NCBI GenBank assembly: GCA_020086605.1
Contig: JACBWW010000015.1
Coordinates: 19,415,387-19,479,386 of the forward strand
Source: Lanius collurio
Lineage: Eukaryota > Chordata > Aves > Passeriformes > Laniidae
DNA: 64,000 nt
Direction of reading: 5' to 3'
Made by a program: the position numbers and the translations under genes. Within the stretch, counting starts at the first letter, position 1; each line of letters begins with the position of its first letter. Below are positions 1-64,000 of this stretch, piece by piece. The notes beneath the pieces are model-generated. The model saw nothing but the letters and a program-made list of their open reading frames with translations, was not told the DNA's origin and did no database searches.

Positions 1-3000
1 AATGCAGGAGTCCTAACTGGCTTTGCAAAATTGGAAGGATGTCCTGTCTATCTAAATCCAAGTCCAGATTGATGATTTGGTTCATATCATGGTCGGGGTA
101 AATGAGCTAATGTTCCTTTTTAGCAAGAATATATTTCACAGCTGAATCCAGCCAAGTTTAAAATCTTTTATCAAAAATACACAGACTTAACTTGAAGGCT
201 GGGATCAATGTAATTCCTGTAAGTTTTATTAGATTATGTAAGGTGTATTCTCTATGGCACTTCCTGTTGGCTTCCTTGAACACTTCCTTTTCATAGAGTA
301 GATCAGACCTCAGTCGTGCCCTTTTGAGTTAAAAAAAGTTAGAAGACCAATCTCCAAGAGTGGCTGTTGGTGTCTGCAGTCTGGGATAATTGGGCTATCC
401 AGGCCCTTGGCAACAGAACCTGCCTCTGTGGGCTGCGGGTCAGAACAGCTCCTGAGTACAGAGCCAAGGTACTAAATGCTAGAGAGGGATTGCAGGTGTG
501 GGGGAAACGATGGCTGAGTCACACAGCAGTGGATAGGGCAGGAACAGGTGAGCTGTGGAATAAACCAGAAAGCTCAGATCCCAGCAAAGATGTGTGCACT
601 GGGATATTTCTGATAAAGGACCTGAACAGGCAGCCTGGACTGAAATAGAGCAGATGACATTAGACCATATTGCTCCCAGCTGAGAGCTCAAAGTTGTTTA
701 AAGCCTACAGCAGGTGATTTTGGGGACAGCAAGTTGGAGAAACAGTTTGGAGTCTGGAGGCTTAAAGCAGAGCTAGTTTGATTGCCAGTTTGCTGGTGGT
801 TGCTGAGGCTGTTTTCTGGTAAGAAATGACAACTCCTCTGTCCTGCCTTAGCAACAGGGTGCAACTGTGCTTTCCCACAGAAAGGGTTGAGGATATGGTC
901 AAGCCTACCCCTACTACATAAATGTATTTAAGCCTGAAAAAATAAGTACTGCAACCTCCCTTTCCTATATAAAAAAAATCTTCCAGAGCTGTACTGAACT
1001 TTGCAAAATAAATAGGAGCAGAGGAAATTGGAAAGGCAAGTCTCTTGTTGAAGACACATGTACTGTAACTTTCCATTTGTGCATCCTTGAGCTTCTAATG
1101 TAATTTTCCCCTTTGGTAAAACAAACTGGGAGGTTTTGACTATCTATTAGTCTGTTCCTTCTGTGGGAACTGTTCGATCTCCATGTTGGTGCAAAACATT
1201 TTGGTTAAGTCAACAGTGCCCTTCTTACCCTGTTTACTCTTCAAATTGAATTATATACTTTTCGACTGAAATTAAGGTTAAAAAAAATTTATCCACCGTG
1301 GATTTGTGTCAGGAAACAGTGCTGCAAGTGCTGTGAGTTCTTTGTGCCAGCTGAAGCTCTCAAAGCTCGTTTGTGGTATGAAAAGAGAAACTACTGGAGC
1401 ATCTTGGAGATTTCTTCTATTCAAGGTGTCTTTCCCAAAGCTGCTGCTGGGCAGGATTGCACACGTATTCTTCACAAAAATCAAGGGGTGTTTTTAAGGG
1501 TGAGTCCTGTCTTAGTGTTCCCTTTAAGGCAGTACCAAGAAGGAAAGAAAGGAAATGTAAACTTAGCTTATGATGGCAAACTTAGAAATAGAACTCTGAG
1601 TATGGTCTTGAAAAACTTGGATGGATTCTGTAGAGGTAAAAATTCCTTGCTCATGAGACGTCCTCTAGCTCAGTAATATAGGAAATAATGAACAATGTAA
1701 TGAATTTATTTTTCCTCCCACAGTTGGCCATTTAGTTGTGGTTTCCAAGGAATGTCTAGAAGAAAAGAGCTATTATCAACTGTGTGTGAAGCCTTTCTGA
1801 TCTTGCTGACTGATATAGCAGCTGGAGAAACTCGTTTCCTAGCCTCAAACTCCATTTTCTCTGCAATTTTCTCATCTTTGTGGCAAACAAAGAATAATGC
1901 TTGTCTGTGTTACAGATCAGTTTCTGCTTTTGTAATAGCTGCTGTGTTTTCATTGCCTTTAGGGCTGCTGGCAACTCAGCTGATGATTTTATGGGAGAAT
2001 TGCCACTGAAATACCTGGTTCATGCCTGTAATGTTTGTGCATTTTGGGTTTCCGTGGCTTTTTTACAGAAAAGTAACATTGATTACGAAACTCTGCATAA
2101 TTATGGGCTGATGGAAGAGAGAGCTCCTCACCTGACTTAAATCCACCTTGGGCTCAAAGCAGCTCTGAGGTTTTGTGCAGGATTCCTCCAATAAATACTG
2201 CCTGTATTGGAGAAGAGTAACACTCTCAATTGCAGCACCCCAATTTTTAGTCATTAGTGTGTGTTTCATAAACTGAAGCAGAGGGATTTTGTGAAATGAG
2301 ACCAGTGGTCTTTATCCCTCTTGTTTGACTGCTATCTCCATAAGGCAATCATATAAAGGCAGCTTTCGTTTTCCTCTTGTCAGATTCCTCCTTTTGTGAC
2401 TATCTCCCTTCCTTCAAAAGGAAGTCATATACAGAAAAAGACATTATCTTCCCATGTATGATGAGTTCCTGTTAATACCCTATTGAAAAACACCCTTTGG
2501 AAATAACTGGAAATGGATTTGTTGTCGTAATTCGCACCAGCTTATGGAGTTTTGACAGAGAATTTGCCATCAATTAAAACAATGGCTAGATATAGGTTAG
2601 GAAAAATACTTCTGCATTTGGTAGGCTGCAGCTGTTCAGTGCATACATACTGCACAGCTTGTTTTGAAGACATGGGTTTGGTGTTGCTCATGTATGTTCC
2701 CTAGAAACATCTCTCTGTTTTTCCCTTGGAGCATGGCTTTAGGGCTGTATTAGTTGATACAGGAAAAATTATGGTGTTACAAGCATTTTTGCTGAAGAGC
2801 TGCCTTCAGTGGAGTCCTATAGGTCCTTGTCTGTCTAGTGTGGTCATTTCCATGCTTGTCGTATGCCGTAGAAAGATCTCAATGCTAGGAAGAAAAGCTT
2901 AAAACCTGTTGCAAATCTGAAGTGGTTTTCTTCCAGTTACATGAGAGATCACAGCTGGAGGCTGAAACGAAGTCAAATCTCTTTGAAGTGCTGAATAAAT

Positions 3001-6000
3001 AGCACCAACCTTCAAAAGCATGAAATCTGACAATGCCTGAATCTTCCTGACATGTAAAAGACACATTGTTAGCTGCTGGATAAAAGGTTGGGTTTGGTGG
3101 GGTTTTTTTATAATGTATGTTCTCCAGCCCTCATCCTGCTGTTACCTTTAAGTTTTTCACATGATAAAAAACTGGTTTACTTTTTTGTTTTATTGGAGCC
3201 AAATAATTTCCATGCAACACTTCCAAAACTTAGTAGAAATACCCAGCTGGACTTTGCTCTCAAGTCTATCAATATTTGAAAAAAGACAACTCAAATAAGT
3301 AAAGGTACCACTACCAGTCACTCTTACTGCTGTGAATAATTTTAAGCTTTTGTGCAACTGCATTTATTTCTCCTTTTCTAATCCCTGAAGCATCATGTAG
3401 AGTATAGAAATAAAGCCTTTTATATGTCAGGACTCTATAATAAAGTATGGGGAAATCCAGCATCTAGAAAAAAATTATGTGTGGGCAAACTTTAATTTTG
3501 CCTAAAGAATGTAACTTTCTGCTTTTTAATTTCTGGTGCAAATACAGGAAATGTACAATTAAGCCTTCTAGCAGATCTGTAAGACTGGTTTTGTAATCCT
3601 CACTTGGAACACAATAAATACAAATAGTAATCACAGGTTTAATGAGTGTAATCTATCATAAAATACCTAACAAAACACTATGTGCAGTATTACCTTCTGA
3701 TTCATGCTTCAAATATTCCAACTGTATTAAAGGAGCTCAGCAATTGCTGAATACCTACCAAGGCAGGAAGGAGAGAACAGTCTTCTGAATAAGTAAACAG
3801 TGTGTATCTGTATGATAAACAAGAAGGCTTATTCAAAACTCATTTTGCTCTCATGGAGGTGAGTGGAAGCATCTTGCTGATTGCAGGTGCCTTCCCTGAT
3901 GCTGCACTAAGGCCTAATTTATGTAAAACCTTTCTGAGAGATCACACTGAATATCCAACAGGAAATTTAGAAGAGGTTGCTGAATTATGAACTGTGAGGC
4001 TCAATATTTGTCTTGAATAAATCTCTGTGGGAATTCTTATCTGTGTCTTTGTTCTCTTATGTCTTATTCACTTCAGGTTTCTCACATGTGCATTTACCTT
4101 TCAAAAAATGTATGGAATACTCAGTTTGCATGAAGTCAGAAACTGAAGGGAGAGTTACTGTAGAGCCAATTATACAGGCTGCAGTTCTACACTTGCTCCT
4201 TCGTGAAACACACGAGGGACCAATCTGAAAAGTCTAGCTCCTTAAATCTTTTGGGGAACCTCCTGACACTGGATAACACTGAAATAGATTTGAACTGAAG
4301 TTTCTGGCCAGAGTTACTCAAGCTCAAAGCCTGCAAACTTGGAACGGGGGAGCTTTTTCAGCCTAGGATTAAATCAAACCTGGCATTGCTTCTGGACTCC
4401 AGGCAGAACTTGCTGTCCTTTAGATTACCTTAACTCTGTTGCTTAACTTCTCACACCCCTGAAATGTTAGAAAATGTTGTTTGAAAAGCAGATAGTTGGA
4501 AAGATAGTGTAAATGTGATTCTCAAGGGATGAACACTTTCTGCCAGGACAAATGCATAAATGTAATTATTTTTCTTCCTGAGCATACAGAATAGTATACT
4601 ATAAGGGAAGTACCTTGCCTTGGTAGAAAGCTAAATTTTGTATGGACATGATCTGCAGACCCAGTTGCTGTGCCTTTTCTATAGGAAATAGCACCTGTTT
4701 GAAACCCAAGTGCTGCAACTGCTGCAAGCCATCTCTTTGGCTTTCCTTTGGTTTGCATTGGTTAAATCCACTACGGAATCAGATAAAGGAACTGACTATT
4801 GAAAAAGCTTACATGAGTTTCTCTTCAGCTGGCTTGCAGTGCAGTGTTGTTTCCAAGTGATCTGCCAGTCTGACATCAGTATTAAATAGAATATCACACC
4901 TCATGGACTAACCATCTGATTCATTGTGACAGTTTTTTTCCTCTAATGTTTGAAGTTGTAATTAGGGAGGAACATGTGGGAGAGAGAATAAAAGTCAAGA
5001 GATAAAATAAGAAATTGGATTGCAAAGGCAAGGAAAGAACCTTGTAATTTATTACTCTTAAGAGAAATATGGAACAATTGCTCTTAAAAGCAATACTAAC
5101 TGTGCAAATAGTTGTATATCCTGATTAAGGGACCCCAAAGCATTTTGATTAGTTTTATTTAAACCTGGAGTGTTCTATCAACTTTTTTTCATATGCTTGT
5201 AGAAATTTGGCGAATTAAATAATAAGTGCAAGGAGAAATGCTCTTTATGATTTTAATGGACAAACACTCTGGAGTGAACATGAGCCACGTGCGATACCAA
5301 GCTGAAACTGTAGAAAGGGCTGAGCATATCAGCACTCTGAGCCTGCACATGCTGTGCATTGATCTGAGTAGTCTTGAGCTGGCCAAAATTAGAAGAGATT
5401 TTAAAGTAACATCTGCTGCAAGTTAGCTTCTGTTTTGTACTAAGAGGGCATTAGTCAGTGCTCGTTATAGGCAGATGAATTTTTGGAAAAATTTGGCTCA
5501 CGAGAACAGTGTCAGTGAATTCAGTTTCATTAGACTGAAGGTTAATTTGTCTCTGAAAAATAATACTGGTTTATCTGGAAACAGTGGCACTTTCAGTCAC
5601 AGGTAGTTTTTTCAACACCAAAATGAAGTAATTCTCTGTAAAAAGATAATGGAGTTGTTGAAGACTTTAGTTTAGCATGAGTTGTAGGTTTACTTCCTTT
5701 ACAGCTATTAAGATGGAGAAGTTCTGTTGTACAGATCAGAGTACATAGGCTGTGGAAGAGGTGATGGAAAACTTCTGGCAGGCAATAGTCTTCCATCTTT
5801 TATAGCTTTACACAAAGGCTGTTGAACAGACTAATACAGCTTTTTATGGCAGCAGTGGCCTCTGTGTGGTTCATATCAGAGACATTTAGGACCTTTTATC
5901 CACCACAGTAATAGGGATTCAGTAGCCACCCTGTTACCCCTGCCTGGCATGACTCAGACCCTGTAGTGAGAGGATCTCTTTAAATTGTAACTATGAAGTA

Positions 6001-9000
6001 CCTCTCAATCCACCTCTACAATTTCTAAGTATTCTGAACACAATAATTTATCAAGTAGGGCATCTTTCTTGACACAAAAATTTGGCATGAGGACCCTTAA
6101 CAAGTCCTTGTTAAAAGCCAGTTGTAACTTGCTGCATCCCAAAACTTGCTTGTGTGGGGAAGGCTGGGGAGGAGTGTGACCACAGATAGGCCCACGCTCT
6201 TTCCTGGGATGGGTGTGGACAAGAATGAGCAAACCTGCTGCCCCTATCCCAAGTGACATGCTGCTGGGGAATTGGTTATTTTCTCAAATGACCAATTTTC
6301 TCCCCATTTCTCGCTGGGGCCATCCATGTGAGTTTAGTTACTTTTTCAAGGCACTGTCTTCTACTGGATGGCCAAACTTTTTGAAAGCATCCTGAATGCT
6401 GTGGCTCGTGTTGCTTAAAGTAGACTGTGTACTAAGGCTTATTCCTTGAGAATCTTGCAGCAGAGCTGTGTGGATAGCAGGGTCCTAGTCTGCAATCTAG
6501 TGGGATGCTTTTGTTTTCAGTGGCCTTAGTGATAAGCTCCCATGAAAGTGAAGATCCTGGAAAAGAGGACTTGTCTGGGAACTGCCTTGTCCTGTGGCAT
6601 CCCCTTCCTAGCCGTTTCCTAGCCTTTTCCAGTGGCTTCTGTTATCACGTGTGCAGACAGGCGTGGAAAACCCTGAGGGGAGAAGGGAAAATTTGTTTGC
6701 TCAAGAACTCAACATTGTTCTTCAATGCCTGGGACCTACTAAGAGCTGTGGAATTTAACATTATTTAAGACCATTCATTCCAACTTCCTATCCACCCGGG
6801 GTGCCTAGCAAGCAGGCACATTCTTTGAGACCTGTGCTTGTAACATCATGAGGTCTCCTCTGAATTCAGACTGGTCCAAATCTCTGATACAAAACCAGAA
6901 AATTTACTGCCACTGAGAGGGTGGCTCTGCAACAACTTTTGATTTACAGCACGTTGGCTGTTGCTCAGTAATTATTCTGTGTGGGTTTTACTGCTTGGCA
7001 AATGAAAGATCACTTGTTCCTCAGCTACTGCTGGGTAAAAGCTGGCACACAGCAAGTGCCATGGCTTTGTCTGAGGGGCTGTGAATCTAAAAGAGAGATA
7101 GCTTGCACTCTGGTCTGCAGGCTGTAATCTCGAACAAGTGAGGCATATTCATACAGAACAGGCATCTTTCTGTTTTCCAGACAGGGATTTTGATATTGAA
7201 CAAAATTTGCTATCAGTTATTCTTCCAACATGGAGGGTTGGAACATTTTCCTAATAGGACATCAGACGTGCTTGATTTTAAACCTGCTGTAATCTTACTT
7301 CTTACTGTGAGGTGAAAGAAAATAAGACAGCTTGTAGCAAAATTAAATACATTTTGGAAATGGAAGTAAGCCTCTAACCAAAAAAACTTTTAATTCATTG
7401 TGAGAGTTTGCATCTACATTTGCAGACACAGTCTATGTTCTGGTTAATGTAAATAAATGCTGTGTTCTCATGTTACCTTTTCCTGCAGGCAGCTGTGTGA
7501 ATGCAGAGATAACACTTCCCCTCTTCCCTGTAAACTGCTTTAGGCCCTGAGAGTCACGATCTGGAAGTACAGCTCTCTCTGGTGGAGTCTGATCCCAGTA
7601 GTAACACTCCATGGTATAAATGGCTGGTTTTGGATCGAGTACTGATGTCACTTGCAGGATGATGCTGAGATTTTAGTCACTTGCTTTCGTAAAAAAGCAA
7701 CCTCTAAACCAGATAAAATCAGGTAGGACCATACCCTTATGGTCTTGTCCCTATGCTGAAATACATAATTACCATTGTAATTAGGCAGATGTCTTCAACT
7801 TGTCATCTTCCTTTAAAAAAGTAAGAGACCAATACCTTACTGTTCATATACCACAGTAAAATTTAAGAAAAACTGCCACATTTTTATGCCAGTCTGCACA
7901 ACTACAAATGAATATTCAGAGATGGGGACAATTGGTGTTAAGGCTCCAGTCAGACACTTCCATGTGTGCACTGGCAGGTGCTTGACAGACCCTTTAAAAA
8001 GGAAGGCATGCTTGCAATATTGTGTTGCTGTAACATGGGAATAATAAGTATAACATTGGGTAAATGAAAAAGCAGAGCTTGCAGGTATGCCAGGACTAAT
8101 CTAGTTGGCAATGAAAGAAACAAAAAATGAAGAATTTGGGGATAGGATAGTTAAATACTTTTACATGAAGATAAGGGTCCAAGCAGACTTGTACTTTTGT
8201 ATATATATTGCATAATTAAAAAACTCTCTTATCAAAGGGTGCTAAAATGGGTATGAATCACATCAACTCTTACTGAAAGCACTTTCACACCAGCAGTGTA
8301 GCATTTTTTGTACACAGGCAGCCTATTATAAAGAGGGTAAGATTTCCTAATCTGTCCTAACTTCCTGTTGAGCATTTTGTTGGCCTCTTGACAGAGCAGG
8401 CATGATTTGGAGAGGTAGACTAAGACAGTGAATTTCTCTGATGCCTCCCTACAGCAATAAATGACACAAACCTGATGCTATGCTATGTATAATGGATTAC
8501 TTAGAAGATCAGTCAACTCCTTGTGTATGTATCTGTAAGTGTGACCATTAAATACCTGAAATCTCAGTAAAGCTCTAATGGCAGTTGAAAGTGAGGAAAA
8601 TTACAGTTTTTTTCGTAAAGAACAGCTATTTGGATCTGTCTTTTATTCTTGAGGTGAAAACAATACAGAGCTTCCTTTTGTTTTAGTGGAAGGAAGAGGG
8701 ATCTAGATGAAGCATGTCAACACAAAAAGAACATCTGTCAACCATAACTATGGGCCTTTTTTTTTACCCTACAATAAATATTCCTTTTCCAAACTTGTGT
8801 AGCTCTAAGGGAGATATGTGGCATGAGTACAGCCTCACAAGGTCTTATAATGCTGGAGAATAGGTAGAGGGGGCTGAGTGTGAGTGCATGGCTTAACAAA
8901 TGCCTAAAGCCTGAAGAAACAAAAGCCTTAATGCTTAACAGGTACTCCTTGTAACTTGTAATTAATTTGCTTCATCGCAATAATTTTCTGATTCTGTTTT

Positions 9001-11904
9001 CTTCTGGGGCATGACCCATAAAATTAAATGGCAAAGAAATTCCAACATAGGCATATTCTGACCAATAAAGCATCCAGTGTGATGGGCAGGTGGCCTTGCA
9101 AATCTGCACTTATTTTGAATGGGATCTGCTTGTGCTGTTCTGCTATGCCTTTTCTTTGTCTTCCTTTAAGTTGCTTTGATTATTGTTGAGAGATGAGTGG
9201 CTGATCCATTCTTTCCAAAGGGTGGAGCAGGGCATCCTAGGGCCCTCTGTGAATTACTGCCACTGCAGTGCTGATTTCTTTTTGCTAATTCAGCAGGGGC
9301 AGGAGGAGAGCTTAAGCTCCTGCTGTTTTTAAGATGCCTCTCCCAGCATTGATCCCTGGTTACAAAGCCACCTGTTATTCCTGACCTTCCAAGGGATTTC
9401 AAAAGAGCATCTGAATGCTTGCATTTGATATCAGGGCTTGTAGTGTTCATTTGTTCCTTTCTTCTTTCATTATTTTTTCCTTTCTTTCTAATTTTACTTT
9501 AATCTAAAAAAACGCTGTTTCCCCCATCTTTAAGAAATCAGGCTGAAACACGATGTATGTCATAAATAATCCTGTGGTTGAATTTAAACAGGAATTGCAA
9601 TTCCTTCCTTATTTTTGTTTGCTTATATACATCTGGTCCCAGACTAAAATGAGAGCAGAGTACAGCAGCCCCTGTTGCTGAAATAAGTGGCTTTTTCCCA
9701 CTGATAGCTGGGGAGTAGCATCCTGTGAGGTGGGGTGGTAACCATAGGATGATCCCATGGCTGGTCTAAAGAATAGACAGGAACATAAGAACTGTGATGC
9801 AAATAGGTGTAAGCATTTGTTAGAGATGACTTTTTCCCCCCAAGTCCAGAGGCTGAGGCATGTCCTGCGGTGTGTTTATGAATGTGTAATTCCTACTGTG
9901 TATGCATGTCAAATATGCTTTCAAATTGATGAATTCCTGGCATCAGCTATATTTTTAGCAACGCTGGCAGTGACTAATTTATACGTATTTGCTTTCCATC
10001 AAGCTTGCCTTTTGGGTTCACTCTTTGTATTTTGAAGTTATAGATGATAGGCACGTCAAGCTAATGCTTTCTGTATCTTTAGATGTATTCTGGTGTTATT
10101 CTTTTTTACTTGACTTTCTAATTTTAGGAGTAACAAACCCTTCCCAGTCTTTCACAACTGCCCATTGTAAAAGTTATTTGCACATGAAAGACATGGGAAA
10201 GAACAACAGATTTTGAAGGCTCTGTTTGTGGAGGTGGTTTCAACCAAGTTGTCCAAAGAAGAAACAACTAATTTTTTTTTTCCTATAAATAACAATGTGT
10301 TTTCAGCTTTATCCTTCATAATTTTCTTATTCCAGTGTAAGATTTCTGTTGATGCTTTAGCAAGAATTGCAAATGCAGCAGACTCCTCTCATTGATCTAC
10401 TTCAAGTGATTGCCACGTATTTCTCATCCAAGCTCCTGGAGAATGTATGGTTTATTCAGATTGGAAACAAAAATGCACCTGATTTCAGAACATTAACTCA
10501 GCCTGGCATTTTGTTGCCTTGTTACTTCAGTCCTGGAGCTTGTCAGCATCTTTCTTCCAGGCTTACTGTGTGACTTGGTTTATCAACATGTCACCTCAGT
10601 GCTGGTCGGAAGTAAGCTGAGCTTGCTGGGTCTCTGCAATCAGCACTCCTAGGCTGCCCCACATAGCCCAGCTGGCTCTGCCCATGTTTATGGGGTGCTG
10701 AGTTAAGTGTGTGTTAGCCACACTCTCTGCAGATGGGACCTGGACAAGCAGCAGCTCCGCACTTGGCATTCAAGACAGGCATTGCAAGCACTTTGTGCAA
10801 GAGCTGTAGCTGAAGGGGCTCTCCATCCCAAGCCTGACAAGAAGCTGAAGCTGTACTGCAATGCCAATTAAGAAGTGGGCTATTAGCAAGAATGCCATTG
10901 ATCAAAACCAATTTGCCAAAATTACAAAAGAATGTTGAGCAGATATATTATCTGGATGAATACTGCGGCTAACAAAGAATGTATCAGCTGAAATATTAAT
11001 CATAAATTATGCTTTCACATCTAGTGTTGGGACTGACAAGTGCAGTTATATCTGCTGAGTTAAGCCTTCTCCTTTTCTTTATAAAAAGTATTTGGGGGCT
11101 TTAGTTTACTGCCCTTAACACTGGGAAAACTTCTTGCTCATCCATTTTTTGCTCCCACTGCTGAAGCACTCCACTTCCTCATATGTTCATGCTTTAAAAT
11201 CCCCAAACTTTCTAACTCCCTCCTCCTTCCTCTCCTCCCAAGCTCCTGCCTGAACCTTGCATGTCTGAATTATCCTCATACATTCATTACCATGGCCTTC
11301 AAAGGCACAGGCTCCTCTGACGAGGCAAGGCTCTGCTGGTTTTACTAAAATGCAGTTGTGTGAATGTAGGAGAGAGAAAGCAAAGGGTGTTTCAAACAAT
11401 ATGATTTATTATTAAATAATTTGCTAGCACAGCTGCTGATATTTCTCTGCTAATTCACAATTTGCAGTGAACACAATGAGAAGCCATTTCATCTAATGCA
11501 AGGTACTAATTTATGCCCCCTCTCCTTAGGTTGTGGATATTTGAAAAGAAGTTAATTCACAGGGGTCCTCTGGAGGTTATTGCATCCCAAAGGATCTTAC
11601 GAAATTTCAGTTTAAAATTATGAACAAACAGTCTAGGTTAATGTTTCCTTGTCTGCCCATAGAGATCAACACCAGGATGAGTTGTTACAATTTGTTAATC
11701 ACTAGCAAGGGTAGTTTCAAAATGAATGGCTTTTAAGCCTCATCTATTTAAATATCTTAAACCATCTGAAGAGTGCTCTCCCCATTACTAACTTCCCCTG
11801 CTGCTGCTCAGAAATATCTCATATTTGCTAGATGCCTTCTGCAGTGAAAAATTAAACTCCAGGAGGCCTGCAGTGGATGTGGGTAAGAAGAATTCACCCA
11901 TCCA
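1..11904. other. No gene recognised (left flank)
   Basis: All open frames here are under 115 codons, none resembles a known protein, and none shows convincing splice sites. In other vertebrates BANK1 converges with SLC39A8 on its 3' side, but no SLC39A8 coding exon was recognised. The missing last BANK1 exon(s) and 3' UTR could be somewhere in this or the next gap. Confidence 0.6.
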
Positions 11905-12503
11905 GCGAGGAGGGCCACCTGTGTCCTGGGGTGCCTCTGGCACAGCATCACCAGCCATGCAAGAGAGGGGATTGTCTCGCTCTGCTCTGTGCTGGGATGG
12001 CCTCATTTTGCAATTTTTCATTTTGCAATTTTATGTGCCACAATTAAAAAAAGGTATTAAACTATTAGAGAGCATCCAAAGAAGGGCCACTAGTGAAGGT
12101 CTTGGAGGGAAACCAAGCTGAGGTCACTTGGTCTGTTCAGCCTGGAAAAGAGGAGACTGAGGGGAGACCTCCTTGTGATCTTCAACATTCTCACAAGGGG
12201 AAATGGAGGGGACAGACAATGATCTGCTCTCTGTGGTGACCAGTGATGGGACCCAAGAAAATGGCCTGAAGCTGAGTCAGGGCAGGTTTAGGCTGGATAT
12301 TAGAAAAAGGTTTTTCACTGAGAGAGTTGTTAGGCACTGGAACAGGCTCTCCAGGACAGTGGTCACAGCACCAGCCCGGCAGAGCTCAAGAAGCATTTGG
12401 ACAATGCTCTCAGGCACAGGGGATGGGGATGGGCTGGTGCAGGGCCGGGAGCTGGACTTGGTGATTCTTGTGGATCCCTTCCAACTCGTTTTATTCTGTG
12501 ATC
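11905..12503 (+). mobile_element. CR1 LINE 3' fragment
   Basis: Typical 5'-truncated CR1 in plus orientation. Recognisable landmarks are GGTCACTTGGTCTGTTCAGC at about 12122, AGAAAAAGGTTTTTCACTGA, GGCACTGGAACAGGCT, and a terminus CCCTTCCAACTC...ATTCTGTGAT. It covers the last few hundred bases of the reverse-transcriptase ORF and the 3' UTR. The frame is broken, so it is not mobile. Confidence 0.93.
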
Positions 12504-14144
12504 CTTGCAACACAGTCAGCTGTTGAGCAGAAAAGGTGCCACACCTTCAGCAGCAAGTAAACAATTTAAGTAGAATAATCATAAAATGAAACTTTTAATT
12601 TTTCATTCAAGCTTTCTGGTATTTGCTGTCCTTGGCGAGACATCTAGCATATGCTGTAATCCTCCTAAGTCTTAGCCTTGCCAGTGCAGGCTTTGTGTTT
12701 GAGCAGCTTTTTGCCTTTTAGAAGTGTAAAACAGCTGATTGCTGAAGAGATGTGAGAGGGTTGGATTTCCAAATGACCATAGGCCTAATGATGGTCAGCT
12801 TCTCAGAACTGAGCTTGTAGGTGTTGCATCCCTAATTCCTTACAAGTGGGTGTTTAGTCTTTCCTGCAGTTCAGCCAGAGTTCAGTGCCTGAGAGGGCCT
12901 GAACTGCTGCTGTGATGCCAAAGCACTCAAGTTAGAGGGCAGACATGTCCACTGGGCTTCAAGTGCAGTGCTTGGGTTTGGGGTGAGTCTCTTAGCTTAG
13001 CATTCTCACTCCTTGTGAGAGCATTACTCCCAAGGACAAAATCTTCCAAGGTGTTCTATACGTGTACCTGTGGCAGTGTGGTGGCAGCCACACTGGCTGT
13101 GGCCCACCCTCCAAAAAAGTCCAGGTGGCATCTTGCAATCCCAGGATAGACTTTGGCTCCACACAGTAGCTGCTGTGCTCAGATAACGCAACCTGCTGCC
13201 CAAGTCTCAGCTGGGGCTTGAACAGCAACAGCATCATCCTTCTCTTCCCTCCTCACTTGTTTAAAAGTGAGAGTAAATGTTGCAATATAGTCCTAGCAGG
13301 TAGTCACCACATTTGAAATTGACATACTTAATTAATGCTCTGTATAATTTAGAAACTTGGTGTAATCCATTCAGCGTTGAGAGCCTTCATTTGATCGTTA
13401 TTCTTCCATGCTTTGTGTATCATGTTGCTATACAATCTTTTGTGTTCACTGCTGGTTATCTAGCTGGGTTGTAACCCATCCCCTCTGCTACGCAGAGACA
13501 TAATGATTCATCAGAAACCCATATCTACTGAGAAAATCAAAGAGATTTAAAATGGCACTTTCAATCCCTGCAGCAATGGGGGCTATTACACTCTGGTTGA
13601 TGGAAAATTTAATGTAGTGTGTGTCACTGCAATCAGCTGAGCACATCAGCTGATAAGATTGTGGGTTTCATCCTGAAGAGAGGGTGAACTGCCAAATAAT
13701 GAAGATAAAGTAAGGGAATTATGCCGTTCCTGCTATTATGCTCCTTGTCTGTGCCCTATCATGTATTTCCTTTGCTAGTGCATACATCATGTTGTGCTGG
13801 TAACAGTCAGGTTCAAGAGGGTCTCCGAGAGCTTGAAATACTCCTTGCAGCACTGTTCTTGTAGCCCACTGCTGGGTGGGCTGGATTCTTTGTTGTGCGA
13901 GGCACAGCTGTACTGTCTCGAAGCTTGCCTCGAAGCTTGAGGGAAAAGGGGGGAAATGCTGCCAGAAAAACATGAGGAAGAAAAGAATGGGCCCAGATGT
14001 GCCCAGGTGTCACAGTTCCAACCGTGTCTGTAGAACATGAATGATTTCTCTCCTAAATTTTTGTTGTATTGAATTCCTTCAGTAATGACTCTTTATTTGG
14101 ATGTGAGGCATCACATGACTGATTAGAATTTGAAGCATCACCTG
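12504..14144. other. No gene recognised, between two CR1 copies
   Basis: Unique-looking sequence between two CR1 fragments, with no coding or RNA features seen. Confidence 0.6.
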
Positions 14145-14488
14145 ACTGGAGCACCTCTTATGAGGAAAGGCTGAGGGAGCTGGGCTTGTTCAGCCTGGAG
14201 AAGACAGAGGGGACGTTATCAATGCATACAAATACCTCAAGGATGGGGTAAGACTCTTTTCAGTAGTGTCCAGTGATGACACTGGAAGTTCCATCTGAAT
14301 ATGAGGAAAAACTTTACTCTGAGGGTGATAGAGCACTGGAACAGGCTGCCCAGAGAGCTTGTGGGATCTTCTCTGGAGATATTTAAAACCAGCCTGGAAG
14401 GGATCCTGTGCAACCTGCTGCAGGTGAACCTCTGTAGCAGTGGGGTTGAGTTAGAGATATTTTCCGACTCCAACCCTTCTGTGATTCT
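14145..14488 (+). mobile_element. CR1 LINE 3' fragment
   Basis: Second plus-strand CR1, beginning GAGCACCTCTTATGAGGAAA and including CTGGGCTTGTTCAGCCTGGA and GAGCACTGGAACAGGCTGCC. It ends in CCAACCCTTCTGTGATTCT. It is a different CR1 subfamily or age from the copy at 11.9-12.5 kb because internal wording differs. Confidence 0.93.
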
Positions 14489-17400
14489 CCCTTTGCCTGT
14501 ATTTACTTGTGAATTTGGGCTGTTGGATAATATTCAGGGAGCCACTGTGAAAGTGGTATCAGTATGAGTCTGCCCTAGGAGGAGCTGTTCTGTGTGGCTC
14601 TCTGGGCTTAGCAGTGGAAGGCTTGTGCTCTCTGAGATGCTGGTGAGGCCACAGGCAGAGTTGGCAGCAGTTGAGCACAGAGAACCTGGCAGCTGCCTTT
14701 GTCTCTGGAAAGGCTGGTGGGGATTCTCACAGTATTCCTGTACAATGTGTCTGCTGGATGAGCAGGGTTACCTCCAACACAGGGACTGTAACAGGGAGAT
14801 GCTTTTTTCCATGGCTGTTAAGGGTGAGCTCTTCATGTTCAGACTCTTCCATCTTAGCTGCCTTCAGTTCCTTTGGAAACACTGCTTTCCATGGTTGATG
14901 GTTACCAGTGCTGCCTCTGGATCTAAAATCAGCAATAATTTGATCTTGCAAATAGTCCCCTGGAGGCTGCTTCAGTGGCTTGAGTGAGCTTGAGTGCTGC
15001 CATGTAACTTGTGTGTGTGCTGCAAACCTGGGAAGGTCCATCTTGAGGCCTTTCAGAGCCTTCTCTCCCCACTGCCCCTCTTGCTCTGTCAGCACTGGAA
15101 CACAGGAGCTGTTCCTGTAATTGGGAATGTGTGTGTGCAGCTGGGCTGTCAGCAAGGAACAGATGTGGGCGAGTGGCTGAGGGAGCATGAATGAATGATT
15201 GAACAGAGGCAAACGCCACAAAAGCTGTGCGTGGAAAGGGAAGGTTGGGAGTCAGCTCCCCCACCACTTTAATAGGTTCCTTACAATAAGGTATACAAGC
15301 AAGAAGCGGGTGGAAGGGTCTTTACTCCCCCAGCTGTTGGAATCCAATGTGATTTTGTCTTGGATGTACTTTTGCTTCTATGCTCCCTTTAGGAATGGGA
15401 AAAATGCCCTGGTTGCCAGTGTTCTTAAAAATGTACTTAAATTTCCCTAATAAATAAAACTGCAGCTTCCGTGGTGAGTGCAGGGAGTCTTGCTTAACTT
15501 AATGCTCCATGGAAAGCTGCTAGATAAGGAGAGCGTGGCTGCGTGAGACTGAGCAAGCAACTGACTACGGGATTTTCTGATATCCTAAAACCCAAAGCGT
15601 TTAGCAAATAGATTAGGTCAGTGAAGCAAAACAGACATGCGGATGTTTCGTTAGCCTGTTCAGTTTGATGTTATCTGTGACTTATTCATGGGGAGAAAGA
15701 GTGTTCCCCACCACTGAGCTGGTTTCTCTCTGGGCTGTGTTGTGGTTTGGCTGTAGCAGGCTTGCAGAAGTTTAAGGAAGAATAAAAAAGGAAACTTCTG
15801 TGTGGCTGCAGAAGGGTTGGCTGGCATGCCATGGGGAAAAAGCCTGTCCTTTTTGGCCTTCTGGGAAGGAAACCAAGCAGAAGGGAGGTGTAAGAAGTGT
15901 GTGGGTGGATATCTATCAGTTTTTCTTCCTCAAGGCATATAGCAAGCTAAGATGGGAGGGAATTGAGGGAGGAAGGGGTGCTAGGCTCAGCTGTTCCTAC
16001 AGATGCATTAAGTGCTTGAGAGAGGCTGAGTAGGAAAGAAACAAACATTATTGTGTGACTTCCTTTGAACTAGGGGACTCACATGCCTTCCTGTAGTGCA
16101 TAACTTGTTCCAGCCCTATCTAATCTCATTTGCTTTGATTTTAGTTTATGTTAATTTGGTATTCTGTGGAAAATGGTGCAATATCTCAAATGCATTCTGT
16201 CAACTGCCTGTTAAAACAGGGATCTTGTGCTTTTCATTGGGGTTTACTCTGTAACCCTAGAGTTAATTACTTGTAAGTGAACAAAACCAGTCTCCTCCCC
16301 ATGGTAAAACAGTTCCTTTTCACCCTGCTGTTGGTGTCACAGAGCATGCACACATTCTTACACACGCAATTCAAGTCACATGCTTCCTCAGGAACACCAT
16401 TACAATTTTTCCCAGTATTTTGTTGAAACATAAAGGGATTGTTTAAATTAGCTTGGAGCTGTGGAGCTTGATAAAATAATACAGAGTTTGTTAGAACTTA
16501 TATTTGACTTAAGTTGGACAGTGATCAAAGAGGCCGTGCAGGTTAAATTTCTGCTTTTTCTTCAGCAGTGTCATAAACACTCTAAATTATGAGTTTTTAC
16601 AATCTTACCTCTTAATATGGGTTATTTGGTGCAAGCCAGACATCCTGCATTCAAAGGTGAATTAGAGAGTAGTTCACCTCACGAAATTAAGAATCTCAAG
16701 GTGGCAATGACCATCGGGCCTGGAAAACTGACTGACAGTATTGTGGTTGTGGACATGACATTTGGAACAGCCAAATCTCACCTCTGAATTATTATCTGCT
16801 CTGTGCTGCAAACGGGAAGCTGATTTTCCTGATGTTTAAACATCAGAAATTTGTCACTGAATTTTGGCCTTTATGTGGCTAACTCTCATCCTGAGCAGGG
16901 AGGGACTAATGACAGCTCAGTCACTGCTCTGGATGAACTGGGAAAGGTAGACCTGGAGGGAATACCCCTGCACAAGTGATGGTTAAGCACCACTTCTCGT
17001 GCTGGAGTTAAGATTACTTGTCTCACTTGGGAGGAGGAAGGGACCCTGCTTTGGATCCACAGAATTATTTGCTTACCTGGTTTTGTGAAACAGTGCTACA
17101 CCTTACCATCCCTTAACAAGGCAAAAATGTATTTTACAGCACTGGGCTGTAGGAAGTAATTCTGTTTCAAGCACCAGCAGAAGCGGTGCTTTCTCAAAAA
17201 GACTGTTTTGGGAAACTGACCCATGCTCTGGAGAGCTGATTTTGTTAGTATCCTGATCTCAGTTTAATTTTGCAAGCAGTTTGTGTTTTCACTCTGAAAT
17301 GCCTCCAGTGTGCAGTTTTGTTTATCTTGCAAGGCATACAATTAGGCACAAATCTGACATCTAATATGTAAAACTGATGAAAGAAATAAGAACTGTGTTC

Positions 17401-19476
17401 AGATCACCAGTCAGAAATAGAATGCAAGATCTGGTTAATGACACTTGAGCAAAAAAACCAAACAAACCCATAAAAATTGAGGTAACACATACTGTGTGGT
17501 GGCAATTGAGTTCAGTGTTCAAACTCATGTAGTAGGAAATATTGAGAAGAAGTATTGAGAAAATAAAAAATCCTGCTTGAAAAGTGTTATAATGTATCTT
17601 TTCCTGAGACTCCTTTTACAGTGTGCTCACATCTTGTAAAGTTCTGGTTTAGGTAGGCAGGAGAAAATAAGAAATGATGTGACAATGCTCAAATGGCAAT
17701 GAAATTATCAGACCAGAGAAATACTGCCACCTATTTCTTTCTCTTGTTTCTGGAATTACCACAGGTGTCTGATAGTGAGAAATAAAATGACTTAAGGCAC
17801 ATTTCCCACAGGAGTTAGTGTGATTTTAGCCTCCTCTTCATAAACTAGGGTGAGTCAGGTATGGTATAAAGGCAACTAAAAACTCATTCCATAGATTAAG
17901 AAGAGGAAGATCCTCTGTAGAACTGAGTAGAATTTTCACACCTGTTTTGGTCTCATCACATTTTGGTCCCTCTTGTTTGCCACAGCACTTGTATCACTTT
18001 TGGGCCTGATCCACCAAGGGAGATCGAAACTCTTGAACAGGAAAGGAGTGGAAATTGTGCAAAATAAAATATGCACTGCAGTTTGTGGATTGCCCTGTAG
18101 TACCTATGTGCCATTAATATCAATTCCAAAGTTTTTAGCGCGTTAGGGCTTGAAAAAATGTGATTTTTAAAAAAATTTTTGTTTGTTTGTTTTTGGAATT
18201 TTTTTTCCTTGTTCTTTTTAGTGAGGAAGCTTGATCAGTAGAGACAGCATCAGGGACTTCATTTATTGCTTCTTGTGGTTATAGTCACTGAATCCACCCT
18301 AAAATAGAAGACTTATGTAAGTTCTTGACTGCATTGTCCATGATGGAGTTTTTAACTTAAATGAAGGCTTCCCTCTTGCAGTAATGGTGCAATTTACCCC
18401 TTGCCTACTCCTTTCCAACTCTCCCTCTCCTTTGTGTCTCTCCATACTTCCTTGTGTGCTGTGAGCCAGAACTATGACTTGGGAGAATGGAAGCTGATGT
18501 GGGCTCTGTTTGGTAGCTGGCAGCTGCTGGCATTTGCTTGTCTAGGATTTGATGTTTAGATTCTTGTCTAGATTTTGATATCTAGTCAGATATCAGATTT
18601 GGATAGAAAAGGGCATATAAACTTACTATCATGGTAAATTGAGAGGGATGAGGTTACCTGCCATAATCTGTATGTTCAGCTACTTACTGCTACCTTGTGG
18701 TCCCTGACTCTTGTCTTCTGAGTGTGACTGAAATCTAAGCTGTAGAGCCCTGTATACATCTGTGGGACCCTCATCTCCAGACTGAGGCCGTGTGCGTGTT
18801 CCTGTAGTGCCATAAACAGCAATGGTGTGTGCCAGCCCATGCCTTGCAGGTACCTCAGAATCTACAACAAAGTTTAACAAGTCTGCTTTGTGATCTCCAT
18901 TTATGTTTGGGTTTTTTCTTTATCTAGAAATATCTTTGGATGAAAAGACTTCTGATAACAGCACTTAATCTAGTAGAGAAAGGTATTGCAAACACCAGAG
19001 AAGGCGACTGAATTACCCAAATCCATGCTAGGAAGAAGTCCTTCAGATAATTTTTAGACCCATGTGTCTTGCCTTGAAATGCACTGGATCCATGGTTACT
19101 TTCTGAAAAGTTGCTGTAACCCAACCAAGCTTTACATGTTAGTACCCTGGGGTGAAATATTTGGGCCTGTCTTCTGCTAGGGCTGAAACCACAGGTTCAT
19201 AACGAGGCATTTTAGCATTACAATTGATGAACTTTTTACTTTTTTTTTTTTTCTTCCTTTTACCAGGCTAGGTGCATTCTCTGTATAGATAGTAACAGTA
19301 AACTGGTGAACATTTTAGTACTGCATGTTACTTGCATCTGCTAACAATTGCAGCTCATGTGTGTATTTTTTACAGTGTTGGGCAGCCTCAATGGATTCTT
19401 CACCTCTGTTGGACCCTTGCTTGTGTGTATGGAGGGTCCTTGCAGAAGTGAGCCAAGACCTGGGTACTTTATTCCT

Positions 19477-19523
19477 GTTTTTTTTTTTGTTGTTTTTTTT
19501 TTTTTTTTCTTTTTTTTTTTTTC
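19477..19523 (+). repeat. Poly-T tract
   Basis: About 47 bases of almost pure T interrupted by two G and one C. It gives spurious poly-Phe and poly-Lys frames on the two strands. No retrosequence body is recognisable beside it. Confidence 0.9.
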
Positions 19524-22500
19524 TCCTGTCAGGAGAGGCTGATCCAAGCCTTTGAAATTACTGTTGAGAGTTGACAGTGATGTTGGTATATGTCTTTGGA
19601 TTTCTTGTACTAGGAATCTGGCATAAACTGACTGCTGTTTCCCTGGGACCACTTTCTGCCTCCATTAAACTTTTCCCTGCTCTCTTGATGCAGTTCTTAA
19701 TTTCAGCTACTGCATCCCACTGTGTCTAGAATGGCTGATTATGTCCCTCCACCTTGCTTGTTGATGGCTTGTCTTGGGGCCTATTTCTGGAGTGACTCAC
19801 TTCAGCATTACTGAATTACGACTCCGAAGTTTGTCAGGAAGAAAGTTGGTTACAGTAAATGAAGGGGATGAGCAGTCAGTCTACATCGTTCTGCCTCCTC
19901 TTTGTTATTCACACCCCCTTGAGCATTGTCAGGGCAACTCTTGCCATTTTGCTCCTGCTCTTATCACAGGAGAGGTTTCCTATGAAGACTGAAATTTATC
20001 TTCAGCACCACGTACATTCCTGCATGGATTACAGCTTCTTTAATAAAAGAAGGTAGGACTTGATATTTATTCTCACTCTGCTGCATGTCATATTGGTGTT
20101 GAAATGCTGTGAGTATTTTTTCATAGGGTGAACATCCAGCAAGGCCATTCCACCCCCTCATGGATGACAGGCTACATCCAAATGGGGAGTTACCTCAGCA
20201 AGAAGCAGACAATCTTTGAGCACTGCTGACTCACTGAAACCTCTCCTGTAATGAGGCTCCTGGCAGATCAAACTTGCTGATAACTGCAGTCACTGTGGAT
20301 CTCTCTGCATTGTTTCCTCTCTCTTGGGTGTCACAGGGTTAAAAGTATTTATTTTTCAATGAATTATTGGTTCAAGTTCACCGGAATACATATTGCCAGC
20401 TGGAAATGCCGAGTGGTGTTATTGCTGATGGGTTGGCTACTGAGTCCCCTAGCTTACGAGGAAACTAATATTTCAGCTATTTTAGCTAATATTTTAGAGC
20501 ACCTACAACAGGGATCTTGCCTCAGTTAGGCTCTCAGGCTCCTCTGATTTACTTAATCGTTCATGTACTGCCTAACGTTGCCGATGCTCCCTGTTAGTGA
20601 AGCACGTTGGTTAGCAAAACTTCAGGACTTCCTTTGTGTTGGAATGTCTTTTTAGAAACATGTCAGAAGTTCAGTGGCACACCTTGAGGAAAAGTATGGA
20701 AATCCTGCAGCAGAAAACACCGTGAATACTGAGTATGAGATGGGTGGGGAACAGATGCTTTTATTTTTGTAGAAGTGTAATGATTTTACTTGTAGCTTGA
20801 ATTAACTACACTGAGATTAATAAATTCCTTCTGGAAAAAGAAAAAACCCAAAACATCCATCCCTTCACTTCTCTTCTGGGGCCTTGGCTGGCTGCCTCAA
20901 AGTATGGGTGAGTGGGAATTCTGTGTGTGTAAACAAAACCCAAATGAACAACAGTCCTGTTTTCAACTTGTTGCTTAGCCATTGTGGAATTTAATACCAT
21001 AGAAATTGCATTGTTATAGATTACGCACAATTTTTCAGGAAGATTTTGTAGATTGGCAACAGTTGATCTGGGTTTTGGCGGGGTGTATTTTGTTTGGTTT
21101 TGGTTTTGATGTTCTACATTATAATATGAAAAGTCAGAGGAGACTAGAGTGATAAAACAAATCTGTGATGTAGCAGAAGTACTTCTGCTTTAAAGTAACA
21201 CTTCATGTCTCCCCTTGCTGTCTGGCATCCTTTTGAGACTGTACTTCTGTGACAGGGGAGAAGTAGCTGCCCCAGCTGCAGGAACTGAAAATACTCTTTG
21301 CTTTTTGTAAAACAGGGTTGCCCAAACCTGTAACGCTGGTGCTGCTGTACTTGGGACATCTAGAGCAGGGCTTGGGTGAAGCAGCAAAAGCAGAGAACAG
21401 GAGTTGCTTTGTTATGGGTAATCCTAAACTATCCTGGGCTGGAAACTGTGGAGTATCACATTAGAGATGCAAATGCATGCATGTATATAGAGTGCACTTT
21501 TATTTCCTGAGGGGAGCTACCCTCAGGCTTCAACTTCATGTGTTTGGCACTGCTGCTGAAATGTTAACACACTATTTTTCCCTAGGAAAAACCATACTGT
21601 TTCCTTGATGTAACTGTCTGTGCTTTATTCTAGCAAATTTCCAGTTCTGTAGCTTGTTACCATTGACCACAACTCTCTACATTGCCCAGGTGCCCTCTCA
21701 CTGAAGCACAGGAGCCACTGGGCCACAGCTTCTCCCTCGGCAGCACAGAGAGTACCTGGATCCTGCCTGAAAGTTTGGGAGGACTGACCCCTCCCATGAA
21801 AGGTCCCTTCATCTCCTCTGCTACACAAAATGGCAGAAAAGACCGCAGGTACCAACATGAAGAACCTTTTCATCTTTTATATTCTCTTTTCCATCTATAT
21901 GTCAACCCCTCAGGAATGCTTGCCAAGGATACACTGACTAGCTAGGTTTGTAAGAATATAAATATTTCTGAGGGCAGACACAAGGACCTCTTAAGGGGAA
22001 TATAACAGCTTATAGTCATTTGGATTTCCAAATACTTCCCCCCACTCCCATTTCTGTGTAGCCAGGTAAGTCTTAAAACATCCCAGCTTCTCTCCTATAA
22101 AGCCTGACAGTCTCATGCCCCTCAGTTCACAGACACTGACTCTATTTCCAGCTCTGGAATGCATTACAAATTTCAGGGCTTTTGCTGTGGTTCAAGTAGC
22201 TTTGCATGGTATACAAAGCTATGTTATCACACTAATACAGCAGTCACAGAATATTTACGACTTCATAGCAATACATCTACAGTATTTGTTGGGAGTGTTT
22301 CGTGTTTCTAACAGAAATGCAGGTTTTCCCTAGAGAACAAATAATTTCCTGAAAATATTTAATCAACCTATTTAAAAGAGAAAATAGATTTTTAATTAGT
22401 CTAACTCTATATGCTTTCAAGATTTTGCCATTATTTTCAATTCCCAACATTGGCTTTTTGGCTTATTTTTATTCCTAGAAGTTCACTTTGCACAGTCATT

Positions 22501-24689
22501 TCTTGGGATTGGAAAAATAATAGGAGCCTTGAGGGCTTGAACTTCAAATCCATTCCCTTCTTCCAAATTTGGGTGTCACTTTAACATGTAGTTAAGCAGC
22601 AAAATGTATTTGTATTAAGGATGTTTTTCCCTTGTTTTTGAGCATGAAATAGGGCAACTCATCTTGCATACTCTCATATCATCACATACTCACTTAAATT
22701 CTGTAGAATAACACTCTGGGAATGCAGGCCACTATACCCATTAACCATATTTATTCCTTTACTTTTGCTGTGTTAACGCAGTAGAATGTATTTTTTCTTG
22801 TTCTGGATATAATTTACCTTAGTCAACTTACTAAACAAAACACAATTTCCCTGTAAACCAAATTCTTGTACTCACTTTAATGCATTAGTAAATAATTAGT
22901 ACTGAGTCACACAGCTGGGCTTAGGAAATTAGCTTTAATGTGAGTACAAGTATTCAAACTGGTGATGAAATACAATTATTTCTAGGAAAGACAAATTTTT
23001 ATATAAAGTTAATAAAAAATGTTTTAACAAACAGTAAAAGCTAAATTTTATTTACTTTCACTTTGTAATCTTCATAACCTTTCACAGTCTTCCTCTTCTC
23101 TGCATAAAATCTACTTTTAAACAACTTATCAAGCACAATGGAAAAACTGAAATAAATTTAAAAATTATTAACTAAAGCACGCAAGACATCTTTATAGAAA
23201 TTTTCAGCTGTCATCTTGGAAAAGGTGTAATAATTGATGGTGACTTTACAAGAAATCTTATTAATTTGCTTTAGAAGTACTGGTCTTCCAGAGCTGGTCC
23301 AAGTGAGAGATTCCAAGGCACTGAAGAGCAGCAATGACCCCACAGCGGTGTTGCAGCTGGATGGGCTGGAGCCTGAGGCTGTTAGGGCACATCTGGAACA
23401 CGTGTGGGATGCCAAGCAGAGGAAACTGATGTGCAGCTGGCTGAGGAGTCTCACTGTAGGTAATGATAAAAAATGCCCGTTATTCAACAGACTGGTCAGG
23501 TTTGTTTAGAATAAGATCAAGCTGTATTTGTTAAAATGAATATGAAAATCAAAACCATTCTATTCCTTCAGGTCCACCGGCTGGATATCAATTCCCTTAT
23601 GCTCCTCCCACATCATGTAAGGAAAATATGATTCTTAGCTAAGTAAGCTAAGAACTTTGCACTGGAGTTGAAGACTTGACTCTCTGGGGCGTCAAAACAT
23701 GAGCAACAAAAAGGCAGGTCTTGAAGGTTTATCTGGAATTTTTTGTAACAGTCAAACACTGAAAAATCTCCCCAGAATTAGTCTTAAAAAAACATGTGGT
23801 TTCTTTGAACCAATCTGAAGAGGGAAAAGAGCAAGAAACTATGAAGAGGCCATACTTTGCAGAAGAGGAGAATCTTGGAGGTTGCTGTGGATAATTCACA
23901 AACAGAATTTATTGAATGTTCTGGATAAATTGTATTTGCAAGTTCTCCCACTTCTAATTTACCTTCTCTCTCCCACATAATGATTTTCTAAAAGCGACAG
24001 AAAACACCTATTCTGATCCCAGGGGTAATTCCCCCTCTCTCCTTGCATGATTCATCTCCCTTTAGCAATCTGGAATTTATAAGCATCTCTGATATTACCC
24101 AGCTTTTTGTAATAGTTTTCTCCAGCCTCAGAGGTTTTAAAATTCAAAGCTTTTTTACTCATTAAGTATAGGTGACTTCATCTCCAGTCCAGGAAACAGC
24201 TCCGTTAGGAATGCCCATGTAGGAGTCAAGCTGCCTCTTGAAGAAGGAACAGTAATTTTTCATTTTCAGCTCATGTCATAAGACTTTTTTTTTCTTTTGT
24301 TCTTATGAGAACTTTTGAAGTGGGGTGCCTGAACAAGTGATTCAGAGGATAAGCAGCAGCAGAGGAGGTACCTACGGTTTTATGGTGAGGACACTGCACT
24401 CTGGCAAGCAGGTGAGCAGTTGGCTCCAGAAATGAGACATGGACACACAGTTCTTGCAAGAAGCAATTTCCCTCTCCTTTACATGAGAGTAGGGTGGCAG
24501 AAGAGACCCCATTGAAGATAATCCATTATCAATGCCAAAAAAATAATGGTACAAAAGTAGCACACTGCACTCCCCTCACTCGGAAAAGTTGGAGAAGCAA
24601 ACTGAATCAAAGTAACTTAGCTAACAAAGCTTTTAAACTTACAGTTGTCTTTAGGGATAAACTGCTTCAATTTGCTACTGTGAACAAAC

Positions 24690-24780
24690 ATTACTTAACA
24701 AAAGTAATAATATTATGTAATAATAGCAAAATTATTAATACTATAACAATATAATAATGTAATAGTAATATTATGAGGTA
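24690..24780. repeat. AT-rich TAA/ATT low-complexity tract
   Basis: Irregular repetition of AATAATATTATG-like words over about 90 bases, close to pure A+T. Confidence 0.8.
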
Positions 24781-27700
24781 GCAATTAGTAATACTTAACC
24801 CCCCCAACTATTAAAGAGCTCATTAGATGCCCCAAACTCAAGAAACTCACTAGCACAACCACTGGAAAATTCTGCTGTTTGTGGAGACAGTATCCTCACC
24901 TCTAAGCTTCCCAGCACTGAAATGACCACTGGTCTCATGTTTAATCTGCACCCGTCCTTGTATCTATGGCTTTCACCTTGATTCAATATGTTTGTTACTG
25001 CTTGTGAAATCAGGATGTAGGACTGGACTCTGATGCAGCTTTTAGGTGCATACCCTGCCTTGGTGGCAAGAACTGGCAGGAGCTCTCTTCAGCTGCACCC
25101 ACAAGTGAGTGCCTCACTGCTTGCTAATCTGCCCTGTGCTAAATGAAAGTAGGTTGATAGCTGATAAAACAGAAGTTCTAGTACAAACCAGACCAATGAT
25201 AATGGTTTATCTTGTGAAATCAGAGCCTCTGAGATGCACTTCCATCCTCCTGTTACACAAATGCACTCTGATGGAAAGTACGTCCACAAGTGCTTGTTTC
25301 CATGACAAACAAAATGTCTGTGTGTGTGCATTCATTTACCTGCTCTTACCTCGGGTAATTAGGCATCTGTTCCTTGTGTGTTGGGCTCCTAGTTGTAGAC
25401 TAAAAAGAAAAAGTGCAATCAATAATAATTTAAATCACTAAGTTAGGCTTCTGCAGACTATCTTTCAAAGCTGAATAATTCAGAAAATACATTTCTACCA
25501 TGAGTCACTTTTTATGTGCTTTACTTCAAATATGAAGATAACACATGTCCCTGGGAGCAGGGGAGCAAGAGACATTCACAGAAATAAGCAGTTGTTGTGT
25601 GGGAGAATGACATGAGGTGGATTTTGTACAACTCTTATTCCCAACAGCAAGGCTGGTTTCTCTTGGTGGCAATTAGGAGAGGTGAGAGTTACATGGATAT
25701 TCATTGTCTTGGTGAACTCCTGTCAGCAGTGGGACTGTGAGCTTGCCCCATGAAGACCTGACTTGATGACTAAAAGGCAGGAAACTGATTTTTGTTATTT
25801 TCTAGATTTAAACTTTGAGCATCATGTGACGCTAAGAAATTGGGAATAAGCTAGGCTAAAGCTGTTCCTTCACAAGTTTACTATTGTAAACTACCAGGCA
25901 AGTATTTTCAAGACTAGAAGTCCTGACTGAAATACTGTTGAAGTCATGTAAAAAAAGCAGCTTTTCTATGACTTCCTCATTGTCCAAACCTACAAAAGCT
26001 CGTATGTGCTTCAGGGTCCCATGGTATTTCAACTTTGCTAACTGGGTTGACTAAAGAAGTTTTAGTGCTTGTGGATCCAAATGCTGAAATTGGGCTCTGT
26101 CTTTGTTCATCTTCTTATTGCCTTAGCAGAGACAACAGAAAGTGGCGATTGTGCTCAAAAATAAGAGGTGTTTTTTAGTTTTCAGGGAAATCTACTTAGA
26201 CGCAAGCTGCAAGCTGGAGAGGCATCAACTGATGAATAAGCAATCTGTTAGCAACTTGGACTAAAAACAAGGCACTGATGAGGGCTTTTTGGATGAGACA
26301 TTTTGGATAGCAAATGCAATCAATAACCTGCCAGTTTGTAGAATGTGCATAGTGCTCTTCTGGCTGTTTTGGATCAAGATGGGAAAGAGATTTGGTCTTT
26401 GGCAGCAAGCTGGGCATCTACAGATTTGGAAATCAAAATCTGGAAGAAGAAATTCTGTGGAGTATGCTTTTACTGCAGTGGATGACCTGGCTACTTACAG
26501 GAGCAGGTCAATATTAAACAGTCCACAGCAACAGCTAGTAAACTTGCCCTTCTTGGATACGAAGGCCACTTCCAGTGTCTGCACCTACTCATTTTAACAG
26601 CTAAGAAATAAATGCTTGCAGTTGAGTAGCCTGTGGAAGAAGCTTTGACCTTTCCACAGCAAGCCACTTACCTTGCCAGGGAAGCCAAGACTGAACAGCT
26701 GCAAAGACTGAATTCCTCATTTGTCCCTTGGGTATATTTGTCACTGGAGGGCTATTAAAACAACTAACATTTTTTCCAAGACCTACCTTTAACCATTGTA
26801 GAAGTTACTGGCATTGAAATAATAATAGTTGTAGTAACACCACCACCAATAACAATAAATCAAGCTTAACATTTGCTTAATGCAGTATTTGTGTCCTGAA
26901 GGCCAGCTGAGTTATAGGTTGTCCTCTGTGGCCTCTGTCTTGCTCATTACCTAGCAATGAAGCAGGGACACCCACTACTCAGTTCTTGCTGCTTGGCCAG
27001 GCCGGGAGAACAGAGCATCAGTCATTCCCAGTTTTGATGAGGAACCTGGTTCTTTCCTCTGTGTCCCTAACAAAGAAGTTCAAAGCTCTACAGAGATCAG
27101 CTGTGAGGAGATAGCTAACTACAAGCAACTCAAACCTTCTTATGTAGTTTCTGCAAACTTGTGCGTATTTTTAGGTGCTGGATGACTAAAGCTGTGGGAT
27201 GTGACACACAAGGTGCCATAATGTAACTGCAGTAGTAGGCAGATTTTGAAATTCCATGATCAGAAATGGCTAAATGAGATTCACATAGGTATTTCAAATG
27301 CCCAGTGATATAGATAGGCATCACACAGGTTTTTAAATATTCCCAGGTGCTAGGAAGTAAGGACGTGGGATGCACGTGAAAGCTGTGGGTTTTTTAAAGA
27401 CTTTAAAGTAAACTTGTCTAGTAATCCTCACCTAAATATTGTCCCAGTTGCTGCTATTTGCTCTATTAGGGGACATGCACAAACCCAAGACCCTCAAGCC
27501 TTACCTTGAGCTTAAAGAGCCTTGCTCATAGATAAGGTCTCCCATGGGCAATAAGCCTCTTCTAGTTCAGTACTTTGGTGGTGTACTCTGAAAAATGTGG
27601 GCTACTCAGATATAAAAGTGGAGTTTCTGTCCACAAACCTTTTATGTATTTCCCTGAAATTTTATTTCAGGTATTTGTTTTTCTTGGTTTTGGTCTGCTG

Positions 27701-29354
27701 GCTAACACCTTGGAAAAAAAAAATTATTATCAACATCTACAGGTCAGACCATATGTATATTATATAATATTGAGCTAAACAATTGTCTGTGCCTGTAGTT
27801 TCTACAAATGAACATTCTACATGCCTATGCCTTATTAAATTGTTCTTAAAATAGGGTTTTGTAGCTGTTTCAATCCAAGAGTGGCAGAACCTTTTGCTTT
27901 GCAGTTGATTTCTTTTTTTTTTTTGGTTTGTTTTTATTCAGTCCTATACTAAACTGTTACAAAATGAGACACGAACTTTGAGAGAGCATCAAATGTTATA
28001 ACGAAAGAGTGAAATGAGTGCCACTCTCCTTAATAACTTCATTACAGTGGAAGCAAGGTCAAACTTATCAAGAAACTAAAAATTATGTTCCATACTAATT
28101 TGTAGGAGATATTTTAATGAGAAAGGAAAATAAAATCAAATTCCTTTTCTAACAGACTTCAGATGTGATCTCTTTAAATCCTCAATCAAGACTTCAAAAA
28201 CTGTCTACAAAAAGATTGTCCAAATCCTGGTTTCAAATACGGAGTCTAGAGAGGAAGGCCCATGTTTTTAAAGGTACAGCAGGGAGAGCCTGCATCTACA
28301 TGTCAAAACTGGAATTCTTTGAAGAAATCTGAGGACTGCTGACATTCACACATACCACTTTACTAAATGGCATGTGAAACAAAATGTCTCTCAAATGAAT
28401 GCTCTCTGGTCTGCCTTACTTAGGAACTTTGAAGGAGAAAAGAAAGTGATTGTCATTTTTGTTTCAGGCAATTTGTTTATGTCTGGACACAGATACTGTC
28501 CTTCTGAGAAACTTGTTTGCTCTTGACACCAATGTGCCTCCAGTTCTAGAGGAAATCCTTCTTTTCAAGCATTGAAATATTTGATTTCTGTTGAAGACCA
28601 TAATGATTCTTTCCACTGTGTTTCTGCAGTGCAAAGCTGCTGCCTTATATGCATCACAGGATATATGATAGTGTAACAGAGGGCAGAGAAGTTAGGATCA
28701 GAAGGGAATATAGTGATCATTACCTGAGTTACTGGCTAATTGCACAAAATTAACAATTCTAGCGTTGATACTACATATCTGCTGGTATGATCCAATAAAT
28801 GAACTGTGGAGAGGGAGGACAGCTACAAAGGCAGGACTGCTGCTGTGGCCTTAAAATGAAACCCTATAGACAAATACTGTCCAATATTTTCGGCTTCAGT
28901 GATCCCAAGCCCTCAAGTTCTGATCACCTTGTGAAGATTTTTGCTCAGGACACTGCACCCCCACCAGCCACAGAAGATATTAAACTGAAGAATGGACTGC
29001 AAAGCTGCCACTGGGCCAGCAAGAATTTCCCTTAAATAATTACGATATCTCTCAAGTTCACATAATTATGACACTGTCTAAGAGAATAATGAAAGCAGTA
29101 CCGTGCATTATTTTTCTCTCTTGAAGTAAGGAAATAACACATTGAGGTGATAATTTTAATAGAGATATACAAATGGTATTAAGTCCAATGTGAAAAAGAA
29201 ACACTGATTTTCCTTTCAGTATATGTACTGACGTTTACAGAAATCACAGGCCTAAAACCAATAGCATCTAATAGATTCTTTTTGTAACAACAGAGAAAAT
29301 CTTCTGCAGGAAAAGCAGATGACCATACTATTGTAGATGATATTCAATCACAAA

Positions 29355-29446
29355 GAATCATAGGATATTCTGAGTTGAAGGCACTTGCAAGGATCATAGA
29401 GTCCAGCTCCTAGCCCTGCACAGAACAACTCCAACAATCCCATTTT
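29355..29446 (-). mobile_element. CR1 LINE terminal fragment
   Basis: Short reverse-oriented CR1 3' end: AATCATAGGATATTCTGAGT, then GGATCATAGAGTCCAGCTCC and CCCTGCACAGAACAACTCCA. It lies about 460 bases downstream of a BANK1 exon in the BANK1 sense direction. Confidence 0.85.
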
Positions 29447-29902
29447 TCCACCCAAAAGGGAAAAAGGCATCTTAAATCACCAATGGTACAGCTTTACATA
29501 ATGACCATAATACAAAAAAACCTGCTGTACCAGTAGAAAGTTCATCAAGAATTTGCAAACTGATGGCTGATTTACAAATAAAATATTGAAGTCATCAAGC
29601 AAATTGTTCTAAAGCAGCCATCTACCCAAATTCTGATGATTCAGTACAAAGTAGGCTACAGAAAAGCTGAGCCACAGAGGCTTGGTAAATTTTCTTCCCC
29701 ATTAACTCATAGTGATTTCATCTTTGGGATGAAATTTTGATACTGCAGAAGGCCTGATTATGCTAAAATAAATGTAGTCAGATACAGAAAATGGTCATTA
29801 CAAATTCAGTGCCCTATCCAAAAGTGTTTGGATCAGACTTCTGTACTATACTTAATAGTTCAAGGCTTCAGAGTCCTAAAAGGCAGAAAACGTGCAACTT
29901 AC

Positions 29903-29966
29903 CATTCAAGTTTTCATTTTCTTGTCTCTTTCTAATAGTGGTGTCTCTAAAGTGATGCACTTTTTC
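29903..29966 (-). CDS. BANK1: BANK1 internal exon (EK..RD..KR segment)
   Basis: 64-bp exon entering in phase 0 and leaving in phase 1, with acceptor ACTTAAAG and donor GTAAGT. It encodes EKVHHFRDTTIRKRQENENLN, matching the mammalian BANK1 stretch EKLRQLRDCIIGKRPEEENV directly after the helical exon. The acceptor tract is mediocre, but residue matches (EK, RD, I, KR, E, EN) and the phase are both correct. Because it ends with one base of a split codon, at least one more exon carrying the conserved KLTIVHHP-type tail must follow to the left. I could not find it, so it lies more than about 1 kb away, is too diverged to read by eye, or is beyond the window. Confidence 0.82.
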
Positions 29967-30550
29967 CTTTAAGTAAATAAACAAACATAAAACCAGAAGC
30001 AGAGATCAGTAATGGAAGCTTACTGTAAAATAATAAGTCTCTACAAAAAGCTGCATTCTTTAGCATTCTGAATACCAAGCATCTCTCTCATGGAAAATAA
30101 TTTTGAAAGACTGAAAAATGTTTATGATGCTAATTTTAGCATTTTTACCTAAGAGTCTTGTGGATTTATTCCCACCAGCAGTAAGTGACAATGATTCTGG
30201 CATTAGATTACAGAGGCTTGCGTGTTCTTTTTTGTTTCTTTGGGGTTTTTTTGTTTTGGGGTTGTTTTTTTTTGGACAAGCGATTTTTCCTCAAAAATTC
30301 AAGTGAAGGACAAACAACTGCAGTGATAGCATAAAGTCAGTTCATCATGCTTATAGAGGAGTAAGAAGAAAAGACTTTTCTATAAAACAAAACCAAAGAA
30401 AAGTAACACATGCAATGCAGAGTATAAACTCTTTTTCCCTGAAGCACTGAAAACAGGCCAAGTAAATCTTCCTTGAAATACAGGCATATTACAGTTCACC
30501 AAGAAAAAAAAAAAGACTTACAACTTGGTGCTGCTATCATGGCACAGATT

Positions 30551-30556
30551 AGATAC
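30551..30556. repeat. Target-site duplication, left copy
   Basis: AGATAC immediately outside the 3' LTR. An identical hexamer lies immediately outside the other LTR at 33044-33049. The exact match and exact placement show that the pair of LTRs arrived in one integration and have not recombined with another copy. Confidence 0.9.
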
Positions 30557-30839
30557 TGTTGCAATGAGGGGAATCCTTACAACATGTATAAGACAGCGAT
30601 GAACTTGGAAGGAAAGATGAAGTGATATTTCTTTAGATGTTCAGGGATTATTTTATTCCTCCAGCCACATCTCTAGAGTTCCCAGGCAGACTCCAGTCAT
30701 GGGACCCTGCTCTCTTCCCGGGCCCCGGGCACCCAAAACCACCCAATCAGGAACAGGTATGGGGCACGGGGGACAGGGACAGGGACCTGTACCCTGCAGG
30801 GTCCCTCCCCCCAGGATTTCAGGGGAAGGCACCTCCACA
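30557..30839 (-). repeat. 3' LTR of the Y-box-carrying element
   Basis: Same ends as the 5' LTR (TG...CA) and co-linear with it over its full length. The AATAAA signal is at the complement of 30652-30657 and the inverted CCAAT box at 30743-30747. Since the element runs in the BANK1 sense direction, this signal could in principle terminate BANK1 transcripts prematurely. Confidence 0.92.
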
Positions 30840-30853
30840 ATTCACCCTTTCTT
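30840..30853 (-). promoter_or_regulatory. Polypurine tract before the 3' LTR
   Basis: On the minus strand the bases immediately before the 3' LTR read AAGAAAGGGTGAAT, an almost pure purine run where plus-strand DNA synthesis would be primed. Its location independently supports the minus-strand orientation. Confidence 0.75.
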
Positions 30854-31078
30854 ATTAAATAAAATAACATTGGAAAGAGTTGGATAAACAACAAAATATT
30901 TTCAAAGGAAAGAAAGCCACTATCTTGAGTGCCCAAATGCCCAAACAGATTTCCTTTGGAGCATCAGAAGGGAGACAAGACTTGAGCACGCTTCAGATGG
31001 AAACTGAGGAAGGGATTTTCCTTTTTGTACCTGTTGGATGCTTAGAAAATGACAGTTAATTTCTTCCCTCCCTCCTTT

Positions 31079-31330
31079 TCATCCCCCCATTGGCATTGCA
31101 AAGGGATTAATGGCAAATGAAAAAGCTTGGTTTTGTGAGGGGAGCCAGAAAGGGAAATTTGGGCTGGGCATATATGGGGGATAAAGGGACATGGGATAAA
31201 AGGGGAAGGTGGGATAGGGCAGAGGATAGGGATTATGGGGGATATTGTCCAGCATATCTACTGCCTTTGACAGGGACACCCTCAGGGCCTGTAACACAGG
31301 CGGCCTGTGGGCCCTTCCTTCCTTGCACAA
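31079..31330 (-). CDS. Pro/Tyr/Phe-rich frame overlapping the cold-shock ORF end
   Basis: 84-codon open frame in a different register from the cold-shock ORF, overlapping its last 98 bases and continuing about 150 bases beyond its stop. The unique part is strikingly rich in Pro, Tyr and Phe, for example PYPLPYPTFPFYP, then ends with a stop at 31079-31081. This composition suggests that it was once the tail of the cold-shock protein and is now separated by a small indel, or is reached by frameshifting. It resembles no specific YBX tail that I can name. The repeated TCCC/CCCTTATCC pattern of the DNA could also give this composition by chance. Confidence 0.4.
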   Translation of the reverse strand: MCKEGRAHRPPVLQALRVSLSKAVDMLDNIPHNPYPLPYPTFPFYPMSLYPPYMPSPNFPFWLPSQNQAFSFAINPFAMPMGG

Positions 31331-31751
31331 TGTTAAATTCTACTCTTTCTCCTTCTTCTAAGCTTGGAACATCACTTTTGGGGTTATTTTTTACAATAGT
31401 GGATTTATGAACAAAAATACTTTCTCCAGTATCGTTTCTCAAGAAACCGTAATTTTTCTTTACATTATACCACTTTACAGTTCCAAAAACCCTAGCTGTG
31501 ATAACCTTTTCATTTTTCCGAGTTCCTTTGTTCTTGCTTTCACTTTCAGTTTTGCTCACTCTTGCACTGGAGCTGCCGCAGCCAGGACCGCCAGGGCTGG
31601 TGCCGCCAGCGCATTCCTGTCGCAGGGTCTTGACTCCTCGGGATCGCGTGTGGGGCCACGTGGGCCCGGTCTGGCTGTGCTGCTGCACGCTGACCCTGCC
31701 GGCTGCTCCTCCTTCGGCCACCTCTGCACCGCCGTTTGGCACAGTGCTCAC
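31233..31751 (-). CDS. Y-box cold-shock domain protein (captured, intronless, YBX-like)
   Basis: 172-codon open frame within the LTR element. Residues about 1-80 are low-complexity (Gly, Ser, Ala), residues about 82-152 form a cold-shock domain, and TGPEGVPVKGSRYA follows, a signature of vertebrate YBX1/YBX2/YBX3 rather than LIN28 or CSDE1. The RNP-like motifs are TVKWYN, NYGFLRND and IFVHKSTI. Trp94, Phe103, Phe113 and His115 correspond to human YB-1 Trp65, Phe74, Phe85 and His87, which stack on nucleic-acid bases, so binding could be retained. One residue is missing between the two RNP motifs. In cellular YBX genes introns interrupt this domain; here it is continuous, indicating an mRNA origin. 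The domain is well diverged from the almost invariant cellular YB-1. The frame stops soon after the domain, losing the basic/acidic-repeat tail. Confidence 0.8.
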   Translation of the reverse strand: MSTVPNGGAEVAEGGAAGRVSVQQHSQTGPTWPHTRSRGVKTLRQECAGGTSPGGPGCGSSSARVSKTESESKNKGTRKNEKVITARVFGTVKWYNVKKNYGFLRNDTGESIFVHKSTIVKNNPKSDVPSLEEGERVEFNIVQGRKGPQAACVTGPEGVPVKGSRYAGQYPP

Positions 31752-32335
31752 TTCCCCTCTGGAGCTCCGCGTGACTGCTCCACGCTCTCCAGGAGTTCAC
31801 GCGGCTGCACGGCCGTGCCCTGTGAGGTGTTCGCGTGTTTGCGGCTTCGTACCGCCGGCGCTGCTGCTGCTGCTGCTGCTGTTGGCTGTGTGGCTGTCAG
31901 CTAGCACAGTTCACTTCTTTCCCCCACACCCCTCTGGCTCTGCTCGGCATGGCTCACCACGGTCGCCATAGCGACTGCCACAATCGCCGCTGCCTTTCTC
32001 GGCATGGAGCTCGGGCTCGGACCATCACTCACCATGTGGCGGACATTGCCGGGACGCGCCTCGGCCGCCACCACCCTCGCTGCTGCCTCAGGGCGAACAC
32101 CGCCGGGCCCGCGCTGCCGCATTGCTCCTGGCTCCACTCCCGCCGCCTCCAGTCTCCCCGCCGGCTCTGCTCCCTCCGTGCCTGGCCTCACTGGCTCTCC
32201 CATGCACTGGAGCTCCCTCACTGCCACCCGCAATGCACTGGGCACCCGCAGCTGGGGCTGCGTGGTCTCCGGGGTGTTGGAGGAGCCCGCTGCAAGGCGG
32301 GCACTGCTCGACCACGTGTTCACTGCTGAAACAGC
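31560..32335. other. CpG-rich segment inside the LTR element
   Basis: About 0.8 kb of high-GC, CpG-dense sequence within an AT-rich intron, including a CTG run at 31861-31881. It spans the low-complexity N-terminal part of the cold-shock ORF and the upstream Ala/Arg-rich frame. First exons and 5' UTRs of YBX genes are typically CpG islands, so this probably represents captured 5' mRNA sequence. Confidence 0.7.
31861..31881 (+). repeat. (CTG)7 trinucleotide repeat
   Basis: Seven uninterrupted CTG units (CAG on the minus strand, the sense of the LTR element), followed by a degenerate unit. It could encode a short Gln, Ser or Ala run depending on frame. Confidence 0.9.
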
Positions 32336-32479
32336 AGCGGTACACAGCCGATATTGCTCAACAGTCTCTGAAATCAGGTAATATTCACAGAAGAAGTCTT
32401 GCATCGGCACGTTTTTTGATTGGGAAATTAACTGTGACCAAACATTCTTCCAAAATCCTTGGTAAGAATCAAATTCCAA
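31901..32479 (-). CDS. Open frame spanning gag-like start and CpG-rich segment, function unknown
   Basis: 192-codon open frame with an ATG at 32479. The first 45 or so residues look like the continuation of a matrix-like sequence (SKNVPMQDFFCEYYLI, VEQYRLC). The remainder is rich in Ala, Arg, Gly, Pro and Glu because the DNA becomes strongly CpG-rich, and it has no recognised domain. The composition change near 32330 may mark the junction between viral and captured host sequence, the CpG-rich part then being 5' UTR or first-exon sequence. It is in a different frame from the cold-shock ORF that begins 150 bases downstream, so there is no intact fusion protein now. It may be open only by virtue of high GC. 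Confidence 0.35.
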   Translation of the reverse strand: MEFDSYQGFWKNVWSQLISQSKNVPMQDFFCEYYLISETVEQYRLCTAAVSAVNTWSSSARLAAGSSNTPETTQPQLRVPSALRVAVRELQCMGEPVRPGTEGAEPAGRLEAAGVEPGAMRQRGPGGVRPEAAARVVAAEARPGNVRHMVSDGPSPSSMPRKAAAIVAVAMATVVSHAEQSQRGVGERSELC

Positions 32480-32574
32480 GAAACATAGAAGAAGTTTTTA
32501 AACAGCCATGCCAAAAAGTGTCTTAGTTCTTTCTGAGCTTGAATTAAGCTAAAATCTACATATTGCTGTTCAAG
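32428..32574 (-). pseudogene. Decayed gag matrix-like reading frame (tentative)
   Basis: An open stretch of about 48 codons lies where gag should begin, roughly 170 bases inside the primer-binding site. It opens directly after a stop codon and has no start codon, and it ends at a TAA at 32428-32430. It contains a hydrophobic, aromatic helix-like run (QKELRHFLAWLFKNFFYV), the sort of composition seen in the matrix domain of class II endogenous retroviruses. A second frame overlapping its end (32479 leftwards) starts with similarly matrix-like residues (FWKNVWSQLISQ), which suggests that one frameshift separates the two halves. No zinc-knuckle or capsid motif follows. The assignment is from composition and position only. 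Confidence 0.4.
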
Positions 32575-32727
32575 AACCTTTTAAAGTTTAAGGTAAATGT
32601 CTCTTTGTGGTTCGGACAGCCATGAGTCATTCCATGAGTCCTCCACCGTTCAGAGATGGGACGGCAAAATGAAAGCAAGAAGAGATATCGAGTGTTACTC
32701 ACAAATTATCTTCTCCAGGAATCGTTT

Positions 32728-32745
32728 GCCAGCATTTCTCCACCA
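32728..32745 (-). promoter_or_regulatory. Candidate primer-binding site (tRNA-Ala-like)
   Basis: Two bases inside the 5' LTR the minus strand reads TGGTGGAGAAATGCTGGC. Its first nine bases fit the complement of the 3' end of avian or mammalian tRNA-Ala species ending in TCTCCACCA; the rest then needs a two-base insertion and some mismatches. Position, the TGG start and the two-base spacer are typical of a primer-binding site. The tRNA assignment is less certain than the site itself. Confidence 0.62.
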
Positions 32746-32747
32746 TT

Positions 32748-33043
32748 TGTTGCAATGAGGGGAATCCTTACAACAATATATAAGACAGCGATGGACTTGG
32801 AAGGAAAGATGAAGCGATATTTCTTTAGATGTTCAGGGATTATTTTATTCCTCCAGCGACATGGCTGGAGTTCCCAGGCAGACTCAGTCATGGGACCCTC
32901 TTCTCTCTTCCCAGGCCCCGGGCACACAAACCACCCAATCAGGAACAGGCATGGGGCACACGTAACATGGGAGCAGGGACAGGGACAGACCCATACCCTG
33001 CAGGGTCCCTTCCCCCAGGATTTCAGGGGAAGGCACCTCCACA
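32748..33043 (-). repeat. 5' LTR of the Y-box-carrying element
   Basis: Direct repeat partner of 30557-30839. On the minus strand it begins TGTGGAGGTGCC and ends CATTGCAACA. An inverted CCAAT box (plus-strand CCAAT at 32935-32939) lies in the likely U3, and an AATAAA polyadenylation signal (complement at 32844-32849) lies about 100 bases before the LTR end. No convincing TATA box is visible in this orientation. The LTR is short. It is about 13 bases longer than the other copy because of a small insertion near 32960-32985. Confidence 0.92.
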
Positions 33044-33049
33044 AGATAC
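33044..33049. repeat. Target-site duplication, right copy
   Basis: AGATAC directly abutting the outer end of the 5' LTR, identical to 30551-30556. Confidence 0.9.
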
Positions 33050-34047
33050 CATCTTGCTTCACAAGAAATGCCCCTGACTGAGAGAGCAATACCAGCAATT
33101 CAGCCGCATGCTTGGCTGCAGATGGATTTGGAAGGGGGTATCCCTCACATTCCCAGAGCTGTGCTGCTGGTGCCCAGCTTGGGAAATGGGATCCCAAACT
33201 ATTCCAGGCCCTTGCATTTCTGCTGTTGAATGTTCCACTCTGATGACAAAGCTCAGAAGAAAACACAAAGAGCATTCTCCTGGCTGGCAGCATGTGATAG
33301 CTCTCCCACTCTGAAAAGCAGTAAATTAGCTTTGCTTTTCCTCTTTCTACTAAATGACCTAAAGGACAATAAGAAATTATTTTTGTTAATGCATGACCTT
33401 AAATAAAATGAGGGCATAACCTCTTCCTCCATGTGTCTCTTTAGAAGTAATTAACAAACTTCCTCTCCATGGCTCGCAGCTTTGATGCAGTTCTTTCAGT
33501 GACTCAGTGTGTGGGCTTTTGCAAATCCTGTTTTTGTGCACCTCAATTTACTCCATACATTGAACACAAAGGAGCCGTAGAGCCTTGCCAACAGTTGTGC
33601 ATTTCAGTAAATATATTCAATGCTTTCAGACAGGCAGAAAGCCTGATGTACGTTAATATATATTAAATGAATGTAATAAACGTAAGTTTGATGTAGTCAT
33701 GTTTCTGTTAGCTGACACCGCTCAATAGCACATTTGGTTTGTTTGGTGACATAAGGCTTCATGAAAGATGCACATCACCCAACAGTTTAAAACACAAGTC
33801 TTAGGAGATCAACATATTTAACTTTGGATTTTAACCAAATTCAGAAAACCTCTCAAGTAATCAAACAACAGTGGAAACGGGTTTCTAGAAGATTCAGAGC
33901 CATAAGCAGCAAGCTCCTTGGGAGCTGATTTGCGTGTAAAGCAATGATTATTACTTATGACCTCATATGCAGGAGCCAAAACACAAGATCTTGTTTTCAG
34001 AACTTCTGATCAAGATTCCTATCAAGGAACAAATTTCAAACTCATAC

Positions 34048-34232
34048 CTGTTGAGTGAACGGTAGTCTCTGCTTTTTGTTCTGCCACTCTTTAAATCTGT
34101 CAAGGGCTTCATCCACAGAAATTTCCCCCTTTTTCACCTGCTCCTGCAAGTGGATGAGTTCTTTCTGTTCAGGAGGGATGTTGTGTACCACTGTGCTGTA
34201 AGTTACTGTCTCAGTGTGGCCTCTGTGTGCTG
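34048..34232 (-). CDS. BANK1: BANK1 internal exon (conserved helical segment)
   Basis: 185-bp exon entering in phase 1 and leaving in phase 0, with donor GTATGA after CAACAG. It encodes EQKELIHLQEQVKKGEISV followed by DEALDRFKEWQ, which aligns with the conserved BANK1/BCAP helical segment (EELILLQEKVKNGKMSMDEALEKFKHWQ region). This is predicted to be helical or coiled-coil and is the most conserved part of the C-terminal half. The acceptor is a tandem TAGCAG, so a second acceptor three bases downstream (exon right edge 34229) would drop one alanine without changing frame. Compared with mammals, the linker before the helix appears shorter. Confidence 0.93.
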
Positions 34233-35858
34233 CTACAACAAAATGTACAAAGTCAGAAATGCAACAAATCAATAAGGATTCTACCATTACTCTCTGGAAG
34301 CAGAGCAGCATACCAAACATTCTGTTCATTACTATTGCCCAGGTCCATGGATTCTCCATCAGTGTTGGTTCATAAAAGAATTTCCTTTTAGCACTACCAT
34401 TATACTACTGACATTTTAAAGGAAATGGTTGCTATATAAAATATCCACGGAGCCTTTTTATCCCTTTCTTCTTCAACATCCTACATTACACATCTCAAAA
34501 GTTTGGTAAGGAAGCATTTTGAAATGTCACAAGATTTCCTTCCTCCAAATTACTAAACACATTGCAGCAACAAGAAAACCCTGCAGCCCAGGATTCCTGG
34601 AGAATATGATACAGGTGCACAACTGAAGGGAGATGTGTATTCTCAGATTCACAGCTTAGTCCAGGCAGATGTAGCACTGCTTCTCTCCAGGATACTGACA
34701 CTGGAATGGCTGATCCAGAACACATGATCAGCCACAAAACGGGGGTCTCTGAGCCCTATATGAGGCTGTTGCATCTCTTTCACTGCATGGGGAGTCTGGC
34801 CAGGATAAAAGTTTAAACCATCAGTATGATTTGGGTCAGTTTTTCTGTTACCACTATCTTCATTTCAAGCAAGGAATGATTGTTCAAAGGGAAATATACT
34901 AAGGAAAGGAATAAACAGCTACTGTGGCTTCTCCCAGTACCCTTTTTGATCATACCAGTATACAGTGAGCATGAATTTCTACTCTTTCTTCTCAGCTAAT
35001 TGGTTCTATTTAGGTGGATTAATGACCTTTCATCTGACAGGATTATTTGCAGATCAGATCAGGTTAGGTAAAACTGCATTGTTCGTATCAGCAAAAGGGG
35101 TGGGAATATATTTCCTCAGACCCATAAAACCATGTAGTCACTCCATCAAAGAAAGCCACAAGGTTGGTTTGTGGAGCTGTGCTACCAATATTCCACCACA
35201 GTAAGATCTAGAAGGTCCTCTCTTCTTTTCCTAAGTGGTTTAGCATTCATGCAAAGCAATGTCAGCAGCACTGGAGACTGCAGTTCTCCAGAGCAGTAAT
35301 AAATCAGTGGTTACATGCTTCTCTATATGCTTTAATCCTGACCTGCTATTTGATAACTGAAGCAGGAAGAAATATCTTCACCCAGTGTTCAGTCATTTTC
35401 TACAAAATATTGTTAATTATTTTAGGGTACCATTGATAGAATTTATAGTAGCAGCATTGTAATGTGCTACAAAATAACAACTGGACTGCCACAAGTAATT
35501 AATTTTCTATGGATCTTAGGACACCCAGGAGGAAACTGTTGCTCCCCCTACTACTGTCTTTCCCTGGCTGGAATTAGTGCACAGCTGAGCCCTCCTGTCC
35601 TTCCTTTTTTTGGCTTTAATCACAATGATGAATGGAAGCAAAAAAATGTAAACTCTGACTCTACAAATCTTTCCTACAAGACTGTAACTTTTAGTCTTCT
35701 TTCTTCAATCTGATCGCTCAGTGCTGCAATACCATTAAGGATATAAATCATAGGTGGCAAAACAGATGCTAAAACACCCAAAATCAAGTCACAGCAAAAC
35801 TCTATTAGTTCTACTGAAAAATATCACGGCAGTTAAAAAGCTAAATTAAATTCTGTAC
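34233..35858 (-). other. BANK1 intron
   Basis: 1.6-kb phase-1 intron with no repeats or embedded genes recognised. Confidence 0.8.
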
Positions 35859-35927
35859 CGGGATTCCTGGCCTCGCAGTATGTCCTGCTGTTGTCGCTGG
35901 TCGCTCGGGTGGCCTTTTGTTGAAACA
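35859..35927 (-). CDS. BANK1: BANK1 internal exon (VFQQK segment)
   Basis: 69-bp exon, phase 1 to phase 1, with acceptor TTGTTGCAG and donor GTACAG. It encodes VFQQKATRATSDNSRTYCEARNP minus its split ends; the first five residues VFQQK follow directly after the Q of the preceding exon, exactly as in mammalian BANK1 (TPYIAQ-VFQQK). The rest is a poorly conserved polar linker. It lies 9.8 kb downstream of the previous exon. Confidence 0.9.
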
Positions 35928-38900
35928 CTGCAACAAAATTAAGAATATAAGGAAGTTGAAAAATGGCAAAAAAACCCATCACACATTCTGAACGAAGGAA
36001 GGAGACTCATAAAAGCCAGCTGGAATATATTTTTTGTTCTAGTCTAAGAGTATTTTTCAACCCACTTGTCAGTCTAATGTTAATTACTTGAAATATTGTT
36101 CTGTTGCATAGAATGGCAGGATTACTGATGTTAGAGAAATCATTACAAGAAGCTTTGAAGAAAATAAAATGTACTTATCATACCAGCATATTACTTGTTA
36201 AGAAGAAACAGCAAAATATCACAGTTCTTCACATGGTACAGACACTGTAGCCTGTCTCTTACTTTATGGGGAAAGCCAAGGCAGAAAAAACCACAATAAT
36301 ACTAGGTAGAATAATGACACTGCTAAAGAAAGTGTGTGTGTACATTTGTGTCTACTTTATTCAAGAGCTAGAAACAACAAAGCACAACCCCTCGGTTAGC
36401 ATAGTCCATCATTCCCATTCCTGTGAAGTGCCCAGAGTACAGCCAGCCCGGATACCCCCTGAAATGCTGCAGTCAAACTTTTGCTGGCAGCACATGTGAA
36501 ACCCAGAAGGTGGGAATTGCTCAGTTTCTGACTTAGCCTGTGTGGCAGTAGCTTTCTCATTTCTGATTTTTGCTAAACAAACTGACAATCTAGAATCTAG
36601 AACAACTCCTGCCAATTAAGTAATCCTCTGTCATCACTGCATTGCAGCAAATGTGCCAGTTCAATGGAGCAAATATTTTCCTGGAGACCAAGGCCCAGGC
36701 TCTGACGGTAGCCTGGAGTCCTGGCTCCTTGCTCCTGCTGACCAGGAAAACTCAATGGAGTTTGCTCCTTGTCTGTCTGCTCAGGCTGCCTTGCCCTCTT
36801 CTCACAGGGAAACTTGTAAAGTGGATGATCAAGACCCACTGCGACACCTAAACCCAGCACACGCTGCATGCAGAGGTGAGAAAGGAGCGATTCTTACACT
36901 GCAGAATAAAGTTGTTATGCTAACTCCTGAGTAGGCTTGGATGGAAGGTGATGCTGAATGAAAACAGCTGGGGACTTGATATTACTTAAAAAGTTCTTGG
37001 GTAAATGGAGAGAGAAAAAGAACTATACAGGCAGCACAAGATGCTGATGTTACATCCCTAGTTCAGCCAAACACTGATAGATTTTAACTTTTTAAAAACT
37101 TTTCTCTTTAATTATCGAAGAATCCTACTAAGTATGGTCACAATGTTTTCTTCTCTACTTGAAATAGTATTTTTCTTTTAAAGGTGAAATTAAAGTAATG
37201 AGAGCACAGAGGTAATGCAGGCAGACTGAATTTTACTGCATAAGGAGGAGAAGGGACATCCTCAACAATGTGCCTGATTGGAAAGCACTTTAATTGACAG
37301 GCTTTGAAATTTCTGCTGAGTTTTGCAGGGCTGGAGTAATCAGAAATGGAATTACTCTTCCAGTGAAAAGTAAAATTCTTAAAACCACTTTATGTGTCGC
37401 ATCGTGCTGAAATGATTTTAGTTGGCAGTAAGTCTTCAGTGTGGGTGAGGTCAATGAAAACAAACGCCTGTTTCTGGAATGCCTGGAAAGGCAGGAACAC
37501 TCCACTGTACAACTGCCATAGGCTTAGGGAGAACTCTGGCAATTCACCCTTTCATTCCTACATTCAATTACTTATGAACTACTTGAATACAGCAGTGAAA
37601 TAAAAGAAACAGATAATCTTGCACAGGAATATGGTTCATTATTTTTTTAATGGAAGATGAAGTAAATATTCCTTCAGTAAAGCAATATGAATATAGCAAT
37701 TTTTAAAGGGTCAGAATGCCACAATCCTTCAAGTAAGAATATAATTTTTTTTTTTATTTTCTGGGCCTCTCTGCCACAGATAATCTGATTAAAATGTTGC
37801 AGTACTTCTATTATACTTACTGTGCACCCTTCAATAACATCTGTATGATCAGAAAGCGAGTCCCTTTGGATTTTTAATCATGTTGTGCCTGGCTAAAGTA
37901 CCCCTAGATGCTTGTGCATCAAAATCTACATAATAAATGTCCTGACCCTATATGTGCCATTTAATTTTTATCTACAACAATCACAAAATTGAAGTAGGCT
38001 GAGAGAACTAATAAGTAATTCCACTTCATTCCCCCTCCTCTCTTCAGCTGCTACAGGTTACAGACGAAGTTCTCTGCAAGCTCTAAATATACTTCTGTAT
38101 CTCAGGCAGTAAGATCTCTCTTTAGGAATGTAATGCAACCTCAATATTCTTCCAGCAAAGCAAACTCAGAGAGATTGAAACTATTGCAATATTTTCTAAT
38201 AGGAGATGAAACCAGAAAACAACATTTAAAAAGTGTGACAAAACTGGGAAAATCCCTAACTTAAGTCTTGGAAAGTGAGTGGGATCCAAGGAACTCTGAA
38301 TTGCCTGTTTTATCTCAGCCTAACTAGAGATGCTGTTTCAGGCTGTCTGCACATGTAGGTAAATAATGCCATGAAGCTTGAATTTCGGTTAGTATTTTCG
38401 TGGCTAGCACTGCAGCAGGGTTAGAAACACTTGAAAGCTACATCTTCTGTGAATAATTCTGAACTAAGAAGAGCATTTTATGGTCACAAACTGTGCAAGA
38501 AACTGTGATTAGTATAAAGGGTCTAGAAAAAGAGAATGAAAGTTTTTACAATAGCTGCAGGTTGACAAAAGGAACAGGAATTTGATTTTCAGAATTAATT
38601 GAATTTCTAACACAAAGCTGTAATGTTAAGGAGTCATAGATGCACTATGATATTTCAAAAATTGCTTAGTGATATTATTAGAAACCCAGGCAATCAAAAT
38701 GTGGAAGAGAAGAACTCATATCAGCTAAGAAGCAATAATCAACCAAGATATGGTTTCTAATTTATATTTTACTTTACTCATCTAAACTGTGAGGGATGTT
38801 GCCTGTTTTGTTGTATTGGCAACACTACCTCTAAAAATCAAACAAGAGTTTCCACAATGTACTAGTGATTCAAACAAAGCCAGACTGATGAACCTACACT

Positions 38901-41900
38901 CTGGAAGAATAATGAGATAATCATACCCAATACGTACTTACTCGACACTTTCAGTAGCACAAAGGAGAAAACATAGTGATTAAGAAAATCCATCAATAAA
39001 TATCACTATTTTGAATTCAGCTTGCTTAGGAAATTCAAGATACATTTATTCATCAGCTTCATTGAGCTGATGATCCAAACAAAATTATCTATGACTGTTT
39101 TCCTTAGGAAACATTCAAAATTAAAATACAGGAAAACAAAATCTTTATATGAACACATGGCTAAGTGATAATTCAAATTAATTAGTACACTCAGGTTGCA
39201 CTTAGTAACACAACTCAATTGCAAATTACAGTGGGCTTGCAAGCTGCCTCCTTGTTCTTAGTAGGTTTTTGCTTCATTCATTTTAGAATCATCATATAAT
39301 TAATTCGTGATTAATGGAAGAATGGAGAAGGAGGGGTGAATTACTGGTTAGGATATGTTGCAGGGAGAGACAGACTCCTGTCCTTGTCCATTCATTTTTT
39401 TCCACATTATTTAAACATTTTAACATTTAAACTGGTATTCATAGTACCTAGGCAAATAAAATCTCCGAGTTCTTTTTTCTGGTAGGGATTAGACTGTAAA
39501 TTAGATGTAGCACAGCAAGACATTACAAATACACAGAGAATACTAAGGAAGGAATATAGTAGAATGATGCTTATTATTCAGGAGATGAGAACTCTGCAGA
39601 TGTTTGTTCACATCTTTTCAGATCTCATTTTCCTTTTGTCTGTTTTGTTTGCTAACACCCTGAACATCACTCAGCATGAGGACTAGAGAGAGGTCATCAA
39701 TGCTAACCAGTAAATTTTGTAAGAGATGATTAATGACCACTCCCAAAATTTATACAAACTATTTCACATGTTTAAGATGAAAACAAAAAAATCCAGTGAC
39801 TCATAACATGAAATCAACTAAGGAAATGGGACTTTGTAAACAGACTTTTTTCTTTTTCCACGGCAAGGGAGCTGGGCACAGATTAAAGCATATCAGCAGA
39901 GCTCATGAATCTGATCTAGGGAGGTCTGTGGAGGCACTGTGGAGAAGGGGTGGCTGTGTAGTGAAAGGTAACAAAGGCTAAAGTCCCAGAAGTTGTCTTG
40001 TAAGGGCAGCTGGTGTCTGGGTACACCTACACCATGACAAGGCAAAGGGAAAAAGACTGAGCAGTTTTTAATGCACCAGTGCAGGAAAATGAGTGACCAC
40101 ATCTGAACTGGTACAGGAATTCTGATCAGGTCTGCGTGTGCAGCCTGACACTCAAAACATTTTGAGAACACACAGCAGTCATTTCATCAGAATGAAGACT
40201 GAGTGATGCCAAGTGCACCCACAGAAATACCAACCCGACACATTGCTTCCTTATGTACAGTGGCCCAGTGCTGTCAGGGCTTTCCAGTGACAGCATCACA
40301 TCCACTCTGCCAAGCTTATACAGGCTAGTGACAGCCTCTACCTTGTATATCTATTTAGTTGCCTGAGAATGAACCACACAATTTTCTCAGACCAAAAGGA
40401 AAATGATTTTAAAAGGAATTACAGTGTAATGACAACATGGAAATATTAATCCAAAAAGAAACATTTTCTCACTAGCAATTCTCTTCACAATCTGCAGTGA
40501 GATTCTGAGTCTGACAAATATGAGCTCAAATCTGATAGAAACCCAGCAACTTTGGTCATGGAAGGACCTCAGGAAATTCTAAAGAGATGAATCCCCTGTG
40601 CTGAAGCAAGGTAATAAAAATAATACCATAACCCCCTTCTTACAAAAGGGGTAAAGTGCAAGTGAGAAGAAGAGGCACCCATGGTTAGTTTAAGGTGCTG
40701 CTCAGAGGGCAGTGTCAATGTACTGTGTACCACAGTACCACACACAATGAAAAGAACTCTCACACTTCCGCTCTTGTCAGAATTTTAACTTAGTGGATCA
40801 TGGAAATTGAAAGGACTTTAGAGACATTCTCAAGAGTATTTGCTCCAGCATGTAAAACCTGACTATACTTCTTTAGTCCCATTTTTCTTGAGTAGAGAAA
40901 AGCAAAAATGGAAGGACTCTTTATCTGGTTTTACTACAAATATGCGTTTTGGAACAGTTTGGTCTGCAACCAGGCAGCATTATAGAAATATTTTTTTCTC
41001 TCTGCACCTTATTCAGTACTTGTTTCAATCTACCAAAGTTCAGATAGCAAAAAATCTGATTGAATGAATACAGTGGGTGAATCTGGTGTACCACTCCCAA
41101 CCAGGTCTGTAAAAACAGTCTAGCTGCCAGCCAAACAGTGCTTCCTAGTATTTCATTCATGGAAAAACACCCTTAAGTTAGGAATACAAAATGAAATTCA
41201 TCTGCAGTGCAGTACTTTATACTCACTGTAGGAGAGTACTACAAAATCCCTCTGTGAGACACAAGTGTTTTGCAGTTTGCATGGGCTCTGAGGCTTCACT
41301 TTGGAAACCCCTGCTTTAGAGCATTTAAACAATTGGCATAATAAGAATTACTGACTCAGGATGTGATCACTGTATTTCCCAGTAATCAGCCTGATAAGTT
41401 TCCAAGACACTCACAGTTCTGTTCTGGATTTTATTTTTCACTTCAGTGGGTTTATGCTGTCTATTCTGTATGTGAGATATTCTGTCTACCTAAAAATATC
41501 CACTGGATGCTACTTCTGCATACCCTGTGATTTTGATGAGCAATGAGAATGTTATTCTCCTCTGGAACAGTAACTGGAAAACATATTTTTCCACTTCTAA
41601 TTTTTAACCCCAGTGTGAGGTCCCACAGATAGCTATCTTTAAATAGTAAAATGTTTTCAGTGCACAGAGGGGAAATACATTCCTTCAGGGATCTGTGAGA
41701 GTTTTGCAAAGAAATAAAGGCTACAGCATAAGAAGTTTTATTTATGCTGTTGTAGGACAGGTATCTTTCCTTTCATACTAGTGGTCTGTGATAAGAGATA
41801 AATGATTAAATCAGGACACTAATGTAATCCTTAACCCTGAGGGAGTCCTAGTAGGTCAGGGTTCAGAAATGGCAGGGGAACACTGCAGAAGCTCATGGAC

Positions 41901-44900
41901 CTGTCCTACAACTACACTGGGAACTTTGGTTTCCAGCTCAATCAAACTTGCTATCAATAGGGAACATTAAAATTGCACTCTAAACTGAAAACACACCACC
42001 TTCAAATGTTTATTTAACAGTTGTTTTGGCAGCATACAATTGAACAAAACATTGAAATAACCTACAGAGGAATACTAAGCACCTAAGGAATGGTAAGGGA
42101 GCACAGTAAGAGTGCACACCATCTGGACAATGAGCTACTTGGCTCCAATTTGCAGCTCCACTGGTTGATGAGCCTTTCCCACACAAGACAGAATTCTTTC
42201 AGTGGTCTAAATTAAAGAACAAATCTACTCTCTGTTAATAATGCAGTCTGTTTACCACTGTTCAATACAGCAGTTTGAATGTTCATTAAAATTTCGAAGT
42301 ATAATAAATTAAACTGAGTAAAAGCGATTAGAACACTTATGTTTTAAATCTTTCAACACACCCATGTTTCCCAGAATTTATTTGTCAGCAAATTCAAGGC
42401 AGATGCTCAAACTGTAAATTGTGGTAGCTCAGTTATGACAACTTGCATCATTAAGTGTTTACTGCCTAAGTTTTGAAGTGTAGATCTTGCTCTGAAAGTG
42501 ACTCTTGTAAAGTCCCATGTTTGCTTTCCACAGATCAAGAGTTTCCCTATCCTGTTCACTTGATTACCCCACTTGAACACCAAGTGGGGTAATCTACAGG
42601 GAGCAGGCTTTCTGCCCACTGTAACTTGGGATTCCATGTATTTGAAAGCTGCTTATTACAAAGAAAGCTATTTTCTTCCTTTTCTCTTTGTTGCTATTCT
42701 CATAAAATCACCACTTTTGCTTAAAGGAGAAGATACTCTTTTGTAACATCATGGCTTCATTCAATGTGTGGTGAAAGCACTGATGGAAATTCAGCCACTT
42801 GATTTCTCCAGATGGATATAAAAATAAAAGAGTCACCTGCATGCAGTCCAAGAGGCAAAAGGTATTTCTGCTATGCAATGCTTACCTTCCTCCTCCCACC
42901 CCCCACCAATAAATGAGCCTATCTATGGGTACATAAAGGGCAAAACCAAATCCTCCTCTTGCATCTTTGCATGGCACTATCACAGCAGCCTCTGCAATCC
43001 TTGGGGCATGAAGCTCTCCATGAACTCCCTAAGTACATGGGGATCCATTTGTGGGCAGATGTGTAGCCTTAACACATCCCCGCCCTGTGCATCCTGCATG
43101 CATTCTCTCTATTTTTCCACAGGACCTGTGTCCTACTGCATGCCAGAGGGGAGCAGTTCTGAAGATCAACCAGAATTGTGCATTGAAGGCAATCTGTTTC
43201 TTACAGAATTTTAAATCATTTGTTTTATACGGTAAAAGGTATTTAGCAAACAGGGAGTGAACACAGAGGATGGAAGGATGGCTCAGCTAAGTAGCTAAAA
43301 TGCTCTGCAGGAGAGGACTTCTCTTTCCAACAAAGCCCTAGCCAAAGGTCAGACAAGTCATTTAAGGCAGCAAACAGGTTGTGAATGCCTGACATCAGGG
43401 CACTGACTAGATAAAATAAGGATTTCATTTGAAGTTCTGAGAACTTGTAGTGGCCATTGAAATCAATGCTGTCTCTGCTTTGAATCAGCAAAGTGTTGTG
43501 TAATGCTGTTCATCTCAGGAATCTTACTTATTTCATACTGGGCATCCAAAATCTCAGTGGATGCAGAATCAAAGGGTTTATAACAGGAGGTCTGAAACAG
43601 TACATGGGCCCTAGGGAAAGCATGAATTATATTTTAAATAAAATAACAGTGAAAAACACTGACTTTTTTATGCTCACTCACTTTAAACACTAGATGAAAT
43701 AAAATATCTGAGATAAACAGCTGCATATGGCTACCTACTTATTACTGTATTGCAATGTTCCTGGCAGAGAGAAAGGGTAAAACTACCTCAATTCTAACTT
43801 TTTGATTATTTGACTCTGCAACATCTGTAATGCTCTTTTTAATATAATAGATGAAAACAAACCCCAAAACTATCATCAATTTATTTGCTGGATATAATAT
43901 GTGTATATGCATAACTAGAGTATTTTATACTACTTAAGTTATAAAAGAAGGGCTGCAAACACATGCAGATTTTAATGATGAACTGAAATAAAGTTTCCTG
44001 GTTCATACAGATGAAGCAACCTTTTTAAAATAAATATAAGCAGTTCTCAAATAATAAATTGGAAATGGGGATGTTGCTGGACTGGAGAGGGAATTTTGTA
44101 ACCAATGTAGAGGGCAAAAAGTGCCAATCCAGGTAGCAAGAAAATGCTTTCATCTGAAGATGTATCCCTTCTGTCTAAAATTTCACTAGCTAGCTCAGGA
44201 ATACTTGGACAAAAATGAGATGTTCTACGTCTAGCACCAACAGGAAAGGTAGGAAATCAGAGACCTGAGCGGTCAGCTGAAGCTTTCTTGAAGTACTTCT
44301 ATTTTTCCTCATGCATTGTGTAAGCAAAGGAATGTGAGCCAGAGGCTGATTTCACAGAACTACAGGAAAATAATTGTTCTACCACTATATGCTTATAAAA
44401 GCAAAGGTAAAAACTTGTGTGTGTGTATATATATACACATGGTGAACCACAGCCCCATCAAAGCAGCTCCTCTGATAGTATCTGCCTTAGTGAACAGAGC
44501 AGAAACACTCCAGGGCAACAAAGGACAGTAAAAGCAATCTCCCAAATAAAGAATCTCCACTAAGGGTTTCCAAGTCACTGGCCTGTCTATGAAGATGGTG
44601 GACCAATATTTGAGACACTGCTCTAGCAACCTCAGTAAAAGCAGCCATTTCATGACTTCTGTCACTGTAAAAGTCCCAATATACCCACCCATTCTTGGAT
44701 TACACTGCAATGATTCATACTTATACTTCCTGAATATGCTGAAGAAAGAGCAACTAAATGATGAATACATTAGGCCATGTGTTCTGGCCCTAACCTGAAG
44801 TTATACAGCCTGGAGGAAGAGAGCTAGCTAGGAAGAATAAAAGAAATCACTGACTGAGAAAGGCACGAAAGAGGGGGTGCTCCTCTGTATTTGGTAGGAT

Positions 44901-45761
44901 GTTTTGGATAGTATTATTTGTGTTTTAGTGCAAAACATGCACAGCATGAAGTAAGCAATCTAATGGTGTCCTTTGTCAGCCTATTTTTTTACCATTTATT
45001 CTTAAATATTGGCAGGCTTTTGTAAAAGAGGCTGGAGATGCAGGCAGGATGGATTTCGGGACTTACAAAGATCTCTGGTTCAGTATGTTCACTGAACTCC
45101 TTTTGTTACTTTCAAATTTGGTTTCCGTCTGAATTGTACTACAAAAATATTTAAAATCCCTTCCAGTCTTGTATTTCCATGAAATAGCTCAAAAAAGTTT
45201 CCCAGTTTTCATAGAGGTGGTAAAAAGACATAATCTTTCCTTCTAGAAATATAATGATCCTACCTAGAAATGCCCATTTCTAGCATCTTGAATTGGAGAA
45301 AAGATACTTGAAAGAGGAATCCTCACACAGGCCTTTCTCCCAGACAAGAGAATTCTTTTCAACAGAAAAAAAAAAAAATTCAAAGAGAGTGATTTCAGCC
45401 TTAAGTAAAACCACTCTAACAAAGAAACTGAAAAGAAAGGCAATTCAAATAGCACATTCTATATTGCATTGCTATAACAGATATACTCACAGCTAGCCCA
45501 GTGATTCTTCATTTTCCATCATATTGTCATAATTTTTTAAAAGCTAAATAAAAACTGTGATACTATCTCAGATGCAAACTGAAAATTATTCAGAGATGTT
45601 CTCAGCTCATCTGAAGGGTGAGAATAGCTTGACTGAAACAAACAACGTGTTGGTTTGCAGGCAACTGAGCAGGGATCTTTATCTTACAGAAAATGTTACT
45701 CCTCGAAGAGAAGAAACATCTACATTCTCCCAGAAAATATTTCTGAGGCAGCAGCACCAAC
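35928..45761 (-). other. Large BANK1 intron, no other gene seen
   Basis: 9.8-kb phase-1 intron. A TG/TA microsatellite at 44.4 kb is the only feature recognised. Open frames are short and without splice-consistent coding potential. Confidence 0.75.
44414..44438 (+). repeat. (TG)n(TA)n microsatellite
   Basis: TG dinucleotides pass into TATATATA and then ACAC, giving a short imperfect palindrome in the 9.8-kb BANK1 intron. Confidence 0.85.
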
Positions 45762-46037
45762 CTTGTACTATGTAGGGAGTGTTCTCCTCTCTGCTGGGCG
45801 AGCACAGGGGCCGGGGGGCAGGGGCTGGCGGCCTGTTCATGATAAAGGAGCTGCAGTGCTTCCTCTTCTCCTCCTCCTGCCCCAGTATGAGATCGTACAC
45901 ACACTCATCCAGTGCCACACAAGTGTAGGGGTGCTCCTCCTCACTGTCCTCACAGGTGCCTGGGTCTTCTCTGTAGCATGCTCTTGTGAGGCCATCACTG
46001 TGTTCTCTTTTACTCCTGTCCATCATAAAATTCCTCT
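45762..46037 (-). CDS. BANK1: BANK1 internal exon (YDLIL motif and RPPAPAPRP)
   Basis: 276-bp exon (92 codons), phase 1 to phase 1, with acceptor TTTTTCAG and donor GTTGGT. This is the best match to BANK1 in the window: an acidic run EDSEEEHPYTCVALDE, the tyrosine motif VYDLILG, then SSFIMNRPPAPAPRP and ENTPYIVQ. Mammalian BANK1 has the same order with EEEEDPYTFAEIDD, EYDMIL, SFIINRPPAPTPRP and TPYIAQ. The proline motif is a class of SH3 ligand. The YDLIL tyrosine sits in an immunoreceptor-like context and is a likely kinase or SH2 site. No stop or frameshift is present, so the host gene appears intact. Confidence 0.95.
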
Positions 46038-48833
46038 CTGAAAAAGGAAGGAGTTGTGTTGCATATACAGGGTAAAGGAAGGAGATTAGGACTTATCTTA
46101 AAGCTTTAGAGTTTCCTAAAGTAGCTCAGAGACCTAATTTCATTTCTAAACTAAAGCACTCTCATTTTCAGAGGCTTCTGATCATCTAACTCAGTAGAGA
46201 GGGTGTCCCAAAGGAATAATTCCAACTTCAGGGCCTCCTTGTGATTTCACATCACATTATCAAATGTAGATGCTTAGCTATTAGCCACAAAATAAAAGGA
46301 TTTGTTTGCAGAAGTACTGAGTGCCCCAGCTGCTCTCACAAGAGTTACACTAAAATGTAACTCATGGTTAAGCCAAGTAAGTGGTACCTGTGGCCCTTGG
46401 CAGTCTAGAAAGTCAGGCTGCTTGTTATCTGTTGCAAAAATGACTTAAGAATTGAAACTTAATTTAGGAAATGTGGGATTTTGCATTTCCTACCTCTTCA
46501 ATATCCCACTGGGTTTTGAGGGCTTTACAGATCCACTGTAGGTCAAGGTAGAAAAAACCCTGAAAAGTCTCTTACAAGGTAGGTACAATTTATGACCTCT
46601 TATAATCTATGCTAAGACCACCCACCCTTCCCCCAGTCCAATAACTTCCACGTCTCTCTGTATTTCCTAATTTCATGTATTTCACAGTACAACTACTCAG
46701 GACTTATTTTTCTTCAGTTTTTGCCTTTTACAGCATTAAAAGGCATTGATCATTTTCCTGACACCTGGGTTTGTTTTGATTTGCCTTAAAGCATCCACAA
46801 ACTGCTAAGAGTTAGAAGCTGTCACTGAGGCTGGTGTTCCCATAAATTTTCATAAGTACTTTGGCATGATTACCCATCTTTCCTGCAAAAACAGTAGACT
46901 TGCCTGGAATTCTTGCACTGACTCATGTTTCCCTTGTGTTGCAATTTCCTGCCTGTACATACATGTGTCTGTTAAACTCTTCTGTGGTCGCTACTGCTGT
47001 TTTCAATCCTTTGGCTGCTATTTAAAGAACTACCTGTTTATGGGTTCAGTGGACCTAAACAACTGTTTTAAGTGGGATATATTTGTTAATGGGATGTATT
47101 AATTATAGTATGTACTATCGACATGCATTCTGGCAAAGATATAAAATGTTTTAAAACCACAAGTGGTTTTACACCTGCCATGTTTAATATGAATAAGATT
47201 TTGTTTCTAGGTCACTATACAAGTTCTGTTTCTCTCTCTGTAGGACATTCTTTTAACTCCCACAGGGGGCACTCTCAGGCCATTGCCAACACACAGACTT
47301 GAAGAAAAGGATACTTGCCTTCGAGGTACTCCACAGAAACTCCTAAAGCAAGAAGCTGACTGAAAATATCTAGCAGAAACTCATTAGAGCTCCTCTTTGA
47401 AAGGAAACATCACCCCCCTCTAGAGGAATTCTGATACCCCATTCCCCAGTGATGAAAAGCACAGCTAAAGACAGAATAATTCAGAGCATATTTTAAATTA
47501 ACTACTCCCACAGGAGCATTTTCAGATAAACTCTGCTTTACCAGCACAGGAGCTGGCACAGGACACCAGGAAACTTTCTCTGCTGGTACCCACATGCAGA
47601 CAGACAGCACTTGGCAGAGAGGGTCATGTTACTATGGTGATGTAGCCATGTAAGAGCTATTCCAAGACAGGCATTTATACCAAACCTACACTAACAAATC
47701 CTGTGTCCCAAAACTGACCTCTCATTTATACACACATAGAGGTGCAGTTGAGTGTTTTGTGGGAAGCAAAACACACCTTCAATGTTAATTTCTTTCTGCC
47801 CCTCTTTCTCTTAGAATTCACCTATGACTTTCTACATATAGCCAGCTTTTTCTTGCAGAGCAGAACACAGGACAAAACCCTACCTATAGCAAGCTATTTC
47901 TGTCTAATTATGTGAATTCAGAGTACTTGGTGATGGCAATTTAAGACTCTAATAGGTTACACAGAAAACAGAGTTAACAGTAATAAGCTGTGGAGAAACT
48001 GAGAAGCAATTTGTGTGCACACTCCTCAGTAGTGTCTATGACAAATAGGAAGCGTTGGGTTTCTTTCCCCCTATGCAACTATTTGAAACTGGTATTTAAG
48101 CTTGAATTATGTGCCATACTTATTTTTCCCAATGAGAAAAATTAATGATCATCCCTCCTGAAACAGATGCAAATAGTATTTTGAGTTTCTCAACACTTTA
48201 ATCAAATCACAACACAAAATTTTAGATTTTTACTCTGGGGCAGATGTATTTAAAAAAAAGGAAAAAAAAGGAAAAGCATTAGTCAGAATTTCTGCCTTTC
48301 TTTTCAATCTGCAATGTAACTTTTTAATTCAAAGTAACTATAATATTGGCTAAAATATGGTAAGATACTGTTACTTCTCTCTGCATGGTCACTTTCTATT
48401 AATTCTAGCTGTGAAATCTGAAGCTGTATTAAATCATGATAGCATTTAATGTTTTAAAATGGTAAATAATGAAGCCAACATGACAAAAATGCAGGCCTCA
48501 CCTTTTGTTTCAAGCCTCTCTTGTAAACCCAGTGCACCATGCACCAGCTGGCGGCTCTTTGAGATAGGTGGAGTGAGGAAAAGCTGAACCCAGCAGCCCA
48601 TACCACAGTATTTACCTAAAAACCAGTCATGAGTATTTTGATCCATCAAAGGTCACATGCACATGCTTGTTTTGCAGAATAAGTGCCTCATATGCAAACG
48701 TTTGGTTTGTAGCATGAGGGCCATCCTGCCCAGATACTGCTGTTAGAAGTGATCATACACAATCTCTCCAGCAGTACTTTGTCTGCCTTTGCACATGTTT
48801 GTATCTGGGGTTATTTTCGTCCCAAGATCGTAC
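46038..48833 (-). other. BANK1 intron
   Basis: 2.8-kb phase-1 intron, AT-rich, with nothing else recognised. Confidence 0.8.
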
Positions 48834-49130
48834 CTTGTGATAAATTGTGCAGATTGTCCTGTCTTTGGGTGCCAGGCAGATCTCGAGGGGAAGGAGGGAG
48901 TGGCCACTTGCAGAAAAAGCAAGCTCTTCTGCTCTCCTTGAGCTCAGCCCCTATGTTGGCATACAAATTGCTAGGACTGTTGTGAAAGCTGTATGAATCC
49001 TCCTCTTCTACATCTTCATATTCTGTCTCCTCTCTGCTGGCTTTTAGGTCATCCTTCTTTTCCTCAGCCACCTTGACTTCTTGTTGGTGTCTCAATCCAA
49101 CTGCATACTGATCTCCTGAGTTCTGCTTGG
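48834..49130 (-). CDS. BANK1: BANK1 internal exon (acidic, Tyr-rich, Pro-rich scaffold)
   Basis: 297-bp exon (99 codons), phase 1 to phase 1, with acceptor TTAAAAG and donor GTACGA. It starts by completing an Ala codon from the exon at 50627-50723. After a charged stretch come several tyrosines in acidic context (ETEYEDVEEEDSYSF, then NLYANI) and a proline motif, PLPPSPRDLPG. The order matches mammalian BANK1, where a DQYDDLY-type segment precedes a PPLPPPRP motif. These tyrosines and proline runs are expected SH2 and SH3 docking sites. An odd point is the paired cysteines in CFFCKW immediately before the proline motif, where I recall serines in the mammalian protein. The exon is fully open and the flanking phases agree. 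Confidence 0.87.
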
Positions 49131-50626
49131 CTTTTAATAATAAAAAAAAGCATTATTTCATTTAAAAATTGCCATCTGGAAGCATTTCTTGTTTCATAGA
49201 TTCCTACAGAAGCAACACAATGGCTAATAAAATTTTTATGAACTGATACAGCAGGAAAGCTGTCAAATATATACCATCAGTGAACAGCTTTTTAAATATT
49301 TACTAAATGAACAGTGGTAGTTATCATTGTACCTTGCTACTCTGATACACATCATCTTCATGTGTGCAATGTTAACCTTTTCTAGAGCTGCTGTCAGAAT
49401 GAAATCACACACATTTTCCCTGCCTCCAGAATTTCTATTACCTGACTTTCAATGCAGCACAGTGCAACACTTTGCAAAATAAAGCCATAGCTCACACATC
49501 TGTGTTACCACTTTTTGTACAGCGGGATTTGGGTGCTTATTTGAATGTCTCTAAAATGAAATAAATATTGTCCATGGGAGACATGACTATAGACTTGTGG
49601 AAACAGAGATCTTCTGTCTCGGGTGGCCCACAGACCAAGAAGAAAGTGGAGGGATATGAAAAGCGTACATTTTAATCACTACGTACAACATCAAAATTTT
49701 AGTAGTCAACCTCAGTAACGTACCAGAGTAAACCACACAATCTGTCAGCAGACTTTACTGAGCCCTTGAGGTAGGTTTCCATTCTGAGTTATCCTTTGGT
49801 GATGCCTGACTTTCACCACTGATCCAAATGGGAGGTTAGGGCATTTACCTGGCTAACGTGGCCAGCTGCTACAATTTGTGTTCCTCTTCCATGTGTTCAC
49901 CCTGAGGTGTTCCATATACAATGTGACAGAGACAGTGAAAATTTTATCAGAGCAAACCTGGTTTTTCACAGTGTCTATCATCTACCTATATGTGCTAAAA
50001 CAACCAGTTTGAGCTTAGCAAGTAAGAAACATCCTTTTCATATGTATGAGACAGTTGAAAAAATAAAATTGTCAACAAGATAAAAAGAGGATTAAATTTA
50101 GTCTCATAGATCCATGATACTCTAAGATATATGCAAAATATATGCCATCAGTAAATGCAAACAAGCAACTTTGCAGTTTTCAATGCATAAAACCACAGAG
50201 ATCATCAACAGGCTTGTCATCAATCCATGCTTGGAAGTAGGAACATCAAACTGCAAAATGTCAACTATCTGTGCCTCCACACAGGCCTTTACTGCACCTG
50301 TAGGCAGTGCCTCCCCTTTTATGAAAGTTCTCTGAGAGCTTGGAGAATTCCACAGTTTTCTAGGTTCAAAGTGGAGCTCACGAATTTCCAGAGTTTAAAA
50401 GGAGGGATTGTTGCACTGAGGTCTGTCTTACTGAGCAATCACTTTATTATTCCAACTGGATCCCTCAGCTGCCTTCTCCTCTTAGGACATGTGCCCTCCA
50501 TGGAAGTTGTACTAACATGAGGAAATCGAAAGGGTTAGAATAACTTGCCATTTCTGCCCATAAAACTCATTCATTAAATTTAATGCAGCACATACCAGTA
50601 GCAAAAAAGCTAACAACATGACTTAC
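49131..50626 (-). other. BANK1 intron
   Basis: 1.5-kb phase-1 intron between the two Tyr-rich exons, with nothing else recognised. Confidence 0.75.
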
Positions 50627-50723
50627 CCATGGCTGGTGGAGCTTCTGAGCCTATCATAACCTCATACGTGTTGCTGTCTTCTGCTTCCTCCTTGCAATTA
50701 GTGAAATCACTTGCTGCATAATT
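50627..50723 (-). CDS. BANK1: BANK1 internal exon (tyrosine-containing linker)
   Basis: 97-bp exon with acceptor TTTCTAG and donor GTAAGT on the minus strand; it enters in phase 0 and leaves in phase 1. It encodes an acidic linker beginning NYAASDFTNCKEEAED, followed by a TYEVM tyrosine motif that would suit an SH2-type docking site once phosphorylated. BANK1 is a cytoplasmic adaptor in B cells that links the antigen receptor to Src-family kinases such as LYN and to PLC-gamma2 and IP3 receptor signalling. This segment lies between the ankyrin repeats and the proline-rich tail, the fastest-evolving part of the protein, so similarity to mammalian BANK1 is weak here. The call depends on phase and position between better-matched exons. 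Confidence 0.75.
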
Positions 50724-53375
50724 CTAGAAAGAAAAATAAAGGAGAATATTTGTATTTTGAGTGGCATCATCTCCAGCCTTCCCATTTTGCTGTTGTAACA
50801 ATATACAGTACAATATACATCCTGCTAGGAGGAAAGTGAAGACAGAAACATCATGTTTTTGCAACTATGTAGTGGTATACATACTGCAGGCAAAAGGAAT
50901 GCATTCATCTGGATACATTAAAAGGACACAAGGTTCAGACATGAAACACCAAGTTTGCACAGTAAACATTGAAGCTCATTGATCTTCCCCTAGCACTTTG
51001 CTTGGCTGTCCAGACAGTTCCCAACTCTGCTCCCAACTGTGAAGCACTCACAGATTATGAGAAAGACCAGCAGTAGAAAAACACAAAGTCCATGGGGCAT
51101 GACTGAAGACCTCAAGGGTGCACACGATGCAAGAAATCTCTGGGGAGCTCATTACAAGCTGTGGTTTGTACCAAAAGCCATGTGTGCTCCAAAAAACCAG
51201 AAATGGGACTGCAAAGCATGCCTGGAGTTCTACCTCAGTGACCAAATGTGGCAGAGTGGTGTTTTGTTCCTCTAGAAAGCTGTTATGTTCACACAGAGCT
51301 ATGCAAAATTAGCCCAAGGAGGGGATCAGAATAATTGGTTCTCTAAAACATTATCAATGTATTTCCTCAAGCAGAAGAAGTACAAACTTCTGCTCACCCA
51401 CAGCAGCTAAAAGCAAGCTTGAAACACAACTAAAGACAGTTCTGCCGTCTAGAATATTGAACATGCATTTGTTAATCGCTGATTTTCAGAAACAAACAGA
51501 ATTTCAAATAGTGTCAGTTTTTATAAAGAAACCCAGCAGGACCTTGATTCCAGCGTAAGTGTGATACAAAACTATCCTCTATAGACACAATGGAGCCCTC
51601 AATAACTGAACAGGAGTTTTGAATCACAAAATGTTAACTCCAGGGATTTGAATACACCAACCCCAAAGCAGGTACGGAAACAGCTTAGCCCATATATCAT
51701 CCAGACTGCAAGATTAATTACAAGCAGAATAGTGGACAGTGAAGTCAAGAGGAAGAACTGATAAGCAGTTACACCCCCCTGCATGGCACAGAAACTGCTT
51801 CTCAGGAGCTCCCCCCGTACTCTCAAGAAGTTTGTTCCTGGTATCCTGCTGCCTTCTGGCACCCACAGCCACTGCCTCAGGAACAGGGTTCTCACTGTGT
51901 GAAGGAGGAAAATATTTTGAGAAACAGCAGGTTTTTCTGCGGAACTGAGAATACCTCCTTCCGCGCTGCTGTAGTACACAGCCACCTCCTGAATACCAGT
52001 CTGAAGACAGTGCAGCCACTGGACCATGCTACAGGTCCCTCCCTGGCCTGCTTTGCTGCTTTACAAATACACCTGGATCTCTACACAGCTATACTTGCCT
52101 CCAACAACAGAGGACTCATCTCTGCCTTCTGTGCTCATACAATGTGTGCAACAGTGACAGAAACTTGTTTTTCTTGAACTTCCCTATTATTTTTGTAGTT
52201 CCTTTATGCTTCAGAGGAACAGGATACCTCTTAAAAGCCCTGAAGTTAGAGCTTTTCAGAATATTTATCTTCAAAAGATTTAGGCCTGCATGTGCTAAAT
52301 ATAAGTGTACATTGTGGGAATAAAAAAGGGCTTTGATATGTTTCCTGTGAAGAGAAGATGTGGGTAGAAGAATCAGCAAGGAGAGCTCTAGATATATTAA
52401 GTTCTCCTGCTATGGCACTGGAGTACCACACCCAGGAAATTCTTTCAAGGTGTCCACTTCTACCTTTGTGAATGTAAAATACCCATGGCTGTGCAGTTGG
52501 TAGAAGGAGGTCAAAAGGATAAGCAGAAGAAACACATGGCACTTTCTGAATTTCTTCTTTGACAGACATTTCTCAGCTGAAGGAAACCTGGCGACTCACA
52601 GGAAAACAATAGAATAGATATGATTAGTATGCATCTTTGAAACTTGAATGTTTCAGAAGAATGAAGGTCAGCTGTTCTGCTAGTTTATAGCTGCTCCACT
52701 GATAATGCTGAGCTGTAGGGAATTCAGGATGCAATTCAGAAGTTTAGCCCCTCACTACACTTTCTAAAAGCCTCCTGGACCTGTGAGACACAGAAAAGCT
52801 GAACAGATGGAAACAGTCTTTAACTAAATATGTTTATACTAGAAAAAAATTCTGTATAATGAATAAATTATTGACAGAAGTCTCCTCTGACACTGGGCAT
52901 AATGACACTGTGCAGCTGAAAATCATGCAATGTCTCCCAAGGCAGTGGAAAGTGTCCTTATTTAAGAATGCAAAGCAACATAACTGAATTGGAATAGTGC
53001 CATGGCTAAGCTTGCAAACCTTGCCATGATGCCCTGAATGAATGCCCATTGCATTTTAGGTTTGAAGTGTCTTTTATATGGGCTGGGTCACGTAACTTGA
53101 ATGCAGAAGCATAGCTGCTTCCAAGTTGTTTGAGCCTTTTTGGCTAAAAATGGATCTTTGATTTACTCTACAGATTTCTTATGGATATCAAGCCACCTTC
53201 TAAATGAAGAACTAGCTTAACTGGAAACCAGCATTACAAAAAAAAAAGAAAACAAACCAACAAAAAAAACCCTAAAAATTTGTTGCTGTCAGCATAAAAT
53301 TGCTCGCAACAGAATATGGAAAAGGGCTCTGAATGTTTGAAACCAGTTTACGACTTAGAAAAGTAATTTCCTTAC
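50724..53375 (-). other. BANK1 intron with an unassigned open frame
   Basis: 2.65-kb phase-0 intron. Inside it a 142-codon minus frame (51599-52027) lies in locally GC-richer DNA. Its second half is hydrophobic (TSLSTILLVINLAVWMIYGL). No family is recognised and it may be an old repeat. Confidence 0.6.
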
Positions 53376-53424
53376 CTCAGGATACAACTGGAATGCTTGC
53401 ATGCATTGAAAGTCCTCTGAGAGA
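53376..53424 (-). CDS. BANK1: BANK1 internal exon (end of ankyrin region)
   Basis: Small 49-bp exon between an acceptor ending TTTTCAG and a donor GTAAGG, read on the minus strand. It starts with the last base of a split codon and then encodes 16 residues, LSEDFQCMQAFQLYPE, ending in phase 0. The EDF...E run followed by N-Y at the start of the next exon matches the part of BANK1 just after the second ankyrin repeat. The identification rests mainly on this short match and on phase continuity with the exon at 50627-50723. The polypyrimidine tract before the acceptor is weak. The preceding ankyrin exon, which must end in phase 2, was not found in the rest of the window. Confidence 0.62.
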
Positions 53425-56400
53425 CTGAAAATGCTTCAAGTCCTAAGATTTTCAAATGCCACCTCTCAACGTCAAAAGGTAGATACCTGATTTTCTTTCA
53501 CTGCTGTATTTTAACTGTCTTGATTAACTGACTTTCAAAAAGGTAAAGTTTTTTAATAACTTCAAAGCTGTTCCTCTTATACAAAGCCTGAACTGATTTA
53601 TCTCAGTTCCTTACTCAGGAATTCATTAGCAAAATTATTATAACCATCTTGTCAGCATTTTTTACAATGCTCTTCTCAAGAGCCATCTTTTAAAGGCACA
53701 TTTTGGAAAGATCTGCTCCTTGTTAAACTGAGACAGTCATCCACTCTGGCAAGAGCTGACACCATTGAAATTAGGTGCATTTACCTTATTGTATAGTGAG
53801 GAGTGAAACATTAAAGAATGCAGAGGAATCTAACCCAACAGTGATAGTGTATCAAGTTATGGCAAGACTGAGAAGCATCTGGACATCAGCACTTCATTTA
53901 TAAACAGTTATTCATAGGTAAACATACGAATCACAGCTCACATTAGCCTTTATGTATAAGATATAAATGGATGTATCTAAAATATATCCATACCTTATAT
54001 TTCTAGAAACAAAGTAAGAACTTCTGATTTGTTTAGAGCAATTTTATCTTCTGGATTCTAGGGCATTTCCAGCTGCCTGTTGGATAGAATTCAGGCTTGC
54101 TGGTAGACATCCCAAAAATACTCTCCAGTCCCACTAAGGCCTGTTCTTTCACGGCTGAGACAAATCTGGTTGCCTGATTTGTTTATAACATGTCACCACA
54201 ACATTCCTTCTTATCCCACTCCGAGCATTCAAAGTTTGCAGTTCTGCCAAGATGCGTTGTTCATTTGTCTGCCTCCCACTACTCCATAGCTCAGCATTTC
54301 AGAGCAGAGGACAACCACGGCATGGCTGTCTTACGGGCACAGCCTTAGGCATCCGCTTCTGGCTACTAAGCAACAAGATAACACTGCCAGTCACCAGAAA
54401 ACACCAATTTCTACCACGTGACTTCCCTGAGATGCACCAGTCTGAAAGACTCCAACAGCTGCCCTCTCCCTCTGCTCATCTGGAGTCCTGATCCTCCTGG
54501 GATTTTGAGAAACAAGTTGTCAAATGCTGGTTAAAGCTACCACAGTTTGGTAGCTTGGCTTGCTAGAAAGGTTACAAGAGCATGCAGAGCCCAGACTCAA
54601 GCACAGCAGTGCTTTTAAAATTATCTAATACCAACTAAGCAGGTACATGGATGTCTGTGCCTTTGGAGTTAGGGCATCCTAAAGAAAAAAAGTATTTTCT
54701 CTAAATATCATTAAAGAAGAAACCAAGAGGAGCCGGTCTCATCTGCACTTTTTCTTTCAGTATCTTTTGTTTCTTTTTTCTCTTCAGTGAGATCTCAATG
54801 CGGCAAGCAGTCCTTTCTGAAAAGTAAAATCAACAGCTTTGAAAACCTAGAAGTTGATGCGAACTGCAAACACTTCAAAATTTCATGTGACTGTATAGGA
54901 GTATGCCCACTCATAAATCACTACACTGCATCATGGACTTGGAAGGAACTTGAAAAATCTTTCTATTATTTAAATTGGTAATAGGGTACTGAATAGTACA
55001 AGAACCAGGATGACACCAAACAATAAGCCTTTCCATTTTCACAATGAATTGTTGAAAAATACCCATATAAAAACACTTCTTATTACTTCTGATTTCTTGT
55101 TAGCCGCATTTCATTTTGTGCCTTGTTCCTTCTCACAGTATTCTAAAGTGTCTGTGTTGCTACTCTGTCCTAACCTTAGTAACCTGATACAGCTTCTACT
55201 TCCTATGGACTTATTCTCCTAGTTGGGGTTGCTCTCTTGCTACTCTTTCAACCTTTCCTTCACAATGAGGTAATCATGCACTTGGAAATGCTTTTTTTAA
55301 AAAAAAAATATACTGCTATTATGTTGTTATTTTTCATTCTTGTCATAGAAACTGTATACAATAACATATCTTAGATTGCTCTCACCAGGATTACCCTGTC
55401 AGGACAACCTCAGTGATTTCCTCTTCATTGTTTACACAGAAAAGAGCCCTCTAGACACTTCCTTCGCTTAAAATGTCAAAACCTTATCAATGCATTCAAA
55501 AACTTGTTGGATAATGTCTCCTGCTGTATTCCTTTCCAGGAAGATGCTGGTGACCTGGACCTCAGAGAAAGCCTACGTGCTGGTACACAAACACACTGGA
55601 AATGTCCTCTCACCTGGAGCGAATTTAAGCACAGAAGAAAACGGGATGTAAATATGCTAAGTCATTTGAGGACGTCAAGACAGAAGGAACTGTTTTCCTT
55701 GGCTGGATGTTTCCTCCACTTCTTTGTCACAGGCGTATCAGATTTGCTTTCTAATGTTATTGCTTTCAGAGAAACTGGACTGAAACACAGCAGTTGGGTT
55801 TTTTTTTCCCCCAGCCCCAGGTGATTTCCCTGTACCACTCCTCAGACCTGCCAGCACTGTCTTCTTAGACTCTCGCTGCAGCAACTGAAGCAGAAGGGAT
55901 ACATTTCCATTTGGCATCCATCCTCACAGTTTTTGCTCTTTTTGTCTCACCCTCACTGAGGTGTAGCCTACACTATGCCCATTATCACTGCCCTGCCAGA
56001 GCTTTCCAGAATGCAGAGGTGAGAACTACTATACCATAGGAAATATTTTCCATTTGCACTCTCAGTTCTTCATGAAATGCAAACAGACAATTTGGCAAAC
56101 CCTTTCCTTTCATTCAGCTCCAACTGCATCCCTGAGCCTTAGTGACCAGCCATTCTGGTTATAAAAATTTTTCTAACTCTCAAGTCTGCATTAATTACTA
56201 ATATTCACATATTCTACAATGTAAAATATTCATCAAAGTACTGGAAGTGTTTAAGTATTTATGACTCATTTTTCCCAGGGTTCTGGATGAGCACCTGGAG
56301 AAATGACTGAAAAAGTGAGCTTCATAAAACTGATTGCATGCATGAGGACAGCTCCAACATTGTTGTTCATTAGCTTTATTAATGTCAAACACCTTTACTA

Positions 56401-57569
56401 CCCCATTAGCTTGCTTGATAACTCAGGCTTGCAAAAAACCATGAGAAAACCCAGATTTCTCTGTGTTATGAGGGCAATGAAACATTCAATGTAGTGTTAT
56501 AATCCAAGACAAAAAAACAGCCTGGTTGTAAAGCCAGGCAGGTGGAAGAAGAGTGGTCGAAAAAAGTTTTGCTGCACTTGTTCTGCCATTCAATGTTGAA
56601 AAAGACAGCATTGTGGGCTGTTTAACGTTTAAAGCAGTGTGGGCTGCACAGCCTAGGGGCTGAATCAAGTCCTTCAAATACTTGAACTCGTCCTCCTGAC
56701 CTAAGCCAGACTTGTCTTAGAAAAAGCCAAGAACAGCATATATTAGCCTTCCAGCCAAAACTGCTGCTTTCTGCTTGCTCCCCATGTGTCAGAGCAGGCT
56801 GACGTGCAGTGCGCTCTGCCCTCGCAGGGAGCATGGCTAGGCCAGCCCTGTGTACTCCAGGCTGCTGCCCAAGCTGGGCCCCAGCTTTGTTCTCTGCTTC
56901 ACCACAGGTGAGAACACAGAGCCTCAGCCCCACACCACATCTCTCACCCATGCACATCTCAGACTGAGCCCAGGAGCTGCATGTGCAGCACTGCTGAGCC
57001 AGAGAGATCAGCACATCCAGCTCCCAGAAATGAGTTAGAAGACCCTTCCCCCACTCTAAATGTTTAGAGGAAAAGTGCAAGGACATTAAAAGTCCCTGGG
57101 ATTTTGCTCACTAATGCCTTTCCATGCTATGTTTTCCACTATTTCCCCTCAGTTTACTGTGTCTAATTGAGGCCTCGCAATATCAATACCAGATGACAGA
57201 ACCCTCAGTGTCACTAACATCCATTAGCCAGCTGGGCAAGAGGCAACTGACCTAAACCTGTGTGCGCCACACAAGTTAGACCACAAAAAACCAAGTATTT
57301 AACACTGGTAACTACTTTTGAATAAATCTGCTAATTCTAGCAACAAAAGGCAAAAGATGTGTTACTCAGAATGACTTCTTCAAGTAGCACGCGATCATAA
57401 TTTATTGCAAATCCCTCATGCCTTCCTCACTCAGCTACTTACACCATGTGGCTTTTTTTAGATGTCTGGGCATAATAAACACAGCAGTGTTGTTGAATCT
57501 TAAATACATATAACCCCTACCTCCACTATGCTTTTAACATACATCTATTATACCTTTAACTACCAACAG

Positions 57570-57700
57570 TTTTAAGTGTTTAAGGTCAGGATGGACAGGG
57601 CTTTAAGCAACATAATCTAGCAGAAGATGTTCCTGCCTGTGGCAGGTGGGGTGGCCTAGATGATCTTTAAAATTCCCTTTTGACCCTCTGACTCTACCTG
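57570..57700 (+). mobile_element. CR1 LINE terminal fragment
   Basis: Plus-strand CR1 end with GGATGGACAGGGCTTTAAGC, ATGTTCCTGCCTGTGGCAGG and CTAGATGATCTTTAAAATTC. The final ATTCTATG repeat has decayed. Confidence 0.87.
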
Positions 57701-59328
57701 ATCAGGACATACGATTTTTGAATCATCCAAAGGCATGTTCCTGCTGTGTAAAACTGCAGCATTATCATTCCCAGAGCACAGATTTCTTTTCTGGGGTCAT
57801 AGGTGTGTGCATAATTGCTTCACTTATCTGTATGGATTTCAGTTTAACACTACTTTTTAAATGTTAATTCAAATTAGGAGTACCACATGACCTGGTGTAC
57901 AAGCATACTTATGTGGTGATTACACTAATCTTAACAATTTAGAACATAAAAACCACATACAGAATAAGGTACAAAACCAAGCAAGGACACAGAATGACAG
58001 TAAAACAATACTGTGATGTTCACAGTAATTTGTAAAATTCCCTCTGCATAAAATTTGTGAGATGTCTCAACTGGTACCATGTTTTCTACAATACCAAAAG
58101 ATAATAAAACGCTAGAGTTCCCATTCCAATATGCTAAAGGTACATAAAATGCACATAACTACTTAAGATAGATTACAGAGAATAAATGAGAAATTAAATG
58201 CTCCACTGCCAAAATCTAATGATTTCGTGATCAGTCTGGAGCAAATGTGTGACTGAAACAAATGATCCGTACTATAATTAAGAAACGAAACAAATCAAAA
58301 CTTTGGGCTCAGAGATTTTAATAACAGCAAAAAGGAATTGTTTCATTTGAAATAAACTATAGTAATCTTAAGTAATTTCATTCTGGGCTCCCTTATTAAA
58401 CCATTTCATTTGCATGTCTGCTTTAACTTCATTACAAGCAGATTTAGTGCACTGCATATCAGCCAGCATCCTTCAACTGGTCTCTACTTGCAAAATTATT
58501 TAGTGTAATTTCACACTTACTTTGTATGCTTGTCTATCAAATCATAGCAAACTTGCTGCAACTTTTTTTAACTCCTGCTTTTCATTGAGTTTCAGGGGAA
58601 AAAAAAAAAAGCCCTCTCTCTGTAGAAATTCACAGCCACTGGGAAACAAATATACAAAAAAGACCCAAAGTAAGTAAAGGGTGTGTTGATACCTGTTCAT
58701 TTATTATTATACAGCCTTCATGGCTGTGAGAGAGAAACATTTACTGCAATAGAAACAAAAAGAGACTTCTAATCACACAACTCAATTTACTGGTATATAC
58801 AAAAATATGTTTTTTAAAATCACATTGCTGCAGTCTCCATTTGAAAAATTTGTGTTCAATTTCCCTCTTCTGGGCATTTATGCTGTTCTCTAATCTAGCT
58901 ACTGAGTATCAAGGGATTTTTCTTCTGAACATTCAAAAATAAAATTTCTCCTCAGACTCATTTTAGCTCATTTCTCCTTTAATGACAATTCTTGTTACTT
59001 CACTTTTCACACACCCACACAATTTTTTGAAAGACTTTCAAATCTTGTAGAGTACTGATTCTGCTGAACAAAATATCCACTGCTGTTTGACAGGCTGTGT
59101 AATCATTGCAAACTCCACAAAAACACTCCCATCTCTCAGACAGGTTAATTTTTTTCAATCCAGCAGGGTAAGAATTTTTTCCTGCTTTTCTGATATTTTT
59201 TTCCAGGGCAAAGCAATAACCATTCTCCAGAGAGCTTCTCTTTCACTTGACTGTGATTACACTGTTAGAACTTCCAGCATAGTTACTAAATTACCACTCC
59301 CTCAGCAGATCAAGCAGTAGCAGAGAGC

Positions 59329-59480
59329 GAATCACAGAATCATTTAGGTTGGAAAAGATCTCCAAGATCATCAAGTCCAACCACAAACCTAACACTGCCA
59401 AGTCCCACTACATGGGGTGGGAGCTTGCAGGACCAAAACCTGAACCAGCTCCACTCCTTTGCCAAGCCAGCACCTGCTGA
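59329..59480 (-). mobile_element. CR1 LINE terminal fragment
   Basis: Reverse CR1 3' end: AATCACAGAATCATTTAGGT, then AAGATCATCAAGTCCAACCA and CCTAACACTGCCAAGTCCCA. It is truncated after about 150 bases. Confidence 0.9.
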
Positions 59481-61910
59481 CCATCTGTCTCTGTTGAACT
59501 TCACAGTTAATAATTTTACCTCCCACTTATTTCTTTAATGCCTGGGAGATTTTGCTTTACATTTCTGAGATGAGTTCATTAAAATACTAATTTCAAGGAG
59601 CAATTATCTGCTGGTGAGCACTGCTGGTGGAACCAGCAGTAGCACTGATACACTCTCAGCTGTAGGAGAGTTCATGGATGCTCAGGTCCCTGGAAGTGGA
59701 AGAGAAGGTTGAAGATTCATTAAGTGACTGACAGATTCATCTCATACATTTGTGTTTCTGCTTTTGTTTCCCCTAGATGGCACATATAAAAGCCTGTTTT
59801 TTTTTTTAATCCAAAACAAGAAAAAGTCATTGGCTCTGAAAATCTCTTACATTCTCTTAGCAAATTTTATACGCAGATAAGAATTTGGTAAAGCATAATT
59901 ATGTTTTAGATGACCACAATACCATCTAGGGGTGTGAAATGTTTAAAATACTGCAGAGTAAATAACAGCTAGACAGAAACACACCTGAAGGGGTAATGAG
60001 CAAGTGGAAGAGCAGCACTTGTGGAAAGCTTCAGATTAGCCCAACAGAACAGCTAATGCTTAAGTAAGAAGAGAACACAAATGGCATTTAGAGAGGTTTT
60101 GGGCTCCTGAAAGAATCAGTGACTCTATCTGGAAGGAAAAGAGGAGGATGCAGACTGCACTGAGTAAATGCATTAAATGTGCCCACAGCCCAGGCAACTT
60201 TCAACCCCTTTTCATGTAATGAGGAAAAACATGGTCTGGCTGAGGAAAAGAACACTCAGTCTTTCAGCACTGTTTGTTTCAAAGCCCTGTGCTCCAGATT
60301 ACTGATAAGGATGTCATGGGCTGGAGTCTAAGATAGTTGCATAGATGCTCCTGGCAGAACATTTGAGGTCTATCACTGGTCTCAGGCTCTCTAGCATCGA
60401 TCCATCATTCCTCATTTTCTATCCTATATTCTATGCATACACTGCAGAGTGCTACTCTAACATAGAAGCAGCTGCTGTATTTTGCATGAGAGCTACCTTT
60501 GAGATGCCAAGAGTCATGGTGTTTGTCATTTGAACTCAAGTAATAGAAATTTCTAAGCTCTTTGGTGATTTCTGAGATTCAGCTCTTCTGCCCTGGATCT
60601 TGGTAAATTCTCAGAAAGTTTTCTTCTTTTACAGAAACTAGCAGGAGTTTTGCTCTATCTAGACAACTTAAAAAAAATATTGAATTAAAGAAGAATAGGA
60701 TGAAGTGCATAAATCTGTGAAATACCATGGTATTTCTAGAATATCTTCCACATACATGTGCTAACAATAGTCAGAGTTTTCAGATACAGATTTTTATATT
60801 CAGGTTCTTAAAATCTTTGCATTCCTAAACAATAGCTAAGCTAAAGAATTAGCAAAGCAGTTGAAATAGCAGCTATTACCTGTACTGCATTCAACTATGT
60901 CTATTAAAAAGCTACTATTCTCATGGCTGTGCATATACTCACCAGCAAAAATTATCTAGGGAAACACTTCTGTGGGAAAACACTGGTGCAGCATGTGGTA
61001 ACATCAGCACATTATAATAAACAAAAGCAGGAAGAACGTAAAAGACAATTTTCTCTCTGAAACAGGTATCATGTAAATTACACTCAGAGTCAATCAGATA
61101 AATAATTAGCCTCAGTAGAATTTTATTTTCAAATCCAAATAAGGTTCTTCTCTTATTTTTGTTTGACTTGAGATGGATCTAAACTTGATGCATGTAGTTG
61201 CTTTCAGATTCACCTACTGTAAATTTGCTGCATTATTCTTTTAGTTCATCTTGCATGGTATGAACTGAAGGATGTTGATAATGTAGTTAAAGAAAGCAAA
61301 TGAGAAAGTGATGTTTCTGGCAGAACCTATCTCCCTAAAATAGTGACGATAATGTTTTCATTCTGTAAGCAAGTTTCAGGACTTGGTAATATCTGGCAAA
61401 CTACTTTGAGACCTCTGGACCTCAGTTTAAGCAGAAGTCCTCTCTCTCCCAAAAAGACAATCTATGCATTTGGTCAGTGACTTCCACGCTACTGTGTTCA
61501 GACAAATAATTTCATTTTAAGGTGCTTTGCTGCTTTTACATATTTCAGTGACAGCTGGTTTTATTTGATGGCTGTATATTTACTACTTTCAAATTGTATC
61601 TATTGCCTCAGAAATACATCCTGCATTTACAGAAAACAGCTAAAAGAGACAAAAAGTCCAGCCTATTTTGGGTCCATTTTGCATACAGCACACAAGCAAT
61701 ATGAAGTTCATCTTCCTGGCTTCTACAAACCCTCTGACAATCCAGACACCCAAACAGAGGAAAGAAGGTAGCAACAGAGAAAAAGAATGCCAAGCTTACT
61801 TTTAAAAAGTCAAACCAAAGTACTTGCAACTCAGCAAAACAAAGTTCTTTTCAATAATCTGTTATGTAATATAAAGTCACATCGCATTTCACCTGAATAT
61901 TTCCATTGCA

Positions 61911-62345
61911 GAATCACAGAATGGATGGAGTTGAAAGAGACCTTCAAGATCATCCCCCTTGCTGTGGGCAGCGACCCCTTCTACTAGATCAGGTTGCTCA
62001 CAGTCCCATCCAACCCGGCCTTGAACACTTCCAGGGATGGGGAATCCACAACTTCTCTGGGCAACCTGTGCTGGTGTCTCACCACCCTCACAGTAATGAT
62101 TTTTTTCCTAATATCTAATCCGATTCTATCCTATTTTGGTTTGAAGGCTTTTCCCTTGTCCTATCCCTACATGCTCTTGTAAAAAGTCTCTCTCCATCTT
62201 TCTTGTAGGCTCCCTCAGGCACTGGAAGGCCACAATTAGGCCACCCCAAAGCCTTCTCTTTTCCAGGCTGAACAATCCCAGTTCTCAAGTCTTTTTTCAT
62301 AGGAGAGGTGCTCCATTCCCATTTGTCTAACCATCTTGTTGGCTA
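61911..62345 (-). mobile_element. CR1 LINE 3' fragment
   Basis: Longer reverse-oriented CR1: GAATCACAGAATGGATGGAG, CCTTCAAGATCATC, CCTTGAACACTTCCAGGGAT, GGGCAACCTGTGCTGGTGTC, and CTTTTCCAGGCTGAACAATC near its 5' side. It lies in a BANK1 upstream intron. Confidence 0.92.
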
Positions 62346-62749
62346 TGAAGAGAAATTCCTGATTTTTGAGCAAAAAATTATACAACATGAAACATGAGTT
62401 ACCAGAAGACGCCACTGAAAGAAACAGAGGCTTATTTGCCGTAATTTTATATGGTATTTCTCTCTGAAATGCTCCCATAGCTTAAGGAAAATACCCAGTC
62501 CTCTTAGCTTTGTTTGCCTAGTGAACAGTAGCAGACCAAGAGGGAGCAGTCACCTGTTTTTTCAGAGTCTTTCTGAGAGCAGGGCTGTGTGATTTGTACC
62601 TGGGATCACACATACTTGTGAAACCTGCTGAGGAATGGGGCCCCTGCCCCTAGACAATACCATCCTATTTGACCTGTGGTGTTGCCTTCCTTCGGTCTTT
62701 ACCACAGCCTGATTTCAGCTGTAACTGCTTTCCATGTAATCCCCAGAAG

Positions 62750-62772
62750 CAGACAGACAGACAGATAGATAT
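62750..62772 (+). repeat. (CAGA)n/(TAGA)n tetranucleotide repeat
   Basis: Four CAGA units followed by TAGATAGATA-like units, a short microsatellite. Confidence 0.85.
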
Positions 62773-64000
62773 ATTCATATATTCAGCACTGTATCCTCTC
62801 AGAATTTTACATTAACAAATACGGGTTGAACAACACAATGCACTCAATTGCATGCTATATATCATAAAATCTGTCTTACCTGATAAAAAGCTAAACAAAT
62901 ATAAGTGTTTTGCATAAATCCAAAAGAAATACGTTCCCTGACTGATGATTCAAACACAGTTAGTTGCTGCCTGCAGAAGGTAAACGAGTACCTGCTGAAA
63001 GACATAAAAATCACTTTTGATAGTGTGACATGCATTAAGACCTATTTCTACTTCAAGAGAGCCATAAAGACAAATAACAATGCATTTTTGGATCCATGCA
63101 AATTCTGTTTAAAAAAGCATGTAACACCTTTTCTTCTCAATTTAAGGTGGGAGGACCCAATCAAACTGGAGTAATCAGCCTGCTTCTATGCTGGTAACAT
63201 CAGTACTGGGAAATGCTTAGCAAGCACAGCTCACTAAAACTGCATTTGACAGTTGTTTTAATGGCAGCTGCTACAAGATTATAACCTGGTATGAATACAG
63301 ATTTCAAATATTACCTTTTCAGTAAGCACTTTCAGTTCTCAACATAATAAAGAAGGAGCAAATGACAAAAAAGAACCAAAGTGGAAAAAGACTAAAGCAT
63401 GAGAGAAAAAGGGCAAAGCAACCTACATCTGACACTCAGTGTGTGGCTTCCCACAGCATCATGTTCTTATTTAACACCAGCAATGTTAGTCTGCTGCAAT
63501 TACCTGCTCAGCTCATTACATGTTTCTAATCCACTGTCAGAACCCAGAAGCATGGTTAGCAAGGTTTCTCATTTTGAGCAGTGGCCAAACTTTGCATTAT
63601 GCAGACATACCTGCAGCATTAGAGTAAAACGAGATGCTGATGAACCTGGGATGTAATGCATTAGTGGACTGGGTTTTTTGTCCTGCACCTCTCTCTCTCT
63701 CAGACACCTTGTAGCCACTAATATCAATAATACCACACTATAAAACAAAAAAGCAATATAAGCAAGCTGAGGCATTAGAGTTACTATTAAGAAATTGAAT
63801 TCTACCTTTTCACTTTCCTTTTTTTAAGGGAATTTCTGCTTTTTCCCAACAGGACATACAGCAATTTTTAACCAACTCATTTCCCTTCATCTTCTCTGCC
63901 CCCAACACTACTTTAATAGAAAGTTGCTGTTGAGTGTAGAGACTGGGTAACTTTACAAGAGTTTGGGAGCTGAAAGGACCCAAGCAGCAGATGGGAAGAA

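What the first reader, a model, noticed from the sequence alone, without database searches (positions are those of the whole stretch)
30557..33043. Compact LTR element that appears to have captured a host Y-box (YBX) mRNA
The sequence shows paired LTRs with TG...CA ends, an exact 6-bp target duplication, a candidate primer-binding site and a polypurine tract, enclosing only 1.9 kb. In place of pol and env lies an intronless cold-shock domain with the YBX-type TGPEGVPVKGSRYA flank. Host-gene capture by retroviruses is well known from gag-onc transducing viruses, but I know of no described endogenous element carrying a Y-box nucleic-acid-binding protein. Capture by this lineage is my inference.
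Basis: partly seen in the sequence, partly recalled or inferred. Interest (0 to 1): 0.93.

Follow-up and report, generated by a model that had tools for sequence, protein, structure and literature searches.

The report
Bird retroelement family with Y-box protein
This stretch of what appears to be a bird genome is one decayed copy of a large family of small retrovirus-like elements that long ago took over a host RNA-binding (Y-box) protein domain and kept it under selection, fused behind a viral-position front part, without the usual retroviral enzymes.

Summary
30557-33043 (sense = minus strand) is an LTR element: LTRs 6% diverged, TG..CA ends, exact 6-bp duplication. [quoted passage not shown] window included) have E<=1.5e-43, of 1338 first-look candidates. 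Of 38 other loci chosen by LTR alone, 20 carry the CSD, 16 show LTR only and 2 are fragments. Four of four fetched long-frame copies encode one AUG-started protein of 502-508 aa: gag-position domain, linker, CSD, P/Y/F-rich tail. The CSD is under purifying selection (dN/dS 0.13-0.39 among them; 0.18-0.38 between two clades). Three crow proteins pair the same N-terminal domain with a CSD. Thirteen host YBX CSDs form one group (support 100) apart from element and crow CSDs; three residues shared with goose YBX2 suggest an avian YBX2 donor. Unproven: that the N-terminal domain is Gag matrix, which helper moves the element, and what the protein does. The window copy itself is broken.

The parts
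30551..30556 (.). target-site duplication AGATAC, left copy
33044..33049 (.). target-site duplication AGATAC, right copy
32748..33043 (-). 5' LTR in sense orientation (296 nt)
   Evidence: 40 scored genome matches of 3470 first-look candidates
30557..30839 (-). 3' LTR in sense orientation (283 nt)
32728..32745 (-). candidate primer-binding site starting TGGTGGAG, two bases after the LTR
   Evidence: recurs with changes in other copies; the match to a tRNA-Ala 3' end is recalled, not tested
30840..30853 (-). purine-rich tract AAGAAAGGGTGAAT next to the 3' LTR
   Evidence: recurs with changes in other copies
32342..32646 (-). gag-position N-terminal domain (matrix-like by position and by eye only): start codon lost, one in-frame stop, one frameshift (pieces 32646-32452 and 32458-32342)
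   Evidence: unbroken counterparts
31512..32341 (-). GC- and CpG-rich linker-coding block (about 220 aa in long-frame copies), frame broken here
31248..31511 (-). Y-box type cold-shock domain, 88 codons, open
31079..31246 (-). P/Y/F-rich C-terminal tail, one frame off from the CSD in this copy
30854..31078 (-). 3' non-coding tail shared by the family
32935..32942 (-). CTGATTGG (inverted CCAAT, Y-box core) in the 5' LTR; also 30743-30750 in the 3' LTR
   Evidence: exact in 28 of 56 long LTR matches

Best explanation
The window holds a broken copy of a large non-autonomous endogenous-retrovirus-like family of (probably) a bird. An ancestral element acquired the cold-shock domain of a Y-box protein, most likely avian YBX2, by way of a spliced mRNA. 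Long-frame copies encode one protein of about 505 residues: a gag-position N-terminal domain, a low-complexity linker, the CSD and a P/Y/F-rich tail. Shown: the family, its dispersal, the fusion frame, purifying selection on the CSD, two clades, and crow proteins of the same make-up. Inferred: the full-length LTR RNA is translated; the N-terminal domain directs the protein to particles made by a helper retrovirus; the CSD binds RNA, most likely the element's own transcript, helping its packaging, stability or reverse transcription; reverse transcriptase and integrase come in trans. I put about 40% on this particular function and about 95% on the anatomy and the capture.
For: Paired LTRs and duplication. 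20 of 38 LTR-selected loci with CSD; exact, mutually different 6-bp duplications in 8 of 18 paired copies, plus the window. 150 of 150 scored CSD matches. Fusion frame of 502-508 aa in 4 of 4 long-frame copies fetched. Whole-frame dN/dS 0.44-0.59 and CSD 0.13-0.39 in six pairs, against 0.56-1.27 and 0.45-3.6 (11 of 12 values defined) in shifted frames. Between-clade CSD dN/dS 0.18-0.38 in 16 pairs. K64, W65, F74, H87 and K118 kept in all 11 sequences compared, F85 in 10; their role in RNA binding is in passages of PMC7226217. CSD model with five strands, pLDDT about 90 in part, best Foldseek hits YBX2 and YB-1. Three crow proteins with both domains. MMTV, a betaretrovirus, is reported to assemble with YB-1, whose knock-down lowers particle output (passages of PMC4486188).
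Against: No profile matches the N-terminal domain (Pfam; PDB searches gave nothing or chance-level rows). No pol-bearing helper was found: open frames around the type A domain did not exceed 525 aa in 150 scored hits, but this was not a search for pol. Shared versus singleton changes among 22 CSD sequences give only weak evidence (p 0.043; shared against a neutral expectation p 0.064). The tail gave dN/dS 2.22 in one of six pairs. R69 is K in both clades and T89 is S in the window clade; single LTR-selected copies have lost W65 (4 of 21 covering it). The GC-rich linker showed no clear codon-position signal. No expression or RNA-binding data. The window copy cannot make the protein from an AUG.
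Confidence: 0.8

Rival explanations
1. The CSD is a neutral passenger: an LTR-mediated capture that spread because LTRs and leader suffice for mobilisation by a helper, with no role for the protein.
For: The window copy and most of the ten copies first read have broken or short frames. Recent divergence among LTR-selected copies looks nearly neutral (singletons 32 synonymous: 100 non-synonymous).
Against: CSD dN/dS 0.13-0.39 in frame against 0.45-3.6 in shifted frames; 0.18-0.38 between clades; stacking and lysine contacts kept in the 11 sequences compared, F85 in 10; the same two domains in crow proteins.
Confidence: 0.1
2. The captured domain works mainly as a transcription factor: it binds the CTGATTGG (Y-box) motif in the element's own LTR and drives or restrains its promoter.
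For: CTGATTGG is in both window LTRs and in 28 of 56 long LTR matches.
Against: Half of the long LTR matches lack the exact motif; inverted CCAAT boxes are common promoter elements bound by NF-Y (recalled); such a role would not need fusion to a gag-position domain.
Confidence: 0.12
3. The N-terminal domain is not retroviral Gag but another host-derived part, so the element is an LTR carrier of a chimeric host gene rather than a gag fusion.
For: No Pfam match and no better than chance in PDB.
Against: It is the first coding part after LTR, primer site and leader, the place of gag; two divergent types (34% identical) are joined to the same CSD module, as recombining gag segments would be. The AlphaFold model of a crow protein has four helices there but at pLDDT under 50, which is no evidence.
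Confidence: 0.2
4. The cold-shock ORF is a later independent retrocopy nested in an ordinary provirus.
For: It is intronless.
Against: Same order of parts in the copies mapped and in frame with the upstream domain in long-frame copies; far more diverged from YB-1 than the LTRs from each other; no poly-A stretch or private duplication seen in the window.
Confidence: 0.01

Closest known systems
Crocodilian ERVs with captured host mRNAs: CrocERV29 (KIT-ligand) and CrocERV31 (nectin3), PMC4299795
   Same: Endogenous retroviral lineages carrying a host mRNA-derived ORF with evidence of purifying selection (abstract, passages and section 15 seen)
   Different: There the gene is a ligand or adhesion protein, between pol and env or in place of env (six nectin3 insertions in the passage seen); here it is a nucleic-acid-binding domain fused behind a gag-position domain, with no pol or env and far more copies
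Acutely transforming (gag-onc) retroviruses
   Same: Host-derived, intronless sequence behind a 5' viral part, replication by helper (recalled)
   Different: Those are exogenous and short-lived; this is an old germ-line family with at least two diverged clades and a conserved domain that is no known oncogene
ENS-1/ERNI of chicken, PMC3362752
   Same: Avian LTR element with a coding region and more than 800 solo LTRs (passages seen)
   Different: The passages seen mention no Y-box domain; that the proteins are unrelated is recalled, not tested
Vertebrate Y-box binding proteins YBX1/2/3
   Same: CSD with the TGPxGVPVKGSRYA-like flank; 46-64 of 87-89 residues identical to YBX1 or YBX2
   Different: The element protein has a viral-position N-terminus and a P/Y/F-rich tail instead of the long basic/acidic C-terminal domain (the latter recalled)
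MMTV (betaretrovirus) Gag with cellular YB-1, PMC4486188
   Same: Retroviral Gag and a Y-box protein found together with viral RNA (passages seen)
   Different: There YB-1 is a recruited host protein; here the element would encode its own

Membership tests
LTR retroelement / endogenous retrovirus | paired LTRs with TG..CA ends | tested here: met
LTR retroelement / endogenous retrovirus | target-site duplication at independent insertions | tested here: met
   window, and exact 6 bp in 8 of 18 paired copies; the other 10 had a 5-nt match, mismatches, an LTR end misplaced by BLAST or a cut stretch
LTR retroelement / endogenous retrovirus | dispersed copies and solo LTRs | tested here: met
LTR retroelement / endogenous retrovirus | own reverse transcriptase and integrase | tested here: not met
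   no room for pol in paired copies of about 2.1-2.8 kb; hence non-autonomous
Class II (ERVK, beta-like) retrovirus | 6-bp target duplication (class rule recalled) | tested here: met
Class II (ERVK, beta-like) retrovirus | placement by reverse-transcriptase phylogeny | not testable with these tools
   no pol in the element and no helper found
Class II (ERVK, beta-like) retrovirus | Gag matrix domain of that class | tested here: inconclusive
   no profile match; position only
Transducing (gag-host fusion) retrovirus | intronless host-derived coding sequence inside the element | tested here: met
   contiguous CSD related to YBX; that host YBX genes split the CSD by introns is recalled and was not checked in this genome
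Transducing (gag-host fusion) retrovirus | host sequence in frame with a 5' viral coding part | tested here: inconclusive
   one frame spans both in 4 of 4 long-frame copies; viral nature of the 5' part unproven
Y-box binding protein family | YBX-type cold-shock domain | tested here: met
Y-box binding protein family | long C-terminal domain of alternating basic and acidic islands (recalled) | tested here: not met
   tails are short and P/Y/F-rich in the window family, second clade and crow P0012 and P0014; P0013 ends soon after the CSD

The most novel reading that the evidence does not exclude
A non-autonomous retrovirus-like lineage replaced the RNA-handling half of Gag (capsid-nucleocapsid) by a captured germ-line Y-box cold-shock domain. 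It thus owns a self-encoded RNP protein that marks its own RNA for packaging by helper particles, and with it the lineage spread to hundreds of places, perhaps over a thousand, in one bird genome while diverging into several clades.
Probability: 0.35. Interest if true: 0.92.

Novelty: new variant of a known kind. Interest (0 to 1): 0.83.

Why it matters
Captured host genes in retroviruses are usually short-lived oncogenes; the lasting endogenous cases that I saw in print encode a ligand and an adhesion protein. A captured nucleic-acid-binding domain kept under selection, fused to a gag-position domain and multiplied to high copy number, would show that a retroelement can exchange its own RNA-binding machinery for a host one. 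It makes testable whether Y-box proteins, already reported to work with betaretroviral Gag, can serve as packaging factors, and how a pol-less element becomes so numerous. It would also explain 'uncharacterized' cold-shock proteins annotated in a crow.

Tried and rejected
Nested retrocopy: rejected (position, frame, divergence). Matrix identity by Pfam, NCBIfam or PDB: no match for the N-terminal domain. The crow protein model was too poor to use (mean pLDDT 33.6), so no fold search was made with it. Viral-contig scans: none for the CSD; one locus, L001, for the gag-position piece, judged spurious and dropped. The first protein search with the 172-aa piece found 11 short Csp-like proteins; searching from a long frame found crow and YBX proteins. 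A tree rooted on bacterial Csp put the two clades apart; I distrust its root (long branches) and used the tree with more YBX and no bacteria, whose host set is 11 picked from the 120 listed hits plus two PDB sequences. Codon-position analysis of the GC-rich linker gave no clear frame signal (overall 0.112/0.097/0.098). No tRNA in the window, so the tRNA-Ala reading of the primer site stays recalled. Host YBX exons of this genome were never retrieved: one search returned element copies. Papers: 10 searches in a library of CC-licensed PMC papers; some searches sought a Y-box or cold-shock gene in an ERV and by title and abstract start listed none; subscription papers, Repbase and Dfam were not searchable.
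Full report
What is in the window. On the minus strand, 33043 to 30557, lies an LTR element. The LTRs (32748-33043 and 30557-30839) agree at 264 of 281 compared sites (K2P 0.064), end in TG..CA, and are flanked by AGATAC on both sides. The interior is about 1.9 kb. In sense order: a candidate primer site, a leader, a broken gag-position domain (32646-32452 in one frame, 32458-32342 in the next; start codon lost, one stop), a GC- and CpG-rich block, the CSD (31511-31248), a P/Y/F-rich tail one frame off (31246-31079), a 3' tail and a purine tract. The CSD matches Pfam CSD at 9.2e-20 and YB-1/YBX2 chains at about 1e-29. The AlphaFold model of the window frame (mean pLDDT 61.1) has five strands, with pLDDT about 90 in the better blocks, and its best PDB matches are YBX2 and YB-1.

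The window copy is one of very many. The window's own genome (1.097 Gb) gave 40 scored LTR matches of 3470 first-look candidates. Besides the window these lie in 38 loci, all fetched: 20 carry the CSD, 16 show LTR only in the stretch, 1 has a piece of tail and 1 a piece of leader. So apart from two fragments, each of these loci with interior sequence has the CSD. Eighteen copies have two LTRs in the stretch: 17 K2P values run from 0.055 to 0.155 and the eighteenth, 0.023, rests on 45 sites. Eight of 18 have exact, mutually different 6-bp duplications; in the rest I saw a 5-nt match, mismatches, LTR ends misplaced by BLAST, or a cut stretch. With the CSD as query, 150 of 150 scored matches, the window included, had E at or below 1.5e-43, of 1338 first-look candidates. 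The two types of upstream domain gave 150 scored matches each, of 1175 and 1050 candidates. Candidates are not verified: copy number is at least hundreds, perhaps over a thousand.

The protein. Nine of the 150 matches show open frames of 503-518 aa; searches list further ones near 500. I fetched four (L048-L051). In all four a single AUG-started frame of 502-508 aa runs from the gag-position domain through linker and CSD to the tail. They were picked for long frames, which removes stops but does not favour synonymous change. Pairwise dN/dS (six pairs) is 0.44-0.59 for the whole frame, 0.29-0.75 for the N-terminal domain, 0.53-0.71 for the linker, 0.13-0.39 for the CSD, and 0.31-0.62 for the tail in five pairs with 2.22 in one. 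Shifting the reading gives 0.56-1.27 for the whole frame and 0.45-3.6 for the CSD (11 of 12 values defined). Among 22 CSD sequences (window plus 21 from the 20 LTR-selected loci), shared changes are 16 synonymous: 24 not and singletons 32: 100 (p 0.043; shared against a neutral expectation p 0.064), as expected if most copies decay neutrally after insertion. In the window copy, sites conserved between YB-1 and bacterial Csp proteins are kept more often (19 of 24) than other sites (26 of 53; p 0.011).

A second clade. With the YB-1 CSD as query the best genome rows are a different group, up to 74% identical to YB-1, while rows of the window's family lie near 56-61% (150 scored of 1304). Four of these best rows fetched (L052-L055) all have direct LTRs (81-89% alike; about 70% to the window LTR), a related upstream domain, the CSD and a P/Y/F-rich tail. 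CSD dN/dS between the clades is 0.18-0.38 in 16 pairs (many dS values are near or above 1 and rough) and within the second clade 0.24-0.41 in six. Of 81 sites at which YBX1 and YBX2 agree, 47 are unchanged in both clades, 17 changed in both, 10 of these to the same residue: one capture, or one divergent donor. K64, W65, F74, H87 and K118 are kept in all 11 sequences compared and F85 in 10; R69 is K in both clades and T89 is S in the window clade (contacts from passages of PMC7226217). Individual LTR-selected copies have decayed further: W65 is lost in 4 of the 21 that cover it.

Modular 5' part. Five LTR-selected copies (L010, L011, L012, L035, L040) have a different upstream domain (type B; L011's is 34% identical to type A) joined to the same linker/CSD/tail/LTR. 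L054 joins a type B part to a clade-2 CSD. Of nine loci picked by hand from the two domain searches, eight carry the CSD downstream: 3 of 3 chosen for long frames and 5 of 6 others; L059 leaves the element inside the linker. I found no copy in which this domain opens a longer gag, the longest frame being 525 aa, but I looked only at these lists.

Other birds and donor. The N-terminal piece of L048 found two proteins, both 'Uncharacterized protein' of Corvus moneduloides (a passerine), both with a CSD. A third crow protein topped the CSD-tail search, followed by vertebrate Y-box proteins, mostly named YBX2 (120 of 271 hits listed). All three crow proteins have the N-terminal domain and the CSD, two also the tail; whether they lie between LTRs was not tested. 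In a tree of 27 CSDs the 13 host YBX sequences group with support 100; crow P0014 joins nearest the host group (support 89), so a second capture or a slowly changing lineage is not excluded. Three of the ten shared derived residues (V62I, E64Q, A69P in piece numbering) are in goose YBX2 (P0018) but not in the alligator or turtle YBX2 printed; V62I alone also occurs in a vole YBX1-like protein. This, and the KGSR of the flank, is my reason for an avian YBX2 donor. It rests on one goose sequence.

Mechanism. Shown: anatomy, dispersal, fusion frame, selection. Inferred: RNA from the LTR is both mRNA and substrate; the fusion protein joins helper particles by its N-terminal domain and holds RNA by the CSD. 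MMTV Gag is reported with YB-1 and viral RNA, and YB-1 knock-down reduces particles (passages of PMC4486188). The CTGATTGG motif in the LTR (28 of 56 long matches) leaves room for a promoter role.

Compared with what is known. Closest are CrocERV29 and CrocERV31 (PMC4299795: abstract, passages and one section seen). Searches for a Y-box or cold-shock gene in an ERV listed nothing relevant in the library held. I call it a new variant of host-gene capture; what is unusual is the kind of gene, the fusion, the age and the number.

Noticed in passing
window 31512-32341 against the rest of the element: The linker-coding block is 54-72% G+C with CpG observed/expected 0.64-0.98, against 0.00-0.11 in the 3' part and 0.17-0.44 in LTR windows; part of the CSD is A-rich (42%). 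Different histories of the modules are unexplained.
   Followed up: partly
L031: Two copies lie in opposite orientation side by side, one cut inside the CSD.
   Followed up: no
L014 634-928: A third LTR sits inside the gag-position domain of a copy, a nested insertion or recombination product.
   Followed up: no
L054: A mosaic: clade-2-like LTR and CSD, type B upstream part (87% nt to L011), window-type linker; points to recombination within the family.
   Followed up: partly
window 34042-34404, minus strand: Open frame ending in a peptide that reminds me of an exon of the B-cell adaptor genes BANK1/PIK3AP1 (recalled); Pfam and PDB gave no support. If so the element lies in or near an intron in gene sense.
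   Followed up: partly
P0012-P0014: UniRef holds crow 'uncharacterized' cold-shock proteins that are probably products of this element family rather than ordinary host genes.
   Followed up: partly
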